A stretch of DNA of 64,000 bases from Akkermansiaceae bacterium (GTDB lineage: Bacteria; Verrucomicrobiota; Verrucomicrobiia; Verrucomicrobiales; Akkermansiaceae): NCBI GenBank assembly GCA_030725745.1, contig JANRFH010000003.1:109852-173851 (forward strand), given 5' to 3'. Shown here piece by piece: positions 1 to 64,000 of this stretch. Position 1 is the stretch's first letter; the number at the start of each line of letters is the position of its first letter. Both the position numbers and the translations under genes were made by a program. The notes beneath the pieces were generated by a model. It worked only from the letters and a program-made list of their open reading frames with translations, made no database searches and was not told where the DNA came from.

Positions 1-1364
1 CGGAGTTGGTCAAGAGGAACAAGCCCCAACCCAAGATCGACCTCGCCGATCTCTCCCAGGAAAGCCCCGCCTCCGAAGATCCTTTCTCCACCTTCTCCCT
101 GAACATCTCGGACGCCTCCTTCCAGCTCGCCCGCGCCGCTCTCGCCAAAGGAGAACGCCCCGACCCAGACTCCATCAAGCCCGAGCAATTCTACAACGCC
201 GTCGATTACGGCGACCCCGCCCCGACCTCACTTGATCCGGTCGCCGCCGCCATCGACCAGACGGCGCACCCAGTCATCCCCGGCCGCAATCTCGTCCGCA
301 TCGCCCTCCGCACCGCCGCCACTGGCCGCTCCGAAGCACAACCGCTCCGCCTCACCCTGCTCGTCGATCAATCCGGCTCCATGGTTCGCGAAGACCGCCG
401 CGCCGCCATGGAAACCGCCCTCGAACAACTCGCCACCCTCCTCACGGAAAACGACGAGGTCACCGTCATCGGTTTCTCCCGCACCCCCCGCCTACTTGCC
501 GATTCATTGCCGGGAAGCCAGGCGGGGGAACTCCCCAACCTCATCAACCAAACCGCCAGCGAAGGCGGCACGAACCTCGACCAAGCCATCACCCTCGCCT
601 CAGAGCTAGCCCTCCGCCACAAGCTCGATGGCGCACAGAACCGCATCGTCCTCTTCACCGATGGCGCCGCAAATCTCGGCAACGCCGACCCCGAACGCCT
701 TTCCGAAAAAATCGAATCCCTGCGCCAGCAATCCATCGCCTTCGACATCGCCGGCATCGGCACCACCGACCTCAACGACAACCTCCTCTCCGAGCTAGCC
801 CGCCACGGCAACGGCCGCTACTACCTCGTCGGCGAAAACACCTCCTCCACCTTCGCCAAACAGCTCGCCGGAGCCTTCCGCCCCGCCGCCGAGAACGTCA
901 AAGTCCAGGTGAAGCTCAACCCCGACCGTGTCGGAAACTTCAAGCTCATCGGCTTCGAAAAAGACCGCCTCAAGACCGAGGATTTCCGCAACGATTCCGT
1001 CGATGCCGCAGAACTCGCCGCAGAAGAAGCCGGAGTCGCCATGTATCAGATCGAGACCCTCCCGGAAGGCTCCGGCGAGATCGGCGAGGTCAGCGTCCGC
1101 TTCCGCCAGACATCTACGGGAAGCATGGTAGAAAGAACCTGGACGATCCCCTACGACCCCGCCGCGCCCTCCCTCGACCAGGCGAACCCAAAAACCCAGC
1201 TAGCCACCCTAGCCCTCCTCGTCGCCCAAAAACTCCAAGGCGGCCCCTTAGCCGACGCCATCAACCTAAAAGACCACGCCCCCACCATCGCCACCCTGAA
1301 AAAGCTCTACGCCTCCGACCCCAAAACCCAAGAACTCCTCTCCCTAGTCGAAGCCCTCAAATAA
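1..1364 (+). CDS. YfbK-like von Willebrand factor A domain protein (5' end outside window)
   Basis: The reading frame is open to the left edge, so the N-terminus, probably with a signal or lipoprotein leader, is missing; the first possible start inside the window is a TTG at 6, which I do not believe is the true start. The visible part begins with the conserved block that precedes the VWA domain in YfbK-type proteins (DPFSTFSLNISDASF, NAVDYGDPAP). The VWA domain has an intact MIDAS: DQSGS near residue 121 of the visible part, a Thr in EGGTNLD, and the Asp in FTDG. The tail matches the DUF3520/YfbK_C type. Such proteins are envelope-associated metal-dependent adhesion or assembly scaffolds of unclear role. 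It sits 136 bases before the 2240-residue membrane protein in the same direction, which suggests a joint function. Confidence 0.85.
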   Translation, partial: ELVKRNKPQPKIDLADLSQESPASEDPFSTFSLNISDASFQLARAALAKGERPDPDSIKPEQFYNAVDYGDPAPTSLDPVAAAIDQTAHPVIPGRNLVRIALRTAATGRSEAQPLRLTLLVDQSGSMVREDRRAAMETALEQLATLLTENDEVTVIGFSRTPRLLADSLPGSQAGELPNLINQTASEGGTNLDQAITLASELALRHKLDGAQNRIVLFTDGAANLGNADPERLSEKIESLRQQSIAFDIAGIGTTDLNDNLLSELARHGNGRYYLVGENTSSTFAKQLAGAFRPAAENVKVQVKLNPDRVGNFKLIGFEKDRLKTEDFRNDSVDAAELAAEEAGVAMYQIETLPEGSGEIGEVSVRFRQTSTGSMVERTWTIPYDPAAPSLDQANPKTQLATLALLVAQKLQGGPLADAINLKDHAPTIATLKKLYASDPKTQELLSLVEALK

Positions 1365-1413
1365 TTTACGCCCTCTTTACCCTAAAAACCGCCGAATCCC
1401 GCATCCTGCGTAA

Positions 1414-1438
1414 GGAGCGCCGCCTTCAGGCGGCGAGT
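1414..1438 (+). repeat. Dispersed 25-base palindromic repeat, copy 1 (variant)
   Basis: This copy begins GGAGCGCCGCC and ends GGCGGCGAGT. It is a slightly diverged version of the unit found exactly or nearly so at 1448-1472, 2467-2491 and 10126-10150. The arms GCCGCC and GGCGGC can form a short hairpin. It faces copy 2 as an inverted pair in the gap between the VWA gene and the giant gene. Confidence 0.75.
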
Positions 1439-1447
1439 AACCTCCCA

Positions 1448-1472
1448 GCTCGCCGCCTAAAGGCAGCGCTCC
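1448..1472 (-). repeat. Dispersed 25-base palindromic repeat, copy 2
   Basis: On the minus strand this reads GGAGCGCTGCC-TTTA-GGCGGCGAGC. It is in inverted orientation to copy 1, nine bases away, so the transcript could fold into one long hairpin upstream of the start codon at 1501. It differs from the copy at 2467-2491 only in the last base. Confidence 0.8.
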
Positions 1473-1500
1473 GCCGCACCACTTTCCACTGCTCACTTTT

Positions 1501-4500
1501 ATGAAAACCTTCCTCCTCGCCCTCACCCTCCTCCTCCCCACCTTCGCCCAGGAAGATCGCATCGTCCTCATCCCGGAGAAAACCGAAAAGCCTGCGCCCC
1601 TTTTCTTTTCCGCCACCGCATCCGTCACCGCCACTGCCTCAACCACGAAAGTCAGCAGTGTCCAAGACATCATTTTCAAGATCCACCAAGGCATCCCGGA
1701 AACCCTCACGCTTCCTCTCACCGGCTCCGGCACCGTTGAGCAAGTCACCGGCGAAGGCCTCCTAGATTGGTCAGTCCGCGTCGCGGAAAACGGCTCACGT
1801 TTCCTCGATGTCCGCCCGGTCATTTCAGACAAAAAGAATCTGCCCAAGTCCCTCACCATCCAGCTAACAACATCAGGCGATCCCAACTCCCTCCTACTTC
1901 CCGCCCCAGGAAAAACCACAGGCTTTTCCCTCACCGTCCAGCTCGATCCCGCTTCCGGCACAGAGCTTCGCGTCACCAGAGCCCCCGGTTTCTTTCCTTT
2001 GGAATCCGGTGCCACCCGCAAATACACCACAACCACCGCCGCTTCCCTTGAGTTCGCCACCAGCCCCGCAGGCACCGCCTCAAACGGCCTCGAACTCCTC
2101 GATTCCTCCCTAACAGCCACACTCTCCGAAGACTCACGCAGCGCCACCTTCACCCTCGCCGCCACCGTCCGCGCCGACGCAGCCGGAGCCTCCGCCATGC
2201 TGCTTTCCGGAAACGCCGCCCTCTCCGGAAGCGTCTCCGGGGAAAACCACCACATCGCCCTAGATGACGGCTCCGCCTACGAACTCATCGCCGACACCGC
2301 AGGTGATTTCCCTGTCTCCATCGAATTCGTCGTCCCCATCACCCGCCGGGGCGATTGGTATCAGCTAGGCTTCAAACTCCCCGCCGGAGTCGTCGTCCCG
2401 CTCACCCTCACCGGCCTGCCGCAGGGCGTTTCCTTCGACAACGATCTCCCCGTCGTCCCCAGAAAAGGAGCGCTGCCTTTAGGCGGCGAGTCAACTTATC
2501 GCGGCTTCCTCCCCGCCTCCGGCCAAGCCACCCTAGCATGGAAAAACTCCACCACCGCCGAGACCGGCTCCCTTTTCTACACCAGCACCGCCACCACCGA
2601 GATCCGCATCGGCTCCGGCCTCACCCGCCAAGTCACCGCCCTCGACCTCCGCATCCTCCAAGGAAAACTCCCCTCCCTCAGCCTCGACCTCGCAGGCCCC
2701 GGCGAAATCCTCTCCGTCACCGGCCCCTCCGTCCTCGCATGGGCCGTCACCGGCGAAAACGACGACCGCAAGATCGAGGTCAAGCTCTCCCGCCCCATCG
2801 AAGGCTCCGAGCAAATCACCGTCGAAGCCCAAACCGCCCTCGGTGGCTTCCCGGTGAAAATGCAAGCCCTCCGCATCACCCCCCTCGGCTCCCTCCGCCA
2901 CAGCGGCCACCTCCGCGTCGCCAATGACGGAGCCGTCCGCATCGAGCTCGCCAACGCGAAAGGCCTCATCCAGCTCACCCCCGAACAATTCCCCGGTGCC
3001 AAAGACGACACCCTCCGCCAGGTCTTCGTCTACCGTTTCCCCTCCGCCGAATTCTCCTACCAGCTCCTCGCCGACCAGATTCTCCCGGAAGTCGGCCTAA
3101 CAGAAGTAACCGTTTACGAACTCGCCGAAACCGACCGCCGCATCATCTCCGACATCGAGCTAGACATCCGCGAAGCCCCCCTCCGCGAGTGGGAAATGCA
3201 AATCCCCGCCGACCACGCCGTCGCCTCCGTCACCGGAGCAGAAGTAGCCGATTACGCCGTCGCCTCCGAAGTCAAAAACGGCCTGCGCACCCTGAAAATC
3301 ATCTTCCGCCAACCAGTCATCAACCGCCAGCTCATTTCCCTCCGCCTCGAGAAAAACGAAGCCGCCAAAGCCGCCCCGTGGCTCCTCCAGCCGCTCGCCT
3401 TTCCCGATACAAAATCCCGCCGTGGCTACATCGGTGCCACCGCCACCGCAGGCTACCGCCTCACCCCCGGCAAGACCACCGGCCTCGCCGAAGTCCCCGT
3501 CACCTTCTTCCCGCGCAAGACCCCCGGCCTCCAACAATCCTTCCGCATCCGCGAAACCACCTGGACAGCCACCCTCAACATCGAAGCCCTCGGCCAATCC
3601 ATCCAAGCCGATGTTTTTCACCTCTACTCCCTCAAAGCCGGAGCCGCCTACGGCAGCGTCCTCATTAACTATTTCGTCGTCGGCGCACCCGCCAACGAGT
3701 GGAAAATCTCGGTGCCCGCCAGCATCGGAAACATCGACGTCACCGGCCAAAACGTAGGCCGCGATTGGCGCCGCGAAGGCGACACAGTCATCGTCCCGCT
3801 CTCCCGCCCCATCCTCGGCGCAGGAACACTCCTCCTCACCTTCGAGCAACCCATGCCCTCCTCCGGCGGTGAGCTATCACCCGGCGAAGTCCGCCCTCTC
3901 GGCGTCCAGGCAGAGCGCGGCTACATCCAGATCGTCTCCCCACTCCAGGTGAAATTTTCCGCCCCCTCCAGCGAAGGCCCACTCCTGAAAATCGACGCCA
4001 CCGAGCTCCCCGCCGAGTTCCGCCTACTCTCCTCCGCCCCAACCCTCGCCGCATGGCAATACACCGCCCGCGATTTCAAGATCGGCGCAAACGTCCAATG
4101 GTATGAGCAGGGCGAAACCGTCGACCAAGTCGTTGATTTCCTAAAACTCTCCTCCCAGATTTCCCGCGATGGCCAATGGGTCACCGACGCCCGCTTCTTC
4201 GTGAAATCCAAAGGCCGCGCCACTCTCCGCGCCCTACTCCCCGCAGGCACCTCCCTCTGGGAAGTCAGCGTCGATGGCACCCCCGTCAACGCCCGCGCCG
4301 ATGGAAAAGAAACCCTCATCCCGCTCCCCTCCACCACCGACCCCAATCAAGCCGTAGAAATCTCCCTCCGCTACGGAGCACGCTCCGAAAACCCGAAAAA
4401 ACCAACCCTCACCGCCCCCGCCCTAGACGCCCCACTTGTCATCGGCGAATGGACTGTCACCGGAGACGAAAACCGCACTCTCGTCCCACGCGGCGGCACC

Positions 4501-7500
4501 GCAGATCTCGTCCGCCCCTCCCTTGCGGAAACCGGTTGGCAATGGCTCGCCCGCCACCCGCTTGCCGTCGTCCTCTTGCTTTTTGTCGGCGCAGTCATGC
4601 TCTTCCGCAACAGCCTGCCCCGCTTCGTCCGCTACGCCACACCGGTCATCTTCGTCATCCTTGCAGTTCTCCTCGCTCTGAAATCCGCAAGCAGCACCCT
4701 CCAGACATCACCCACCCTCGAATACGCCGCCCCGGTCGTTTCCGCCGCCCAAGCCATCACCGTGGAAATCTCCAACCTCACCCCATGGCAAGCCCGCGCT
4801 GGCTGGGACGCCTGGCTCCTCCTCATCCTCGGAACTACCATAACCCTCGTAGGTTTCATGAAAAAACATTTCCTCCTCAAAGCCGCCGGCCTCGCCTTCG
4901 TCATCGCTTCCTTCCTCTCCATCCGTGGCGGCACCCCGCTCTTCTTTTTCGTCCTCGCGCTCATCGCCATCACCTCGATCCCGTGGCGGCGGATTGCATC
5001 CGCCCTGCCAAAATCTAGTAAAGCAGCAACAACAACTGCCATCCTCCTTTTCACCCTCCTCTCCATCGGCCAAACCAAAGCCCAGGATTTCAAACCCGCC
5101 GAATCCATCACCCAGACATGGATCATCAAGGAAAACCGCCTCCAGGCCACCATGGACATCACCCTCCGTGCGGAAAAAGGCGACCGTTTCCTCATCCTGA
5201 AATCACCCGCCACCCTCACCGATTTCCAAGGCGCACAGCTCACCACCAGCAAATCCACCGTCGACGGCAAGGACGCCTATTTCGTCATCGCAGAAGCCAC
5301 CGGACTCCTCACCGCCACCGCCACTTACGAGCAGCGCCTCTCCGCCACAGACCCATGGCAGATCCCCACCGGCTCCGCCGCCATGCGCCAAATCACCCTC
5401 ACCTACGACAAGCCCGGCTACGAATTCCTCTCAGAATCAGCCGCGAAAATCACCCCCACCAAAGCCAACGCCACCCAATCCGCCGCAACCCTCATCCTCG
5501 GCCCCGCCGCCAATCCCACCATCACCGCCAGCCCCGCCCAACGCGACATCTCCTCGGAGGAAACGAAATTCTTCGCCGAAGTCTCGAACCTCTTCCTCCC
5601 CAGCCCCGGCGTCGTCAATGCCCGCCACCACATCATCATCCGCCCCTCACAAGGCCGCGTCTCCGAGCTTCTCCTGAAAATCCCCACCGGCTTCACCGTA
5701 TCCGAAGTCGCCAACGGCCCCATCGGCACCTGGCGTTTCGACCCCGAAAAACAACAGCTCCGCATCCCCGTCGAGCCAGCACAGTCCGCCCCCTTCGCGT
5801 TCACCGTCACCACCCAGCAAGGCACCGAAACCCTGCCCATCGATCTCACCCTCGCCCCCATCCGCGTCGAAGCCACCGCCGGTGAGGTCGGTTTCCTCGC
5901 CCTGGCTTTCGGCAACGAAGCCCAGCCGGAAAACATCACCCCCACCAATCTCTCGCGCATCAATCCCGAGGATTTCAACCAGAACCTCCTACCGAAAAAC
6001 ACCCTCCTCCAGCACGCCTTCCGCTACGGAAAAGAGGATGCATCGCTCAAAGTCAAAGTCACCGAAGTCGCCCCGGAGCTACGCGCCGAGTCATGGCAGC
6101 TCGTCTCCCTCGGCGATGACCGCCTCGTCATCTCCACCGATCTCTCGGTAAACATCACCCGCTCCGGCGTCTTCAAGCTCGCCTTGGAAATTCCCGCCGG
6201 CCTTGAAATCGAAGCCGCCACTGGCGACAGCCTCTCCCACTGGACGGAATCCACCGTGGACAAAAAACGCATCATCACCCTCCACCTCGCCGGTAAAACC
6301 ATCGGCAAGCGCGATTTCAATCTCACCCTCACCGGCCGCCCTCCCGGTGCTACGGAAAACTGGCAAGTCCCCCGCATCATCCTCCAAGACGCCTCCCGCG
6401 AGACCGGCCTCCTCACCATCGTCCCGGATCGCGGCCTCCAGGTGCGCGCCGTGAACCGCAAAAACGTCTCCCAGATCGACCCACGCGAGCTCACCGATAC
6501 CCAACGCGAATCCACCCGAGCCGCCGCCCGCCCCGGAGCACTCGCCTACCGCCTTCTCCAATCCGATTGGGCGCTGAACCTCGCCATCTCCAAGCTCGAC
6601 CCATGGGTCACCGCAAAAGTCTTCCACGAAACCACCCTTCGTGAAGGTCAGACCCTCACCCGCGCCGCCATCACCTACCGCATCGAAAACGCCGCCCTCA
6701 AAGCCCTTCGCATCCGCATCCCCGGCCTCGATGAAACCGCCGCCTCCACCGTGCGAGCTACGGGAGACGCAGTAGCCGACCTAATCCCCATCGAGGACGA
6801 AGAAGGCCTCTACGAAATCCGTTTCCAACGCGGCATCGCCGGAGAAACCAAAGTCGAGATCGAGTTCCAACAAGCCACCAAAGACACCGGCACCGAAACC
6901 ATCCAGCCCATCACCCTTGAGGAAGTACGCCAGCTCCAGTATTTCGCCGCCGTCCGCGCCGGAGGACGCCTCGCCCTCTCCACCGCAGACCTCCCCCGCG
7001 GCTGGCAGCGCGCCGATTGGGCAGTCGCCCAAGCAGCCATCGGCCAGCCCGCTGGCACCACCGCACCCCTCCTTCTCTTCCGCGTCGCCGATGCCGAAGC
7101 CCCCCTCACCGTCGCCATCAAACGCCATGAACTCCAGGATCTCGAAAAACTCCGCGTCTCCCAGGGCACCCTCACCACCCTCATTTCCCCCGATGGCGAC
7201 TCCCTCACCGCCGTCGATCTCCAGATGCAGGTCACCGCAAAAACCACCCTCCGCCTGAAACTCCCCGCAGAGTCAAAACTCTTCAACGTCCTCGTGAACG
7301 AAGAAGGCGCCACCCTCGTCCGCGAGAAAGGCGAATGGCTCTTCTACGTCTTCCCCTCCCCGGAACCCGGCAAGCCCGCCAACGTCCGCTTCGTCTATTC
7401 CGAGAAAAGCGAAGACACCACCCTCCAAGGGCCCGTCCTCAACGTCCCCATGGAAAACCTCACCTGGCGCGTCCTCATCCCAGAGGGCTTCCAGCTCGCC

Positions 7501-8223
7501 TCCCACGAAGGCGATTTCGATCTCAGCGAACAATCGAGCTACGGCTCCTTCAACCTCGAAGACTACAAATCCCTCGCCCAATCCAAAAAGCAAACCGACG
7601 CCGCCAGCGCCATGGCCCTCCTCGATCAAGCAAACAGCTGGCTAGCCCAAGGCGATCAGGAAAAAGCCTCCCAACTCCTCAGCAACGCCTACAACAGCAA
7701 CCAGCTCGACGCCGCCTCCGGCGAAGACGCCCGCGTCCAGCTCCGCGAACTCAAAACCCAACAAGCCGTCCTCGGCCTCAACACCCGCCGCCAGAAACTC
7801 GCCATCGACAACAAAGTCGCCGGCCAGGACGAAAACGCCCAGCTCGAGCAAGCCGCCAATGCGAACCCCATCCTCAAAGGCGATTCCAACTACGACCCCG
7901 CCCAGTTCGACCGCTTCCTCGAAGGCAACTCCGCCGATGAAATCTCCGCCCTCAAGGAAATCGCCAACCGCATCGTCACCCAGCAGCTAGCCGCCGAGCC
8001 AGCCCCCCTCGCCCTAGACATTACCCTCCCCGAGCGCGGCCAAGTCCTCACCTTCAAACGAAGCGTCCAGGTCGAGAGCCAATCCGAAGCCCCCATGCAG
8101 ATCTCCCTCGATCTCAAGAAGACCCGCAAGACCACTTCCTGGCTCGCCATCCCCCTCTGCCTCCTCATCGGAGCCATGGGAGCCACGCGAAGACGTGCGA
8201 CAAATTCTGTATTGCCAAATTGA
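1501..8223 (+). CDS. Giant exported/membrane protein with repeated beta modules
   Basis: This 2240-residue protein is not assignable to a named function. It starts with a signal peptide (MKTFLLALTLLLPTFAQE). About 1000 residues of repeated beta-sandwich-like modules follow, with the recurring pattern VTG-x-L-x-W-x-V (for example near residues 83 and 410). A cluster of four to five membrane segments occupies about residues 1015-1165. A second signal-peptide-like stretch (ILLFTLLSIGQTKAQ) lies near residue 1180, followed by another 1000 residues of similar beta modules, a Gln/Ala-rich helical region near 2040-2150, and a final membrane segment with an Arg-rich end near 2215-2235. The layout suggests two related exported proteins fused. 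It follows a VWA gene. No Shine-Dalgarno is visible before the ATG. Codon use is extremely C-rich. Confidence 0.8.
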   Translation: MKTFLLALTLLLPTFAQEDRIVLIPEKTEKPAPLFFSATASVTATASTTKVSSVQDIIFKIHQGIPETLTLPLTGSGTVEQVTGEGLLDWSVRVAENGSRFLDVRPVISDKKNLPKSLTIQLTTSGDPNSLLLPAPGKTTGFSLTVQLDPASGTELRVTRAPGFFPLESGATRKYTTTTAASLEFATSPAGTASNGLELLDSSLTATLSEDSRSATFTLAATVRADAAGASAMLLSGNAALSGSVSGENHHIALDDGSAYELIADTAGDFPVSIEFVVPITRRGDWYQLGFKLPAGVVVPLTLTGLPQGVSFDNDLPVVPRKGALPLGGESTYRGFLPASGQATLAWKNSTTAETGSLFYTSTATTEIRIGSGLTRQVTALDLRILQGKLPSLSLDLAGPGEILSVTGPSVLAWAVTGENDDRKIEVKLSRPIEGSEQITVEAQTALGGFPVKMQALRITPLGSLRHSGHLRVANDGAVRIELANAKGLIQLTPEQFPGAKDDTLRQVFVYRFPSAEFSYQLLADQILPEVGLTEVTVYELAETDRRIISDIELDIREAPLREWEMQIPADHAVASVTGAEVADYAVASEVKNGLRTLKIIFRQPVINRQLISLRLEKNEAAKAAPWLLQPLAFPDTKSRRGYIGATATAGYRLTPGKTTGLAEVPVTFFPRKTPGLQQSFRIRETTWTATLNIEALGQSIQADVFHLYSLKAGAAYGSVLINYFVVGAPANEWKISVPASIGNIDVTGQNVGRDWRREGDTVIVPLSRPILGAGTLLLTFEQPMPSSGGELSPGEVRPLGVQAERGYIQIVSPLQVKFSAPSSEGPLLKIDATELPAEFRLLSSAPTLAAWQYTARDFKIGANVQWYEQGETVDQVVDFLKLSSQISRDGQWVTDARFFVKSKGRATLRALLPAGTSLWEVSVDGTPVNARADGKETLIPLPSTTDPNQAVEISLRYGARSENPKKPTLTAPALDAPLVIGEWTVTGDENRTLVPRGGTADLVRPSLAETGWQWLARHPLAVVLLLFVGAVMLFRNSLPRFVRYATPVIFVILAVLLALKSASSTLQTSPTLEYAAPVVSAAQAITVEISNLTPWQARAGWDAWLLLILGTTITLVGFMKKHFLLKAAGLAFVIASFLSIRGGTPLFFFVLALIAITSIPWRRIASALPKSSKAATTTAILLFTLLSIGQTKAQDFKPAESITQTWIIKENRLQATMDITLRAEKGDRFLILKSPATLTDFQGAQLTTSKSTVDGKDAYFVIAEATGLLTATATYEQRLSATDPWQIPTGSAAMRQITLTYDKPGYEFLSESAAKITPTKANATQSAATLILGPAANPTITASPAQRDISSEETKFFAEVSNLFLPSPGVVNARHHIIIRPSQGRVSELLLKIPTGFTVSEVANGPIGTWRFDPEKQQLRIPVEPAQSAPFAFTVTTQQGTETLPIDLTLAPIRVEATAGEVGFLALAFGNEAQPENITPTNLSRINPEDFNQNLLPKNTLLQHAFRYGKEDASLKVKVTEVAPELRAESWQLVSLGDDRLVISTDLSVNITRSGVFKLALEIPAGLEIEAATGDSLSHWTESTVDKKRIITLHLAGKTIGKRDFNLTLTGRPPGATENWQVPRIILQDASRETGLLTIVPDRGLQVRAVNRKNVSQIDPRELTDTQRESTRAAARPGALAYRLLQSDWALNLAISKLDPWVTAKVFHETTLREGQTLTRAAITYRIENAALKALRIRIPGLDETAASTVRATGDAVADLIPIEDEEGLYEIRFQRGIAGETKVEIEFQQATKDTGTETIQPITLEEVRQLQYFAAVRAGGRLALSTADLPRGWQRADWAVAQAAIGQPAGTTAPLLLFRVADAEAPLTVAIKRHELQDLEKLRVSQGTLTTLISPDGDSLTAVDLQMQVTAKTTLRLKLPAESKLFNVLVNEEGATLVREKGEWLFYVFPSPEPGKPANVRFVYSEKSEDTTLQGPVLNVPMENLTWRVLIPEGFQLASHEGDFDLSEQSSYGSFNLEDYKSLAQSKKQTDAASAMALLDQANSWLAQGDQEKASQLLSNAYNSNQLDAASGEDARVQLRELKTQQAVLGLNTRRQKLAIDNKVAGQDENAQLEQAANANPILKGDSNYDPAQFDRFLEGNSADEISALKEIANRIVTQQLAAEPAPLALDITLPERGQVLTFKRSVQVESQSEAPMQISLDLKKTRKTTSWLAIPLCLLIGAMGATRRRATNSVLPN
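2467..2491 (+). repeat. Dispersed 25-base palindromic repeat, copy 3, inside a coding sequence
   Basis: GGAGCGCTGCC-TTTA-GGCGGCGAGT lies in frame in the giant gene, where it encodes part of the peptide KGALPLGGEST. This is the same unit as the intergenic copies, so a mobile or amplifying palindrome appears to have entered the coding sequence without breaking it. Confidence 0.8.
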
Positions 8224-8258
8224 CGGCACCCTCTTCCCCACTCACCATTTAAGACACC

Positions 8259-8990
8259 ATGAACCCATCCAACGCGTCTGGCCGCACCCTTGTCTTGGTG
8301 TCCCTCATCCTTTCCGTTGGCATCGCCACGTGCGGTTACTTCGCTAGCCGCACCCTGTACAATGCAAAAGTAGCGGTGAATACCGCCCAGGCAAAAGGAC
8401 TCGCCGAACGCATCGTAACCGCCGACCAAGCGAACTGGACGGTCGGCTTCAGCGTCGCTGGTAAATCCAAAAGCGAAATTCCCGAGCTCTACCGGCAGGC
8501 CGAATCCCAACAGAAACAAATCCTCGAGATCCTCGAGAAAGCGGGCTTCACCGATTCCGAAATCCGCGCCGAAATCCTAGGCTACAGCATGCAAGAATAC
8601 CGTGACGAAAACCAGAACCTCGTGGACGAGACCCATCGCCTCGGAGGCTCGATCACAGTCTCCACTTCCCGGGTCGAACTCGTTGATCCGGCTCGAGCCG
8701 AGGTCAATAAGCTCTTGGCGCAAGGCATGGACATCAGCGACTACGCACCCAAATACAACTTCACCGGAATCAACGAGATCAAACCGGCGATGCTCAAGGA
8801 GGCAGCCCAGAACGCGAGGATCGCGGCATCGGAGTTCGCCAGCAACGCCGGCACCAAGGTCGGCAAGATACGCAGCGCCTATCAGGGTGGCTTCACCGTA
8901 GAGGACGCGTCGTCCTACAAAGGAGGCTCCAGCAGCATCACCAAGGAGGTTCGAGTGGTCACTACGATCGACTTCTACCTCACCGATTGA
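8259..8990 (+). CDS. SIMPL-domain (DUF541) periplasmic protein
   Basis: The 243-residue protein has one N-terminal membrane anchor (about residues 10-30, VLVSLILSVGIATCGYF) followed by a SIMPL domain. Typical family features are GLAERIVTADQANWTV, the helix with E-x3-L-x2-AGF-T, and the closing VTTIDFYL strand. SIMPL proteins form large periplasmic or membrane-tethered oligomers; E. coli YggE relatives are linked to stress tolerance, but no reaction is established. It is only 35 bases after the giant membrane protein gene and could share its transcript. The ATG at 8259 gives a complete domain and no better start is seen. The assignment to the family is firm; the role here is unknown. Confidence 0.88.
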   Translation: MNPSNASGRTLVLVSLILSVGIATCGYFASRTLYNAKVAVNTAQAKGLAERIVTADQANWTVGFSVAGKSKSEIPELYRQAESQQKQILEILEKAGFTDSEIRAEILGYSMQEYRDENQNLVDETHRLGGSITVSTSRVELVDPARAEVNKLLAQGMDISDYAPKYNFTGINEIKPAMLKEAAQNARIAASEFASNAGTKVGKIRSAYQGGFTVEDASSYKGGSSSITKEVRVVTTIDFYLTD

Positions 8991-9179
8991 AGCGTCCATA
9001 CAGATCTCCTTCACCGCGATGCGGAAATAAAGAAGAGCCACGTCTGCGACCGGCTTTTATTGTGCTCCCGTTAGGAGACATCCTTGTCTTCGATAATGCG
9101 GCCTAAAACACTGCATACCGTTTGTGAAATCCGTCACCGAAGACTCCAAGATCAACGTCCAACAGCCGCACAAGCCACA

Positions 9180-9208
9180 TTGACAGCAATGCTAGCATTG
9201 CTTAATAT
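9180..9208 (+). promoter_or_regulatory. Promoter and operator of the first toxin-antitoxin pair
   Basis: A near-consensus sigma-70 promoter is visible: TTGACA at 9180-9185 and TAATAT at 9203-9208 with a 17-base spacer. The spacer plus the last -35 base is an 18-base perfect palindrome, AGCAATGCTAGCATTGCT at 9185-9202, exactly where a ribbon-helix-helix antitoxin would block RNA polymerase. The expected transcription start falls at about 9215, the A of the start codon, so the mRNA should be leaderless or nearly so. Confidence 0.85.
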
Positions 9209-9214
9209 CCCACC

Positions 9215-9481
9215 ATGAGCACCACCCTCACGATTCGCAATCTGGATGAAGGCGTGAAACAAAAACTCCGTCTCCGCGCCGCCAGCCATCAGCGCTCGAT
9301 GGAAGCCGAGGCACGGGAAATCCTCGCCTCCAGCCTTGCCGAGCCTGTCACGGATTCCGAACGGGAACTTGCGAAGATCGAGCAACGCAAGCGCATCGAA
9401 TCCGTCATCGGGATCTGGAAAGACCAGATGGGCGGAAAAACCACCGACGAAATCATGCACGAACTCAGAGGCGATGACTGA
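9215..9481 (+). CDS. FitA/VapB-like ribbon-helix-helix antitoxin
   Basis: The 88-residue protein begins with the FitA-type ribbon-helix-helix block (TTLTIRNLDEGVKQKLRLRAA, SMEAEAREIL), with basic and Thr residues in the strand that reads DNA and a Met/Glu-rich second helix. The C-terminal tail should wrap and neutralise the toxin. Its stop overlaps the toxin start by eight bases (9474-9481), a normal coupling in this class. A palindromic operator lies directly upstream and is shared in design with the second module near 24.6 kb. The start ATG is immediately downstream of the -10 box, which supports leaderless translation. Confidence 0.92.
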   Translation: MSTTLTIRNLDEGVKQKLRLRAASHQRSMEAEAREILASSLAEPVTDSERELAKIEQRKRIESVIGIWKDQMGGKTTDEIMHELRGDD

Positions 9482-9875
9482 ACCCACCGCCCTGGTCGAT
9501 AGCAACATCATCATCGACATCACCGGCAAGGATCCCACCTGGATGCCTTGGTCAGTCGAGGCGCTGAATTCATGTGAATCCGCGTGCATCAACCCCATGG
9601 TTTATGCGGAACTCTGCTACTTCAAGGCATGCGCCAGCGAAGTAGAAGAGGTAATATCACGCTTAGAGCTGGGCTATCTGGAACTTCCGAAAGACGCGCT
9701 CTTCCTCGCCGCGCAAGCCTACCGGATCTACCGCCAGCGCGGCGGCACCAAGACCGCTCCGCTCCCGGACTTTTTCATCGGAGCCCACGCCGTCGCCCTA
9801 GGCATCCCCATCATCACCCGGGACATCACGCGCTATCAGGCCTACTTCCCCACCGTCACCCTCATTTCCCCATAA
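9474..9875 (+). CDS. PIN-domain toxin of the FitB/VapC class
   Basis: The 133-residue protein carries the acidic quartet of PIN ribonucleases: Asp in LVDSNIII near residue 9, Glu in VYAEL near 43, Asp in LPDFFIGAHA near 100 and Asp in ITRDITRYQ near 117. Family members cleave tRNA or other RNA when freed from the antitoxin. The ATG at 9474 overlaps the antitoxin gene, so the longer frame starting at 9336 is rejected as antisense-free read-through inside the antitoxin. All catalytic residues are present, so this copy looks functional, unlike the frameshifted one at 23968-24392. Confidence 0.92.
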   Translation: MTEPTALVDSNIIIDITGKDPTWMPWSVEALNSCESACINPMVYAELCYFKACASEVEEVISRLELGYLELPKDALFLAAQAYRIYRQRGGTKTAPLPDFFIGAHAVALGIPIITRDITRYQAYFPTVTLISP

Positions 9876-10125
9876 GAACTAACATCTTCCACTTCTCACT
9901 CTTCCCACCCCAGAAAAGCGAAAGGCCCCAGTGATACTCACCGAGGCCATAGCGCCGACCGGGTTCTCCCAATCCACTTGCCGAGAACCTGCTGCGAGAA
10001 GCAAATCGGGTGAGATTGACTGCACTCCGCTGCTTGAATCATTTATACTGACGCGCATTAAGATTTGGGATTTCCGTCTTGTGGAGCGCTTGCTTTAGCT
10101 GGCGTGTAAAACCGCTTGATTCAAG

Positions 10126-10150
10126 ACTCGCCGCCTAAAGGCAGCGCCCC
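10126..10150 (-). repeat. Dispersed 25-base palindromic repeat, copy 4
   Basis: On the minus strand it reads GGGGCGCTGCC-TTTA-GGCGGCGAGT, one base different from the copy at 2467-2491. It lies in the non-coding stretch beside tRNA-Ser. Confidence 0.8.
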
Positions 10151-10237
10151 GTGCCCGCTTCTAATCCCACAAATCCTGATGCTCGGCAGTATAGCGGCGG
10201 TAAAAGGGGAAAGCGCGCGAATAATAACCGGGCGCAA

Positions 10238-10257
10238 ATGGCGGAGGGGGTGGGATT
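10238..10257 (-). repeat. Duplicate of the tRNA-Ser 3' end (att-like)
   Basis: These 20 bases (ATGGCGGAGGGGGTGGGATT on the plus strand) are identical to 10405-10424, which cover the encoded CCA, discriminator, acceptor stem and first part of the T arm of tRNA-Ser. The match stops in the T loop. Direct repeats of a tRNA 3' end are the classical footprint of integrase-mediated insertion, though only 167 bases separate the two copies and no integrase is present. Confidence 0.7.
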
Positions 10258-10367
10258 GCCTTCGGCGGTGCGCTGTGCGCTTCGCGGACAGGATAAAAGT
10301 TCGCAAATGCGAAACCCAAGCACTCGAACCCCGAGCTACGCAGGGATTCTGGGCCCAACCCCTGAAA

Positions 10368-10410
10368 CGCCATCACCCCAATCCGGAAATACCGAACTGG
10401 GGTGATGGCG
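10368..10410 (-). terminator. Perfect 13-bp hairpin sharing the tRNA-Ser 3' end
   Basis: CGCCATCACCCCA at 10368-10380 is the exact complement of TGGGGTGATGGCG at 10398-10410, with a 17-base loop. On the minus strand the second arm includes the discriminator and CCA of tRNA-Ser, so this stem competes with the acceptor stem. There is no clear T-run, so it may be a processing or terminator signal rather than a standard terminator. Confidence 0.5.
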
Positions 10411-10493
10411 GAGGGGGTGGGATTCGAACCCACGGAACCTTTCGGCTCTCCAGTTTTCAAGACTGGCGCAATCGACCACTCTACCACCCCTCC
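10406..10493 (-). tRNA. tRNA-Ser (anticodon UGA)
   Basis: The minus strand folds as a class II tRNA: acceptor GGAGGGG with CCCCTCC, discriminator G, and an encoded CCA. The anticodon stem CCAGT/ACTGG encloses loop CTTGAAA, giving anticodon UGA for UCA codons. The T arm is GTGGG-TTCGAAT-CCCAC. A long variable arm (GAGAGCCGAAAGGTTCC region) is typical of serine tRNA. The CCA end is genomic. Its 3' end is duplicated at 10238-10257. Confidence 0.97.
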
Positions 10494-10687
10494 GTTGGAA
10501 TGATTCGCGTGGAAACGAGGAGGGATATGCGCCGGGAAAGCGGAGGGTTCAAGCCAAATCATCTCCCGGCATAGATCAGCCTCCGAACCAAGGCATCTAA
10601 CACATCGCCCGCATGCGAGAAAAGCCCATGAAAAAAGCCGCCTATAAACGAGCTTGAACCGTTCTTCCGAACACCTATCTTTCATCC

Positions 10688-11725
10688 ATGCCAGAGTCTC
10701 CGAATAATCGCAGAAAACAGATCAGGAACTCCACGGCTGAGTTCCTGATTTTCACCGCCCAAGGCGGAGCCGATGGGCTGGATGTGCGTTATGAAGATGA
10801 GACCATCTGGCTCACCCAGAGGCTCATGGCAGAGCTTTTCGATGTCTCGGTGAAGACGGTCAGCGAGCATCTTGGAAACATTTTGGAGAGCAAGGAGCTG
10901 GATGGGGATTCAGTTGTCCGGAAATTCCGGATAGCTGCCGCAGATGGAAAATTCTACGAAACTCAGCACTACAACCTCGATGCCATTATTTCCGTCGGAT
11001 ACCGGGTGAATTCCGTGCGCGCCACCCAGTTCCGCCAATGGGCGACGGGTATTCTCCGTGACTTCGCGATCAAGGGCTACGTGCTCGACCGCAAGCGCAT
11101 GGAGAACGGGACTTTTCTGGGTGAAGATTACTTCGAGCGCTTGCTTGAAGAGATCCGCGAAATCCGGCTGAGCGAGCGTCGCTTTTACCAGAAAATCACC
11201 GATATCTACGCCACCGCTCTCGATTACCACAAGGACGCCCCAACCACCCGCGAGTTTTTCGCCAAGGTGCAGAACAAGCTTCACTTCGCCATCCACGGCC
11301 AAACTGCCTCGGAACTCATTCGCGAGCGCGCGGACAGCAACAAGGAGCTCATGGGGCTGGCAAACTTGGAGAACGCCCCAAGCGGGAAAATCCTGAAAAC
11401 TGATGTCTCTGTGGCCAAGAATTACCTCAACCAAGAGGAAATTGGTTCCCTAGGCCGCATCGTGAACGCCTACTTGGAACTCGCCGAAGACCGTGCCCAG
11501 CGCCGCATCCCCATGACCATGGAAGATTGGTCGAAACGCCTTGATGCGTTCCTTGAATTCGACGAACGGGACGTCCTCAAAAACGCCGGGAAAATCTCCG
11601 CCACAGCGGCCAAGGAACATGCCGAAAGCGTATTCGAAAGATTCCGCCCCCGCCAGGATCTTGAATACCGCTCGGACTTTGACAAGGAAGTGAAAGCTAT
11701 CCGCGAAGAAAATAAAGATTCATGA
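10688..11725 (+). CDS. RhuM-family protein
   Basis: The 345-residue protein matches the RhuM (virulence RhuM) family along its length: the N-terminal block with EFLIFTAQGG, the helix-turn-helix-like IWLTQRLMAELFDVSVKTVSEHL, the RKFRIAAADGKFYETQHYNLDAIISVGYRVNS motif, and FRQWATGILRDFAIKGYVLD. The C-terminal half is helical and conserved in the family (KVQNKLHFAIHGQTASELI). RhuM proteins occur on genomic islands and near restriction or defence genes, and their biochemical role is not settled. Its place beside tRNA-Ser and a toxin-antitoxin pair fits horizontal acquisition. The start at 10688 retains the full N-terminal domain; no Shine-Dalgarno is obvious. Confidence 0.9.
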   Translation: MPESPNNRRKQIRNSTAEFLIFTAQGGADGLDVRYEDETIWLTQRLMAELFDVSVKTVSEHLGNILESKELDGDSVVRKFRIAAADGKFYETQHYNLDAIISVGYRVNSVRATQFRQWATGILRDFAIKGYVLDRKRMENGTFLGEDYFERLLEEIREIRLSERRFYQKITDIYATALDYHKDAPTTREFFAKVQNKLHFAIHGQTASELIRERADSNKELMGLANLENAPSGKILKTDVSVAKNYLNQEEIGSLGRIVNAYLELAEDRAQRRIPMTMEDWSKRLDAFLEFDERDVLKNAGKISATAAKEHAESVFERFRPRQDLEYRSDFDKEVKAIREENKDS

Positions 11726-11839
11726 GCTCCGAACCCATTGCCTCAAAAGTCTGGAGCTTCTGCATAAATCTACGCGTCGATGGAGCCGGTTATGGGGAAC
11801 AGGCCGTAGCAGCAACCCTTCAAAGCCGGTAACTCAGCT

Positions 11840-12139
11840 TTACGCTAAATCCGTAACCAGAACCTTTTCCCAACGGTGCTTGTTGCCGTCGACGAAGGCT
11901 TGGTGGACATCGTGGATCTGGTAGGCATCGTGATCCTCGACGCTGTCGAAAAACATGACGGTGGCATAGTCCCAGGTGTTATCGACGACATCGCGGCTCA
12001 TGACGGCAGCAGGTATTGACCAGCGGCCACCTGTGCAGAGAGGGACTGTGAAGAGGGAATCGAGGGCTTCTTCGTATTCGGCGCGGGCTTCAGGGGTCTG
12101 GTGCTCTGGCTTCAGCCAGAAATATACGTGGTGTTCCAT
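11840..12139 (-). CDS. Dabb (stress-responsive A/B barrel) family protein
   Basis: The 99-residue protein starts MEHHVYFWLKPE and has the ferredoxin-like alpha/beta layout of Dabb proteins: first strand HHVYFWLK, central DYATVMFFDSVEDHDAYQIHDVHQAFV and closing strand. Family members are small dimeric barrels, some acting as cyclases or stress proteins; no catalytic role can be assigned here. It lies downstream of the aldo/keto reductase relative in the same direction, across a structured 118-base gap, so the two may be co-transcribed. Confidence 0.85.
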   Translation of the reverse strand: MEHHVYFWLKPEHQTPEARAEYEEALDSLFTVPLCTGGRWSIPAAVMSRDVVDNTWDYATVMFFDSVEDHDAYQIHDVHQAFVDGNKHRWEKVLVTDLA

Positions 12140-12142
12140 AAA

Positions 12143-12257
12143 ACTTTAAACTTTAAGCTATAAACTTCAATTTGCGATGAACCTCAGTCATTCGCAGAAT
12201 GCTGAGGCCAGCATCAGCGGTCTTCCTTGAGGTTTAAAGTTTAGAATTTAAAGTTTC
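12143..12257. repeat. Structured A/T-rich intergenic element
   Basis: The gap is bounded by inverted A/T-rich arms built from AACTTTAAACTTTA (left) and GGTTTAAAGTTTAGAATTTAAAG (right). Between them CCTCAGTCATTC and GAATGCTGAGG form a hairpin with one bulge. The right arm is preceded by TCTTCCTTGA, which also starts the related A/T-rich elements near 25491 and 40975. Confidence 0.5.
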
Positions 12258-13376
12258 TTACCATTCAGTGCCCAGGCCGTTTTTCTCGGCGAGTTCGAGG
12301 AGCTCGGGGCGCATGGGCCATTCGTCGCAGCGTTCGCTGGTGGCGTGGCGGTTGCTGGCACCTTTGAGTTTCATGCAGCCGGTGTTGTCGCCGATTTGGC
12401 GGATGGTTTCGATTTCCTCCGGGGTGAGGCGGACGTCGGGCATTTTTCCGAACTCGCGGATCTTGTCTTCGATGAGGCGGGCGCCTTCGCCGGCTTCTTG
12501 GATGAAGGTGGGGACGACGCACTCGACGGGGCTCTGGCTGAGATTCCAGATGCAGGCGAATTCGATGAGGCTGAGGTTATACTTTTCGGCGATGGGGCGC
12601 ATTTTTTCGACCTTTTCCATGCCGTGCCCGACCCAGCCCTCGGGGCGGTAGGTGCGGTGGTCGCCGGGTTTGAAAACGTGGTCGGGGCCGCCGAGATCGT
12701 CGTGGAAGACGCCGCCGTAATCGACGACGCGGGTGAGGACTTTGATGCCTTTTTTCTCACAAGCGGGCAGGAGGAGGTTCGATGGCCACGGCTCGAGGGG
12801 ATTGAGGATGAGCATCGTCCAGTCGATGATGTCGCCGAATTTTTCGAAGAAATCGAGCAGGTCGAGGGTGAAGCCGTTAGCGGGGCCGGGTGCCATGCCG
12901 AGCTGTTTGGTGAGGCCGGTTTCCTTGGCGCGTGCCATGGCTTTCCAGACGGCATCCGAGGTGTAGCCGTGCACATCCGGGTTGTGCAGCATGAGGAGGT
13001 CGAAGTGGTCGGTGCCGCAGCGTTCGAGGGAGAGCTTGGTGGCGCGTTGGACGAATTCGTCATAGCCGTCTTCGCCGCGCAGTTCGGGATCGGTGAAGCG
13101 GGGGTAGCCTTGGGAGCCCTTGCGTTCGCCATCGTAGAAGTCGTGGCCGATCATGCCGACGAGCGAGTAGGAGGAGCGGTCGATGCCGGCGAGGGCTTTG
13201 CCGAGGAGTTCGTCGGCCTTGCCGTTTCCATAAACATCTGAGGTGACGAAGGTGCGGATGCCTGAGTCGTAGGCGGTCTTGATGCAGCCGAGGAAGCGTT
13301 CTTCGGAAAGAGTTTCGCCGAAATGCATGAAGCGTCCGCCGCTCCATGTGCCGTATGCTGTGTTGGTGAGATCCAT
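12258..13376 (-). CDS. Aldo/keto reductase-fold protein with altered catalytic residues
   Basis: I chose the ATG at 13376 (MDLTNTAYGTWSGG), giving 372 residues, because the extra upstream 37 codons look like non-coding sequence. The protein has the AKR barrel signature: GIRTFVTSDVYGNGKADELLG, LLMLHNPDVHG, and the TKQLGMAPG strand. The Tyr (VYG) and His (LHNPD) of the tetrad are present. In a usual AKR the first motif reads FDTADxYG; here the Asp is Val, and the usual Lys position (about SLVGMIGHD) lacks Lys. NADP-dependent reduction is therefore doubtful, and the protein may be a divergent or non-reducing relative. It is followed by a Dabb gene. Confidence 0.85.
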   Translation of the reverse strand: MDLTNTAYGTWSGGRFMHFGETLSEERFLGCIKTAYDSGIRTFVTSDVYGNGKADELLGKALAGIDRSSYSLVGMIGHDFYDGERKGSQGYPRFTDPELRGEDGYDEFVQRATKLSLERCGTDHFDLLMLHNPDVHGYTSDAVWKAMARAKETGLTKQLGMAPGPANGFTLDLLDFFEKFGDIIDWTMLILNPLEPWPSNLLLPACEKKGIKVLTRVVDYGGVFHDDLGGPDHVFKPGDHRTYRPEGWVGHGMEKVEKMRPIAEKYNLSLIEFACIWNLSQSPVECVVPTFIQEAGEGARLIEDKIREFGKMPDVRLTPEEIETIRQIGDNTGCMKLKGASNRHATSERCDEWPMRPELLELAEKNGLGTEW

Positions 13377-13594
13377 GGGATGTGTCTGTGGGATGTTGTG
13401 AAGTTTCTGGGAAAAGTTTCCACCTGTGGCAGGCATTTCCGCAAGCAGTAATGGGTAGGGTAGCAATACGTGCGCTGCAAACGACAATACCGGGGCAATG
13501 AGGTGGTGAAGTTCTACAAGCTTTGCTCTAGCTAGTTTGTAGCTTGATGCGGCGTAACAATTCGCCTATGTAAACTACCGAAATATTCCTTAAG

Positions 13595-14179
13595 ATGAAA
13601 AAGAATTGTACCCTAAAAGCACCGTTGTTGTCCCTCGCACTTATTCTCTCTTTTCCTGCGGCGATGGGGCAGGAAGACCTAGGGATTCTGGGAAAGCAGG
13701 AGGCTCCACAAAAAGCGCCGGATTGGGATGAAGTCGAAGCGGTACCTCTTAAAGCTTCCGATTTATTAGGGAATTGGCACGGAATTACCGTTGAAAGGAC
13801 TTACTACAGTGTCTGGGAAATCGAATACAAAGAGGACGGAAGCTACAAAATGACAGGCTTTGATCGCCAATTCGAATTTGATGAAGAAGAACAGTATGAG
13901 GACTTAACTTGGGATCTGACAGGAAAGTGGAAGATCGGAGAAGATGGTATTCTAGTCTGCACAGATGACGCGGACATCGAAGCCGAAGAAGAACACAAAC
14001 TCGGCCCCCTATGGTTGAAGCCAATGAAGGTTGAGGGCGACAAGCTCAGTTATCTGACGGTTTATCCGCAAGATGAAGACGCGAGCGTCGCTGTGATCTA
14101 TGAGTTCAAGGGTAAGGCTCCGAAGATACTTAGGGATCTGCCGCCATTTCAGCCTGGGGCATTCAAAAAGGCAGAGTAA
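13595..14179 (+). CDS. Secreted acidic protein of unknown function
   Basis: The 194-residue protein begins with a clear signal peptide (PLLSLALILSFPAAMGQE). The mature part has a lipocalin-like pattern: LLGNWHGITVERTYYSVWEIEYKEDGSYKM, LTGKWKIGEDGILVC and VIYEFKGKAPKILR suggest a small beta-barrel domain as seen in many secreted Verrucomicrobia and Planctomycetes proteins. It is strongly acidic in the middle (EFDEEEQYEDL). It stands alone, convergent with the kinase gene at 14196-15203 only 16 bases away. I do not recognise a function. Confidence 0.7.
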   Translation: MKKNCTLKAPLLSLALILSFPAAMGQEDLGILGKQEAPQKAPDWDEVEAVPLKASDLLGNWHGITVERTYYSVWEIEYKEDGSYKMTGFDRQFEFDEEEQYEDLTWDLTGKWKIGEDGILVCTDDADIEAEEEHKLGPLWLKPMKVEGDKLSYLTVYPQDEDASVAVIYEFKGKAPKILRDLPPFQPGAFKKAE

Positions 14180-14195
14180 GAGAACCTCGCAGTCT

Positions 14196-15203
14196 TCACA
14201 TGGACTTCAGTAGGGCGAGTTGATTGCGCGCCCGGATGAGGTTGTGGCCTTCGGTGTTGGTTTTGAAATAGATGTCTCCGAGGAGATGATCTGCCAAGAA
14301 ACGGCAAGCGAGCTCTAGAGTGATGACTTTTACGGAATCCTGCAGGAGCGCGGTCTCGGCGGGTGTGAGGAAATCTGCGGCGGTGGAGAGGTAGCCTTCG
14401 GTGAGAGCTTTGGTGAGCGCGGGGTCGAGGAAGACCTTTTCAGGGTCGGCCTCGCTTTCATCTGCGGAGGCTGCGGCAGAGCGGACGAGATCGCCGAAAT
14501 CGTAGAGCGCGCTGCCTGGCATGACGGTATCAAGATCGATGACGACGGGTGGAGCCGAGCCGTCGGTGTGGAAGAGGATGTTGGAGATCTTGGTGTCGTT
14601 GTGGGTGATTCGGACAGGTAAATCGGCATCGGTGAGGAGGGTGGTGAGTGCTTTTTGCGAGAGGATGTAGTCGAATTCCTCATGGGCTCCTGAGAGGCGG
14701 GCGCGAGGGTCTTTTTCCGCAGCGGAGAGGAGTTTGGAGAAATGGGAGGGGGTGTTGTGGAAGTCGGGGAGAGTCTCGTGGAGGAGGGAGGGGGCGAGAT
14801 CGGCGAGCTTTGCTTGGAAGTCTCCGAAGGCGGCGGCGGCTTTGTAAGCGAGGTCGGGGGAGGTGATTTTCGTGAAGGATTCTGTTCCTTCGATGAAAGG
14901 GTAACAGCGCCAGAGTGTGCCGTCTTCGAGGGTGAGCCATGGCTCTCCGGAGGTGGTTGGTATGAGCTCAAGGCCGCGTGCATCCGAGTCCTTCGCTGCG
15001 ATGTGTGCAGTGACGGTGCGGATGTTTTCCATGACCTCGGCGGGCTTTTTGAAAACTGCTGAGTTCAGTGCCTGGAGGATGAAACGCTGGCCACCAGCAC
15101 AACCCACGAGGTGGGTGGAGTTGATGAGCCCGGTGGGGATTTCCGAATGCGATTCGACGGAGCCGGGGAGGGTGAAGTGGGCGGCGATTTCCGGGAGAGT
15201 CAT
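14196..15203 (-). CDS. APH-fold small-molecule kinase (NahK/homoserine-kinase-like)
   Basis: The 335-residue protein has the aminoglycoside phosphotransferase/choline kinase fold. The Brenner-type motif THNDTKISNILF supplies the catalytic Asp and metal-binding Asn, and VIDLDTVMPG supplies the second metal Asp. The N-terminal half holds the nucleotide-binding lobe (RFILQALN). The arrangement and the motif DLDTVMPGSALYDFGDLVRS resemble N-acetylhexosamine 1-kinases and related mucin-desulfatase-linked kinases, so a sugar substrate is a reasonable guess; the exact substrate cannot be read from the sequence. The ATG at 15203 (MTLPEIAAHF) is the only sensible start. Confidence 0.85.
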   Translation of the reverse strand: MTLPEIAAHFTLPGSVESHSEIPTGLINSTHLVGCAGGQRFILQALNSAVFKKPAEVMENIRTVTAHIAAKDSDARGLELIPTTSGEPWLTLEDGTLWRCYPFIEGTESFTKITSPDLAYKAAAAFGDFQAKLADLAPSLLHETLPDFHNTPSHFSKLLSAAEKDPRARLSGAHEEFDYILSQKALTTLLTDADLPVRITHNDTKISNILFHTDGSAPPVVIDLDTVMPGSALYDFGDLVRSAAASADESEADPEKVFLDPALTKALTEGYLSTAADFLTPAETALLQDSVKVITLELACRFLADHLLGDIYFKTNTEGHNLIRARNQLALLKSM

Positions 15204-15263
15204 GCGGAATGTGTATAAGGCTCAGCGACAAGGGGGCACGAAACGGAAATTTTTTACCCTGAG

Positions 15264-16331
15264 TTAGGCAGCGGCAAGCTCCGCGAAAATCAGCGTTCCG
15301 CCGGCGGTCTGGAGGGTGGTGACTACGACGACATCCGCGGATTTCCCTATCTTGTCGACGGCTTGGTTGACGACGATCATCGTGCCGTCCTGGAGGTAGC
15401 CGACGGCTTGGTGATCTTCTTTTCCGGGGCGGACGAGGGCGACGCGCAGCCTTTCACCAACTGCTACAGCGGGGCGTAGGGCGAGATCGAGATCGTTCAA
15501 GTTCAGGACGGAAATACCCTGTAGGCGTGCGACTTTAGTGAGGCTTTCATCGAGGGTGAGGAGTCGTGCACCATAGAATTTCGCGGTGACAATCAAGCGG
15601 TTGTCTAGGGGCTGGCCGTCTGGGGAAGCCTTTGCCTCGTGGATGGAAACTTGGATATCAGGAGAATTTTGTATTTTCTCCAAGTTTTCTAGACCCCGCT
15701 GAGCGCGCTGGCGGGTGCCATTGCTGCCTTCATTGGCGAGTGTCTGGATGTCTTCGAGCACGAACTGGGCGACTATCATGCGACCGCTCAAGAAGCCGGA
15801 AGAAAGCAAACCTAGGATGCGGCCGTCCATGATGGACTCGGCATCAAGAACGATGGGTTGTCCTGAGCTGGCATCTTGGCGGAAGCGGACGTAAGGGATG
15901 ATGAAGGCAAAATCATCCCGATTGCTCTGAAGCGCGAGCGTGGTGCCTAGGAAGCCGAGGCTGGCGAAAAGCGTGACATCCACCGCGAGCTTGAGCGACT
16001 CCACCAACGCCGCGCCGTCCACCGATTCCTGAAGCTCATCGCGAAAAGCGAGCTCAAGCAGATCCGAGATACCCACTCGTGTGAGCAGCCATGCGCAGAA
16101 CAGGCCGACGCCGAGGCCGAATGCTCCGGTGGAGAAGCCCCTGAGCGTGAAACCCTCCATTAACCGCTCGATGCCGATGAACAAGAAGCCAACTCCTAGT
16201 CCGACGAGCAGCCCGGTAGTTACTGAAATTTCAATCTCCGTGCTCTTCGTGCTCAGGGCGATCGCCACACCCGCCGCCTGACAGACGAGCAGATAGACCA
16301 AGCGGGCGATGTTTACGGGAGTCTTGTTCAT
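15264..16331 (-). CDS. YacL-like membrane PIN-TRAM protein
   Basis: The 355-residue protein has three to four N-terminal membrane segments within about residues 8-135, then a PIN domain (IVLDAESIMDGRILGLL, FVLEDIQTLANEG, DNRLIVTAKFYGARLLTLDE) with the expected acidic residues, and a C-terminal TRAM domain (GERLRVALVRPG, VGYLQDGTMIVV, DVVVVTTLQT). This architecture is that of Bacillus YacL-type proteins, presumed membrane-tethered ribonucleases. The PIN-TRAM pairing points to an RNA substrate. It stands alone, 60 bases upstream of the kinase gene in the same direction. Family assignment is firm, target unknown. Confidence 0.9.
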   Translation of the reverse strand: MNKTPVNIARLVYLLVCQAAGVAIALSTKSTEIEISVTTGLLVGLGVGFLFIGIERLMEGFTLRGFSTGAFGLGVGLFCAWLLTRVGISDLLELAFRDELQESVDGAALVESLKLAVDVTLFASLGFLGTTLALQSNRDDFAFIIPYVRFRQDASSGQPIVLDAESIMDGRILGLLSSGFLSGRMIVAQFVLEDIQTLANEGSNGTRQRAQRGLENLEKIQNSPDIQVSIHEAKASPDGQPLDNRLIVTAKFYGARLLTLDESLTKVARLQGISVLNLNDLDLALRPAVAVGERLRVALVRPGKEDHQAVGYLQDGTMIVVNQAVDKIGKSADVVVVTTLQTAGGTLIFAELAAA

Positions 16332-16459
16332 TTCAGATACATGAAATGCTCGCCAGCGCGGCGAACCGCATCAAGCGGAAACGGAACGATCTACAACTCG
16401 CAAGCGGGCTAAATAACATCGGGAAATCCCGCGTATGCAGATTCGAGGATAGCGTTAGC

Positions 16460-16702
16460 TCACTCGTTATCGTCGGCAGTCGCCTTAATATCCGTCAGAG
16501 CAGCGATGAAATCACCGAGGACTTCCGCAGGAACCATGATCGTATCGCGGTTTCCACTGACATCTTCCGTGATCTTGACGACCATCCCCCGCGAGTTCTG
16601 TTTTAGATCGAGAAAAAAGGTTTTCCGATCCGACAAAATCTTTTCCGTATGCAACAAATCACTTTCCACTGTACTACCTTGGTTGTTATTCGCACCCAGC
16701 AT
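16460..16702 (-). CDS. PUR-alpha family (DUF3276) nucleic-acid-binding protein
   Basis: The 80-residue protein contains the compact bacterial PUR repeat: RKTFFLDLKQNSRGMVVKITED followed by RDTIMVPAEVLGDFIAALTDI. Homologues in Bacteroidetes and Borrelia bind single-stranded nucleic acid as dimers and act as regulators. I chose ATG at 16702 because the longer frame to 16903 runs through the start of the divergent dus gene. It is divergently transcribed from that gene, with starts only 43 bases apart and a palindrome in between. Confidence 0.88.
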   Translation of the reverse strand: MLGANNNQGSTVESDLLHTEKILSDRKTFFLDLKQNSRGMVVKITEDVSGNRDTIMVPAEVLGDFIAALTDIKATADDNE

Positions 16703-16712
16703 TGTGAAGTGT

Positions 16713-16727
16713 GTTTGATTGTCAAAC
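16713..16727. promoter_or_regulatory. Palindrome in the divergent PUR-alpha/dus promoter
   Basis: GTTTGA-TTG-TCAAAC is a perfect 6-bp-arm inverted repeat in the 43-base gap between the two divergent starts. Its right half contains TTGACA on the minus strand (16725-16720), a possible -35 element. A regulator binding here could control both genes. Confidence 0.4.
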
Positions 16728-16745
16728 CATTTCCAGATCCACGAA

Positions 16746-17786
16746 ATGCGCGATCTCCTCCCACCTAACAGACCAGCACTAGTCCTCGCGCCGATGCAGG
16801 ACGTGACGGACTTGCCGTTCATGCGGGTCCTCGCGCGGCGCAGCAGGCCGGATTGGTTTGTGACGGAATACTTCCGCGTGCACCCTGACTCACGGCTCAA
16901 CACCTACATCCTCCGCTCGATTTCTGAAAACCCGACGGGCATCCCAATCTTCGCGCAGATGATAGGCCGGGACATTCCAAACCTTGTCCGCACCGCGAAG
17001 GAGCTCTCTCAGTATCCAATCGCCGGCATCGATCTGAACCTCGGCTGCCCGGCACCCGTCGTCTGCCGGAAGGACGCGGGAGGTGGCCTATTGAGATCGC
17101 CGGAAAAAGTTGGAGAAATCCTCGCCGCCCTCCGCGATGCCATCCCTGGACGCTTCACAGTGAAGACACGCCTGGGCTACGATGCTCCCGAAGAATTTCC
17201 CGACTTGCTCGAAGTTTTCCGCAGCCATGGCATCGATGGCCTCACGATCCATGGCCGTACAGTGGTCGATCGCTACCGCACCCCCGTCCGCCCGGATTGG
17301 GTGAAACTTGCCGTCGATACCATGCCATGCCCGGTCATAGCGAATGGCAACGTCGTCGATGCCTCCACTGCTCTGGCGTTTCATGAAAAAACAGGAGCCG
17401 CCGGGCTGATGGTGGGGCGCGGGGCGATCCGCAACCCGTGGATCTTTTCGCAAATCCGTGAGGGGCTTGAGGGCAAGGCCGCATCGCCGCGCACCCGCCG
17501 TGACCTTCTCGATTACATCAACGAGCTTTCAGAGGAACTCGCCGCCGAGCATCCTGCTTTCGATCCTTTGCTGCATGTCCAGCGCATGAAGAAAACGCTG
17601 GTATACATCTGCGAGGGGCTGGATGCGGATTTTGAAAGAGCAATCAGGCGGATGAAAACCCCGGCTGAGTTCGCCGCTCTGTGCTCGAATCACCTCGAAA
17701 ACGACGATTTGCTGCCGTTTTCACCTCCAGATGAGTCCCGCATATTTTGCGGCTTTCGGAGCTTGCTCGACCCAGCAAGTGCCTGA
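16746..17786 (+). CDS. dus: tRNA-dihydrouridine synthase
   Basis: The 346-residue protein is a FMN-dependent Dus enzyme that reduces uridine in tRNA D-loops. Visible motifs are the N-terminal APMQDVTD, the catalytic NLGCPAPVVCRKDAGGGLL with the proton-donating Cys in VCRKDAGG, KTRLGY, the HGRT motif (GLTIHGRTVVDRYR), ANGNVVD and the FMN phosphate loop GLMVGRGAIRNPWIF. I prefer ATG 16746 (MRDLLPPNRP) over the TTG at 16719, which lies in the shared promoter. It cannot be assigned to DusA, B or C from this alone. A sigma-54-type promoter for the next operon starts right after its stop. Confidence 0.93.
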   Translation: MRDLLPPNRPALVLAPMQDVTDLPFMRVLARRSRPDWFVTEYFRVHPDSRLNTYILRSISENPTGIPIFAQMIGRDIPNLVRTAKELSQYPIAGIDLNLGCPAPVVCRKDAGGGLLRSPEKVGEILAALRDAIPGRFTVKTRLGYDAPEEFPDLLEVFRSHGIDGLTIHGRTVVDRYRTPVRPDWVKLAVDTMPCPVIANGNVVDASTALAFHEKTGAAGLMVGRGAIRNPWIFSQIREGLEGKAASPRTRRDLLDYINELSEELAAEHPAFDPLLHVQRMKKTLVYICEGLDADFERAIRRMKTPAEFAALCSNHLENDDLLPFSPPDESRIFCGFRSLLDPASA

Positions 17787-17796
17787 GAATTAAGGG

Positions 17797-17833
17797 TTTT
17801 GTGACAAAATCCACACACAATTTGCTAAGCAAA
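17797..17833 (+). promoter_or_regulatory. Pair of palindromes upstream of the prepilin operon (possible enhancer sites)
   Basis: Two 13-base palindromes with six-base arms and a single central base are spaced 24 bases start to start: TTTTGTGACAAAA at 17797-17809 and TTTGCTAAGCAAA at 17821-17833. They lie 30-67 bases before the sigma-54-like element, the place where an NtrC-type activator could bind. Confidence 0.5.
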
Positions 17834-17862
17834 GCTGGAGTTACTCTGTATTTACTTGGCCG

Positions 17863-17878
17863 TGGCACCGCAAATGCT
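17863..17878 (+). promoter_or_regulatory. Sigma-54-like promoter of the prepilin operon
   Basis: TGGCACCGCAAATGCT has the invariant GG (17864-17865) and GC (17876-17877) dinucleotides ten bases apart and the TGGCAC consensus of -24/-12 promoters. Transcription would start near 17889, leaving a leader of about 20 bases before the ATG at 17910. Pilin genes are often sigma-54 dependent in other bacteria. Confidence 0.6.
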
Positions 17879-17909
17879 ATTTTTGTAAGGGACGTATCTT
17901 CAACCAACT

Positions 17910-18587
17910 ATGAAGACGATTCATACAGTTCCATTTAAACCAGCCAAGCGACTACGCTTCTTTTTCGGCTTCAGCCTGCTCGAGATGCTGGTGGTCATCT
18001 CGATCATGGCCATCCTCATAGTCGCAGCGATTCCTGTTTTTGCCAACACCTCCTCGAATGCACGCCAGGCATCGCGTGAAATCATCAAAGCGCACCTCCA
18101 GCAGGCTCGCGCTCATGCCATATCCTCGGGAAATGCGACCGCATTGGCCATCCCTGTTCTCAACACCGGCAAAGAACTGGGAGCACGTGCCATCACCCTT
18201 TTTGAGGTGGAATACGACGGCAGCAATTACACCGTAATGGAGGATCCAGATACCGGGCAGCAGGCACAGCTACTGCGCTGGCAGAAGCTTCCTGGTAGCT
18301 TCCATTTCATCTCTGCCACAGATATTACAGGCAGTAATGCGACTATCATGGACTCTACCGCTCGGCTGGAAACTGCCTTCAAGGGAGAAAATATTAGCTG
18401 TCACCTGATCGTTTTCTCGTCGAACGGGCAAATCGTCCGTCCTGCGGAGGAAACCAACATCATCATTGCCCAAGCCGTTAGGCAGGGCGAAAGCCTACGC
18501 TTCACAGAAAAGAACGGCACGGAACCTGTTTACGAAATTTTCCAAGTCAACCGCCTCACCGGCAGAACCCGCCCCATCCGCCGTTGA
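17910..18587 (+). CDS. Prepilin-like protein, Verru_Chthon cassette protein D type
   Basis: The 225-residue protein has a short basic leader ending in the prepilin peptidase site FFFG-FSLLEMLVVISIMAIL, with the Glu at +5, followed by a hydrophobic helix and a globular pseudopilin-type head (GspH-like length). It is the first of four prepilin-type genes whose ends overlap (18584-18587 shared with the next), matching the order and sizes of the Verru_Chthon cassette families as I remember them. It would be inserted in the inner membrane, cleaved and assembled as a minor or major pseudopilin. Confidence 0.83.
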   Translation: MKTIHTVPFKPAKRLRFFFGFSLLEMLVVISIMAILIVAAIPVFANTSSNARQASREIIKAHLQQARAHAISSGNATALAIPVLNTGKELGARAITLFEVEYDGSNYTVMEDPDTGQQAQLLRWQKLPGSFHFISATDITGSNATIMDSTARLETAFKGENISCHLIVFSSNGQIVRPAEETNIIIAQAVRQGESLRFTEKNGTEPVYEIFQVNRLTGRTRPIRR

Positions 18588-19150
18588 TGAAATCCACTCG
18601 ATATAGTAACGCCCGGAAGCGTGCCTTCATTGCTAGAGGAATGACCCTCATGGAAGTGGTCATCGCCATCGCGGTCATGGCCTTTGCCGTGCCTCTAATT
18701 TTCACCGCCATCACCTCCGCCAACGACTCACGCCGCGCCGCCGAGACCGATACTCGTTCCGTCTGGCTCGCCCGTGAGACACAGCGGGAAATGATTCTCA
18801 AGTGGTCTGAGGACAGCACCATTGAGGCTCAATCTATCATCACCAGCTCATTTCCCTTCCCCGGGACAGGCTTGGGCACCTCCACGGCGACCCTCATTTT
18901 CGACAACGAAGGCGAATTCATTTCCGAAGGAAGCACGAGCGATCAAGACGCTCCGAGCATTATCCCCGGAGCCGTCTACGTGGTCAGCATCAGCGCGGAG
19001 ACTTACACACCGCCGGGAACTGCCGCCGCTTCTGGGCAGGATACACTAGCCAAGGTCACCATCAATGTCGCCAGCCCAGCGAAAGCCCCCCCCGGAAAGC
19101 GCAGTGAATACCGCTACATTTTCATCACCACCCGCCAAGGACTCCTGTGA
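18584..19150 (+). CDS. Prepilin-like protein, Verru_Chthon cassette protein B type
   Basis: The 188-residue protein starts by ATGA overlap with the previous stop. Its prepilin motif is ARG-MTLMEVVIAIAVMAFAVPLIF, with Met at +1 and Glu at +5, as in PilV/GspI-type minor pilins. The head domain contains the repeated strands expected for GspI-like proteins (GTGLGTSTATLIFDNEGEFI, ALAKVTINV). It is translationally coupled on both sides and so probably made in fixed ratio with its partners. Confidence 0.83.
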   Translation: MMKSTRYSNARKRAFIARGMTLMEVVIAIAVMAFAVPLIFTAITSANDSRRAAETDTRSVWLARETQREMILKWSEDSTIEAQSIITSSFPFPGTGLGTSTATLIFDNEGEFISEGSTSDQDAPSIIPGAVYVVSISAETYTPPGTAAASGQDTLAKVTINVASPAKAPPGKRSEYRYIFITTRQGLL

Positions 19151-19941
19151 AAACGCCAACCCCAGCACACATTTCGCGGTGCCCTTCTAGTGGGCGCAGA
19201 GCTGGCTTCACCCTCATCGAGCTGCTTGTCTCCATGGCCATCACCTCGGTGCTCATGCTGGCATTACTTTCCCTCGTCGGCACCTTCACGGAAAACTACA
19301 CAAATACCCAGCGCTCCCTGAATTCCATTTCCCAAGCGCGCTCCTTTCTCCAGTTTTTCGATAGCGAGCTTTCTACACGACTACCGAACACCCCACTCAT
19401 CCATGAGGAAGACGAAGACGGCAGCCCCTCGTCATCGGACAAGTTTGCATTCATCCGCGCCCTCACCGATGACGAGCAGGCAACCTTCGGAAATCTAACA
19501 ACACCCGATCTCGGCGATCTCGGCACCAGCCTCTACTACGTGGAATATTCCGATGATCCGCTTTTCGCGCCTTGCTACAACCTCTACCGGCGCGACTTGG
19601 GCCCAGAGGAAACCCAGCAACTTATCGAAGACTCCCTCACTACACCTGATCCAGCCTTCCCCGCCTCCACGCCAAGTGAAGGCGAGCCCATCATCCCCTA
19701 CGTCCTGCGTTTCCGAGCATCCCCGAAATACCGCGATCCTGCCGACGGCGAGCTGAAAGACTGGGAAGCCACCGATACGGAGCCGCCTTCCGTCATCGAG
19801 TTGGAAATCACCTTCGTGGATGAATCCGCTGCGCAGCGTTACAAGACTCAGACAGAGTGGGATCGCCTTGCCACCTCCCCACGCGACAACGAACTCCGTT
19901 TCATCCGCACCTTCACCCGCTCCATCGCCATCGCGAAATGA
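19147..19941 (+). CDS. Prepilin-like protein, Verru_Chthon cassette protein C type
   Basis: The 264-residue protein begins with GTG at 19147, overlapping the previous TGA by four bases. It has a prepilin leader RRAG-FTLIELLVSMAITSVLML and a head resembling PilW/GspJ minor pseudopilins: LNSISQARSFLQFFDSELSTRL, then YYVEYSDDPLFAPCYNLYRRDL and the closing VIELEITFVDE strand. The C-terminus overlaps the next start (19938-19941). Confidence 0.83.
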   Translation: MKTPTPAHISRCPSSGRRAGFTLIELLVSMAITSVLMLALLSLVGTFTENYTNTQRSLNSISQARSFLQFFDSELSTRLPNTPLIHEEDEDGSPSSSDKFAFIRALTDDEQATFGNLTTPDLGDLGTSLYYVEYSDDPLFAPCYNLYRRDLGPEETQQLIEDSLTTPDPAFPASTPSEGEPIIPYVLRFRASPKYRDPADGELKDWEATDTEPPSVIELEITFVDESAAQRYKTQTEWDRLATSPRDNELRFIRTFTRSIAIAK

Positions 19942-22616
19942 AATCTCCCCGTATAAACACTCCCCGCGGCCTCGCGCTGCCCATGACAATGATCGCCATT
20001 GCGGCTCTGATCATATTGCTCATCGGCCTCATCACTGTCCTCACTCTTGAGCGAAAGACTGCACGCTCATTCTCGGATGCCGCGCGAGCAGATCTCGCCG
20101 TCGAGTCGGGACTCGCCGTCGCACTCGGTAGCCTCACGGAAATCGCCGGACGCGATGACTCCATTGTTTTCCGTATCGAGGATCCCATCGAGCCACAAGT
20201 CACCGACACGGATAACGAGCGCCCCCTCGGCTACCGTGAGCAGTTCTTCTCCTACGGAGCCATCTACGAAAACGGAAACTGGCGTGGCCTCCCGCTCTTC
20301 AGCGGTGGGATGGAAGAAACCCTAGGTGCCCGGCAGATCGAAGCCGATCTCCTCGCCACTTCCCTCGGAGCATATGTCGCGGATGTAGAAACACTTAGTT
20401 CGCCCACGCAGTACGATCAGAACATCCCGCGCGCCCGGTGGGTCGAAGTTCCGGCGAATCCTTCGGACGACAAGGACTACACCATGCGCTACGCCTACTG
20501 GATCGAGGATCTCTCTGGCAGGATCAGTGCAAGAACCGCCGGCGAACTCGCACACGACGAAGGGGAAAGCACCGCCGAGCTGGAATACGCCACCATTCTT
20601 AACCCCGCAGACGCCGAACCAGAACTCCCTGCCGAATATACCTCCGCCAAGGAAAAGCTCCGCTCATACGCAAGCATCAGATCCATTTTCAAAAACTCCC
20701 CCGCATCAGAGACAGAAGGCAAGCGTCTCGAGCCGAACATCCACTTCTACGACACCTCCGCGATCAATCCCTCAAACGCCGCAAAGCTCATCCCCCAAGG
20801 CTACGACTACTCCGATGCCGGAACTCCCGCCCCGGATTTAAATGAACTCGTCGCCACAGCTGATGTCGAAGGCATTGCCGACCATATCGAAACACAAATC
20901 CCCGCCTTCAAGGATCGCCGTGGTGGATTCCCCGCCTCCGAGGACTATGTGAAAACCCTCGCTGCATCCATCATCGACTACGCCGATACCGATAGCAATG
21001 CCACCACAGGCTCAGGTTACCGGGGTGTCGATTCCTACCCCTTCATCAACGAACTCTTCGACCGCTACGAATGGATCGCCAGCTCCCCGGGACGCGTATC
21101 CATCGACGTGGACACTTACATTGAGCTTTGGAATCCCTCAAACAAAGCTATCTCAGGCACCATCAAATTCGAAAATATCAACAAGCGTAAAATCATCCTT
21201 GGTGGAAACGGCACCAAAGATTTCACCACCGCGTCTTTCGGCCCGGTCACCGCGACCATCCCCGCGAACGGCCTCCGTGTTATCCCCCTCGGAAAAAAGA
21301 ACTACACGTTCAGTGTCGATCTCGAACCCGCCGAACCCCTCGAATTCAACGCAGACGACTCGGAAAGCTCATTCGAATTATATTGGAACAATGTGCTGGT
21401 GGATTACCCGCGCGGCGGCGTTGAGCGCACCTACAGCTTCCTGCGTGCCGGCCTTTCGCAACGCAGGTGGAAGGGCAATAGCTCACCATCCCTCGACTTT
21501 TCCATCGGACAGTATGGAGATCCCCGCGCCTCAATCTATATCAACGACAAATTCTACAAATCTGACTACGGCGGCAATAGTAACTGGGGAGGCAGAGCCA
21601 TCAAGCGAGACATCTCTCCGAGTGCAACATTTCGCGAAACAAGACTGGAGAAGTGGCCGGATCGTGGCTCGAACTCGACAGTGGGTGTCGCTGCCGGAAC
21701 CGATGCACGCGTTCCTACGGAAACCCGGATCATCGTCAAATCCACCGGCCAACCGGTTACCGGAAAAGATTTCCCCTCCAATCAGCCGGAGCTCGCGCCC
21801 GCCCGTATCTCGAATTCCGGCGCATACCAGTCACTCGGCGAGCTTGGAAACATCTTCGATCCTGCCCAATGGAAAAATGTAGAAACCTCTGCCGCCACCG
21901 CCGACCCCATCGCCGGAGGTGCCATCACCCTCGCAATCGGGCGTCCGGAATTTGGCGCCTTCGACAAAGAGGATCAAAGAGCCTCCCAGCTGCTCGATTT
22001 GTTCAGTCTGGAAAAATCCGTCACCGTCGAGTCACCACCCATCAATATCAACACCGCCCCCCGCGAAGTCCTGCGCACCCTCATTGCTGGCATCAAGCTG
22101 GATGACGACCCCATTGCCACTGCGCTGGAAATCGCACAGGACAGCACGGATCCCATGATTGGAGACATCTTTGCAGACCAGGTCATCGCCTACCGTGCCA
22201 GCCGCCCGCTGCGTTCCGTTTCAGACCTCAATCTTATCCGGAAAGACCCGCTCACAGCACGCAACCATGCGCTCCCCGAGAACCATCCATATTTTGGAAA
22301 TCCCGAGAACTACCTGAACGAACCCGAGATAGCGGCACGCACGAACACCTCAGCTGAATACAACCAGGCGGACTATAAGGAGTGGAACGATTCCGGCAGG
22401 GAAGAGCTATTCCGCAAAGTCATGGATCTCGTCACCTACCGCTCGAACCTCTACCGCATAGTGGTCGCCGGGGAAGCTCTCGACTCAAATGGCCGCGCCA
22501 TCACCCGCACCGTGCGTGAATATCACGTTGCGGTTTACCCCCAGAGAGATGCCGATGGTGTTATTATCCCCAACCGCGCCCCTATTGTCAGGAAACTATA
22601 TGAAACGACTCGCTAA
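19938..22616 (+). CDS. Large GspK/PilX-like protein, Verru_Chthon cassette protein A type
   Basis: Starting from ATG 19938 (ATGA overlap) the protein has 892 residues. The N-terminus RGLALPMTMIAIAALIILLIGLITVLTLE resembles GspK/PilX leaders, lacking the Glu at +5 as in that class. The long extracellular part ends with a GspK-like helix-hairpin-helix block: ININTAPREVLRTLIAGI, DQVIAYRASRPLRSVSDL. This is about three times longer than GspK, with an inserted 500-residue region. In a pseudopilus the GspK-like member caps the tip, so this protein may present a large adhesive or recognition domain at the tip. That role is inference. Confidence 0.82.
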   Translation: MKSPRINTPRGLALPMTMIAIAALIILLIGLITVLTLERKTARSFSDAARADLAVESGLAVALGSLTEIAGRDDSIVFRIEDPIEPQVTDTDNERPLGYREQFFSYGAIYENGNWRGLPLFSGGMEETLGARQIEADLLATSLGAYVADVETLSSPTQYDQNIPRARWVEVPANPSDDKDYTMRYAYWIEDLSGRISARTAGELAHDEGESTAELEYATILNPADAEPELPAEYTSAKEKLRSYASIRSIFKNSPASETEGKRLEPNIHFYDTSAINPSNAAKLIPQGYDYSDAGTPAPDLNELVATADVEGIADHIETQIPAFKDRRGGFPASEDYVKTLAASIIDYADTDSNATTGSGYRGVDSYPFINELFDRYEWIASSPGRVSIDVDTYIELWNPSNKAISGTIKFENINKRKIILGGNGTKDFTTASFGPVTATIPANGLRVIPLGKKNYTFSVDLEPAEPLEFNADDSESSFELYWNNVLVDYPRGGVERTYSFLRAGLSQRRWKGNSSPSLDFSIGQYGDPRASIYINDKFYKSDYGGNSNWGGRAIKRDISPSATFRETRLEKWPDRGSNSTVGVAAGTDARVPTETRIIVKSTGQPVTGKDFPSNQPELAPARISNSGAYQSLGELGNIFDPAQWKNVETSAATADPIAGGAITLAIGRPEFGAFDKEDQRASQLLDLFSLEKSVTVESPPININTAPREVLRTLIAGIKLDDDPIATALEIAQDSTDPMIGDIFADQVIAYRASRPLRSVSDLNLIRKDPLTARNHALPENHPYFGNPENYLNEPEIAARTNTSAEYNQADYKEWNDSGREELFRKVMDLVTYRSNLYRIVVAGEALDSNGRAITRTVREYHVAVYPQRDADGVIIPNRAPIVRKLYETTR

Positions 22617-23274
22617 TATTCTCATCATCACATTCGTTCAGGCCTTCTGCGCACAAGCGCAAGACGACCATGGCTTTGTGAACTTTGTGAACATGATTCC
22701 CGGAAAGGGAAAATGTGAGATCCGTATTGATTCGAAAAACCCCTCCGGCGACGGACTCAGTGCAGGCAGTCATACAGGCTGGTTCCTCTATCCGAGTGGT
22801 TCGGCAAGGGTAACCGTCAGCTTGGGCGATCTGGATCCCATCAAAGGCTCCATAGAGATTGGGAAAGGAGTCGGTTCGCTCATCGCCGTATATCTCGAGC
22901 CGCCTCCTGAGCCATTGAAAGATGGCAAACCCACACCGCCAGCACTTCGCATCCGCAGCTTGCCCACTTACGCTTCCGAGGGGCTTTCCCTGCATTTCAT
23001 GACTCTCTGCCCTTCTGATAACCGCTTCGATTTAGGCACGCAGCGCCTGAATCTGGAGCCCTTCAAAACCACCGATATCCCCACTTGGACGGGAGCCGGA
23101 TTCACGATCAAGAAGAACGGCAAAGTGATCGGTGAAGTGTCCGAAATGCGTGAAAAAGAACCCTTCTACCTGCTGGTTGGCACCGATTTGGAAGGCAAAT
23201 ACATTTGCTCCCTAGTATTCGGGGGCACGGCAAAAACTCCACCTTGGCGGCAGAAAAAGAAAAGCGACGAATAA
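22600..23274 (+). CDS. Secreted protein coupled to the prepilin cassette, unknown function
   Basis: The 224-residue protein starts at ATG 22600, 17 bases inside the end of the previous gene, so it belongs to the same operon. It has a signal peptide (ANILIITFVQAFCAQA-QD). The mature part contains FVNFVNMIPGKGKCEIRID, GSHTGWFLYPSGSARVTVSLGDLDPIKGSIEIGKG and GKYICSLVFGG, suggesting a beta-rich domain with a Lys-rich tail (KKKSDE). I do not recognise a family. The next gene has a similar size, leader and beta-rich layout and may be a distant relative. Confidence 0.75.
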   Translation: MKRLANILIITFVQAFCAQAQDDHGFVNFVNMIPGKGKCEIRIDSKNPSGDGLSAGSHTGWFLYPSGSARVTVSLGDLDPIKGSIEIGKGVGSLIAVYLEPPPEPLKDGKPTPPALRIRSLPTYASEGLSLHFMTLCPSDNRFDLGTQRLNLEPFKTTDIPTWTGAGFTIKKNGKVIGEVSEMREKEPFYLLVGTDLEGKYICSLVFGGTAKTPPWRQKKKSDE

Positions 23275-23276
23275 CC

Positions 23277-23846
23277 ATGAAAAACACCATCATATTCCTC
23301 TTCACCGTCTTTGCGCAAATGTACTTCGCAAATGCAGGCAACATCAACGTCGTCAACCTCACCCAAGAAACGCCTCTTAAGATTCTTCTGACCAATGAAT
23401 CAAGCGAGCACACCCTCTCCGTGGAGTCACGCTCGTCATCACGGCCTTTCAAACTCAAGGATGCACCGGCGTCCCTGGCCCCGACGGCTAAAGGTTTGCC
23501 CAACCTCGAAATCCCCCATTCGGAAACCCATCGCATCGCCGTTTTGTTTCCAACGACAGACTCCGCAGAATGGAAACTCATCCCCAGCGAAGCCAGTGAC
23601 GAAGCCTGGTCTTTCCGCATCATCAATCTCACCGGCGAAGAGGTGAAGTACACACACCATGGAAAACCGCTGGAGATCGGAAAGGATGAAGAAACGAAAA
23701 TTGAGGTCGGTAAGCAAAAAGACATCGCCCTGACCCCTTCCGGTGGCGAACTGACCGGCTATCGCTTCAACGAACCGTGCTCAGTCATCGCGTTTCTCAC
23801 GAAAAGTCAGGACAAGATCATCGTCACCTTTATCTCTGATCTTTAG
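23277..23846 (+). CDS. Secreted protein at the end of the prepilin operon, unknown function
   Basis: The 189-residue protein begins two bases after the stop of the preceding gene at ATG 23277. It has a signal peptide (IIFLFTVFAQMYFANA-GN) and a beta-rich mature part: INVVNLTQETPLKILLTNESSEHTLSVES, WSFRIINLTGEEVKYTHHGKPLEIGKDEETKIEV. The pattern resembles the domain of the preceding protein (short N-terminal GNI-VVNL versus FVNFVN). It is followed by a hairpin that could end the operon. No function can be assigned; cassette membership suggests a periplasmic or surface partner of the pseudopilus. Confidence 0.75.
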   Translation: MKNTIIFLFTVFAQMYFANAGNINVVNLTQETPLKILLTNESSEHTLSVESRSSSRPFKLKDAPASLAPTAKGLPNLEIPHSETHRIAVLFPTTDSAEWKLIPSEASDEAWSFRIINLTGEEVKYTHHGKPLEIGKDEETKIEVGKQKDIALTPSGGELTGYRFNEPCSVIAFLTKSQDKIIVTFISDL

Positions 23847-23870
23847 CGAATGTTCGGGATTCAGCAAGGA

Positions 23871-23908
23871 AGGCAGGGACATTTATCCAAGGACTGTCGT
23901 CCCTGCCT
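23871..23908 (+). terminator. Hairpin after the prepilin operon
   Basis: AGGCAGGGAC at 23871-23880 pairs perfectly with GTCCCTGCCT at 23899-23908, followed by GTTTC. The U-tract is short, so termination is likely but not certain. Confidence 0.6.
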
Positions 23909-23967
23909 GTTTCATGAAAAAGGGCTTAATCCCGGGCCATTCGGATCTGTCCGGCCAAAGTTCCCCT

Positions 23968-24392
23968 TCAGCCGTGCAGCTCCCACGGATTGACCAGTTT
24001 GATCTCGCAGCCCTCGAAGTCACCGGTATTTCGTGTCGCGATGGAAGCATCAAAGTTAGATGCGATTGCCGCTATCATGAGATCCACGGCATCACAATGC
24101 AGTCCCTCCTTCTCACGGCCTGCTGCGATACTTCCGTATGCTTTGGCGGCATGTTCGTCAAATGGCAGGATGCGCCCGTTAAAACCATCACGGACGAAAA
24201 TCGTGAACCGCTCCTCAAAGCTTTTCCGGCGCTTGCCATTTGGCAGCCGCGAGAGACCGCGGTGAACCTCGGCAAGCGTGATTGCCGTCACTGCTAGGTT
24301 GATGGTCTTCTGTGCCGCGATCCAGCGGCTCACGTTTTTGTCGGGCTCCGCACGCTCAGCTCGGAAATGATATTGGTATCCAGGACGATCAT
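23968..24392 (-). pseudogene. FitB-like PIN toxin with a one-base deletion
   Basis: From ATG 24392, which overlaps the antitoxin stop (ATGA), the frame reads MIVLDTNIISEL and then runs into a stop after SVRSPTKT. The rest of a normal FitB toxin continues in the neighbouring frame: AEPDKNVSRWIAAQ, TAITLAEVHRGL, HCDAVDLMIAAIA and TRNTGDFEGCEI, ending at 23968. Adding one base between 24355 and 24356 restores a 141-residue protein with all PIN acidic residues and a normal ISELMR-type junction. Either the toxin is a recent loss-of-function allele or there is a sequencing error. Confidence 0.85.
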
Positions 24393-24637
24393 CGGTCGAA
24401 ATCCACAGGGATTCGATGCGATGCCCGGGAAGGCAACACCAGATCAACTCCATTTTTCCCGGAGAAGTATCGGCGCGACAAGTCGAGGAGATTTCCCGAA
24501 CGTTCTTCCGGTGTGCGGGATGCCTGTTGAAGGATCTGCCGGGCGTATGCTTCCAGTGAAATGCCGGATTGCGCCGCAAGAACCTGCAATGACTCCTTCG
24601 TGCCATCAGGCAGATTTCGTATTGTGAAATTAACCAT
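24389..24637 (-). CDS. FitA-like ribbon-helix-helix antitoxin of the second module
   Basis: The 82-residue protein has the FitA start VNFTIRNLPDGTKESLQVLAAQSG and the helix ISLEAYARQILQQA. The C-terminal segment (NLLDLSRRYFSGKNGVDLVLPSR) is the usual toxin-binding tail. Its stop overlaps the start of the broken toxin by four bases. The gene itself is intact, as expected if an orphan antitoxin survives after toxin loss. The operator upstream has the same form as that of the first module. Confidence 0.9.
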   Translation of the reverse strand: MVNFTIRNLPDGTKESLQVLAAQSGISLEAYARQILQQASRTPEERSGNLLDLSRRYFSGKNGVDLVLPSRASHRIPVDFDR

Positions 24638-24657
24638 AATTTAATGACATTAAAGCA

Positions 24658-24680
24658 ATCAATGCAATCATTGATGTCAA
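24658..24680 (-). promoter_or_regulatory. Operator and -35 element of the second antitoxin gene
   Basis: On the minus strand TTGACA (24680-24675) is followed directly by the palindrome ATCAATG-ATTG-CATTGAT (24675-24658). The equivalent site of the first module is TTGAC followed by AGCAATG-CTAG-CATTGCT. The -10 box is less clear (TGCTTT at the 17-base spacing). Confidence 0.7.
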
Positions 24681-25450
24681 CGCCAGAACCGCTTCCTATT
24701 TTCCTCAAACTGACCGAGAATAGTATCACCCATATCATTTACAAAGGCCTCCGCGATAGCCCGCAGGTTCGCAGGGTGATTCGCTCCTGATTCGAGGCGA
24801 AACTCCACGAACTCTTCTGGAGGCATCATCTCCGGCGCATCGGTTTCTAATAAGATCCTGTCCTTCGGAAGCTTTCTGAAAACCTCCAGCACCTTGCGTT
24901 TCCGCTCGTGCAGGAAGTATCCGGAAAAGGAAAACCACGCACCTTTCTTGGCCAAGCGCTCCGCCACCTCAATCGAGCCACCGAAGGAATGCATCAGAAA
25001 TTTCTCCGGCCACTGAGGCAGCTCATCCATCACACTGAAAAGCTCTTCCCACGCTTTCAGGCAATGCACCGTCATGATCCTGCCCATTTCCACCGCGATC
25101 CTCACCTGTTTCACAAATACCTCCCGCTGCACATCCATTTCCGGCGCAGCCACCCAACCATCAACACCGATCTCGCCGACAGTCGCTCCAGGATCAGCCT
25201 TCAGCCTTCGTTTCAGTCTCTCCTCCCAGCCTACTTTTGCCGTATCCGCCTTCCATGGATGAATCCCATAAGCGGGAATCACAAATCCTCCGAACTCCGC
25301 CGCCAGAGCCTCCACCGCATCCCAATCTTCCTCGCATGTGGCATTCACCACACACCCGGTGATCCCGGCATCTCTCATTTCCCGCACCAGCTCGCACGGC
25401 GACTTCCCGAAGCTCCCGCTCTGCAAATGATTGTGTGAATCAAACAGCAC
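24677..25450 (-). CDS. tatD: TatD-family metal-dependent hydrolase
   Basis: The 257-residue protein has the TatD metal ligands: DSHNHL at the N-terminus, Glu in TVGEIGVDGW, His in MTVHCLKAWEE, His in LMHSFGGS and Asp in LLETDAPEMMP. TatD enzymes are 3'-5' DNases or related hydrolases. The apparent start is GTG at 25450 immediately before LFDSHNHL, which sits at the usual N-terminus. The 3' end of the gene overlaps the operator region of the second antitoxin gene by a few bases. Confidence 0.88.
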   Translation of the reverse strand: MLFDSHNHLQSGSFGKSPCELVREMRDAGITGCVVNATCEEDWDAVEALAAEFGGFVIPAYGIHPWKADTAKVGWEERLKRRLKADPGATVGEIGVDGWVAAPEMDVQREVFVKQVRIAVEMGRIMTVHCLKAWEELFSVMDELPQWPEKFLMHSFGGSIEVAERLAKKGAWFSFSGYFLHERKRKVLEVFRKLPKDRILLETDAPEMMPPEEFVEFRLESGANHPANLRAIAEAFVNDMGDTILGQFEENRKRFWR

Positions 25451-25490
25451 GATGCGATGCTATACCGGCGCAGGCATTTTTCCACCTCTC

Positions 25491-25524
25491 TTCCTTGAGA
25501 GTTGAAGGTTGAGAATTGAATTTT
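25491..25524 (+). repeat. TTGAAGGTTGAG-type intergenic repeat, copy before secA
   Basis: TTCCTTGAGAGTTGAAGGTT and the following GAGAATTGAATTTT resemble the element at 40975-41008 (CTTCCTTGAAGGTTGAGAG, then TTGAAATTTGAAAC) and, with more A/T, the right arm near 12231. All start with TCTTCCTTGA. It lies about 65 bases before the secA start. Confidence 0.45.
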
Positions 25525-25589
25525 CACGCCTCATTCCAGCACTTGCTTCCCCGCGCCTCCCGGTGTATCGACCTTCTCCCTAGCCCGCA

Positions 25590-28500
25590 ATGGGCCTCTC
25601 TCTCATGATCAAGTGGATTCTCCAGAAAATTGTCGGCAGTAAAAACCAACGCGAGCTACGCCGCATACGCCCGACCGTCACACGCATTAACGAGATCGAG
25701 GAGGCGCTCCAGCGCGAGCCCGAAGAGAAGCTCCGCGAATTGACCTCCAAATGGCAGGCACACCTCGGCCGTTACCATGATCTTGAAGTCCCGGCCAAGC
25801 CAGTGATCAAGCGCATGTCTCCGGAGGAGCTTTCCGCCACCGCCACCGCCCTCGAAGAGCGCCTTAAAGGCCTACGTGAAGAATTTCCATCCCTCCCGGC
25901 GAGCATCCGCGCCACTCCAGAAGCCATCGAGGAGGCGAAAAACGCCTTCCACGAAATCCAACCCGCCTTCCAGCAAGCCCGTGTAAAATACCTCGAGCAG
26001 ATCCTTCCCGATGCTTACGCCGTCGTGAAAAACGCCGCTCGCCGCATGTGTGGCAGCGAAATTACTGTCAGCGACCACACCATGGAGTGGCAGATGGTTC
26101 ACTTCGATGTCCAACTCGTCGGCGGCACCGCCCTGCACCGCGGAATGATTGCGGAAATGCAGACGGGTGAAGGTAAAACCCTCGTCGCCACCCTGCCTGT
26201 TTACCTCAACGCCCTCACCGGCCTCGGGGTCCACGTCATCACGGTCAACGACTACCTCGCCAAGCGCGACTCCGACTGGATGGGCTCCCTTTTCCGCTAC
26301 CTCGGCCTCACTGTCGGCTGTATCCAGAACCAAATGGCTCCATGGGATCGCCGCGAGCAATACGCCTGCGACATCACCTACGGCACCAACGCCGAGTTCG
26401 GCTTCGACTACCTCCGCGACAACGGCATGGCCTCCTCGCACGGTGATCAGGTGCAGCGTGGCCATTACTTCGCCATCATCGATGAGGTCGACTCCATCCT
26501 CATCGACGAAGCGCGTACGCCGCTCATCATCTCCGGCCCCACCGCCCAGTCCTCGCATCAGTTTGATAAATACAAGCCGCTCGTCGACTCCCTGGTGAAA
26601 AAGCAGACCCTGCTCTGCAACGACCTCGCCAACGAAGCCAAGAAACTCGCCGAGGCCGGCGACATGGACGGCGCAGGCCGCTTGCTTTTCAAAATCAAGC
26701 TCGGCCAGCCACGCAACCGCATGCTCATGCGTTTCATGGAGGAGCCGGAAAACCGCCGCCTCATGGAGAAAACCGAACTCTCCTTCTACCAAGACGCGCA
26801 GAAAAAGGAACTCTTCGCCCTCAAGGAAGAGCTTTACTTCACCATCGATGAAAAGGGCAACGATGCCGACCTCATGGAAAAAGGCCGCGAGTTCCTCTCA
26901 CCCGGTGAGCCGGAGTCCTTCACCCTCCCAGATCTCGGCACTCTGTTTGCAGACATCGATACAAATCTCGAACTCACGCCTGAGGAAAAGATTGCCGCCA
27001 AGGAAGCAAGCCAGCAGAGCATGGACATTCAGGCGGAGAAAATCCACAACATCACCCAGCTCCTCAAAGCTTACTGCGTCTATGAAAAAGACGTCCAGTA
27101 TGTGGTGAAAGACGACAAGGTCATCATCGTCGATGACAACACTGGCCGCGAAATGCCAGGCCGCCGCTGGTCGGATGGCCTCCACCAAGCCGTAGAAGCC
27201 AAAGAAGGTGTCGCTATCGAAAAGGAGACCCAGACCTTCGCCACCATCACCATTCAGAACTACTTCCGTCTCTATGAAAAACTCGCTGGCATGACCGGCA
27301 CCGCCGAAACGGAAGCCGCAGAATTCCACGACATCTACCGTCTCGACGTTCTCCCGATCCCGACGAACGCGCCAAACATCCGCGAAGACGAGAACGACCA
27401 AGTTTTCAAAACACGCCGCGAAAAATTCAACGCCGTCATCGAGAAAATCAAGGAAGCCCATGAAAAAGGTCAGCCCGTTCTCTGCGGTACTGCTTCCGTC
27501 GAGTCCTCCCAGACCCTCGCCCGTATGCTCCAGCGCGCGAAAATCCCGCACTCCGTCCTCAACGCGAAATTCCACGAACAGGAAGCGGAAATCATTTCCA
27601 GCGCAGGCCAGCCGGGCTCCGTTACCGTCTCTACCAACATGGCCGGACGTGGAACCGACATCAAGCTCGGCAAAGGCGTCAAGGAAGTCGGCGGCCTCTT
27701 CGTCATCGGCACCGAGCGCTATGAATCACGCCGCGTAGACCGCCAGCTCCGTGGACGTTGCTCCCGCCAAGGCGACCCCGGGCGCTCCCAGTTCTTCATC
27801 TCCTTCGAGGATGACCTCATGCGAAACTTCGCCGCCGCCGAGCGCATGACCGCGATGATGGAACGCTTCGGAATGAAAGACGGAGAAGCCCTAGAACACT
27901 CATGGCTAAACCGCTCTGTTGAGACAGCTCAGAAACGTGTCGAGCAGCGCAACTACACATGGCGTAAGCGCGTCCTTGATTACGATGACGTGATGAACAA
28001 GCAGCGTGAAGTCGTTTACGGCTACCGCAACGAGGTACTCTCCACTGAGTCACCGCGCGATCTTGTTATAGAGATCATCGAGGAGACCATCCCTGCGAAA
28101 GTCAGCGAATACCTAGAAGACCGCGACTACGAAGCCCCCGATTATGCCGAACTCCTCGGCTGGGTGAACGCCAACCTGCCGATCAGCCTCACCATCGAGG
28201 AACTCGATATCACCAAGACCCCAGATCAGATCTCCGAATACCTCGTTGATAAGGTGAAGAAGACCTACGAGGTAAAAGTCGGCAACCTGCCATTCGAAGT
28301 GCTCGATCAAGAAGAGCGCCGCATGGTGCTCGTCGCCATCGATAAGCAATGGCAGGCGCACCTCTACAACATGGACGCCCTCCGCGAAGGTGTCGGCCTC
28401 CGTGCGCAGGGACAGAAGGATCCGCTCATCGAGTACAAAAACGAAGCCTACAACCTCTTCGTCACCCTGATGGATTCCATCAAGCAGGAGGCTCTCACCA

Positions 28501-28784
28501 ACCTCTTCCGCTCTGCATCGAACCTCGAGGATTTCCTCAAGCAGCTCCACAGCCAGCCGCGGCAACTCCAGAGTGCCGAGGCGCCCCTGACCGATGCGAA
28601 CATGGCCTCAAGCGGAAGCTCCGGAAACCTCGATCACGATCAAGTCTCTTCTGATAAGCCAACGCTCAAACTGAATCTTCCCAAGCGCAAGCCGACCTTC
28701 TCCATCGAGACCACCGGCCGCAACGCACCGTGCCCATGCGGCTCCGGGAAGAAATTCAAGCAGTGCTGCGGGCGTGAGGCCTGA
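25590..28784 (+). CDS. secA: Protein translocase subunit SecA
   Basis: The 1064-residue ATPase drives preproteins through SecYEG. Visible are Walker A (AEMQTGEGKTLVATL, about residue 188), the DEVD box with DEARTPLIISG, the preprotein cross-linking region, helicase motifs in the second nucleotide-binding fold (TNMAGRGTDIKLG, RQLRGRCSRQGDPG), the helical scaffold, and a C-terminal zinc motif CPCGSGKKFKQCC near the end. It is longer than the usual 840-900 residues because of insertions between residues about 320 and 500, as in other Verrucomicrobia and Bacteroidetes SecA. The second Met (MIKWILQKI, 25605) is an alternative start. Confidence 0.97.
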   Translation: MGLSLMIKWILQKIVGSKNQRELRRIRPTVTRINEIEEALQREPEEKLRELTSKWQAHLGRYHDLEVPAKPVIKRMSPEELSATATALEERLKGLREEFPSLPASIRATPEAIEEAKNAFHEIQPAFQQARVKYLEQILPDAYAVVKNAARRMCGSEITVSDHTMEWQMVHFDVQLVGGTALHRGMIAEMQTGEGKTLVATLPVYLNALTGLGVHVITVNDYLAKRDSDWMGSLFRYLGLTVGCIQNQMAPWDRREQYACDITYGTNAEFGFDYLRDNGMASSHGDQVQRGHYFAIIDEVDSILIDEARTPLIISGPTAQSSHQFDKYKPLVDSLVKKQTLLCNDLANEAKKLAEAGDMDGAGRLLFKIKLGQPRNRMLMRFMEEPENRRLMEKTELSFYQDAQKKELFALKEELYFTIDEKGNDADLMEKGREFLSPGEPESFTLPDLGTLFADIDTNLELTPEEKIAAKEASQQSMDIQAEKIHNITQLLKAYCVYEKDVQYVVKDDKVIIVDDNTGREMPGRRWSDGLHQAVEAKEGVAIEKETQTFATITIQNYFRLYEKLAGMTGTAETEAAEFHDIYRLDVLPIPTNAPNIREDENDQVFKTRREKFNAVIEKIKEAHEKGQPVLCGTASVESSQTLARMLQRAKIPHSVLNAKFHEQEAEIISSAGQPGSVTVSTNMAGRGTDIKLGKGVKEVGGLFVIGTERYESRRVDRQLRGRCSRQGDPGRSQFFISFEDDLMRNFAAAERMTAMMERFGMKDGEALEHSWLNRSVETAQKRVEQRNYTWRKRVLDYDDVMNKQREVVYGYRNEVLSTESPRDLVIEIIEETIPAKVSEYLEDRDYEAPDYAELLGWVNANLPISLTIEELDITKTPDQISEYLVDKVKKTYEVKVGNLPFEVLDQEERRMVLVAIDKQWQAHLYNMDALREGVGLRAQGQKDPLIEYKNEAYNLFVTLMDSIKQEALTNLFRSASNLEDFLKQLHSQPRQLQSAEAPLTDANMASSGSSGNLDHDQVSSDKPTLKLNLPKRKPTFSIETTGRNAPCPCGSGKKFKQCCGREA

Positions 28785-28890
28785 GCCTCAAAGCCCATAC
28801 CAAAAAAACGGTTTCCGGAGGAGGAAACCGCACCCCGCACAGACGCAGCGGAGCGAAGTCAATGCTGCGGGAAAGAGGCCTGAGCGAAGC

Positions 28891-29017
28891 TATGGAGCGC
28901 GGGTCGGTGTGCCCCTTGGGTATTGCAACCCGCTGCCTTATGCTCCGCTTCACTCCAGACTCCCGCATCACCGGTAATCCATCCGTGAGAAAGCGGCTTA
29001 CAAAGCCGCGCTCCATA
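28891..29017. repeat. Intergenic element between secA and recA with 12-bp terminal inverted repeats
   Basis: TATGGAGCGCGG (28891-28902) is perfectly complementary to CCGCGCTCCATA (29006-29017). The left end contains a 24-base word, GGAGCGCGGGTCGG then TGTGCCCCTT (28894-28917), that recurs with one difference at 39852-39875. No reading frame in this stretch looks real. Confidence 0.6.
28993..29009 (-). terminator. Probable recA terminator
   Basis: GCGGCTT-TGT-AAGCCGC on the minus strand is a perfect 7-bp hairpin followed by TTTCTC, located just downstream of the recA stop. Confidence 0.55.
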
Positions 29018-29020
29018 CCA

Positions 29021-30076
29021 CTACTTCTTCTTTTTCTTCTCTTTCGCCTCTTCCATCCCGGCTTTCACCTTAGTTTCGAGGGCTTCGTAGAGTTCTGGAT
29101 CGGCTTTAAGGACATCCTTCGCGGCATCGCGGCCTTGGGCGAGCTGTGCGCCATCGTAGGAGAACCATGATCCGCGTTTCTGGACGATTTCCATCTCTAG
29201 GGCGAGATCGAGTAGCGATCCAGTGGAGGAGATACCCTCGTCATACATGATGTCGAATTCCGCATCGGTGAAAGGCGGTGCGACCTTGTTTTTGACGACC
29301 TTGATCTTCGTGCGGCTGCCAATGACGGTGCCATCCGATGCCTTGATCTGTCCGATGCGGCGGATGTCGATGCGGACGGAGGAAAAGAATTTCAGGGCGC
29401 GGCCACCGGGAGTCGTTTCCGGGCTGCCGAACATGACGCCGATTTTTTCGCGGATCTGGTTGGTGAAGATGCAGACGGTCTTCGCCTTGGAGATGAAGGA
29501 GGTGAGTTTGCGCATCGCGGCACTCATCAGGCGAGCTTGGGCACCGACGGTGGAATCGCCGATTTCGCCGTCGAGTTCCTGTTTCGTCACGAGGGCGGCG
29601 ACGGAATCGAGCACGACGACGTCGATGGCATTTGAGCGGACGAGAGCTTCGCAGATCTGGAGGGCTTCTTCACCGGAGGATGGCTGGGAAACGAGAAGAT
29701 CGTCGAGGTTCACGCCGAGCTTGCGGGCGTATTGAGGGTCGAGCGCGTGTTCTACGTCGATGAAGGCTGCGAGGCCACCGCGTTTCTGTGCTTGAGCGAT
29801 GGCGGTGAGGGTGAGGGTGGTTTTACCGGAGGATTCTGGGCCGTAGATTTCCACAATTCGTCCGCGTGGGAAGCCGCCGACGCCGAGAGCACGGTCGATA
29901 AGCAGGTTCCCGGTGGGGATGACATCCACATCGACACAGTTATCATCGCCCATGCGCATGATAGCCGATTCGCCGAATTCCTTGTGGATCTGCGAGATCG
30001 CCATATCCAGGTTGCGCTTGCGTGCTTCCTTGAGTTTGTCTGCCGCCGTGTTTTCCGATGCTGATTTGCTAGCCAT
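29021..30076 (-). CDS. recA: Recombinase RecA
   Basis: The 351-residue protein carries all RecA landmarks: MAW motifs, Walker [11 protein letters not shown] near residue 80, [21 protein letters not shown], the L2-region [24 protein letters not shown] and a lysine-rich C-terminus. It promotes strand exchange and LexA self-cleavage. It starts [35 protein letters not shown] with a slightly long N-terminal tail. A palindrome matching the Verrucomicrobia LexA motif is 46-59 bases upstream of the ATG, so it is probably SOS-regulated. Confidence 0.98.
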
Positions 30077-30121
30077 GAGCAGAAGCTGTTCTGATCAGGT
30101 GTTCAAAGCAAGTAAAAAAGC

Positions 30122-30135
30122 TGTTCACCGGAACA
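30122..30135 (-). promoter_or_regulatory. LexA-type SOS box upstream of recA
   Basis: TGTTC-ACCG-GAACA is a perfect palindrome at 30122-30135, matching the TGTTC-N4-GAACA motif reported for Verrucomicrobia LexA as I recall it. It ends 46 bases before the recA start codon on the minus strand. A further TGTTC half-site occurs nearer the gene. Confidence 0.7.
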
Positions 30136-30406
30136 AAAATATGAATTCGGTGATTTTTGCTCTATGATACGCAATCCAATGAAATATCGCGTAATAAACC
30201 GGGAAAGGAGAAAATTGCCGCGGCTAGAAACAGCGAAGGCGCGAACCCGTTACCGAGTTCGCGCCTTACAGTTACCTCGCAGTCTTAGAATAACTGAACT
30301 TTCCCCCCGGAAGATTCAATCACTCCAGCGCTTGCGGAGGACAGTGGGAAATTGCCAGAAATCTGGCTTTTGTAAACAATAAACTTCAGTTAAATGAAAT
30401 TTATTT
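30136..30406. other. Non-coding stretch between the recA control region and the peroxiredoxin gene
   Basis: No gene is convincing here. A highly basic 72-codon frame from 30164 has no recognisable features. The stretch holds an 11-bp perfect hairpin at 30236-30267 (AAGGCGCGAAC with GTTCGCGCCTT) and a small hairpin GCCAGA-AA-TCTGGC followed by TTTT at 30354-30371, which could end a plus-strand transcript. Confidence 0.5.
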
Positions 30407-30898
30407 TCAGAGGGTCGCGAGAGTTGCTTTGAGAGCCTCGAAGTCAGGCAAATCCTTCGGATGATCCTGCACATCCGCGAAACGCACGGTGCCTTCTTTG
30501 TCGATGACGAAGGCAGAACGCTTTGGCACTCCGCCCATGATGAGGTTCGCCTCGGGGAGGAACTGCTCGTAGGCGACTCCGTAGGATTTGGCGGCGGTGT
30601 GTTCGTAATCGCTGAGAAGTGGGACAGTGATGCCTTCCTTGGTCGCCCAGGCTTCCTGCGCGAAGGGGTTGTCACCAGAAATGGCGAAGACCTTGGCATC
30701 GAGATCCTCGTAGGCGGAGATGCCGGAGGAAACGTCACACAGCTCGGTGGTGCATACGCCGGTGAAGGCCATCGGCACGAAGAGGAGGACGATGTTGGAT
30801 TTACCGATCTCGTCGCTCAGTTTCACGAGCTGCGGGCCTTCGGCGGTTTTTGTGACGAGTGTGAAGTCTGGGGCTTTGTCGCCTGCTTTGATGGACAT
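30407..30898 (-). CDS. Peroxiredoxin (AhpE/BCP-like)
   Basis: The 163-residue thioredoxin-fold peroxidase has the peroxidatic Cys in PMAFTGVCTTELC (near residue 48), with the Thr and Pro of the catalytic PxxxT/SxxC motif, and a second Cys four residues later. The invariant Arg lies in VPKRSAFVID. It reduces hydrogen peroxide or organic peroxides using a thiol donor. It resembles AhpE/1-Cys or atypical 2-Cys types; which donor is used cannot be seen. The ATG at 30898 (MSIKAGDKAPDF) begins the standard N-terminal strand. Confidence 0.9.
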   Translation of the reverse strand: MSIKAGDKAPDFTLVTKTAEGPQLVKLSDEIGKSNIVLLFVPMAFTGVCTTELCDVSSGISAYEDLDAKVFAISGDNPFAQEAWATKEGITVPLLSDYEHTAAKSYGVAYEQFLPEANLIMGGVPKRSAFVIDKEGTVRFADVQDHPKDLPDFEALKATLATL

Positions 30899-30981
30899 GG
30901 TAGGTATGGTGTTTGGTATGGAAATGGAATCGACATCCTAGGCGAAGCCACGCTTCGGTCAAACCCTACCGCTCCTCGTTC

Positions 30982-31689
30982 TCATGCATTTTCGAATAGA
31001 GCGGCCTTCTCTTGTTCGGAAACCTCTCGCCACTCACCCTCCTCCAGCTCCTCGGGCAATTTGAAGCCGCCAATAGAAATGCGCTTGAGGCCGAGGACGT
31101 GGTTCCCCGCTGCGGCGAACATGCGGCGCACTTGGTGGTAGCGGCCTTCGTGGAGGGTGATGAGGGCTTCCTTTTCTCCGAGTGCTTCGAATCCGGCGGG
31201 GAGCAGGGGAGAGGTATCGCTTTCTAAGACGAACTCACCCGAACCGAAAAGCTCCGCCTCGTGTCCAGAAAGCGGCCTGTCGAGGATGGCGTGATAGACT
31301 TTCAGGCAGTTCGATTTCGGATGGATGACTTTGTGGAGAAATTTCCCGTCATCGCTCATCAAGAGCATGCCTGTGGTGTCCTTGTCGAGGCGGCCGACGC
31401 AATTCAGACCGGGGTTTCTTTGGGAAAATCTTGGCGGCAGAAGATCATAAACCGTGTCTCCGGGATCCTCGGTGCTGCAGGTGAAACCATCGGGCTTGTT
31501 CATGACGATGACGAGGGGGAAGGCAGGATCGAGCTCCTCGCCATTCATGCGGACATTTTCGGCTCCCGGGAAGTCCTTGGTTCCCAATGTGTTACCCATG
31601 GAATCCGTCACCACACCGCTGCGTATCATACGATCCACTTCTTTCCTCGACCCGTAGCCGAGGTTTGCCAATAGCTTCACCAATTTCAT
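30982..31689 (-). CDS. rsuA: Pseudouridine synthase of the RsuA family
   Basis: From ATG 31689 (MKLVKLLANLGYGSRK) the protein has 235 residues. It has an N-terminal S4-like RNA-binding domain (LVKLLANLGYGSRKEVDRMI) and the catalytic domain with VGRLDKDTTGMLLM, whose Asp is the nucleophile. The C-terminal motif HEGRYHQVRRMFAAAGNHVLGLKRISIGG is typical of RsuA/RluB/E/F. It probably modifies a uridine in 16S rRNA. The longer frame to 31728 would add an unsupported hydrophobic leader. Confidence 0.9.
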   Translation of the reverse strand: MKLVKLLANLGYGSRKEVDRMIRSGVVTDSMGNTLGTKDFPGAENVRMNGEELDPAFPLVIVMNKPDGFTCSTEDPGDTVYDLLPPRFSQRNPGLNCVGRLDKDTTGMLLMSDDGKFLHKVIHPKSNCLKVYHAILDRPLSGHEAELFGSGEFVLESDTSPLLPAGFEALGEKEALITLHEGRYHQVRRMFAAAGNHVLGLKRISIGGFKLPEELEEGEWREVSEQEKAALFENA

Positions 31690-31777
31690 CTGCGGGCAGG
31701 CTATCAGATAATCAGGATGCACTAACACTAATCTTGCTGCCTTGATTTTATTTTGAATTTAGATAGTTGTCTTTCTT

Positions 31778-33787
31778 GTGAACCGAACCGTTTCAATGAT
31801 GCGGACGGGTCGATCTTTCATGTTCGTCTCCGTCCTTGCGATGGTGGCATCCTGCGATTCCCCGGAAACGATCACGCTCCGTGAGTTATCGAAGGCGGGG
31901 ATTGAGCCTAGTGGCCGCGCCCTTGTTGAGGCGGTCAGCGAGGGCGATGTGAAAAACGTGAAGCTGCTCCTCAAGCTGAAAGTTCACACCGGGCAGCGGG
32001 ATGAAAATGGTGACACGCCGCTGCGCATTGCCGTCTTGAAGGACGATGCCGAAATGGCCTCGATGTTGGTCAAAGCGGGCGCTGATCCAAATGCGGAGGG
32101 GGCGGAGACTTCCTCAATCCTAGGGCTCGTATTGGAGAAAGACTTGGGTGGGCTAGCCGCAGAACTCATTTCCGCCGGAGCCGATCCGAAAGGTCTGATG
32201 CCAGACGGAAGCATGATTTTCCCATGGGCTATTCGCAACGGCAAGAACGCCGAAGTTCTCGCCATGCTCTCAATGGGTGCGGATCCACACCTCGTCGATG
32301 CCGGGGGCAACTCCATGCTTCACGTCGCGGTATCCACAGGACAAAAAGAAATCGCCGCCGCCCTTATCGAACGCGGAGCCGACCCCGCATCCACAGATCC
32401 AGAGGGAAATGGCATTCTAGCCCTCGCGGTGAAAAACGGTTGGACGGGCATCCTTGCCGAGCTGGCCGAGGCTGGTGCAGATCCGAACCTGCCATCTCCG
32501 GATGGGCAGACACTACTTGAGCAGGCCATCTCTGAGGGCGTTACCACTCTGATCTCGTTGCTTATGAAAATAGGTGCAGACCCCTCTCGCAAGCCCACCA
32601 CTGAGGGCGGCGTGACGCCACTGGAGGCTGCGATCAACACCGGGAATCCCGAAATTCTCGCTTCCCTTCTCTTGGCGGGCGAAAGGCTCGACGCCCCCGG
32701 ATGGAGTGGGGCGCTGTGGGTTGCCTACGAAAAAGACAATCTCTCGCTCGCCTGCTCCTCTCCCGTGGATCGACCGCCCATAAGCCCGGCGCGAACGGAC
32801 TACTCATCACTGAATCTGCCGCCATTTTCGGAAAAGTAACATGGCTGAAGCTGTTCCTCGACTACGGCCACACCCCCGGCAGAGCACTCTACTACACATC
32901 CAGTAACGGAGATTTCCTTACCGCGAGCTTCCTACTTTCCTACGGAGCTAAGGCAGATTACACAGCCCTCCCCACCTTCGATATCGCCCTCTCCGCCGCC
33001 ATGCGTGGAGGCCACGACAGAGTCGCAGCACTCCTTCTCCGCCATGGTGCCAATACCAAGCTCTGGCTCCCCGAGAAACAGAAACCTCCCCACCTAGCCA
33101 TCGTCACTGGGAATCCCGAAACGGTACGCGAACTCCTCGCCGCTGGTGCTGATCCGAATGAAGCGATCACCAAGCCTGTCAGCGAGGAATTCCTAAAGCA
33201 CGTAGAGTCGAAGGACATGAAATGGTATCTTGCGCGCGATCGGAACATCACCCCGCTCATGCTAGCCGCAAACAGCGGCAACCTAACCACCGCCCGCTAC
33301 CTCCTCGAGGCAGGAGCCAGCAAGAACACCTACACGCGCGTCAATTACACCTGGCCCATCAACTTCGCCTCGCGCCGCAGCGATGTCCCGATGATGCGCC
33401 TCCTGCTCGGCCAGGATCCGCATAAGATCGAGCGCCACATCATCCTCACTCTCAGCGAGCAGCGCGCCCGCATGTAAGCAGCGCGCCCGCATGTATGATG
33501 CGGATGGTGAGGAAATTTTCTCCTCTAGAGTATCCTCCGGGAAAAGTGGTTACCGCACACGCCAAGGCGTCTTCGTCATTACCGATAAACACCGCCATCA
33601 CAACTCATCTATCTACGGCTCCTCCATGCCGTTTTTCCAACGCCTCAGCTGCAGCGACTTCGGTTTTCACTACGGAAACGTCCCCGGCTACCCTGCCTCC
33701 CATGGTTGCATCCGTATGCCTTGGAGTTCCGCGCAAACGCTCTTCTCCATGACCAAGGTCGGAGACAAGGTGACGATCAAGCCGTAA
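31778..33787 (+). pseudogene. Lipoprotein with ankyrin repeats and a YkuD L,D-transpeptidase domain, broken by two frameshifts
   Basis: The first frame (GTG 31778 or ATG 31796/31799) encodes a lipoprotein leader FVSVLAMVASC-DSPE and about eight ankyrin repeats (GDTPLRIAVLKDDAEMASMLVKAGADPN and similar) to about 32750. There the ankyrin coding moves to another frame, with two bases missing or one extra (LSLA then RLLLSRGS). That frame ends at a TAA at 33477, created by a 19-base perfect tandem duplication (33458-33476 and 33477-33495). Removing one copy joins SEQRARM to YDADGEEIFSSRVSSGKSGYRTR and a full YkuD domain with HYGNVPGYPASHGCIRMP, including the catalytic Cys. The intact ancestor was a periplasmic peptidoglycan cross-linking enzyme with ankyrin repeats. 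Confidence 0.85.
33458..33495 (+). repeat. 19-base tandem duplication that breaks the L,D-transpeptidase gene
   Basis: AGCAGCGCGCCCGCATGTA occurs twice back to back (33458-33476 and 33477-33495). The second copy shifts the frame by one and adds the TAA stop at 33475-33477. Loss of one copy by slippage or recombination would restore the reading frame across this point. Confidence 0.95.
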
Positions 33788-33793
33788 AGTTTT

Positions 33794-33919
33794 TCAACGA
33801 TGATTGGTGAAATTCCACTCGTCGATGATTTCGCCGGTCGTCTGCAAGGTCGCGCAGATCGCGTGCTTCGTGTTGCCAAGATCGATTCCGATGGCGTGTT
33901 GGGTAGATGATGTTTTCAT
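33794..33919 (-). mobile_element. N-terminal scrap of an IS110-family transposase
   Basis: A 41-codon minus-strand frame starts ATG 33919 and reads MKTSSTQHAIGIDLGNTKHA then ICATLQTTGEIIDEWNFTNHR and a stop. This is the start of a DEDD-type IS110/IS1111 transposase, with the first catalytic Asp in GIDLGNTKH. The remaining 300 or so residues and any element ends are missing. It lies six bases after the broken ankyrin/transpeptidase gene. Confidence 0.75.
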
Positions 33920-33992
33920 AGCAAGGCAGTGTATCACATTGCGCTATCGCAACGGAATCTGCCTTCTCATATACTCTTGTTCGCCTTGTTGT

Positions 33993-34310
33993 TCATCTTT
34001 CCATTAGCCAGTTTGTAACCCAGAAGATCCCGTATAAGTAAGTTGCCACCAGGATGTAGGCTGCAACCCGATAAGTTTGGAGATTCTTACCCCACAGCTT
34101 TCGAACAGAAATCATCAGATATCTCGTCAAAATTAGGAATAGAGATGCGCCACAAAAAGTGAAAAAGACCTTCACTCCGAGTCGGGCTCCTGGAAAAAAG
34201 TCGAAAGATCCTCCAGACTTAATCCCAAATAATAGCGTGATGCCGGAAATCAATCCGATTAGAGGAAGAGCCGTTACTACGCGTAAAAAGAGTGAGCTAG
34301 GTTTCTTCAT
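33993..34310 (-). CDS. Small three-helix membrane protein, unknown
   Basis: The 105-residue protein has three hydrophobic stretches (LFLRVVTALPLIGLISGITLLFG, VFFTFCGASLFLILTRYLMI, AAYILVATYLYGIFWVTNWL) and charged tails. I do not recognise a family. It has lower GC than its neighbours and lies next to an attC-like structure, so it may be a recently acquired cassette-type gene. Confidence 0.6.
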   Translation of the reverse strand: MKKPSSLFLRVVTALPLIGLISGITLLFGIKSGGSFDFFPGARLGVKVFFTFCGASLFLILTRYLMISVRKLWGKNLQTYRVAAYILVATYLYGIFWVTNWLMER

Positions 34311-34331
34311 CTCTTGGCGAACGTCCGAGTC

Positions 34332-34424
34332 ATCCTACGCCTGACCGATGGCGCGCTCCGACTTCTGGGTTGAGGGTTGAATTGTCATGGAGGGTTGAAC
34401 TCGCAGCGGGTCAGGCGTTAGGAT
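34332..34424 (-). repeat. attC-like inverted repeat between two small genes
   Basis: ATCCTACGCCTGACC (34332-34346) is the complement, with one bulged base, of GGTCAGGCGTTAGGAT (34409-34424). The right arm contains GCGTTAGGA, close to the GTTRRRY core of integron attC sites, and the total length (93 bases) is in the attC range. The left arm lacks one A of the expected AAC. An inverted repeat of another kind is possible. Confidence 0.35.
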
Positions 34425-34448
34425 CGACGCCTTGTTCGCTTCTTGTTT

Positions 34449-35048
34449 TCATTTCGAGGCGCACTCGTCAAAATTGCGGTAGAAGTAATCGAGCAGCTCA
34501 TAACGCTTCTTCGGATCCGGAACTTTCTTGAATAGCGCCGCCAAGACAGGTCGATAAGGGATGTCGGCGTGTCGGATGTGAGAAGGAGTCTTCTGCGCTT
34601 CTAAGAACTCTTCGCCGAGGCGAACGTAGTCGCTCTCCGATGTGAAAAAATCCTCCTCCGTCCAATCTTCCTTCTCCTCTTCAGAAAGCTCATTCCAGGC
34701 TTTCCGTTCGCCAGCATGGTACTCAGAAAACGGCTGTCCGCCTGCAGACATTTCTTGGATCGATTCAGTGTCCCAAATGCTGTAGCCGAGAAGATCTGAG
34801 AGATCCAAAACTGCGTGATCTGCTCCCTTCTCGCTGTATGCGGCGACGAGTTCATCCTGAGACGCAGGCACTGGAATGTCGGTCGTAAATAGGTAATCCG
34901 CGAGCCACTCAAGATACTTCCTATATCCGACATCTTCCGTGCATATACCAATGTCGTTCCCTGAAGCGTCCTTGGGAACCGTCCAGTCCGTGTATGCGCG
35001 TGGGCGGGGAAGCATCTTTTTTCTAGCGAACAGTGGTATTAGTAGCAC
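34449..35048 (-). CDS. Hypothetical acidic cytoplasmic protein
   Basis: The 199-residue frame (188 if ATG 35015, MLPRPRAYTDWTVPKD, is the start, which I slightly prefer) is acidic and without leader or membrane segments. It contains WLADYLFTTDIPVPASQDELV, SEEEKEDWTEEDFFTSESDYVRLGEEFLEA and KKRYELLDYFYRNFDE. No family is recognised. It is upstream of the attC-like repeat in the same direction, as a gene cassette would be. Confidence 0.6.
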   Translation of the reverse strand: MLLIPLFARKKMLPRPRAYTDWTVPKDASGNDIGICTEDVGYRKYLEWLADYLFTTDIPVPASQDELVAAYSEKGADHAVLDLSDLLGYSIWDTESIQEMSAGGQPFSEYHAGERKAWNELSEEEKEDWTEEDFFTSESDYVRLGEEFLEAQKTPSHIRHADIPYRPVLAALFKKVPDPKKRYELLDYFYRNFDECASK

Positions 35049-35485
35049 CGACCGCCGATATGCGAGCCGGTGTTTTCATCCATGAAGGTGAGAAAATTCG
35101 TTGGTGGTGTCAATTGGCGTTTCGGTTTGCGGGGTTGTCGTCAGGATAGGTTGAATTCCGACAAATTCGGGAAATCATTTTTTACGAAAGGGCTGATATG
35201 CATGTTACGGCATATCGCTTTTTACGTATTTCCGTAAGATTCTGGGAGGGAGTGATGGGTGATGCGGGTGTGTCAGGGTGGGAGCGTTCCTCATTGATCG
35301 CTGCTTTTGCCGGAGGCGGGGGAAGGGGATCGGTAGCTGCCGCGTCTCGCGGCAGGCGGTGAAATCGGTGTCTCGCCGACTTCCCTGCGAATCGGGTTGG
35401 GCAAGCTATTCAGACCCCGGGACGGGGTGTGCACGGCCTGCCGCGAGACGCGGCAGCTACGGCTACGATCAAGCCGTAAGGTGTT
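35049..35485. other. 437-base non-coding stretch with inverted repeats
   Basis: I see no gene. It holds a perfect 7-bp inverted repeat GATATGC-N8-GCATATC (35195-35216), possibly an operator for the minus-strand gene ending at 34449, and a pair of perfect 25-base inverted arms at 35333-35357 and 35436-35460. Confidence 0.65.
35333..35460. repeat. 128-base element with perfect 25-bp terminal inverted repeats
   Basis: GTAGCTGCCGCGTCTCGCGG with five further bases (35333-35357) is perfectly complementary to 35436-35460. The arms themselves include an internal palindrome (GCCGCG-TCT-CGCGGC). The 78-base centre codes for nothing recognisable. The shape is that of a MITE or a paired REP element; target duplications were not found. 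Confidence 0.7.
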
Positions 35486-38400
35486 TCACTTTACACTCCT
35501 GTTCTGCCTGCTGATGACCCATGCGGCGAGACTGCCGCAGCCGAGGCTCACGCCGAGGAGGAGAATGCCGTTGAACTTCATGGTCTCGAGCTGCTTTTCG
35601 CGGAAGAAGACCGGCTTCTCGAGAGCGAGGAAAACGTGGCGTTGCTTCTCATTGCGATAATCGCTGCGGAAGGTCTCCGCCTCGCGGATGAGGAGGTCGA
35701 TGCGGTTGTTTACGAAAAAGGTGTAGGTCGGTTTCGCGCCCTCTTGATCCGGCCAGACTTTCATCGTGGACACCTCAATGGGTGTGCCCTCATCCACCAT
35801 TCGCTTGATGCGTTTCACGAGATCCCCAGCCTCTTCGATGTCCATGGCGCCGGAGGCAAGGAGGCGGCGCAGGCCTTCCTTGACCATCTCAAATCGTTCA
35901 AGGTCTTCCTTCGTGAGATCTCCCGTTATGTCTCGCGTATTCTCGATTTTTCTTTGGAGGCGGATGCGCTCTAATTCGAAGGGATTGCGTGTGGCCTGGG
36001 CGACGAGCATGCCCTCGAAGGCGTATCGTAGCGGCATCACCATGGCCGGCACTGGCACGCCCCCGCGCTCGCGCTCGACCTTGACGTTGTCGAAAAGCCC
36101 TCGGTTCATTTCCTTAAATGGGACAAGCGCCCCGGCCAGCAGCATCTGCGGCACAAGCAGCAGGGGCACGGCGGTCAGTGCGGCGCGTTCCGTGCTCACC
36201 ACGGAGGAGACAAGCAGCGCCATCCCTGTGCCGGTCAGCGCGGTGAGCGTCATCCAGATCCAGTGATAGAGGAGCACTCCTTCGATCTCCAAGTAATAAT
36301 TACCGACAAGGAGGTAGGTGAAACATTGCACGGCGGCGACGATGCCGAGGGCGAGGAATTTCGCGGCGACGTATGACCCACCACCGGGCTGGCAGTTTCT
36401 CTCCCTGCGCAGCACCGCACGGTCGCGCAAGATCTCTGTGGCAGAGTTCGTGAGCCCCAAGAACATTGCCACGGTCACACTCAGGAAAATGTAGGCGGGG
36501 ATGTGGAGGGCGGTCGCGAATTCGTATTTCCCCTCAGGAGATGAGCGCAGTGTGATGGCGATGAGTGCGGCGAGCACTGGGGCTTCTAGGAAGGTGCTGT
36601 AGAGTGTGCCTCGGTTTCTGATTTTCGAGAGCAGGGAGCGCTCAAAATGCGTTGCGAAAACGAGGAATATCGCCCGGAAGCGACGGGTGGGCGTGGGTGG
36701 AACGGGAAGCCTTGCCTTGCGTTCTTCCCGGCTTGGTTTGGGCTTCACGTAGGCATCCCGTTGCAGGGATTTCAGGAGGAAAACACTCTCTTGCCTCTCT
36801 TGCCAAAACGTCGGCGGGAAACGCCTCGCGGCACCCGTATGGCCGCCATCGCCGATGGAACTAAGAGGTGTCTCCAAGACATCAAAGACGAAATCCGCAC
36901 CCAGCGGGCTTTTCGCGGCGAGCGAAGGGTGGGCGATGCCGAGCTCCTCGCAGGCCTCACGGAAATAACCGACCATCTGCGCCGGCGTGCCGAAGTAGGC
37001 AACCTTGCCACCGCTATCTAACAGCAGCACCTTGTCGAAAAGCCGTAGCACGCTCGCTCCGGGGCGGTGCAGCGAGGCGATCACGATTTTTTCCCGAGCG
37101 AGGGCGCGCAGTGTTTCCGCCACGTGCTCGGAGTCTTTGGAAGAAAGGCCGGAGATCGGCTCGTCGAAAAGGAAGACCTCTGCGCGGCTACCGAGATCGA
37201 CCCCGAGATTCAGCCTGCTGCGCTCACCTCCAGAGATCGTTTTATCGCCCTGCGAGCCGACTTTGCGGTGGGCGATGCGCTGGAGTCCAAGCTCTGCGAG
37301 TATGCTGTCCACTCGACGGTCGTGCTCTGCCAAGCCAAGGCCGGGACGCCTCACCATCACGCCGTGGCGGAGATGTTCGCGCACCGTGAGCTGGGGGTTT
37401 AGTGCTTCTTCCTGCGGCATGTGGGCAATGAAAGGCACCAGCCGTTTGCGCTGCTCGTAGAGTGAAATTCCGTTGAGGCTCACCGTGCCGCGAGTCGGCT
37501 TGCGCTGGCCGGAGAGCACGGCGAGTAGGGTGCTCTTTCCGCTACCACTGGGGCCGATGATACACAGCATTTCTCCGCGCTTAACAGTGAAGTTGATCTC
37601 ATCCAAAGCGCGCGAGTCTTTGCCAAAATCATGGATCAGCCCGTTCACTTCCATGGACTCGATCTGTGTCCGCTCCTCGTCGAGGAAACCTTCGGAAAAG
37701 CGACAGCGCACCGCTTGGCTACCGGAGAGGCGTATCACTGATCCATCACGAAGCTGCGCTTGCTGCCGGGCTGGCAGGCCGTCTACCAAGACCGTCGCTG
37801 ATGACTCCCTGATCTCCAGTTTTCCAGTCGCCGTCTCGCGATCAAAGCGAATGAAAAGCACCGTCCTTGGAGCAAGCTTGGAGCCGAGCAGGAGATCTCC
37901 ACTGCCCAGAGCAGCCGGGTCGTTTGAGACCAGATATTCTTGTTTCTCGGCGGCGAGGCGGAACCTACGCCCGGATTGTAGAGCCTTTTTCCGTAGATCA
38001 TTCACCGTGAGGCTGAAGCCAGAGGCTCCGCCGATGCGCTCATGGTTCTGGCACGTCAAAGAATCGCCTTTTTTCAATAGCCCCTTGCTGCCTACGTGCA
38101 GTTCCGTATCCGCTAGCACCTCCACTTCTGCATAGAGGCCGAACCTCACAAGAAGCTCGCTGCCCCGCACCCGAGTGCGCTCTGCAATCAGACCCTCTTC
38201 ACCCGCAGCGAGGTATAGGGAGGGCATGTTACCCATTTTCCGCACATCGAGGAAAAAGCGAATATCCTCGTAGGTCATCAGCCAGCCAGGGACAACGAGT
38301 TCCTGCCGCTCCCGGACACGCATGAAGGCTCCCTTTTCCAGTGATTTCCCTCGAACTGGCAGGGGTATGTTGCCGGTGTTGCGCAGGAGCATGAGATCGC

Positions 38401-39019
38401 CCGCGCGATAAATGCGGAACTCTAGGCCACCCGATGCGGGAGGCAGCTTCACATCCGCCGCATCGCCGCCGAAAATGAGTTTCTCGAACGGCAGCTCGCC
38501 TACGCCCGCATCGCCATCCGCATCGCCCATTTCGCGCAGTATTGCGGATCCCATCTCTGGCTGCCCAAGACGGCGCATGAAAATTTCAAAACTCGTCCGG
38601 CTACGCTTCGTTCGCCCTGCGGCATCGACCAGCGTAAACAACTGCAAACCCACCGAGAGCTTCGCCGCCTCGTCGAGGCTTTCGCGCAGCTCTGCGGCCA
38701 CCCCTTGCATCGGCTTCGGGCTCTTCACCGCGCGCCGCAACCGCCGCGTCAGCCAGCTGTGATCCACCTCGGGAAAAGCGCTACGGAGCATGTCGAGGAT
38801 GAGATCTGCCTCCACGGCGCTTAGCACATCATCGAGAGTCGCGAATGCCGCGAAGGCATCCACCAGCGCGCCGACGTTGGCCTCCGCCCGTTTCCCCATT
38901 CTTCCGAATCTCGCCGTCCCAGGCTTCCAGCTCAGGATTTCCGCCACCCACGAACCCTTGAGTGACGCGCCGGCTTCCGCCCGCACGTCCTTTTGTTCGC
39001 CATCGCCGTCTTCATCCAT
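35486..39019 (-). CDS. FHA-domain ABC exporter (ATPase and permease in one chain)
   Basis: The 1177-residue protein combines an N-terminal helical region (TerB-like, residues about 1-200), a regulatory region with an FHA-like fold (VLVDGLPARQQAQLRDGSVIRLSGS, about 420-445), an ABCG-type ATPase with Walker A IIGPSGSGKSTLLAVLSGQ (about 487), signature ISGGERSRLNLGVDLG (about 595) and Walker B VFLFDEPISGLSSKDSE, then six membrane segments of ABC-2 type (FERSLLSKIRNRGTLYSTFLEAP onward to the C-terminal GVSLGCGSLAAWVISR). Similar FHA-ABCG proteins occur in cyanobacteria and Verrucomicrobia with unknown substrates. FHA suggests control by Ser/Thr phosphorylation. Confidence 0.88.
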   Translation of the reverse strand: MDEDGDGEQKDVRAEAGASLKGSWVAEILSWKPGTARFGRMGKRAEANVGALVDAFAAFATLDDVLSAVEADLILDMLRSAFPEVDHSWLTRRLRRAVKSPKPMQGVAAELRESLDEAAKLSVGLQLFTLVDAAGRTKRSRTSFEIFMRRLGQPEMGSAILREMGDADGDAGVGELPFEKLIFGGDAADVKLPPASGGLEFRIYRAGDLMLLRNTGNIPLPVRGKSLEKGAFMRVRERQELVVPGWLMTYEDIRFFLDVRKMGNMPSLYLAAGEEGLIAERTRVRGSELLVRFGLYAEVEVLADTELHVGSKGLLKKGDSLTCQNHERIGGASGFSLTVNDLRKKALQSGRRFRLAAEKQEYLVSNDPAALGSGDLLLGSKLAPRTVLFIRFDRETATGKLEIRESSATVLVDGLPARQQAQLRDGSVIRLSGSQAVRCRFSEGFLDEERTQIESMEVNGLIHDFGKDSRALDEINFTVKRGEMLCIIGPSGSGKSTLLAVLSGQRKPTRGTVSLNGISLYEQRKRLVPFIAHMPQEEALNPQLTVREHLRHGVMVRRPGLGLAEHDRRVDSILAELGLQRIAHRKVGSQGDKTISGGERSRLNLGVDLGSRAEVFLFDEPISGLSSKDSEHVAETLRALAREKIVIASLHRPGASVLRLFDKVLLLDSGGKVAYFGTPAQMVGYFREACEELGIAHPSLAAKSPLGADFVFDVLETPLSSIGDGGHTGAARRFPPTFWQERQESVFLLKSLQRDAYVKPKPSREERKARLPVPPTPTRRFRAIFLVFATHFERSLLSKIRNRGTLYSTFLEAPVLAALIAITLRSSPEGKYEFATALHIPAYIFLSVTVAMFLGLTNSATEILRDRAVLRRERNCQPGGGSYVAAKFLALGIVAAVQCFTYLLVGNYYLEIEGVLLYHWIWMTLTALTGTGMALLVSSVVSTERAALTAVPLLLVPQMLLAGALVPFKEMNRGLFDNVKVERERGGVPVPAMVMPLRYAFEGMLVAQATRNPFELERIRLQRKIENTRDITGDLTKEDLERFEMVKEGLRRLLASGAMDIEEAGDLVKRIKRMVDEGTPIEVSTMKVWPDQEGAKPTYTFFVNNRIDLLIREAETFRSDYRNEKQRHVFLALEKPVFFREKQLETMKFNGILLLGVSLGCGSLAAWVISRQNRSVK

Positions 39020-39067
39020 TACTCACCACATTTCCGCCCATAGAGCGCCTTTTTGCAACCCGCGACT

Positions 39068-39507
39068 TCAGTCCTTCGTCCAGATCCGCGTATTGAGATC
39101 CAGCGTCTCAGTGATCTGCAGCACCGCCATCAACCGCAATAGGAAATCATGGAGCACCACCACATCATCGGCTGCGACATTCATATTAGGCTCGAACCAA
39201 TCGGACTTTTGCGGGATCGCCAAATTCAGGCTGGAGTCCATCAACACCGCGCGGATGTCCTTCGACCAATCGTTGCGCAGCGCTAGGAAACGCTCCTGCA
39301 TGTCCGGCGTCATCAGATACATCGCACCCTGCTGGTCAGTCGATGTCACCTTGAACGCCTTCTCAAACTCCACATTCTCCAGCCGCACCAGATTTCCCGT
39401 AACACCCTGCAGCTTCCTGCCGATCCACCCGAAGGCCGCCTCCGCCACATCCGGCACGATCTTCACCCGGCAGACGAAGTGCTTGTGGAAATCCGCGATC
39501 AGCGCGC
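39068..39507 (-). pseudogene. C-terminal remnant of a DUF3137 protein
   Basis: From about ALIADFHKHFVCRVKI to the end (NTRIWTKD) the frame matches the C-terminal half of DUF3137 proteins, including FGWIGRKLQG, LVRLENVEFEKAFKV, YLMTPDMQERFLALR and LDLNTRIWTK. The membrane-anchor N-terminal half is absent: upstream of about 39507 the frame runs antisense through the DUF2339 remnant. The gene was truncated by a deletion. Confidence 0.75.
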
Positions 39508-39851
39508 TAGCCGGCCTCACCTGCCTCGTCACCACCATCTGGGCGACACAAATGCTCGTCTGGCGCTTCGGGTGGAAGCCTTCCGCCGTCCTCTGGACAC
39601 TGCTCGGCTTCGCCTTCGTCAGCACTGGCCTCTGGCAGAGGCTTCACATCCTACGCGTGTGCGGCTTCAGCCTCCTTGTCATCTCGTTCGGAAAACTCTT
39701 CGCCGTGGATGTCTGGGATTTCACCACCTTCATGCGCGTCGTCTCCTTCATCGTCCTCGGCGCAGCACTCATCTTGCTCGGCCTTTTCTACAACAAATTC
39801 GCCGAAGCGATCAAAGCCCTGCTCGACGATGAGCGCGGAACCAAGGAGTAG
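39506..39851 (+). pseudogene. C-terminal remnant of a DUF2339 membrane protein
   Basis: The end of the long plus-strand frame, from about AGLTCLVTTIWATQM to DDERGTKE at 39851, matches the last four membrane helices of DUF2339 proteins (LRVCGFSLLVISFGKLFAVDVWDF, MRVVSFIVLGAALILLGLFYNKF). The N-terminal several hundred residues are missing. It begins exactly where the opposite-strand DUF3137 remnant ends, so one deletion removed the divergent starts of both genes. Confidence 0.75.
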
Positions 39852-39875
39852 GGAGCGCGGCTCGGTGTGCCCCTT
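39852..39875 (+). repeat. 24-base dispersed repeat, second copy
   Basis: GGAGCGCGGCTCGG then TGTGCCCCTT differs in one base from 28894-28917. It starts directly after the stop codon of the DUF2339 remnant. Confidence 0.7.
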
Positions 39876-39877
39876 AT

Positions 39878-40876
39878 CTAAACGCCGAGCATCAGCGAGA
39901 TATGCTCCGCCGTCAGCTCACCCATCGAGGTGCAATCAGTGAAATCCTTGGTGCCGTGCATGCGGTCGAGCTCCAGCGCCAGCGTCCGGACATTTGCATC
40001 GGGAGCAATCTGCTCCCGCCGCATGATGCCTAACAACGCCCGTAGCCGCGTCGACTCCACCTTCGCACGACGTGCCATCTGCGCATGCTCCTCGTTCACG
40101 TATTGGTCGATGGATTTCCGGTTGAGCACCGAGAATGCCATCTTAGTGATGGGTCTGTTAGAATTAAAGCGGAACGCGAGGTAGATGTTGCCATTTCCCT
40201 CGTAGGATTGCTGGTCAAAATCGATCGCCCGCACCCGATACTGCACCTCCTCAAAGTCCGGCGTAATATCCACCACGTAGTTCACGCTGCGCATATCGCC
40301 GAGTAAGCGGATGAAGGAGCGCTCCGTGAATTTCGTGAACTCCTTGGCGATCCGCACCTTGTTCATGTCTGGCTTCGGCAGGTGGTCGCGCAGAAACGCA
40401 TCCCCCGGCACACCCGCGATGTGCTCCTCGATCAGGGTGTTACCCTTCACCATGTAGTTGATGCGGTTCGGCGAAAGGATGTGCTCCAGCTCCAGGCCGT
40501 AAATGCGCGATGCATCCGCCTGTTTCACGTAGAAATAATCGGAGTTGTCATTGAAAAGGTTCGTCACCCGGATACGGAATGGCTTCGAGTTCCCGAAATC
40601 CCCGAAGTCGATGCGATCCACTTTCAGGTGTTCGTGCTCGACCGCCACATCCCTGCCGATTTTCAGCTCGCTGTAGATCTTGATCAGCCGCGGCCGCAGC
40701 TCCTCAATCACCTCCGGCGGATACATCACCGACATCCACAGCGTCTCCCGCCCCTTCGGATCCTCGTAAGGAAAAGCCCCCGTGAACCTCCGCAACTCCG
40801 AATAAACACGCGGAATGTCCCGCAGCCTGTCGAAGTGGTAGAGATACTGCCGCAGGGTCGGGGAAATCTCATACAT
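39878..40876 (-). CDS. Conserved hypothetical protein
   Basis: From ATG 40876 (MYEISPTLRQYLYHFDRLRDIPRVYSEL) the protein has 332 residues and no leader or membrane segment. Features include FTGAFPYEDPKGRETLWMSVMYPPEVIEELRPRL, a conserved-looking VKQADASRIYGLELEHILSPNRINYMVKGNTLIEEHIAGVPGD, and VRAIDFDQQSYEGNGNIYLAFRF. The middle resembles a kinase-like or nucleotide-binding fold but no catalytic motif is clear. I do not know its function; similar proteins occur in other Verrucomicrobia. Two earlier in-frame Met codons (40897, 40939) are alternative starts. Confidence 0.7.
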   Translation of the reverse strand: MYEISPTLRQYLYHFDRLRDIPRVYSELRRFTGAFPYEDPKGRETLWMSVMYPPEVIEELRPRLIKIYSELKIGRDVAVEHEHLKVDRIDFGDFGNSKPFRIRVTNLFNDNSDYFYVKQADASRIYGLELEHILSPNRINYMVKGNTLIEEHIAGVPGDAFLRDHLPKPDMNKVRIAKEFTKFTERSFIRLLGDMRSVNYVVDITPDFEEVQYRVRAIDFDQQSYEGNGNIYLAFRFNSNRPITKMAFSVLNRKSIDQYVNEEHAQMARRAKVESTRLRALLGIMRREQIAPDANVRTLALELDRMHGTKDFTDCTSMGELTAEHISLMLGV

Positions 40877-40937
40877 GATTTTGCGCGACGGTATCATCGG
40901 GGAAACGATAGGGAGCGGAGCACAAACTCCAAGGCAC

Positions 40938-40964
40938 AAAAAAACCGGCTCCTTGCGGAACCGG
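40938..40964 (-). terminator. Rho-independent terminator
   Basis: On the minus strand CCGGTTCC-GCAA-GGAGCCGG (40964-40945) is followed by seven T. It lies 45 bases after the rplI stop and 60 bases before the hypothetical gene at 40876, so it ends rplI transcription. Confidence 0.85.
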
Positions 40965-40974
40965 CCTGATCTTC

Positions 40975-41008
40975 TCTTCCTTGAAGGTTGAGAGTTGAAA
41001 TTTGAAAC
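40975..41008 (-). repeat. TTGAAGGTTGAG-type intergenic repeat after rplI
   Basis: On the plus strand it reads CTTCCTTGAAGGTTGAGAG followed by TTGAAATTTGAAAC, related to the copy at 25491-25524. It lies between the rplI stop and its terminator. Confidence 0.4.
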
Positions 41009-41485
41009 TTAAGCTTCTTCGTCTTCTTTCACATCGCCTGCATCAACAGTAACGGTGAGCTGGGCACTGACTTGTGCGTTGAGTTTGATCTCCACGACGG
41101 TTTTGCCAGATTTCTTGATCGGCTTGTCGAGTTGGATGGTGTGGCGGTCGATTTCGATGCCAGCTGCTTCGAGTTCCTTGTGGATGTCGATGCTGGTGAC
41201 GGAGCCGAAGGCTTTGCCGCCTTGGCCAGTGGAGAGTGTGAAAGATGGCTTGAGTTTGCCGATCTTGGTGGCGAGCTCTTGTGCTTGGACAAGCTCTTCA
41301 GCTTCGCGCTGGGCGCGTGCGGAATTGAGGGCTTCGACGTGGCGGAGGTTCGCTTTGGTCGCTTCGTATGCCTTGCCTTGTGGGACGAGATAGTTACGTG
41401 CGTATCCGGCGCGAACTTTGACGACGTCTGCTTCGGCGCCGAGGCCTTCGATTTTTTCTTTAAGGATGACTTGTGCGTTGGCCAT
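41009..41485 (-). CDS. rplI: 50S ribosomal protein L9
   Basis: The 158-residue protein has the L9 N-terminal domain (AQVILKEKIEGLGAEADVVKVRAGYARNYLVPQGKAYEAT), the long connecting helix (NSARAQREAEELVQAQELATKI) and the C-terminal domain ending in VEIKLNAQVSAQLTVTVDAG. It binds 23S rRNA. An acidic extension (DVKEDEEA) makes it slightly longer than the E. coli protein. It is not next to rpsR or rpsF here. A strong terminator follows. Confidence 0.97.
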   Translation of the reverse strand: MANAQVILKEKIEGLGAEADVVKVRAGYARNYLVPQGKAYEATKANLRHVEALNSARAQREAEELVQAQELATKIGKLKPSFTLSTGQGGKAFGSVTSIDIHKELEAAGIEIDRHTIQLDKPIKKSGKTVVEIKLNAQVSAQLTVTVDAGDVKEDEEA

Positions 41486-41662
41486 GGTAGGAGAGTGTTT
41501 GTTTAGAAACGGGCGGCGGATTTAGTCCTGCGCCGCTAACGGGTCAAGGAGAATCCTGCTTTTGCCATACAATCCGGCAAATTTTTTGAAAAATGCCGGA
41601 AATGGCACCTCCAATGCATATCTGAATTCGATTTCTTCAACAAACCCTGATATCTATGCAGT

Positions 41663-42763
41663 ATGAGTGAAAAAGACATCCGTTCCCTGAGTGGCAAAGC
41701 CCTGACAGCCGCCCTCGATTTTACGAAAATCCCCAAAGTCCTCCTCCATGAGCACCTCGATGGCGGAGTGCGCCCGATCACGGTCATCGAGCTAGCGAAG
41801 GAAAATGGCTACACAGGCCTACCCACAGAGGACGCAAGCGAGCTGGCGGCATGGTTCCACCGCGGTGCACAAAAGGGGAATCTCCCCGAATACCTAGAGG
41901 GCTTCACCCATACCTGTGGCGTGATGCAAACTAAGGAAGCCTTGGAGCGAGTCGCTTTTGAATTCATCGAAGACATGTTTCACGATGGCGTGGTCTATGC
42001 GGAAGTCCGTTTCGCGCCCCTGCTGCATATCGAGGGGGGGCTGAACCAAGATGAAGTCGTCAACGCCGTCCTCGCAGGCCTGCGCCGGGGCGAGAAAGAG
42101 TTCGGGGTGAAATGGGGGGTCATCATCTGCGCGCTCCGCCATCTCACTAGCTCCCTTGAGGCCGCCGAGCTGGCGATCCGCTGGCGCGATGCAGGAGTGG
42201 TCGGCTTCGACCTTGCGGGTGGCGAATCTGGTTTCCCGCCGAAGAAACACGTCGATGCCTTCCAAGCCATCGAGCGAGCGAATTTCTACATCACCATCCA
42301 CGCCGGCGAGGCTTTTGGCGTGGAATCCATCTGGCAGGCGCTACAATACTGCGGTGCCCACCGCCTCGGCCACGCCACGCGCCTGCGCGATGATATCGAG
42401 ATCCGCCCGGACGGCAGCATCCAGCTCGGGCGCCTTGCCCAATACGTGCTCGACCGCCGCATCCCGCTGGAAATGTGCCTCTACTCGAATCTCCACACCG
42501 GTGCCTGCCACGATCTCGCCGAGCATCCCTTTGGCCTGTTTTTCCGGAACGGCTTCCGCGTCTGCCTCAATACCGACGACCGCCTCATGAGCGATACGAC
42601 CATGACCAAGGAGACCATCCTCGCCACCGAGCTCTTCGATCTCACCCTGCTGGATATCGAAAAACTCAACATGAACGCGATCAAGAGCGCCTTCGCCCCC
42701 TTCGACAAGCGCCTCGAAATCATCTACAAGATCCTCCGCCCCGGATACGGCGCGCTGGGCTGA
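41663..42763 (+). CDS. add: Adenosine deaminase
   Basis: The 366-residue zinc hydrolase deaminates adenosine to inosine. Metal ligands HEHLDG near residue 29, HAGEAFG near 214 and the Asp pair NTDDRLMS near 308 are present, as is the catalytic [12 protein letters not shown]. The acidic [11 protein letters not shown] loop matches adenosine deaminases rather than AMP deaminases. It is followed after 50 bases by an SDR gene in the same direction. The start [14 protein letters not shown] gives a short N-terminal extension before the barrel. Confidence 0.92.
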
Positions 42764-42813
42764 ACCCGTCGTTTCCACTTGGCAAAACCGGATGCCATGC
42801 GGAGCATCAGGGC

Positions 42814-43602
42814 ATGTCTAGCACCGCTTATCTCAAGTCCCTCTTCGACCTCACAGGCAAGACCGCAGTCGTCATCGGCGGCACCGGCGAACTCTGTGGC
42901 ACCATGGCAGTCGGCCTCGCAAGGGCTGGCGCAACCGTCGTCCTAGGCGGCAGGATCAAAGAAAAGGCCGAGAAACGCCTCGCCGAAATCGAATCGCACG
43001 GCGGCAAGGGCTACTTCGTCCCCGTCGATGTCACCTCCCGCCAGTCCCTTCACGACCTTCTCGATGCAGTTTTGGAAAAATCTGGCGGCGTGGACATCCT
43101 CATCAACGGCGCGGGCACCAATTCCGCGACACCTTTCCTCGAAATCCCCGAAGATGAATACGCCCGTATCCTCGATACGAACCTTTCCTCCATCTTCCGC
43201 GCCTGCCAGGTATTCGGCCAGTATTTCGTCGATGAAATGCGCCCCGCCTCAATCATCAACCTCGGCTCCATCTCCGGCCTGAACCCGCTCTCCCGCGTCT
43301 TCACCTACTCCGCCTCCAAGGCCGCCGTGCACAACCTCACCCGCAACCTCGCCCGCGAATGGGCAGACAAGGAGATCCGAGTGAACACCCTAGTCCCAGG
43401 CTTTTTCCCTGCAGAGCAGAACCGCAAGGTGCTCGATGAATCCCGCGTCCTCGACATCCTCCGCCAGACCCCGGCCTCCCGCTTCGGCAATGCCGAGGAA
43501 CTCATCGGCGCCACCCTCCTCCTCGCCTCCCCGGTCGCCGGCTCCTTCATCACCGGTACGGAAATGATCGTCGATGGTGGGTTCAATGCGATGAGTCTCT
43601 AG
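42814..43602 (+). CDS. Short-chain dehydrogenase/reductase
   Basis: The 262-residue SDR has the cofactor motif [14 protein letters not shown], the NGAGT motif ([12 protein letters not shown]), Ser in NLGSISGL and the catalytic Tyr and Lys in YSASKAAV. It resembles sugar-acid reductases such as D-mannonate oxidoreductase-type SDRs ([11 protein letters not shown]-terminus), but the substrate is not determined. ATG 42814 ([20 protein letters not shown]) gives the standard N-terminus; the upstream extension of the frame lies in the adenosine deaminase gene. Confidence 0.88.
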
Positions 43603-43678
43603 CGGGACGATTCGTGATTCCAAGCAAGACGAATTCAATCTTGCCACCTTCCTCCCTTTGAAGTTTCGTCTGAAACGT

Positions 43679-44440
43679 ATGAAGCTTAGTCCGTCGTCTT
43701 TATTCCTGTCGGTCGCCATCGCCACACTCGTCTCCTGTGACCGCCCTGATCCCGTGCCGGAAAAATCCTTCGACGAGGTTTTTCAAGAATCCAAGGACAG
43801 CACCTCGGAAAAAATCGACGCACTAATCACGAAAATCGAAGAAACCACAAAGCTACACGCCATGCACCGCGCAAAGGCGGAATTCGTTTCCGATGCGGCT
43901 AAAACCGCCACCTTAGATTTCAAACAAGGCAACGCCCTCCTTTATTATTCCACCGCTCCTTACATGCCGGTGGAGCAACAGTACCAGTTCTATACCCAAC
44001 AGGCGCTCAGCCAGCTTAAATCGACTTTCGCCGCACCACCCTCCGAATACCTCACGAATTTCAAGGAGTTCGGCAGAATAGATTCTTTCAATAAACTGGT
44101 GGAAAACGGTAACCTTTTCGCCTCGAATCTCAAATTTGTCGTCCTTCTTGAATCCACCCGTAATACTTCACCGAGTTTTCGAGGAGCGGATTTCGTCCCC
44201 GGCACCTATGAGGGAACTTTAATGGTATTTGAATTGGGAAACACCAATCCAATCGCCATTAAGAAATTCACCGCCCAAAGCAGCCCCACGGTGAGCTATA
44301 AGAAAGGGGACATCACCGCTGCGATCGCAAGCGTGAAAAGCGACTACCGGGAAAACGTGGACGCGGCCATCGAGAAAGCTGTGAAGTCAATCACCTCAGT
44401 GGAAGGGCACGTCCCTTCCCTTCTCACCACCTTTCCGTAA
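43679..44440 (+). CDS. Lipoprotein of unknown function
   Basis: From ATG 43679 the protein has 253 residues. The leader FLSVAIATLVSC-DRPD has a lipobox, so it should be lipid-anchored. The mature part starts with a helical, charged stretch (FDEVFQESKDSTSEKIDALITKIEETTKL) and continues with a mixed domain (GTYEGTLMVFELGNTNPIAIKKFTA, then VSYKKGDITAAIASVK). No family is recognised. It precedes the phosphate-linked glycosyltransferase/PlcP fusion by 167 bases. Confidence 0.7.
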   Translation: MKLSPSSLFLSVAIATLVSCDRPDPVPEKSFDEVFQESKDSTSEKIDALITKIEETTKLHAMHRAKAEFVSDAAKTATLDFKQGNALLYYSTAPYMPVEQQYQFYTQQALSQLKSTFAAPPSEYLTNFKEFGRIDSFNKLVENGNLFASNLKFVVLLESTRNTSPSFRGADFVPGTYEGTLMVFELGNTNPIAIKKFTAQSSPTVSYKKGDITAAIASVKSDYRENVDAAIEKAVKSITSVEGHVPSLLTTFP

Positions 44441-44518
44441 CCTTGATTTCCGTATCCTCCGGCCAGCCTCACCGGGGATCACAAATCCCGTTTCCACCGG
44501 TACGGAGCGCAACACGAG

Positions 44519-44536
44519 TGTGACGATACTGTCACC
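44519..44536 (+). promoter_or_regulatory. Pho-box-like motif upstream of the GT4-PlcP fusion
   Basis: TGTGACGATAC (44519-44529) followed by TGTCACC (44530-44536) has two TGTNAC words 11 bases apart, as in PhoB sites. The pst region carries the closely similar TGTGACATAAG-TGTCACA at 57943-57960. A possible -10 (GATATT) lies near 44552-44557. Confidence 0.55.
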
Positions 44537-44575
44537 ACTCCGGGTGTGTCTGATATTCTCAGCTCGAGTTTCCTG

Positions 44576-44603
44576 TTATCGGAAGTGGAAGTGCTTCCGG
44601 TAA
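44576..44603 (+). promoter_or_regulatory. Inverted repeat just before the GT4-PlcP start codon
   Basis: TTATCGGAAG (44576-44585) and CTTCCGGTAA (44594-44603) are complementary at nine of ten positions, with an 8-base loop. The site ends five bases before the ATG at 44608 and could be an operator or an mRNA hairpin that hides the ribosome site. Confidence 0.45.
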
Positions 44604-44607
44604 CATT

Positions 44608-46581
44608 ATGAAAATCGACATCGTGACGGATACCTTCGCCCCGGATGTGAACGGGGTGGCCATGACATTGGGACGCCTCAGCGACGGCCTGCGTGAACGC
44701 GGCCACCGTGTCCACGTGATCCGCACGGGAGAGGGGAAACGCGGCGAAACAATCGCCGCCTCAGTGCCTTTGCCAGGTTACAAAGAAGTCCGCGTCGGCC
44801 TGCCGGGGCCTTTCAAGCTGCGCAAGCGCTGGTTGAAACGCAGGCCGGATGCGATCTACGTCGCGACCGAAAGTCCGCTGGGGAGATCTGCGGTGAAGGC
44901 GGCGAAGGCACTCGGCATCCCTGTCGCTTCCGGTTTTCACACGAATTTCCACGAATACATGGAGCGCTACAGCCTCTCCGGCCTCCAGCCGATGGCGATG
45001 GCCTACCTGAAGCGTTTCCACGACAAGACCGACTGCACCCTCGCCCCCTCCCCGGAACTGGTGGAGAAACTCAAGGCCGAGGGCTTTCACGACGTCCACC
45101 TGCTGGGTCGCGGCGTCGATACGAAACTTTTCACCCCAGCCAAACGCAGCGAAACACTACGCGCCTCATGGGGGGCGCGGGCTGCCACACCCGTCGCCAT
45201 CGTCGTCGGACGCATTGCGGCCGAGAAAAATCTCGATCTTGCCATGCGAGCCTTCGGCGAAATGCGTGCCACCGTCCCGGATCTCCAGTGCGTCATGGTC
45301 GGCGACGGGCCAGTGCGTGAAAAGCTCGCCGCGAAATTCCCATGGGTGCACTTCGCCGGCGTGCAACTCGGCGAGGATCTTGCGAAGCACTACGCCTCCG
45401 CAGACATCCTGCTTTTCCCCTCCGAGACGGAGACCTTCGGGAACGTTGTGCTCGAAGGCATGGCCAGCGGACTTGCCACGGTTGCCTACGATTACGCTGC
45501 CGCCGCGCGCTTCGTGCAGCACGGGTTGAACGGACTCAAAGCAGAAAAAGGTGATGCCGAAGGCTTCATCGAACAATCAAAGGCCGCCCTCGCCATCCGA
45601 CCCAGCCATGGTATGCGCCTTGCCGCCCGCGAGCTTGCCGAGACTCAGGGATGGGAGGCGGTTGTGAAATCCTTCGAGGAGCGGCTGGAGGAAATTTCAG
45701 GAAATGCGAAGTTGCCCGCCCGAAAAATCACGAAGCTTCCGAAGCTCGGGAAACGCGACAAGGTCAGTTTCCGCACCGTTTTCATCTCGGACATCCACCT
45801 TGGCTCAGCGGACAGCAAGGCGACCGAGGTCGTTGATTTCCTCAAACAGATCCAGTGTGAGAAGCTCGTGCTCAACGGCGACATCGTCGATGGATGGGCG
45901 CTCAAGCGCGGCTCGAAATGGCTGCCACGCCACAGCCGCGTGGTACGGAAAATCCTCAAAATGAGCGAGAAGGATAAGACCGAGGTCGTTTACCTGCGGG
46001 GAAATCACGATGACATCCTGGAGCGGTTCCTGCCGCTCGCCTTCGGCAAAATCCGTTTCCTCAAAGAGCACATCCACGTCTCTGCAGACAAACTCCGCTA
46101 CCTCGTCGTTCACGGCGATGGCTTCGATAGCGTCTCTACCAATCACAAGTGGCTCGCCACGCTCGGAGCCGTTGGCTACGACACACTGCTCGTCATCAAC
46201 CGCCACTACAACCGCTGGCGCGCATGGTGCGGAAAGGAGTATTTCTCCCTTAGCAAGCGCGTGAAGGGAAGGGTGAAATCCGCCGTCAGTTTCATCGATA
46301 AATACGAGGAACTCCTCCAGGAACTCGCCGTCCACAAGGGCTGCGATGGTATCATATGCGGTCACATCCACACCCCGGAAGACAAGCAGGTCGGCGAGAT
46401 ACGATACCTGAACTCAGGTGATTGGGTGGAGAGCCTCACTGCCATCGTCGAGCATCACGATGGACGGATGGAACTCATCAGCTACGAGGATTTCATGGCC
46501 GGATGTCACGCCCGGAGTATGGAGAAGAAAGTCATTGCGGATCGCTTCACATCGAGCGGGCCCGTTTCATTAGCGCAATAG
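44608..46581 (+). CDS. Fusion of a GT4 glycosyltransferase and a PlcP/COG2908-type metallophosphoesterase
   Basis: The 657-residue protein has two complete enzymes. Residues 1-370 form a GT4 glycosyltransferase: DTFAPDVNGVAMTLGRLSDGL, AGFHTNFHEYMERYS-type acceptor loop, VVGRIAAEKNLDLAMRAF, and the donor-binding E-x7-E region SETETFGNVVLEGMASG near 272. Residues 385-640 form a metallophosphoesterase with SDIHLG (about 394), NGDIVDGW, GNHDD (465), HGDGFD (502) and GHIHTP (585), and the INRHYNRWR/GDWVESLTAIVEHH signature of the PlcP branch of COG2908. Neither part has a leader, so both act at the inner membrane from the cytoplasm. In other bacteria PlcP hydrolyses phospholipids to diacylglycerol, which a neighbouring glycosyltransferase converts to glycolipid under phosphate starvation. 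Confidence 0.88.
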   Translation: MKIDIVTDTFAPDVNGVAMTLGRLSDGLRERGHRVHVIRTGEGKRGETIAASVPLPGYKEVRVGLPGPFKLRKRWLKRRPDAIYVATESPLGRSAVKAAKALGIPVASGFHTNFHEYMERYSLSGLQPMAMAYLKRFHDKTDCTLAPSPELVEKLKAEGFHDVHLLGRGVDTKLFTPAKRSETLRASWGARAATPVAIVVGRIAAEKNLDLAMRAFGEMRATVPDLQCVMVGDGPVREKLAAKFPWVHFAGVQLGEDLAKHYASADILLFPSETETFGNVVLEGMASGLATVAYDYAAAARFVQHGLNGLKAEKGDAEGFIEQSKAALAIRPSHGMRLAARELAETQGWEAVVKSFEERLEEISGNAKLPARKITKLPKLGKRDKVSFRTVFISDIHLGSADSKATEVVDFLKQIQCEKLVLNGDIVDGWALKRGSKWLPRHSRVVRKILKMSEKDKTEVVYLRGNHDDILERFLPLAFGKIRFLKEHIHVSADKLRYLVVHGDGFDSVSTNHKWLATLGAVGYDTLLVINRHYNRWRAWCGKEYFSLSKRVKGRVKSAVSFIDKYEELLQELAVHKGCDGIICGHIHTPEDKQVGEIRYLNSGDWVESLTAIVEHHDGRMELISYEDFMAGCHARSMEKKVIADRFTSSGPVSLAQ

Positions 46582-46642
46582 GCGATTGGCCGCCTCGTTT
46601 GGGACTTGCCCCGAAATCTGCTTTTGCACAGGCTGTGCTAAC

Positions 46643-48076
46643 ATGGAAAAGCCCCTGTTCCCCTATTTCACGGTCATTGCAATCGCCCTGCTAATTTCCC
46701 TAGCTCCTGCACACGCTCAGGCATGGAAAAGCGTCCCGGCGAAGGACATCCCCGCCCTCAAGGCAAAAGCGGAAAAGGGCGATCCTGCGGCGAAAGCGGA
46801 ATACGCGTACCATTCCCTGATCTGTCTCGCGGATGTGCCTTACGATCAGAATCTCATCTTCCGCTATTTCTCGGAATCCGCCGCGAAGGGGAATATGGAA
46901 GGCATCGCAGGGCTAGCGCATTGCTACCAGTTCTCCGTTGGCACGGTGATGGATCGGGAGAAGGCAAGAACCCTTGCCGAAAAATCCAGCAAAGCCGGAC
47001 ACCCCATCGGCACAAAGATCATCGCCTCTCTCGCTGTGACCGCTGGAAATTATGGAGGCGAACGCGATTGGGATACGTGGGTGAAACTCTGCAAGGAATC
47101 CGCCGAAACTGGCTGCACATCCGCCCGCTACAACATGGCTCTTATCTACATGGACGGTATTGAAGGTGAGCCTGACCTAGAGGAGGGAGTGCGCCGTTTG
47201 CGCGAGTTGCACGATGCGCGCAGTTTCCCCCTCGCCACCACTTGGCTGCTCAACCATATGGGGCACCTGCCTATAGAAAAGCGCGATTCCGATCTCTACC
47301 GCGAGTGCTACGACCTGACTCACCACTACGCAGATCTCGGTGAGCCGGAAGCGCTCTACACGCTTGGGCGCTGCCACCAGCGAGCCGGAGATGAGCAGAC
47401 TGCCCTAGCCTATTTCTTCGAAGCCGCACACCGTGGCAGCCGCAAGTCATGGGAGCTGCTCTGGCTTTTCCGCAGTCCGCAGGATGACTCGGTGGGCTTC
47501 CGCAGCACCCTCAGGGACATGGGAAACCTCGGCAAGCGAGCCTACGAAACCGGCTCCCGTCTTCCTCGCGTTGTCACCCAGGCCGGTGAGGAATATATGC
47601 GCCATTTCAAGCGCCCCGAGACTCAGGCACTGATGCCGATCCTTGAAAAAGACCTTCTGAATTCCCTAGCGACAGGGAACTGCAATGCCCATGATGTCCT
47701 TGGGGAACTCTACGAACGCGCCGATCCAAAGCTCCACCCGGAAATCAGCCGCCCGGATCTCGCCATCGCCCATTTCACCTACCACTCGAACCACGGGTGG
47801 AGTGCCCTCAGCTCGATGGCCTCCGCCCTCGCCTTCCCGCTTTATGGTAGGAAAGCCAGCGATGAGGATATCGCCCGAGCGATGGTCGCCGGCGAAAAAG
47901 CCGGGAAAAAAGGCAGCAGCAAGTGGAAAGGCCCATGGTGGCAGAGCCTCCAGAAAAAAGTCACCCCCGCCATCAAGAAACGCTACGCGGAGCTCAAGGC
48001 GGACGGCTATCCGGACTCGGACAAATACCGCGAGGAGGCGAGGGAAATCCTCGTCGCCGAAGGTCACCTTGAGTGA
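46643..48076 (+). CDS. Secreted Sel1-repeat protein
   Basis: From ATG 46643 the protein has 477 residues with a signal peptide (FTVIAIALLISLAPAHA-QA). The mature protein is built of Sel1-like helical pairs: DPAAKAEYAYHSL, GNMEGIAGLAHCYQF, GCTSARYNMALIYMDG, EPEALYTLGRCHQRAGDEQTALAYFFEAA. Sel1 repeats usually mediate protein-protein contacts in the periplasm. No enzymatic motif is seen. The upstream part of the frame (from 46586) overlaps the end of the fusion gene region and is not used. Confidence 0.83.
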   Translation: MEKPLFPYFTVIAIALLISLAPAHAQAWKSVPAKDIPALKAKAEKGDPAAKAEYAYHSLICLADVPYDQNLIFRYFSESAAKGNMEGIAGLAHCYQFSVGTVMDREKARTLAEKSSKAGHPIGTKIIASLAVTAGNYGGERDWDTWVKLCKESAETGCTSARYNMALIYMDGIEGEPDLEEGVRRLRELHDARSFPLATTWLLNHMGHLPIEKRDSDLYRECYDLTHHYADLGEPEALYTLGRCHQRAGDEQTALAYFFEAAHRGSRKSWELLWLFRSPQDDSVGFRSTLRDMGNLGKRAYETGSRLPRVVTQAGEEYMRHFKRPETQALMPILEKDLLNSLATGNCNAHDVLGELYERADPKLHPEISRPDLAIAHFTYHSNHGWSALSSMASALAFPLYGRKASDEDIARAMVAGEKAGKKGSSKWKGPWWQSLQKKVTPAIKKRYAELKADGYPDSDKYREEAREILVAEGHLE

Positions 48077-48095
48077 GATTTACAATCCGGCGGGT

Positions 48096-48785
48096 TCAAT
48101 CACCCAGCCGTCCCCTCAGCTCGTTGAGCCACTGGTCGTATTCCCCCTCGGCGGCTTCACGCACCGCCTCTCCGCCGACAAGATCCGCCGTGATTTTCAG
48201 GGTGAGGTCGTGCTCCTTCGCCAGTGCTGAGGTTTCCTTTTTGCTGAGCAGTTTTGAGGAACGCAGTTTCAGTTTCAGCACCTGCCCCGGCTTCGCCTCA
48301 CGCAGGATCGCCCGGAATGCCCTGATGCCATCGCGTCGGGGAAGCGGAGTGCCGTCCACATGGATCAGCAAATCCCCCGGTTTGATGCCCGCTTTCGCTG
48401 CCGCAGAATCTTTCCTGACTTTCTCCGCGATCGGCCTGGCCGTGATTTCCCCCTCGAAAAAACACTGCAAGTGCCACCCCCAGTCCACGCCGATATCGAT
48501 CTCAGAAGCACCCAGCACCTTGATCTCGAATAGACGCATGAGAGTGACCTCCACCCGATGAGCCATCTCCGGGTCATCTGATTTTTCCTGTTCGAAAAGC
48601 GCACTCACCACCTCGTCGAAACGCGTGGCCGCCACCTCGATCAACCGATCCGTCGCCCCTTGTCTGGTGGCAAAATCATCGTGAGTCATGCGGTTCAACG
48701 TCACCGAAAGATCAAGCGGCTCCTCTGCATGGAGGCCTCCGGTAAGACAGAGGAATACAACGGGGAGATACCATTTCATCCCCAA
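48096..48785 (-). CDS. Exported PDZ-domain protein
   Basis: The 229-residue protein has a signal peptide (WYLPVVFLCLTGGLHA-EE), a helical middle resembling a HEAT-like unit (DDFATRQGATDRLIEVAATRFDEVVSALFEQE) and a C-terminal PDZ domain (ITARPIAEKVRKDSAAAKAGIKPGDLLIHVDGTPLP, GQVLKLKLRSS). There is no protease domain, so it is probably a binding or scaffold protein of the periplasm. It converges with the Sel1 gene. Start could be MGMKW (48785) or MKW (48779). Confidence 0.82.
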   Translation of the reverse strand: MGMKWYLPVVFLCLTGGLHAEEPLDLSVTLNRMTHDDFATRQGATDRLIEVAATRFDEVVSALFEQEKSDDPEMAHRVEVTLMRLFEIKVLGASEIDIGVDWGWHLQCFFEGEITARPIAEKVRKDSAAAKAGIKPGDLLIHVDGTPLPRRDGIRAFRAILREAKPGQVLKLKLRSSKLLSKKETSALAKEHDLTLKITADLVGGEAVREAAEGEYDQWLNELRGRLGD

Positions 48786-48854
48786 AAACTATCCACCGGC
48801 GAAGATTCGGCCAAGCCAAAACAAAAAGGCCTTCGTCACACCTAGAATCACGAA

Positions 48855-51800
48855 TCAATCCCCTTGCACTGAAACCCTGACGAACCCCTTGGTGCCGATC
48901 ATCGGAACTCCCATGGTCATTTCTGGGGCGACACCCGCGACACCTGAATGAACTGTCGACCAAGTGCCCTCGGTTAGATTTTCCTTGAACTGAATCGAAT
49001 AGGTTTTCCCCTCTACTGCATTCCAAGTGACGAGTAATTGTGAACCTGACTTCTGAGTATCGGTCACCTTGAAAACCGAAGTGGCATCCAAAGGATTCGT
49101 TCCCGCGCTGTATTCCTCCCAGTTAAACTGCCCGTCTTGGTCGCTATCCAATAATGCTGCTTGATCAGTTTCGGCTAGGCCGTATCCGCTGAGCCATGAT
49201 TTTGGCACACCATAAATCACAAACGGGCTGGCCGTTATAATATCGATTTCTCCCCAGTAAGTATCAGGAGATTTGATCTCGATGAGGAAGTGGCGAGCCT
49301 GCAGCGGAGATGTGGTGAAATCCCAACTCACTCCGACCTGCCCAGCGGTATCTGTTTCAAAACCAGAACTTGCCGAGCCCAGAGGAATCCACCCATTAAG
49401 AGTGAGCGCAACGCTGTCGGCAGCATTGGCAGTGGTCGAACCAGGAGCAGTAGACTCAGCACTGTAATACAAATCGTAAGCTTGATTTTGACGGTCACCA
49501 AAATGCCACGAATAGCTATTCAGTTGATAGACAGACTGCACGCTCTGGAGATCCACAAGTAGCCGGGGTGCTGTCGTGGAACCTGTGAAGAACACACTTT
49601 TGGCCGTATCATCAGCATGGCTTTGTCCTACGCCATCCAGCAGCGCACCAAGGCCTGCGCCGCTACTATCTCTCGTGCCTGCGACTAGGCCTATAGTTAC
49701 TCCATTGAGCGAATTTGCATCTGCAAAGTCGTTATCAGAAACGTTAGCAATCTCGGTGAAAGCATTCCAAGCGGATGTGCCGAGGCTTACTTTTTCGTAG
49801 GCAACCCGTTCACTGGAGTAACTTCCAGAATCGGTCGTCCAGCTCTGTGGGTCATTGCCCGCAGCTCCAATTCTGCTCAAGAATTTGCCTGTGCCATCGG
49901 CATCATTTGGCCACGGAGATTCGTCCAGCCAGGTTGCCTCATCGACAATGATCCATGAAATATCCTCAGCCTCAATCGTATCGGATGCTTGTGGACGCTC
50001 GAGCGTGATACGTTCTCCGCTGTCGGATAAATTGCCCGCATAGGGGCCAATCAGGCGGACAGCTCCCGCATCCAAACCATAAAAGGCGCAGAAGAATGCT
50101 TTGCTTGATGCATTACTCACGGGATCAAACGGAACCAACCAAATCTTTTCACCAGCACTCATCGAAACTCCACTGCTGAAGGTGAAGTCCACTCCGCCAT
50201 CAAATCGCCAAGTGCCACTTCCATCGATCAGATCTTCTAGTACGACTGTCGAGGCTGAGGTATTGGTTAACTGAATGAATTCTAAGACTTCATCCGAATC
50301 GATACCCGAAATCGTGGGCGGGTTGTACATCAATTGGGTAATCTGAATCCCGCTTCCTAAAAGTTGGTTGGCGATGCCAACCGTTGGGCTCAATGTTTGA
50401 AAGTATGGATCGCCATCAGGGTAGCGTCCCCATGAGGCACCATTGGCTTGCCCTTCGAAATCAATGCATTCCACAACGCGGTTAAGCCCACCTCCTGGAC
50501 GATACGAAAGCACGACTTGCTCACCGGCCTTATCAAGACCGAAGCCCACGCCATCGCGTGCTGGGTGGAAATCATCCTCATCAAAAGCCACCCAAGCTCC
50601 GGGCGCGATGATTGTGCCGGATGGGATATTCCATTTTTCCGGATTGCTCACATTGTCACTCAAATACCAAAAGCCATCCAAAACAATGGTGCTCCCAGTC
50701 GGGTTATACAATTCGATGACATCATTTGAGTCGAAGGGCGCGGCGTTTCCGCTATCCGTATGAGCAATCACCTCGTTCACGGTAAGACCGATAACCGCCT
50801 CGGGATCCACCTCTCCGGGGGATCCATCGATGAATGAACTCGCGCGCCAGTTTCCGCCGTAATCAAGAATATCAAATCCCTGCGAACTGATGGCTTGGGT
50901 AAATGGGATTAAAGAGTGCCCCCCACCATCTGCCGCAGTCGGCCATCCGCGTGAATCTTCGTATTGCACGTCATACACCTTCGTGCCGTAAAATTCCAAA
51001 CTCACATTTTCACCACTGTTGGACAACTGGCCGGTATAGGCTCCGGCAATATTCATGCCGCTAATGTCATAACGGCTGGCAAAGGCCGCCTGATTTTTGA
51101 CGACGACGACGAAATCCCCCGGAGACAATGACTGCATCGCACTTCCGGCGAAGCTGAAATTGATGCCGCCACTCAGAGAGTATCCGCTCAGATCGATTAC
51201 CGAGTTCCCTGTATTTTGAAATTCCAAAAACTCAAAGTCATCACCTGTATAGACCGATGGGCTGGCTGGGTCTCTTGGGTTGTAATGCACTTCTGTTAGC
51301 AGCAGGTCTTGTTGGTAGTAAACACCGCTCGTCAGGCCGCTCCACGGTGCTTCATCGGGTGGATCGCCCCCCCAGCTGTCTCCATTCCAAGCCCGTGCCA
51401 AGACGACGCTATCTGGCGATACTGTAATTGCCCCCGTATAGGTCATGGCACTGGGCGAAAGCGTGCCGCCTGCAGCCCGCGGGTCAGTCCCGTCGAGAGT
51501 ATAGTAAATGGGATCCCCAGATGGCGCGCTCAACGTAAGTTGAAAAGAATTACTCACATATCCAGAGTTCTGACTGATCACAGGTGCGGCAATGAATTGG
51601 CTATCGATCCAGGCCATTCGCGTCGATAGCCACCATTTCATATAATCGATTTCACCCTTTTGGGTGCCGTCCAAACCGTTACTTCCGCTTCGCAAAGGGA
51701 ACCCCCATTTCGCAATATCACGTACTCTTGCCTCCGCAATTTCTGCTGCCATGCCGTCGATTGTCTCGTTAATATTGGCATCACTGAAAAGATCTATACG

Positions 51801-54155
51801 GAGGCTTTCCCAGCGATCCACATAGGCCTGCCAGAAGTCGGCATTCTCGAAGAGCTTGCCCCACCAATGCCTGCCCAGCGTGTAATCAATATATACACTT
51901 GTGCCCGCATCCCAACCTAACGGGTCATCATCGCGTGATTCGTTAGCAGAATCGACGGAGCGGTCGAAATCCCAGATAGGGCCCATACTGAGCTTCCCTC
52001 CGCGAGCTTTCGACATGTATGTGCTAAAATAGAGACCATCCGCATTCTTGGTCAACACGTTGAACAGGTTGTGATCTACGAAACTCCCCACATCGATGTA
52101 ACTGGGATACCCCGTCGCCGGATCCGGATTGGAAAGCTGTGCTTCAAAATCGATGATGTAGTTTGTGATGTATGCTTCTTGCTGCGTGGTAATATCTTCT
52201 GGCCTTGGGTATTCGGCATACATCCTACCTTGTGTAGTACCCGATAGTGAGTTTTGTCCGGGATCAGATTTATCGATCCGCAGGATGTAACCGCCGGTAA
52301 TATCTGGCTCCAAATCATCGGCACTCGTAAGCGCCTCAACATCAACCCGGTCGTCACCGCGTTTGATTTTTTCCATGAAAACATAGAGCCCCGCGTAGTC
52401 ACCCATCGAAACATCTCCTCCGGATACATTCAGGAAAACTTCCACAAAGCGCGTTCGCACCGCGTAGTTTCCGGTTTGATTGCTAAGGTTATAAATGAAG
52501 GCATTGCGAATCCCCGCCAAGTCACGCGAATGAGGAGCCCACAAAATCCAGTCGGACTCAGCAGGCATCCCAAGGGGTGCGATGTCGGCGTCGTCATCTT
52601 CGTTCGGGCTCCAAGTTTCTACCGCGAGGCTGGGCTTATTGTCCGTGTCTCTAAGGCTCGTCTCACCTCGGCGGCGGATTCCTGCACGCGTGCCGAGAGT
52701 GAAGTCATCACCCAAGAAAGTTCTACCGTCTGCTCCCGGTTCGAAAAATGCCAAGTAGGAGGTCTCACTCTCGATATTCGAGATATCGGAATCACCGAGA
52801 CTATCGACGACGATAACGGGAAGGTTCGATGAGAAGTTTACGACGTCGGCATTGAGGAAGGTGTAGGTTTCGCTGGCTATTACCCCCAGCTCAAGGCCTG
52901 GGTCAATACTCCGAGCACGGAGACTCGTAGTCGAACTGATCGAGATCGGCGCACTATACTGACTCGAGGCCGTAGTCGGTTCAGAACCATCCAGCGTATA
53001 ATAGATGGTCGATGAGGCAGAAGAAAGGGTGACGGAGAACGAGGAAGAATAGACACCACTCAGCACGGAGAATTCGATAGGGGCGGAAGTTGCCGTGCGC
53101 TCTGTCGTGTTTTCCGCACCCGGTGTGGGTGATTCCAGAAAAGTCGCGGTCGTGGTGCCTGCGGCATCTTTAATTTTATAAGACAGCTCAGGCACGATCA
53201 ACATATCCGAACTGGTTGTGCTTCGGTTCAGGGCGTGGATTGACAAAATGTTATCTCCCACCACGAGTTCGTCGCTGTCTGCCAAGAGATCGAAATCTTC
53301 GAACACTACGGCTGCCGAATCGGGATTCTGAGCACTTGAAGTTGAATTGTAGGCCGGTGTTGAAGTGGGTGGGTTCTTCGACTCGACTTGGACTCCGTTG
53401 ATATAGGCGATAAATCCGTCGTCGTATTTCATCCTCAGATCGAGAGCCACAATGTCGGTGGTGCTTGTTACTGTGAAAGGAACCCGAATGTAGGCAGTGG
53501 CATTCTCGTCTTTCATGTCGGCTTCCAGATCGAGATTGATTAGCGATTCAAAAGTAGTGTTGGTGTCATAACCGACACCTGTCGTTCCCGAATCCCACGA
53601 ATTGTCATTAAACCCGACTAACTGCCAACTCGTGCCAAGACTGACGTCTGATGGGCTTGGAACGAGTGCGGTGCAGGAGGCTTGGTCACCGATCAGAGTG
53701 ACTTCAGTGATACTACCCGCGAGTCCATATGATTGATCTGCGGCTTGTGCAGGAAAGCTCGGTGAATATTCGTGTTCGATGGTGAAACCATCTGCTTTGA
53801 CCAGCGCAAGGTATTCGCCGTTTTTGGATAATCCAAAATTGGTATGCAGTTGAGACCCTGTAACCGCACGGTTTTTGCTGGAGGCGTAGACGACCAGAAA
53901 CTCTTGTGGCTGAATCGTGACCGAGGGAAACATCCACTTCGTCAAATTGCTCGGATCGTCGGTCAAAGACCAACCCGAGAGATTGATCGCAGTCTCCGAA
54001 GTGTTTTTCAGTTCTATCCAGTCAGAGAAATCACCGTCCTCATCCTGAAGCACGGTTTCATTGTCTGCAACAAACTCGTTGATCACGACATCCGCATGCA
54101 AGGTTGCAGGTGCGGCGATGATTAGCAGCAGTAGAAATTGGAAGAGTTTTTTCAT
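48855..54155 (-). CDS. Giant secreted LTD/CotH-domain protein
   Basis: The 1766-residue protein has a signal peptide (FLLLLIIAAPATLHA-DV), a first lamin-tail domain (VVINEFVADNETVLQDEDGDFSDWIELKN), a chitobiase-type C-terminal domain (TIYYTLDGSEPTTASSQY, about residue 390), a CotH-like kinase domain (RRRGETSLRDTDNKPSLAVETW, GLYVFMEKIKRGDDRVDV, GGYILRIDKSD, GPIWDFDRSVDS near 727), a second chitobiase-type domain (PIYYTLDGTDPRAAGG), three more lamin-tail domains (LLLTEVHYNPRDPA, LTVNEVIAHTDSGNA, IQITQLMYNPPTISG), a galactose-binding-like domain and a calcium-dockerin-like DSDQDGQFNWEEYSAGTNP near the C-terminus. CotH proteins phosphorylate proteins in spore coats; here it is probably a surface or matrix protein. 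It is divergent from the nuclease-family gene at 54372. Confidence 0.88.
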   Translation of the reverse strand: MKKLFQFLLLLIIAAPATLHADVVINEFVADNETVLQDEDGDFSDWIELKNTSETAINLSGWSLTDDPSNLTKWMFPSVTIQPQEFLVVYASSKNRAVTGSQLHTNFGLSKNGEYLALVKADGFTIEHEYSPSFPAQAADQSYGLAGSITEVTLIGDQASCTALVPSPSDVSLGTSWQLVGFNDNSWDSGTTGVGYDTNTTFESLINLDLEADMKDENATAYIRVPFTVTSTTDIVALDLRMKYDDGFIAYINGVQVESKNPPTSTPAYNSTSSAQNPDSAAVVFEDFDLLADSDELVVGDNILSIHALNRSTTSSDMLIVPELSYKIKDAAGTTTATFLESPTPGAENTTERTATSAPIEFSVLSGVYSSSFSVTLSSASSTIYYTLDGSEPTTASSQYSAPISISSTTSLRARSIDPGLELGVIASETYTFLNADVVNFSSNLPVIVVDSLGDSDISNIESETSYLAFFEPGADGRTFLGDDFTLGTRAGIRRRGETSLRDTDNKPSLAVETWSPNEDDDADIAPLGMPAESDWILWAPHSRDLAGIRNAFIYNLSNQTGNYAVRTRFVEVFLNVSGGDVSMGDYAGLYVFMEKIKRGDDRVDVEALTSADDLEPDITGGYILRIDKSDPGQNSLSGTTQGRMYAEYPRPEDITTQQEAYITNYIIDFEAQLSNPDPATGYPSYIDVGSFVDHNLFNVLTKNADGLYFSTYMSKARGGKLSMGPIWDFDRSVDSANESRDDDPLGWDAGTSVYIDYTLGRHWWGKLFENADFWQAYVDRWESLRIDLFSDANINETIDGMAAEIAEARVRDIAKWGFPLRSGSNGLDGTQKGEIDYMKWWLSTRMAWIDSQFIAAPVISQNSGYVSNSFQLTLSAPSGDPIYYTLDGTDPRAAGGTLSPSAMTYTGAITVSPDSVVLARAWNGDSWGGDPPDEAPWSGLTSGVYYQQDLLLTEVHYNPRDPASPSVYTGDDFEFLEFQNTGNSVIDLSGYSLSGGINFSFAGSAMQSLSPGDFVVVVKNQAAFASRYDISGMNIAGAYTGQLSNSGENVSLEFYGTKVYDVQYEDSRGWPTAADGGGHSLIPFTQAISSQGFDILDYGGNWRASSFIDGSPGEVDPEAVIGLTVNEVIAHTDSGNAAPFDSNDVIELYNPTGSTIVLDGFWYLSDNVSNPEKWNIPSGTIIAPGAWVAFDEDDFHPARDGVGFGLDKAGEQVVLSYRPGGGLNRVVECIDFEGQANGASWGRYPDGDPYFQTLSPTVGIANQLLGSGIQITQLMYNPPTISGIDSDEVLEFIQLTNTSASTVVLEDLIDGSGTWRFDGGVDFTFSSGVSMSAGEKIWLVPFDPVSNASSKAFFCAFYGLDAGAVRLIGPYAGNLSDSGERITLERPQASDTIEAEDISWIIVDEATWLDESPWPNDADGTGKFLSRIGAAGNDPQSWTTDSGSYSSERVAYEKVSLGTSAWNAFTEIANVSDNDFADANSLNGVTIGLVAGTRDSSGAGLGALLDGVGQSHADDTAKSVFFTGSTTAPRLLVDLQSVQSVYQLNSYSWHFGDRQNQAYDLYYSAESTAPGSTTANAADSVALTLNGWIPLGSASSGFETDTAGQVGVSWDFTTSPLQARHFLIEIKSPDTYWGEIDIITASPFVIYGVPKSWLSGYGLAETDQAALLDSDQDGQFNWEEYSAGTNPLDATSVFKVTDTQKSGSQLLVTWNAVEGKTYSIQFKENLTEGTWSTVHSGVAGVAPEMTMGVPMIGTKGFVRVSVQGD

Positions 54156-54371
54156 ACGCGAAAAAATCAGGTATACAAACTACGATGCATTTATGGGTTT
54201 TGGGTCGACCAGAATGTGTAAGTGTATTGTTTTCAATGCCTAGTGGTCAAATTCCATAATTTAGGAATCAGGGCCATTGCCCGCCCCCAAGCGCCTCTAG
54301 GAAGCGCAAGGACTCAGGGTATTTCACCTTGCGGCTGAGAATGCCGTTTATAGTGTATCGCCGAAAACTCT

Positions 54372-56417
54372 ATGAAGCGCTGGACTTATTTTGCAAGAAT
54401 CACGGCTGCAGTGGCGGCTCTCTTCGCCAGCAATGCCATCCTCGATGCTGGCACGATCCTCTACTACGACAGTGTGAACGGAGGAACTGCAAATGCCCTC
54501 GACCGTCTCGATACAGAGACTGATGCCAACTTTGTCACCTCAGCTTCGGCGAAAACTACGCTCGGCAGCAATGCGGTGTTTTCCACGGCAACCACCGCTA
54601 CAACCGTGCAAGGGCTCGGTGATGGCGGCGACAAGTCGTTCCGCTTCGGTTCCAGCTCGGGTGGCGCAGGCACGATGGCCGGCTCCCTGGGTGTGGCTCA
54701 CATGGCAAACGGGCCGTATATAGAGGTAAGCTTCACCGCCGCCCAAGACCTGATCCTAGATGAGTTGAGCTTTAAACTCTATAACAACTCAAACAACGGA
54801 TCGAGCTACGGCGCGCGAGATGCTGGACTCTTCGTCAAGGTGGCGGGTGACAATTTTGTCCAGTTCGGGGAATCGTTTACTTCTCCGACCAACAATGGAA
54901 TCCAAGGCACCGTGACCTTCAACGGCTACACCGAGGCGGCCGAGGGAGATCTCGTGGTGCTCCGCATTGCTTTCACCGATCGGACACGCACGAACAACGA
55001 CAACCAGGCGGCCACACGCATCGGCGCCATCAACATTTCCGCGAGCGCGGGTCCCATTTCCGAAAAACTCAGGGTCATCACATACAACATCCACGGCGGG
55101 AAAGGCCCCGATGGCGAGGGCACCCCGGAGTCCAATCTCACCGCATTCCGGAACACCTTTATGCAAAACGAGGACGTTCTATGCCTACAAGAGGTCGACA
55201 ACGGCGACTGCTGGACCGCCGTGCAATCCGTTTTCTCAGACTACCCCTACCGCTATCGAACCATCAACACGACCACGAGATACACCGGAGGCTTTTCGTT
55301 TTTAAATAAACAAACGTCCGTCGCCATCCTCTCGAAATACCCCTTTGTCAGCACTCACAACAAACTGGTTAATACCGACCCCTCCATCGACAAGTGGGAA
55401 CGCCACGGTCAGCACGTGCAGATCGAGATCGGCAACGAGATCGTCCACATATTCAACTACCACAACACCTTCGATCCCGAGGATGGCGGGACTTCGTCGG
55501 AACAAGCAGGAATGGTAAAATTCCGTGACTACATTATCGAACGGCTTGGTGCAAACGCGCTAACGGAACAGGGGCGCGTGCTTGCCCTCGGCGACTTCAA
55601 TATCAACGGGAATTTGCTCGACGGCATCATGCCTGATCTCGTGCAGAGACAAACCGACTGGGTCGACCATGTGGCCGGGATGTCTTACTTTTCGGCCTCC
55701 GGAGCCTATGCCACAGCTCAGGCTGATCTCTCCGATCACGATGCCGTCTGGGCTTCGCTGGATCTGGCCAGCCCTACACCCAGGCCACTGTCATGGGAAT
55801 CCGCGCCGGCAGAAACGGGAGCCACCACTATCACCATGACCGCCTCCACCGCCAACGATACGAACGGCGTGCAATACTATTTCACCAACACCACCATCGC
55901 CAATGGCTCGCATGACAGCGGCTGGCAGGACAGTCCGGTTTTCACCGATACCGGCCTGAACGCGGAGACTTTCTACAGCTACACCGTGAAGGCGCGCGAC
56001 AAGTCCGTGAACCAGAACGAATCCTCGCCCTCTGCCCTCACCACCGCCGTGGGCTACACTTCATGGGAATCCGGCATTTCCTGGGAGCCCGGCGATGATA
56101 ATTCTCCAAGTGGTGATCCAGATACAGACGGCATCAACAACGGAATGGAGTTCGTGCTCGGAGGTAACCCTATCGTCGCGGATGCCTCCATCCTACCCAC
56201 CGCTACACTCGGCACCTCAAGCCTCACCTTCAGCTACTCCCGCACGGAGGACTCCAAGGCCAGCACCACCCAAAAGGTGCAATGGTCCACGGATCTTTCT
56301 GAATGGAATGACATCGTCATCCCCCCCAGCGATCCGGATTCAGTGAGCATCGACATCCCACGATCCAACGCACCAGACGGCATTCTCTTTACCCGCCTGC
56401 ATGTCTTGCTTCCTTGA
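54372..56417 (+). CDS. Secreted endonuclease/exonuclease/phosphatase-family protein
   Basis: The 681-residue protein has a signal peptide (ARITAAVAALFASNAILDA-GT), a beta-sandwich N-terminal domain (about 25-225), and an EEP domain with the full motif set: LRVITYNIHGGKG near 235, LQEVDNGDC near 273, ALGDFNINGN near 410 and LSDHDAVWASL near 452. A fibronectin-type III-like region (475-570) and a C-terminal DTDGINNGMEFVLGGNP calcium-loop region follow. Members are DNases, sphingomyelinases or phosphodiesterases; which is not readable. It could release phosphate from external polymers. No Pho-box was found in its upstream region. Confidence 0.85.
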   Translation: MKRWTYFARITAAVAALFASNAILDAGTILYYDSVNGGTANALDRLDTETDANFVTSASAKTTLGSNAVFSTATTATTVQGLGDGGDKSFRFGSSSGGAGTMAGSLGVAHMANGPYIEVSFTAAQDLILDELSFKLYNNSNNGSSYGARDAGLFVKVAGDNFVQFGESFTSPTNNGIQGTVTFNGYTEAAEGDLVVLRIAFTDRTRTNNDNQAATRIGAINISASAGPISEKLRVITYNIHGGKGPDGEGTPESNLTAFRNTFMQNEDVLCLQEVDNGDCWTAVQSVFSDYPYRYRTINTTTRYTGGFSFLNKQTSVAILSKYPFVSTHNKLVNTDPSIDKWERHGQHVQIEIGNEIVHIFNYHNTFDPEDGGTSSEQAGMVKFRDYIIERLGANALTEQGRVLALGDFNINGNLLDGIMPDLVQRQTDWVDHVAGMSYFSASGAYATAQADLSDHDAVWASLDLASPTPRPLSWESAPAETGATTITMTASTANDTNGVQYYFTNTTIANGSHDSGWQDSPVFTDTGLNAETFYSYTVKARDKSVNQNESSPSALTTAVGYTSWESGISWEPGDDNSPSGDPDTDGINNGMEFVLGGNPIVADASILPTATLGTSSLTFSYSRTEDSKASTTQKVQWSTDLSEWNDIVIPPSDPDSVSIDIPRSNAPDGILFTRLHVLLP

Positions 56418-56435
56418 AATTTTTAAGATGAAAAC

Positions 56436-56467
56436 AAAAAAGCAGCCATCCCTTTCGGAATGGCTGC
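56436..56467 (-). terminator. Rho-independent terminator of the porin gene
   Basis: On the minus strand GCAGCCAT (56467-56460), a 10-base loop and ATGGCTGC (56449-56442) form an 8-bp stem followed by six T. It lies 32 bases after the porin stop. Confidence 0.85.
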
Positions 56468-56498
56468 CTGCAAGAAACAACAACAGATACTATGTAGA

Positions 56499-57719
56499 TT
56501 AAAAGTAGGTGCGGAAGCCGACGAGATAGGTCAGTGTCTCAAGATCACCGGTGAGACCGCTGTTCATGGTCTGATACTCGATACCTGCCTGGATCTTGGC
56601 GCTATGGCCGCAGATGTAGTAGTTCAGGCCGCCGTAGAAGGATTGGTGGGAGTCACCGCGTCCGCCGTTGATGTTGATTCCAGGGCCGACGTTGCGACGA
56701 CCGTAGCGGCTGTTGACGCGAACGCCCTGTGCTTCATCGGCGCCTTCAAACTGGTATTGTCCGACGAGCTGGAGCTTGTCTTCGACGAGCCAGTAGTAAG
56801 GAGTCACTTGGAAGCCGTAGAAACCGCCACGGCGAAGCGCGTTAACTCGGAGGTCGGTGCCGCCGTTGTCACCATAGATGACGTCAGCAAGGAAACCCCA
56901 GTTACCCGCATCATATTCTGCGCCGAAGCCGACGGCCCACGCGTAGTCCATGACTGAGTCTTCCCCCTTGGAGGCGTCTGCATCATTATATACGGCGTCC
57001 ATACGTAGGAGGAGCTCGTCGTTTGCTTGGTAAGCGACATTAAGGAGCAGAGAGTAGGTGTCATTCCAGCCGTTGAACTCGCGGTTATTGACGCCATCCG
57101 TCGTGGTGCTGTAGATCGATCCAGCGACTGTCCAGTCACCTTTCACTGCCTCGACCGTGAGACCCGTCGGGCGGAAGCTGCCGTAGACCTTGTTGGAAAG
57201 GGCGGAGCGCTCGATGGTGAGAAGCTTGGTGGAGGAGGCGTGCGCCTCGGTGCCGAAGAGGAATTTCTGGCGACCGTAGATAAGGTTTAGTTCATCGAAA
57301 CCGGTTTCTCCGAGAGCTTTGCCGAGGTTGAAGGAGACATATGCCTCATCGATGTCTTCGTAGCCCCAGTCGAGGCTGCCGCCGGAAGGGCGGTTGTCGT
57401 TAACAAGGTTCACCTGATACTTCAAACCGAAGTATTGGAGGAACTTGGCTTTCACGCCAAGACGGGCACGACGGACTTCATCGTAGTCCTCGTCGTAGTC
57501 AGTGCCGTTGACATCTTCACCTTCGACGTGTCCGTATTGGTATTGGATGCGGCCTTCAACCTGGAATTCCTGTAAGAAAGGATTGTCGCTGTTCTTGTAG
57601 AGAATGCCCGGCTTATTTCCGTACCATTCGCACCAGTCGCCGGAGTTTTCGGCAAGAGCTGCTGCGGGTGTGCCGAGAGCAAGTGCAAGGATGATGGATT
57701 TCGTGTTTTCGTATTTCAT
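56499..57719 (-). CDS. OprO/OprP-type porin (phosphate-selective porin family)
   Basis: From ATG 57719 the protein has 406 residues with a signal peptide (IILALALGTPAAALA-EN). The mature part is a beta-barrel of alternating strands (VEGRIQYQYGHVEG, RRARLGVKAKFLQYFGLKYQVNLVND, ELNLIYGRQKFLFG) with aromatic girdles and a terminal Phe (VGFRTYF), as expected for an outer-membrane barrel. The family includes the phosphate- and polyphosphate-selective porins OprP/OprO. Its place divergent from pst genes supports phosphate or phosphate-ester uptake, though selectivity cannot be read. It probably shares Pho control with pstS. The 51 bases of extra upstream frame lie in the promoter region. Confidence 0.85.
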   Translation of the reverse strand: MKYENTKSIILALALGTPAAALAENSGDWCEWYGNKPGILYKNSDNPFLQEFQVEGRIQYQYGHVEGEDVNGTDYDEDYDEVRRARLGVKAKFLQYFGLKYQVNLVNDNRPSGGSLDWGYEDIDEAYVSFNLGKALGETGFDELNLIYGRQKFLFGTEAHASSTKLLTIERSALSNKVYGSFRPTGLTVEAVKGDWTVAGSIYSTTTDGVNNREFNGWNDTYSLLLNVAYQANDELLLRMDAVYNDADASKGEDSVMDYAWAVGFGAEYDAGNWGFLADVIYGDNGGTDLRVNALRRGGFYGFQVTPYYWLVEDKLQLVGQYQFEGADEAQGVRVNSRYGRRNVGPGININGGRGDSHQSFYGGLNYYICGHSAKIQAGIEYQTMNSGLTGDLETLTYLVGFRTYF

Positions 57720-57782
57720 TGTGTTGGTATCGGATCTGGCCGACGGAGGTGTCTCTACCTCCAGCTGCATTGTTACAGAAAC

Positions 57783-57838
57783 GTCATTTATGTGACAATA
57801 GCGTCACAATGCGTCACAAAGAGTTACGAGAACGTCAC
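57783..57838 (+). promoter_or_regulatory. Array of GTCAC/GTTAC repeats between porin and pstS
   Basis: GTCAT (57783), GTCAC (57803), GTCAC (57813), GTTAC (57823) and GTCAC (57834) are spaced 10-20 bases apart on one helical face, within words of the form GCGTCACAA. They resemble tandem PhoB half-sites. Confidence 0.5.
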
Positions 57839-57938
57839 ACAAGCCCGTGAAATCGGCGAATATTTGATAGAACGGTCGCAAATGTGGCGATACCGACACA
57901 TGAAATCGGCAGCTGGTGACGAATGCGTCACGCTTCGC

Positions 57939-57964
57939 CAATTGTGACATAAGTGTCACAATTG
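57939..57964 (+). promoter_or_regulatory. Pho-box-like palindrome upstream of pstS
   Basis: CAATTGTGACA-TAAG-TGTCACAATTG is a perfect 11-bp inverted repeat with a 4-base centre. Read as direct repeats it contains TGTGACATAAG and TGTCACAATTG, with TGTNACA words 11 bases apart. The matching motif lies upstream of the GT4-PlcP fusion. Confidence 0.6.
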
Positions 57965-58051
57965 CTCTTTTGCCGAATTCCGCGCGAGCTGGCTAAGTCT
58001 GCGCCAAGGATGGCTTTCGCCTTCCCCACATCACTAGCAAACCAACGTAAA

Positions 58052-58864
58052 ATGAAAATTACCGCATCCATCGCCATTGGCACCGTCTTGGCCGCCGCAT
58101 CTTGCTTCGCGCAGGACAAACTCGTCTTCAAGGGCTCCGACACACTCGGCGCGAAGATGGTTCCCCAACTCACTGAGGCCTACACCGCCGCAGGCAATAC
58201 CGTCGGCTTTGAAATCGCTGCCGAGGGTTCCTCCGCCGCTTTCTCCAGCCTCCTCGAAGGCACCGCCGACATCGGCATGTCCTCACGTGACGTGAAGGAT
58301 GAGGAAAAGGACGCCTTCACCGCCAAGGGCCAGGAACTCGTCGAAATCGTTGCCGGCTACGACATGATCGCTGTAGTCGTTAACAAGGACAACGGTGTGC
58401 GCGACCTCACCGTCAAGCAGATCGAAGGTATCTTCACCGGTGATATCACCGACTGGAGCGAAGTTGGCGGCGCAGCCGGCCCAATCTCGGTCTACACGCG
58501 CAACACCACCTCCGGCACCTACAAGTCCTTCCAAGAAATGGCTATGGACAAGCGCGACTACGGCTCCGCCACCAACAAAATGGCTGGCAACGAGCAGATC
58601 GCTGAAGAAGTCGCCAACAACCCGAACGGCATCGGCTACGTCGGTCTCGCCTACGCAGACAAGGACGGCCTCCGTTCCGTGAAGGTCGAAGGCGAAGCCG
58701 CCAAACCGAAGAACAAGGACGCATACCCGCTTTCCCGCACACTCTACTTCTACACCGTTGGCCAGCCCGAAGGTGAGGCGAAGAAATTCCTCGACTGGGC
58801 TACTACCAGCAAAGAAGCCCACGATGTCGTGGACACCGTAGGCTTCATCCCTAACGAAAAATAA
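58052..58864 (+). CDS. pstS: Phosphate-binding protein PstS
   Basis: From ATG 58052 the protein has 270 residues. Its leader (ASIAIGTVLAAASCFA-QD) ends at a signal peptidase I-type site; although a Cys lies three residues before cleavage it lacks a good lipobox. Phosphate-contacting loops are visible: FKGSDTLGAKMV, EGSSAAFSSLLEGTADIGMSSRDV and TRNTTSGTYKSF. It captures periplasmic phosphate and delivers it to PstCA. A hairpin terminator after the gene lets PstS be made in excess over the membrane genes. The start is upstream of the divergent porin promoter with Pho-box-like sites. Confidence 0.95.
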   Translation: MKITASIAIGTVLAAASCFAQDKLVFKGSDTLGAKMVPQLTEAYTAAGNTVGFEIAAEGSSAAFSSLLEGTADIGMSSRDVKDEEKDAFTAKGQELVEIVAGYDMIAVVVNKDNGVRDLTVKQIEGIFTGDITDWSEVGGAAGPISVYTRNTTSGTYKSFQEMAMDKRDYGSATNKMAGNEQIAEEVANNPNGIGYVGLAYADKDGLRSVKVEGEAAKPKNKDAYPLSRTLYFYTVGQPEGEAKKFLDWATTSKEAHDVVDTVGFIPNEK

Positions 58865-58881
58865 ATCTGACAATCCTGCAC

Positions 58882-58944
58882 ACGGCGGGGTAAAGGATGT
58901 GTCGTTCCCGTAACGAGGCATCCCTTGACCCCGCCGTTTTTTTT
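58882..58944 (+). terminator. Terminator/attenuator between pstS and pstC
   Basis: ACGGCGGGGTAAAGGATG (58882-58899) pairs with CATCCCTTGACCCCGCCGT (58919-58937) with one bulge, followed by eight T (58937-58944). Partial read-through would give high pstS and lower pstCAB expression. Confidence 0.85.
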
Positions 58945-58962
58945 ATATCCCCTCAAAGGTTC

Positions 58963-60882
58963 ATGGCCACCCATTTCAAGCGCAAAGGAAAGCGACTGCT
59001 AGGCATTGATCGCCAAAGCGCCATCCGCTTCTTTTTCGGCGGAAATGCGATGATTTCCATCCTGGTTCTTGGAGCGATCTGCCTCTTCCTCGCGAGGGAA
59101 GCGGTATTGTTTTTTCCCCAGCATCAGAGGGATCTCGAAGTCTTCCGCCTAACAGGGCAAGAATACGCGAATTTCGTCATCGAGGAGATGGATGAATTCA
59201 CCGAGGTGAAAAGCTTGGCAGATCAAGCGTTTTACCAAGAAATGAACGAAGCCTATGGGATCCAGCGCGGACTCGTGGATTGCTACGGAGCTTTGAACGA
59301 CAGACTTTTCGACAACGGGGAAGACCTGATCGATGAGCTTGAGGACGCCCGCGACGAACTCGATGACGCGGACGGAGAAGAGGAAGAAACGCTAGCCCAG
59401 GCGGACCTGGATGGAATCCAGTCAGAGTGGGATGATTTCCTCCGGGCGGAGCTCGGAAAAGCCGATAGAAAGACGATCGATTCCTTCGGCAGGCTTGGTG
59501 AAAAGGAGTGGCAGGAGCTACTCGATGCCATGGCCAGTTGGGATCCTGTGGAGGACGAGCCACCCGCCCTTGTCAATGACGCGAAGGCGGAAATGACCAA
59601 GGGCATGGCAGCCTTCGATGCCGCACGAATGCAGATCGGCAGCGCTGGCTCAGAGCTTGCGAGGCTGCGAAGTGAGATCATCAAGATCACCACCGAAATC
59701 AAAACTGAAGCCGTGGCCGACATGAGCTCCGCTGCCCGCAAAAAGGCGCTTCTGGAGGGCTCCGTCAACGCGGCGACCGAAGAGGCACGCGCCAGCTTAA
59801 AAGCACAGGCGGAAGCGATCACCATCCGCGAGAATTTCCCCTACAGTGAGCGCATCAAGGCACTGGAGGGCAGCCGGGAAAAACACGAGGCCGCAGTTAC
59901 GTCGTTAAAGTCAGGTATGCAAGCCGGTGTCGCTGCCCTGCCTACGGAATTTGCCTCTACTGAGGTGGAAACGCTCGTCAGCCGCATCCGTGAGAGAACC
60001 CCCGGACTTTTCGAATACCTCGATACTAGTCTTAAAGAATCCGCAGACTGGCGCTACGATGAACCAGTCAGCTGGCTAAGCTCGGTCAGCTCCTTCTTTT
60101 TCGGAAAAGACTGGGTCACGAACAGCTCGTTCCATGACTTCTACGGCCTTCTTCCGCTCTTCACAGGATCGTTGCTCATTTCCATCATCGCGCTGATCGT
60201 GGCGATCCCATTCTCCCTCGGCGCGGCGATCTACGTGAACCGTCTAGCCGGCCCTAGGCAGCAGAATTTCATCAAGCCCGTCATCGAGCTGATCGGTGCC
60301 ATCCCTTCGGTCGTGCTAGGTTTTTTCGGAATCATCGTCCTCGGTGAGGCGCTGCGCCAGACCAGTCAGCTAGAATGGCTCTCATGGGTGCCGGGCTTCC
60401 CCATGCAAGAGCGCTTGAACATCCTTAACGCAGGCCTCCTCCTCGCCCTGATGGCCGTCCCGACGATTTTCACCCTCTGCGAAGACGCGATCAACAACGT
60501 CCCATCCTCCTTCACCGAAGCCTCGCTCGCCCTCGGCGGTTCGAAGCTCCAGACGGTCATGAGAATCGTGGTGCCCGCGGCGATTTCCGGAATTTTCGCC
60601 GCCATCCTGCTCGGCTTCGGGCGCGTCATCGGTGAGACGATGGTGGTGCTGCTGGTAGCGGGAAATCAGATCGCGATACCAGACTTCGGCCTCGGCGTGG
60701 GCGTCATCACCCAGCCCGCTCACACCATGACAGGCATCATCGCCCAAGAAATGGGAGAGGTAACTGCAGACACCATCCACTACCGCGCGCTCTTCTCCGT
60801 CGGCCTCGTGCTCTTCACCATCTCCCTCCTTATCAACATCAGCGCACGCCGCATCATCAAGCGTTTCGGCCTCGCCGCTTGA
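58963..60882 (+). CDS. pstC: Phosphate permease PstC with a long periplasmic insertion
   Basis: From ATG 58963 the protein has 639 residues, about twice a usual PstC. Residues 22-45 are the first membrane helix (FFGGNAMISILVLGAICLFLA). Residues 45-390 are an acidic, coiled-coil-rich insertion with repeated helical stretches (DEFTEVKSLADQAF, LEDARDELDDADGEEEETLAQ, MSSAARKKALLEG). The permease core with five helices and the EAA-type loop (SFTEASLALGGSKLQTVMRIVVPAAISGIF) follows from about 394 (GLLPLFTGSLLISIIALIVAIPFSLGAAIYVN). An AAAGG sequence lies five bases before the ATG. Confidence 0.9.
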   Translation: MATHFKRKGKRLLGIDRQSAIRFFFGGNAMISILVLGAICLFLAREAVLFFPQHQRDLEVFRLTGQEYANFVIEEMDEFTEVKSLADQAFYQEMNEAYGIQRGLVDCYGALNDRLFDNGEDLIDELEDARDELDDADGEEEETLAQADLDGIQSEWDDFLRAELGKADRKTIDSFGRLGEKEWQELLDAMASWDPVEDEPPALVNDAKAEMTKGMAAFDAARMQIGSAGSELARLRSEIIKITTEIKTEAVADMSSAARKKALLEGSVNAATEEARASLKAQAEAITIRENFPYSERIKALEGSREKHEAAVTSLKSGMQAGVAALPTEFASTEVETLVSRIRERTPGLFEYLDTSLKESADWRYDEPVSWLSSVSSFFFGKDWVTNSSFHDFYGLLPLFTGSLLISIIALIVAIPFSLGAAIYVNRLAGPRQQNFIKPVIELIGAIPSVVLGFFGIIVLGEALRQTSQLEWLSWVPGFPMQERLNILNAGLLLALMAVPTIFTLCEDAINNVPSSFTEASLALGGSKLQTVMRIVVPAAISGIFAAILLGFGRVIGETMVVLLVAGNQIAIPDFGLGVGVITQPAHTMTGIIAQEMGEVTADTIHYRALFSVGLVLFTISLLINISARRIIKRFGLAA

Positions 60883-60895
60883 TCCTCCCTCCGCC

Positions 60896-62038
60896 ATGAA
60901 TCCCTTCAAATCTAGCTCCAGCGCTCAGAAAACGAAAGACGGCCTCCTCTCGGGTTTCTTCGCCCTGCTGACCTACCTCATCCTGGGCTGCACGCTGTTC
61001 ATCTTCTTCGATATCGCGAAAAAAGGTCTGCCGGTGCTCATGCCCGTTTTTTCCGAAAAGGGCGGGGAGGTCGTCGATTTGGATTTCCTCACTCGCATGC
61101 CCGAGACCCTCGTCGATTACACCGATGAGAATGGTGAAAAGCAGTCCCTAGCTTCCTCAGATTTCATCGAATACACCAAGGCCAATCCAGACGCGGTGAT
61201 TGAGAACAAGAAAACAAACGCCTACTCCGGTGGAGGCATCGCCGGGCCATTGGTCGGCACCGCTTTGCTCGTGATTGTCTGCATGGTGGTGGCGCTCATC
61301 GTGGGCGTGGCGGCTGCAGTTTATCTCAATGAATACGCGAAGCAGGGTCGCTTCGTCGGCATGATACGCCTCGCGATTATGAACCTCGCCGGCGTGCCAT
61401 CCATCGTCTTCGGCCTCTTCGGTTTCGCCTTTTTCTGCCTATTTCCGCTCCCCATCTTCACCATGATCGTCAATGAGGAGAAGTCACTAGCCGCGATCCC
61501 TATGTTCGGCGGCTACCTCAGCTTCCAGGGCTGGGGCAACTCCCTACTCGCCGGTGGCCTCACCCTCGCGGTCATGGTGCTGCCAGTGATCATCGCCGCC
61601 TGCGAAGAATCCTTAAAAGCGATCCCCAAAGGCTTCCGCGAAGCCTCGCTCGCCCTAGGTGCCACGAAATGGCAATGCATTCGCACCGCCGTCCTACCCT
61701 ACGCAACCCCCGGTATCCTCACCGCCTCCGTCCTCGGCGTCACCCGCGTCGCCGGTGAGACGGCGCCCATCATGTTCACCGCCGCCGTCGCGCTGAAAGG
61801 CAAGCTGCCCTGGCAAGAAGCCGATGGAAAAGGCATCTTCTGGGTATCCGATCTGCTCACAGATTCCGTGCAGGCCATGCCCTACCACATCTACACCGTC
61901 GCCGCCCGCATCCCGCGCACGGACGCCACCGCCGCCATGCAAGACGGCTCAGTCTTCGTTTTCCTCCTCATGGTCATGACCTTCGCCTCGGTCTCGATCT
62001 ACCTCCGCATTCATTTCCGTAAAAAACTCAAATGGTGA
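60896..62038 (+). CDS. pstA: Phosphate permease PstA
   Basis: The 380-residue protein has a first membrane helix ([22 protein letters not shown]), a periplasmic segment of about 70 residues ([25 protein letters not shown]), and the PstA permease core with [29 protein letters not shown] and the EAA loop [33 protein letters not shown]. It forms the phosphate channel with PstC. It starts 13 bases after the pstC stop and its end overlaps pstB by seven bases, so expression is coupled. Confidence 0.93.
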
Positions 62039-62907
62039 CCACCTCCCCATCCGATCCCATGACTGAACTAGCAACACCCGTGGAAAGTCCCGCAAAAGCT
62101 TCGCCATCGACGAAGGCAAACAACCCAAACCCGATCGCCGAGCAAGACGCGATGATCGAGATCGACGACGTATCCTTCAGCTATGATATGGGGAAAACGA
62201 ACGTCCTGAAGAACATCTCGTTCAACATCCCCGCTGGCAAGGTCACCGCCCTCATCGGCCCCTCAGGCTGCGGAAAATCGACCCTTCTGCGCTGCCTGAA
62301 CCGCATGAACGACCTCGTTGACACCTCGAAGGTCACCACCGGCCAGATTCGCATCATGGGGCAAGACATCAACGCACACGATGTCGATCCCATTGAGCTT
62401 CGCAAACAGGTCGGCATGGTGTTCCAGAAATACAACCCTTTCCCGAAAAGCATTTACGAAAACGTCGCCTACGGTCTGCGCATCCAAGGCATCAAAAACA
62501 AGGCCAGGCTCGATGAGGCGGTCGAAAAATCCCTCCAGCGCGCCGCCCTCTGGAATGAGGTAAAAGACCGTTTGAACTCCAGCGCACTTGGTCTTTCCGG
62601 TGGCCAGCAGCAGCGCCTCTGCATCGCCCGCACCATCGCCGTCAACCCGCGTATCGTCCTCATGGATGAGCCATGCTCCGCGCTCGACCCCATCGCCACC
62701 GCCCGCATTGAGGAGCTCATCGCCGAGCTTCAGGAAGAGTTCACCATCGTCATCGTGACCCACAATATGCAGCAGGCCACCCGCGTCTCGGATCGCACCG
62801 CCTTCTTCTACCTTGGCGAACTCATCGAATACGACGACACCACCACCATTTTCGGAAACCCCTCAGTGACCCAGACGGAAGACTACGTCAGCGGGCGCTT
62901 CGGGTGA
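62032..62907 (+). CDS. pstB: Phosphate transport ATPase PstB
   Basis: The ABC ATPase has 291 residues from ATG 62032; ATG 62059 ([13 protein letters not shown]) is an alternative and the first 40 residues are a non-conserved, Pro/Ser-rich tail. Walker A is GPSGCGKST, the Q-loop is [12 protein letters not shown], the signature is [12 protein letters not shown], Walker B is [13 protein letters not shown] and the H-loop is VTHNM. It energises PstCA. The pathway can also signal phosphate status with PhoU. Confidence 0.95.
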
Positions 62908-62917
62908 ATATAACACC

Positions 62918-63595
62918 ATGCCTCCGGAAGAACCGTCACAACACATCCTAAGCTCCTTCGATGCCGAACTGGAGCAGCTCAGGATCGACCTCATCCAGAT
63001 GGGAAATCTTGTCCTGCGCGCTGTGGACGGCTCGGTGAATGGACTCCTCACAAGGGATATCGAGCGTTGCAGCGATGTGATCGACGACGATGAGCTGATC
63101 GACCAGAAACAAAAGGAGATCGATAGCAGGGGCATGTCCATCCTGCTCCGCTACAGCCCCATGGCCTCGGATTTCCGCGCAGCCGTCTCCGCCCTCAGCG
63201 TATGCCGCTCTCTTGAGCGTGTCGGCGACCATGCAGTGAACATTTCCAAATCCTCTCGCAAGATACTCAAGCATGGCGAGTGCCCGGAGATCGGTCTTGT
63301 AAAACCGCTCTTCGAGGCGACCCGCAGCCAATTGGTCAAAGCCCTACAAGCATATACGAACGCCGATTCCTTACAGGCCTTGGAAATCATCGAAGGTGAC
63401 AAAAAGGTCGATAAGCTTCACAAAAAACTCTCCAAGGCACTTCCCGCCATGGTGGACAGCGGTGGTAGCGATGTGAAGGGCATCCTCCATCTCCTCTTTA
63501 TCTCACGTTTCTTAGAGCGCATCGGAGACCTTGCCGCGAGCATCGGCGAAGATGTCGTCTTCATCAGCTCTGCCGAAGACATCCGCCACGCCTGA
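62918..63595 (+). CDS. phoU: Phosphate signalling protein PhoU, first copy
   Basis: The 225-residue protein has the two three-helix PhoU repeats with metal-site motifs: DDDELIDQKQKEIDSRG and RSLERVGDHAVNISKS in the first, and GDKKVDKLHKKL and SRFLERIGDLAASIGEDVVF in the second. PhoU damps Pst activity and the PhoR/PhoB response. It starts 11 bases after pstB, so it is in the same operon. Confidence 0.93.
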   Translation: MPPEEPSQHILSSFDAELEQLRIDLIQMGNLVLRAVDGSVNGLLTRDIERCSDVIDDDELIDQKQKEIDSRGMSILLRYSPMASDFRAAVSALSVCRSLERVGDHAVNISKSSRKILKHGECPEIGLVKPLFEATRSQLVKALQAYTNADSLQALEIIEGDKKVDKLHKKLSKALPAMVDSGGSDVKGILHLLFISRFLERIGDLAASIGEDVVFISSAEDIRHA

Positions 63596-63643
63596 GACAA
63601 TACCTCTACTTTCCAAATCTGAAATATAAGATAGATTAAACGA

Positions 63644-64000
63644 ATGAATAGCGCTCCTCATATCATCAAGGACTTCGATCTCGCCCTAGCGGAATTGAAG
63701 AACGACGTCCTCACCATGGCTGCAAAAACTCGCCACAACCTCGAGCGAGCCATCCAGGCACTGCTCGGGCGCGATGCCGAATTGTCCAATTCAGTCATCG
63801 CGGATGACGATGAGGTAGATGAATTGGAGCGAGTCATCGACAAGGCCGGGATGAGTCTTCTAGTAAAATACCACCCCATGGCCTCGGATCTGCGTTTCGT
63901 CGTTTCATCCATGAAAATCTCGATGAACCTCGAGCGTATCTCGGATCACGCCACCAACATCGCGAAACGTGCGAAAAAAATTATCGCTACCGCAGAACTC
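63644..64000 (+). CDS. Second PhoU-family protein, cut by the window end
   Basis: ATG 63644 begins an open frame of 119 codons to the window edge: MNSAPHIIKDFDLALAELKN, NSVIADDDEVDELERVIDKAG, HPMASDLRFVVSSMKISMNLERISDHATNIAKRAKK. These are PhoU helices with the first metal motif intact. It is a paralogue of the previous gene, in tandem 48 bases downstream, and the rest lies outside the window. Confidence 0.9.
   Translation, partial: MNSAPHIIKDFDLALAELKNDVLTMAAKTRHNLERAIQALLGRDAELSNSVIADDDEVDELERVIDKAGMSLLVKYHPMASDLRFVVSSMKISMNLERISDHATNIAKRAKKIIATAEL

Follow-up and report, generated by a model that had tools for sequence, protein, structure and literature searches.

The window analysed here, a 64,000-nucleotide stretch of DNA from an Akkermansiaceae bacterium, carries a gene (44608..46581, + strand) that joins a GT4 glycosyltransferase (GT) and a PlcP-type metallophosphoesterase in one chain of 657 amino acids. 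The product is very likely a PhoB-controlled, two-in-one enzyme of lipid remodelling, acting in two consecutive steps. At low phosphate, PhoB would bind a site at 44519-44535, and the fusion gene would be expressed together with the pst, porin and phoBR genes. The C-terminal PlcP domain would then remove the head group of a membrane glycerophospholipid to leave diacylglycerol, to which the N-terminal GT4 domain would transfer a single glucuronate or glucose from its UDP-activated form, giving GADG or MGDG.

Lipid remodelling by PlcP and Agt is known with separate genes, some of them under Pho boxes (PMC8528852, PMC4796936, PMC9239053; sources with PMC numbers are cited throughout from the sections available). 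The pathway itself is known, and the single-chain GT4-PlcP fusion is new to the open-licence literature searched, in which no description of it was found. The organisms with the PlcP-Agt pathway (Sinorhizobium, Agrobacterium, Pelagibacter, Phaeobacter, Pseudomonas and Methylosinus) resemble the window in both enzyme families and their predicted substrates and, in the sections of the sources available, in Pho boxes at some genes and in genes that often lie side by side. They have two separate proteins, with plcP first in the three pairs examined, whereas the window has one chain, with the GT first, in a member of the Verrucomicrobiota. A PlcP homologue had been noted earlier in one verrucomicrobium (PMC4796936). 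Verrucomicrobial methanotrophs are reported to lack PlcP (PMC9239053).

Architecture of the fusion protein

The gene is a single ORF comprising the GT4 half (residues 1-365; 45702 being its last base, from 44608, + strand), a linker (residues 366-385; 45703..45762, +) and the PlcP-type half (residues 386-630; 45763..46497, +). Pfam placed Glyco_transf_4 at residues 14-173, Glyco_trans_1_4 at 195-325 and Metallophos at 389-590, all above curated cut-offs; the GT4 domains together cover residues 14-331, followed by the calcineurin-like phosphoesterase at 389-590. Of the seven Pfam families listed for the protein, GT4-conflict alone falls short of its cut-off. A preliminary description of this DNA had proposed a GT4 glycosyltransferase and a COG2908 phosphoesterase in one 657-residue chain, citing the peptides INRHYNRW and GDWVESLTAIVEHH; the single ORF, the Pfam domains and the intact motifs and ligands described below bear this out, and both peptides occur in the translation.

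Comparison with four relatives (L041, L042, L048 and L010) gave dN/dS values of 0.06-0.14 for the two halves in the seven comparisons that yielded a value, the GT half alone ranging from 0.08 to 0.14 and being saturated, with no value, against L048. These values point to purifying selection on both halves. The linker is poorly conserved, with dN/dS of 0.34-1.39 from just 12-20 codons and pLDDT below 50 at residues 369-378. In the structure model of the whole protein (pTM 0.57), the relative placement of the domains is not readable, and for this reason no channel geometry is claimed.

The phosphoesterase half

The metal ligands of a dinuclear calcineurin-like site are all present (D395, H397, D425, N466, H467, H502, H586 and H588), together with the PlcP-type GNHD, and these eight residues are invariant across 37 aligned fusions. 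In a wider alignment, the metal ligands and GNHD were found in all 38 PlcP-type rows, versus GNRD in all four LpxH rows. A tree of 46 rows placed the window's phosphoesterase on a side of 40 rows with the PlcP of Sinorhizobium meliloti (L155) and Pseudomonas aeruginosa (L156). Four LpxH and two Bacteroidota rows form the other side of this split, which has support of 100/99; the three end branches flagged as long are those of Pannonibacter and two of the LpxH rows, and the window's branch is not among them. Identity was 43% to S. meliloti PlcP and 44% to P. aeruginosa PlcP, versus 21-25% to the four LpxH. LuxR and AHL-synthase genes lie upstream of PlcP at L155, which from these neighbours we take to be the S. 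meliloti SMc00171 locus. At L156, PlcP is paired with a GT whose start overlaps the PlcP stop, and an apparent operon with such an overlap, PA3219-PA3218, is described in P. aeruginosa (PMC8528852).

The two LpxH models scored 46.5 and 29.2 bits on the window's half, against cut-offs of 134 and 190.35; known PlcP scored 38-55 bits and Escherichia coli LpxH 364-389 bits. The genome itself encodes LpxI (152.4 bits, cut-off 25), and the model search found no LpxH above cut-off in it. An LpxH identity was rejected on these scores below the NCBIfam equivalog cut-offs, the position outside the LpxH clade and the LpxI in the genome. Since GT-B enzymes took up the fold matches of the complete protein, a separate model was made of the PlcP half (pLDDT 80.3, pTM 0.74). 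Its fold is nearest to LpxH (best Z 19.0, rmsd 2.7 over 175 residues, 5wly), which supplied the top 23 of the best 50 structure matches listed (Z 17.8-19.0); no solved PlcP was among these 50.

The phosphoesterase half is of PlcP type and groups apart from LpxH, as the preliminary description had suggested when it named the phylogeny of PlcP and LpxH as one test that could refute it. It shares with S. meliloti PlcP, a stand-alone protein, the metal ligands and the PlcP-specific residues in addition to the identity given above. E. coli LpxH resembles it in the calcineurin-like fold and most metal ligands, and differs in its clade, in GNRD versus GNHD and in an identity of 25% over 144 residues. 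A phospholipase C activity on glycerophospholipids would fit this family assignment.

The glycosyltransferase half

The motifs expected of a catalytically competent GT4 enzyme, listed after PMC8231724, are intact: H111, GRIAAEKN at residues 201-208, GDGP at 232-235 and E275-x7-E283, with HTN, GRIAAEKN, GDGP and FPSETETFGNVVLE retained. With the GT4 domains, these motifs are as expected of an Agt-type GT4 diacylglycerol glycosyltransferase. Its fold is GT-B (best Z 36.5, rmsd 2.7 over 357 residues, MshA 3c4q_B).

The half shares 45% identity with a GT of P. aeruginosa (L162) that adjoins plcR, a phosphocholine-specific phospholipase C gene and cerN; from these neighbours we take it to be Agt2/PA0842. 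In the GT tree, in which bootstrapping had not settled, long branches were flagged and the Agrobacterium Agt was absent from the set, the window's GT and the Agt2-locus GT formed one group (94/94), and Agt1 fell in another with GTs of Sphingomonas, Roseomonas and Rhizobium (100/100). The window's half thus shares a clade with a characterised lipid-remodelling GT (94/94, bootstrap not settled), and by sequence it appears closer to Agt2 than to the sampled Agt1 and rhizobial-type GTs. The two proteins also share Glu as the catalytic acid, a position held by Asp in GTcp and Agt1. Agt2 differs in being a stand-alone protein encoded beside plcR rather than plcP. For the Pelagibacter GT, a catalytic dyad and two UDP-sugar motifs have been described, Asp being the catalytic acid, and Glu in its place costs more than 90% of activity (PMC8231724).

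Agt2 yields GADG in E. coli (PMC8528852), and GADG would be the more likely product of the window's GT half, which is predicted to use diacylglycerol and a UDP-sugar. Its top NCBIfam match is GlcN-PG synthase (N-acetylglucosaminyl-phosphatidylglycerol synthase), at 140.6 bits against a cut-off of 480; the Agt2-locus GT scores 135.2 bits with the same model. Donor and acceptor are not readable from the sequence, and phosphatidylglycerol is a possible acceptor.

Probable Pho box and phosphate regulon

An exact TGTGAC-N5-TGTCAC (44519..44535, +) begins 89 bases before the start codon of the fusion. The window also contains genes of a predicted phosphate regulon: a phosphate-selective porin O/P homologue (56499..57770, -; Porin_O_P 50.1 bits, cut-off 20.9), divergent from pstS (57953..58864, + by the longest-start rule; TIGR02136 209.0 bits, cut-off 206.6), followed on the + strand by pstC (58897..60882; TIGR02138), pstA (60896..62038; TIGR00974), pstB (62032..62907; TIGR00972) and phoU (62918..63595; TIGR02135), all four above cut-off. 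Between the porin gene and pstS lies a cluster of predicted Pho boxes (57791..57960) with exact sites at 57792-57808 (-), 57943-57959 (+) and 57944-57960 (-). The real start of pstS is probably an ATG near 58052, which would place the Pho box upstream of pstS. The match between the site before the fusion and the motif before pstS, pointed out in the preliminary description, is confirmed by these exact copies at both genes.

With up to two mismatches, the window holds 11 motif matches, some being the same site on both strands; 100 shuffled versions averaged 3.08 matches, the highest count being 9. Exact TGTNAC-N5-TGTNAC occurs at nine places (ten rows) in the genome: one before the fusion, two between the porin gene and pstS, one before a response regulator-kinase pair and five others. 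The pair directly follows its site and has PhoB and PnpS/PhoR as best NCBIfam matches; both names rest on best matches below the curated equivalog cut-offs (PhoB-like 229.7 bits, cut-off 296.2; PhoR-like 244.1, cut-off 334.2). With one mismatch allowed, the motif was no commoner in the genome than a reversed control (58 versus 68), and hence only exact, placed or conserved sites are counted.

Conservation was assessed in relatives. A site within one mismatch was found in 23 of 67 fusion promoters, versus 0-1 for seven control patterns, and 17 of the 23, some from near-identical relatives, begin 80-100 bases before the start. A matrix was built on 46 sites from the fusion promoters of 66 relatives, the window being excluded. 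It gave 21.8 for the 25 bases around 44519-44535, a score reached in none of 200 shuffles, and 21.8-24.3 for the four promoters of the genome itself (0/200 shuffles each), the pstS and porin regions sharing one site. A matrix site reached by at most one in 100 shuffles was present upstream of 27 of 30 pstS-like matches, own genome included, or 26 of 29 in relatives alone, the five weakest PstS matches in the set being about 32-33% identical; L166, L183 and L187 had no good site before the pstS-like match. The sister-family operons described below scored 20.2 (L145), 13.7 (L154) and 9.7 (L149), and for separate GT genes outside both families, five of six loci scored -2.3 to 11.4 and L142 scored 17.6. 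Of 63 named loci, 17 are flanked by a pst, porin or pho gene, a raw count in which not all loci are fusions. Several relatives have pst genes directly beside the gene. At L060, the pstS start lies 118 bases beyond the end of the fusion, and phoBR-like genes follow at L087, a locus without the GT body.

As a control, the matrix was applied to 172 upstream regions of other ORFs at the same loci, of which 23 scored at least 14 bits. The genes behind 19 of these were scanned with Pfam and comprised Porin O/P (5), PBP-like binding protein (4), transport permease (1), choice-of-anchor-I (2), DUF6938 (2) and genes with no Pfam match (5). The control set is therefore not clean, since it contains regulon genes; at least the seven sites of the DUF6938 and no-match genes may mark regulon members or false positives. 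A second control with adenosine deaminase matched in just 11 of 40 genomes and was left unused.

A Pho-box-like repeat with an 11-base period is thus common to the fusion, phoB-like and pstS genes. TGTGAC-N5-TGTCAC is very probably a Pho box, a prediction that had been made for this site and is strengthened by the sites before the phoB-like, porin and pstS genes and by conservation in relatives. Induction by phosphate starvation would act through PhoB.

Distribution and origin of the fusion

At E 1e-20, the PlcP half matched in 118 of 387 Verrucomicrobiota genomes. The window's family (f1) is represented by 39 genomes, of which 28 have a frame of at least 643 amino acids, one has a stand-alone PlcP (G193) and ten, all of genus g2, have no PlcP half. 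A fusion-length frame was therefore present in 28 of the 29 PlcP-bearing f1 genomes sampled; 22 were aligned over both halves (L009-L030), and six (G307, G316, G319, G327, G354 and G378) are assigned by frame length. Single ORFs longer than 550 amino acids matching both halves were found at 67 non-redundant loci, own included, two of them with a degenerate GT half, which excludes an assembly slip in a single genome and answers the earlier suggestion that other genomes be searched. The protein C-terminus of G243, from the window's own genus, is shared with Luteolibacter pohnpeiensis (L066), and that of G277 with Haloferula rosea (L091). Genus g2 is very probably Akkermansia, and the fusion family very probably includes A. 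muciniphila.

Named loci were gathered with six peptide patterns taken from the PlcP half of the window's protein, so that close relatives are over-represented among them. By the thresholds applied, 48 of 64 such loci had the full fusion; the rest comprised seven with PlcP without the GT body, six with a separate PlcP ORF (L095-L097 and L099-L101, outside the family by title or tree) and three unclassified ones (L098, and L103 and L104 at contig ends). No fusion was confirmed outside f1 among the Verrucomicrobiota genomes or, for other phyla, among plasmid records. Long open frames in G223, G128 and G001 (764, 725 and 698 amino acids) were rejected as fusions, the DNA showing two separate ORFs in each, as were those of G038 and G060, with GT and PlcP in different frames or 2 kb apart.

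The sister family (f2) has separate GT and PlcP genes in the same order as the fusion, overlapping or adjoining, with a 4-base overlap in L145 and L154. This order and overlap make an operon of this kind the probable origin of the fusion. The PlcP gene comes first in the pairs from Pseudomonas, Sphingomonas and Roseomonas.

Loss and decay of the glycosyltransferase half

Loss of the GT half was an unexpected observation. Within genus g2, PlcP is kept in 14 of 76 genomes (E 1e-15), or 13 of 55 among the more complete ones. Ten of the 14 have intact GT motifs, two a degenerate GT (G231 and G096) and two a stand-alone PlcP. G231 and G096 have a full-length chain with the PlcP ligands kept. Their GT halves carry replacements at the catalytic His, at the EKN of GRxAxEKN, throughout GDGP and at the first Glu of E-x7-E, the second Glu remaining; between the two genomes, the GT halves are 35% identical and the PlcP halves 74%.

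Seven named loci, all from metagenome-assembled genomes (MAGs), have a short N-terminus before an intact PlcP instead of the GT body. A GT remnant has statistical support at two loci: L087, where residues 1-38 and 117-177 and those from 349 on are joined contiguously and in frame, and L072, with residues 1-41. The evidence for one is weak in the near-identical loci L082 and L089 (E 0.02 and 0.008), and in L073 and L079 a remnant can at most be discerned by visual inspection; comparison of the L080 N-terminus with the GT half gave none. At every one of the seven except L080 (4.7), a Pho-box site scoring 17.9-27.3 bits lies at -89 to -98. MAG assembly error is possible at single GT-less loci. 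When the state of the GT, intact or lost, was mapped on a quick tree with 71 rows of PlcP, seven changes were required, and the starred branches force at least three for the fused label. PlcP is thus the conserved core of the fusion, the GT half having been lost repeatedly while PlcP, and usually the Pho box, were kept. It follows that the two activities are separable, and obligate channelling becomes doubtful.

Discussion

Three other explanations were weighed. The phosphoesterase half could act as LpxH (UDP-2,3-diacylglucosamine diphosphatase) in lipid A synthesis, with the GT4 half adding a lipopolysaccharide sugar. The solved structures nearest to it are LpxH, and PlcP genes in other records carry the annotation 'UDP-2,3-diacylglucosamine diphosphatase'; but the half scores as far below the LpxH cut-offs as known PlcP does, lies in a separate clade with GNHD instead of GNRD, and belongs to a genome with LpxI and no LpxH above cut-off, and 62 of the 76 g2 genomes have no match to it, all of which makes this extremely unlikely. 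Alternatively, the GT half would glycosylate phosphatidylglycerol, as a GlcN-PG-like enzyme, and the PlcP half would act on other lipids, the two steps being co-regulated and non-consecutive. The best NCBIfam match of the GT half speaks for this, but its score is far under the cut-off, the GADG-forming Agt2 presumably scores alike through the GT of its locus, and a gene under a Pho box would presumably save no phosphate by glycosylating a phospholipid; we consider it very unlikely.

The GT half might also be mainly a membrane-docking or regulatory scaffold for PlcP, diacylglycerol feeding other enzymes and glycosylation being secondary. Such a role would suit the seven loci with PlcP intact and no GT body, six of them with a Pho-box match near -90, and the two genomes with replaced GT catalytic residues in a full-length chain. 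It is at odds with the intact GT motifs of the window's gene and of 10 of the 12 full-length g2 fusions, and with the low dN/dS of the GT half, and is accordingly very unlikely for the gene described here.

For the PhoB-controlled two-step enzyme, coupling between the two sites is favoured by the fusion of the halves in one chain, and is weakened by the poorly conserved linker, the uncertain domain placement (pTM 0.57) and a GT half that is dispensable in several lines; any benefit of coupling is hypothetical. Obligate channelling is doubtful, and is far less credible than the two-step bifunctional reading. More tentatively, a single polypeptide may convert phospholipid to glycolipid in place, diacylglycerol passing from PlcP to GT at the membrane, throughout a family to which A. 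muciniphila very probably belongs. In derived lines, either the GT would have degenerated into a pseudo-glycosyltransferase or its coding region would have been excised, so that a Pho-driven phospholipase remains with the vestige of a partner.

Lipid profiles of A. muciniphila cultures at 0.02, 0.2 and 2 mM phosphate were dominated at every level by its ornithine lipids, which have immunomodulatory effects (PMC9981464). The fusion predicts glycolipids in its family; the available sections of that study do not mention glycosyl-diacylglycerol, and the open-licence literature searched yielded nothing relevant on glycolipids of Akkermansia or Luteolibacter.

The fusion links PlcP with a lipid glycosyltransferase on grounds other than mutant data. 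It would also widen the range of phosphate-stress lipid remodelling to the family of which A. muciniphila, a gut species, is very probably a member. Its natural variants, namely the intact fusion, the fusion with a degenerate GT, the GT-less PlcP and the separate overlapping genes, provide a ready series on whether coupling the two enzymes is of any advantage.

Candidate members of the Pho regulon

In the window (56499-58864), a Porin O/P homologue is divergent from pstS, with a cluster of predicted Pho boxes between the two genes, and a divergent pair of a porin and a PstS-like gene was likewise found at the compared loci L042, L044 and L045. Five further exact TGTNAC-N5-TGTNAC sites were located in the window's own genome (G000), at C2:90716, C12:104736, C23:8197, C30:34649 and C36:6007; the genes near them are GNVR/Wzz-like, Phosphodiest, TonB-plug, one unknown, and dnaA, and the sites mark either candidate regulon members or chance occurrences. 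At five loci, the fusion gene faces a convergent ORF, roughly 572-574 aa long, that has a Pho-box-like site upstream of it (L056:2732-4456, L061:5822-7540, L063:5821-7545, L070:6105-7823 and L074:5848-7566, all on the minus strand); Pfam gave nothing at 1e-5 for the three scanned (L056, L061 and L074).

PlcP without an intact glycosyltransferase half

The glycosyltransferase (GT) body was absent at seven loci, where a short N-terminus precedes PlcP (gene starts: L072, 611; L073, 4851; L079, 4788; L080, 4935; L082, 4148; L087, 4605; L089, 4896). A GT remnant is clear in this N-terminus at L087 and L072, and a Pho-box match is retained near -90 at six of the seven.

In other Verrucomicrobiota, plcP lies near an ORF resembling, by eye, a GT28-type diacylglycerol glycosyltransferase (L150:377-4408 and L151:2711-4703). 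In Pannonibacter (L216:1878-3919), the neighbour of a gene from a distant COG2908 branch is annotated as ceramide glucosyltransferase; a PlcP-like enzyme is possibly paired there with another lipid GT.

The fusion in genus g2

Genus g2 is very probably Akkermansia. Two of its genomes, G231 and G096, have a fusion whose PlcP half is intact but whose GT half lacks the catalytic His, EKN, GDGP and, in E-x7-E, the first Glu (L030:1453-3354, minus strand, and L029:1501-3411, plus strand). This is a probable pseudo-glycosyltransferase joined to a live phosphoesterase. When relatives of the window's fusion (G000:C3:154459-156429) were sought in g2, neither fusion nor PlcP was matched in 62 of the 76 genomes, and the system was therefore lost, or never kept, in most of this genus.
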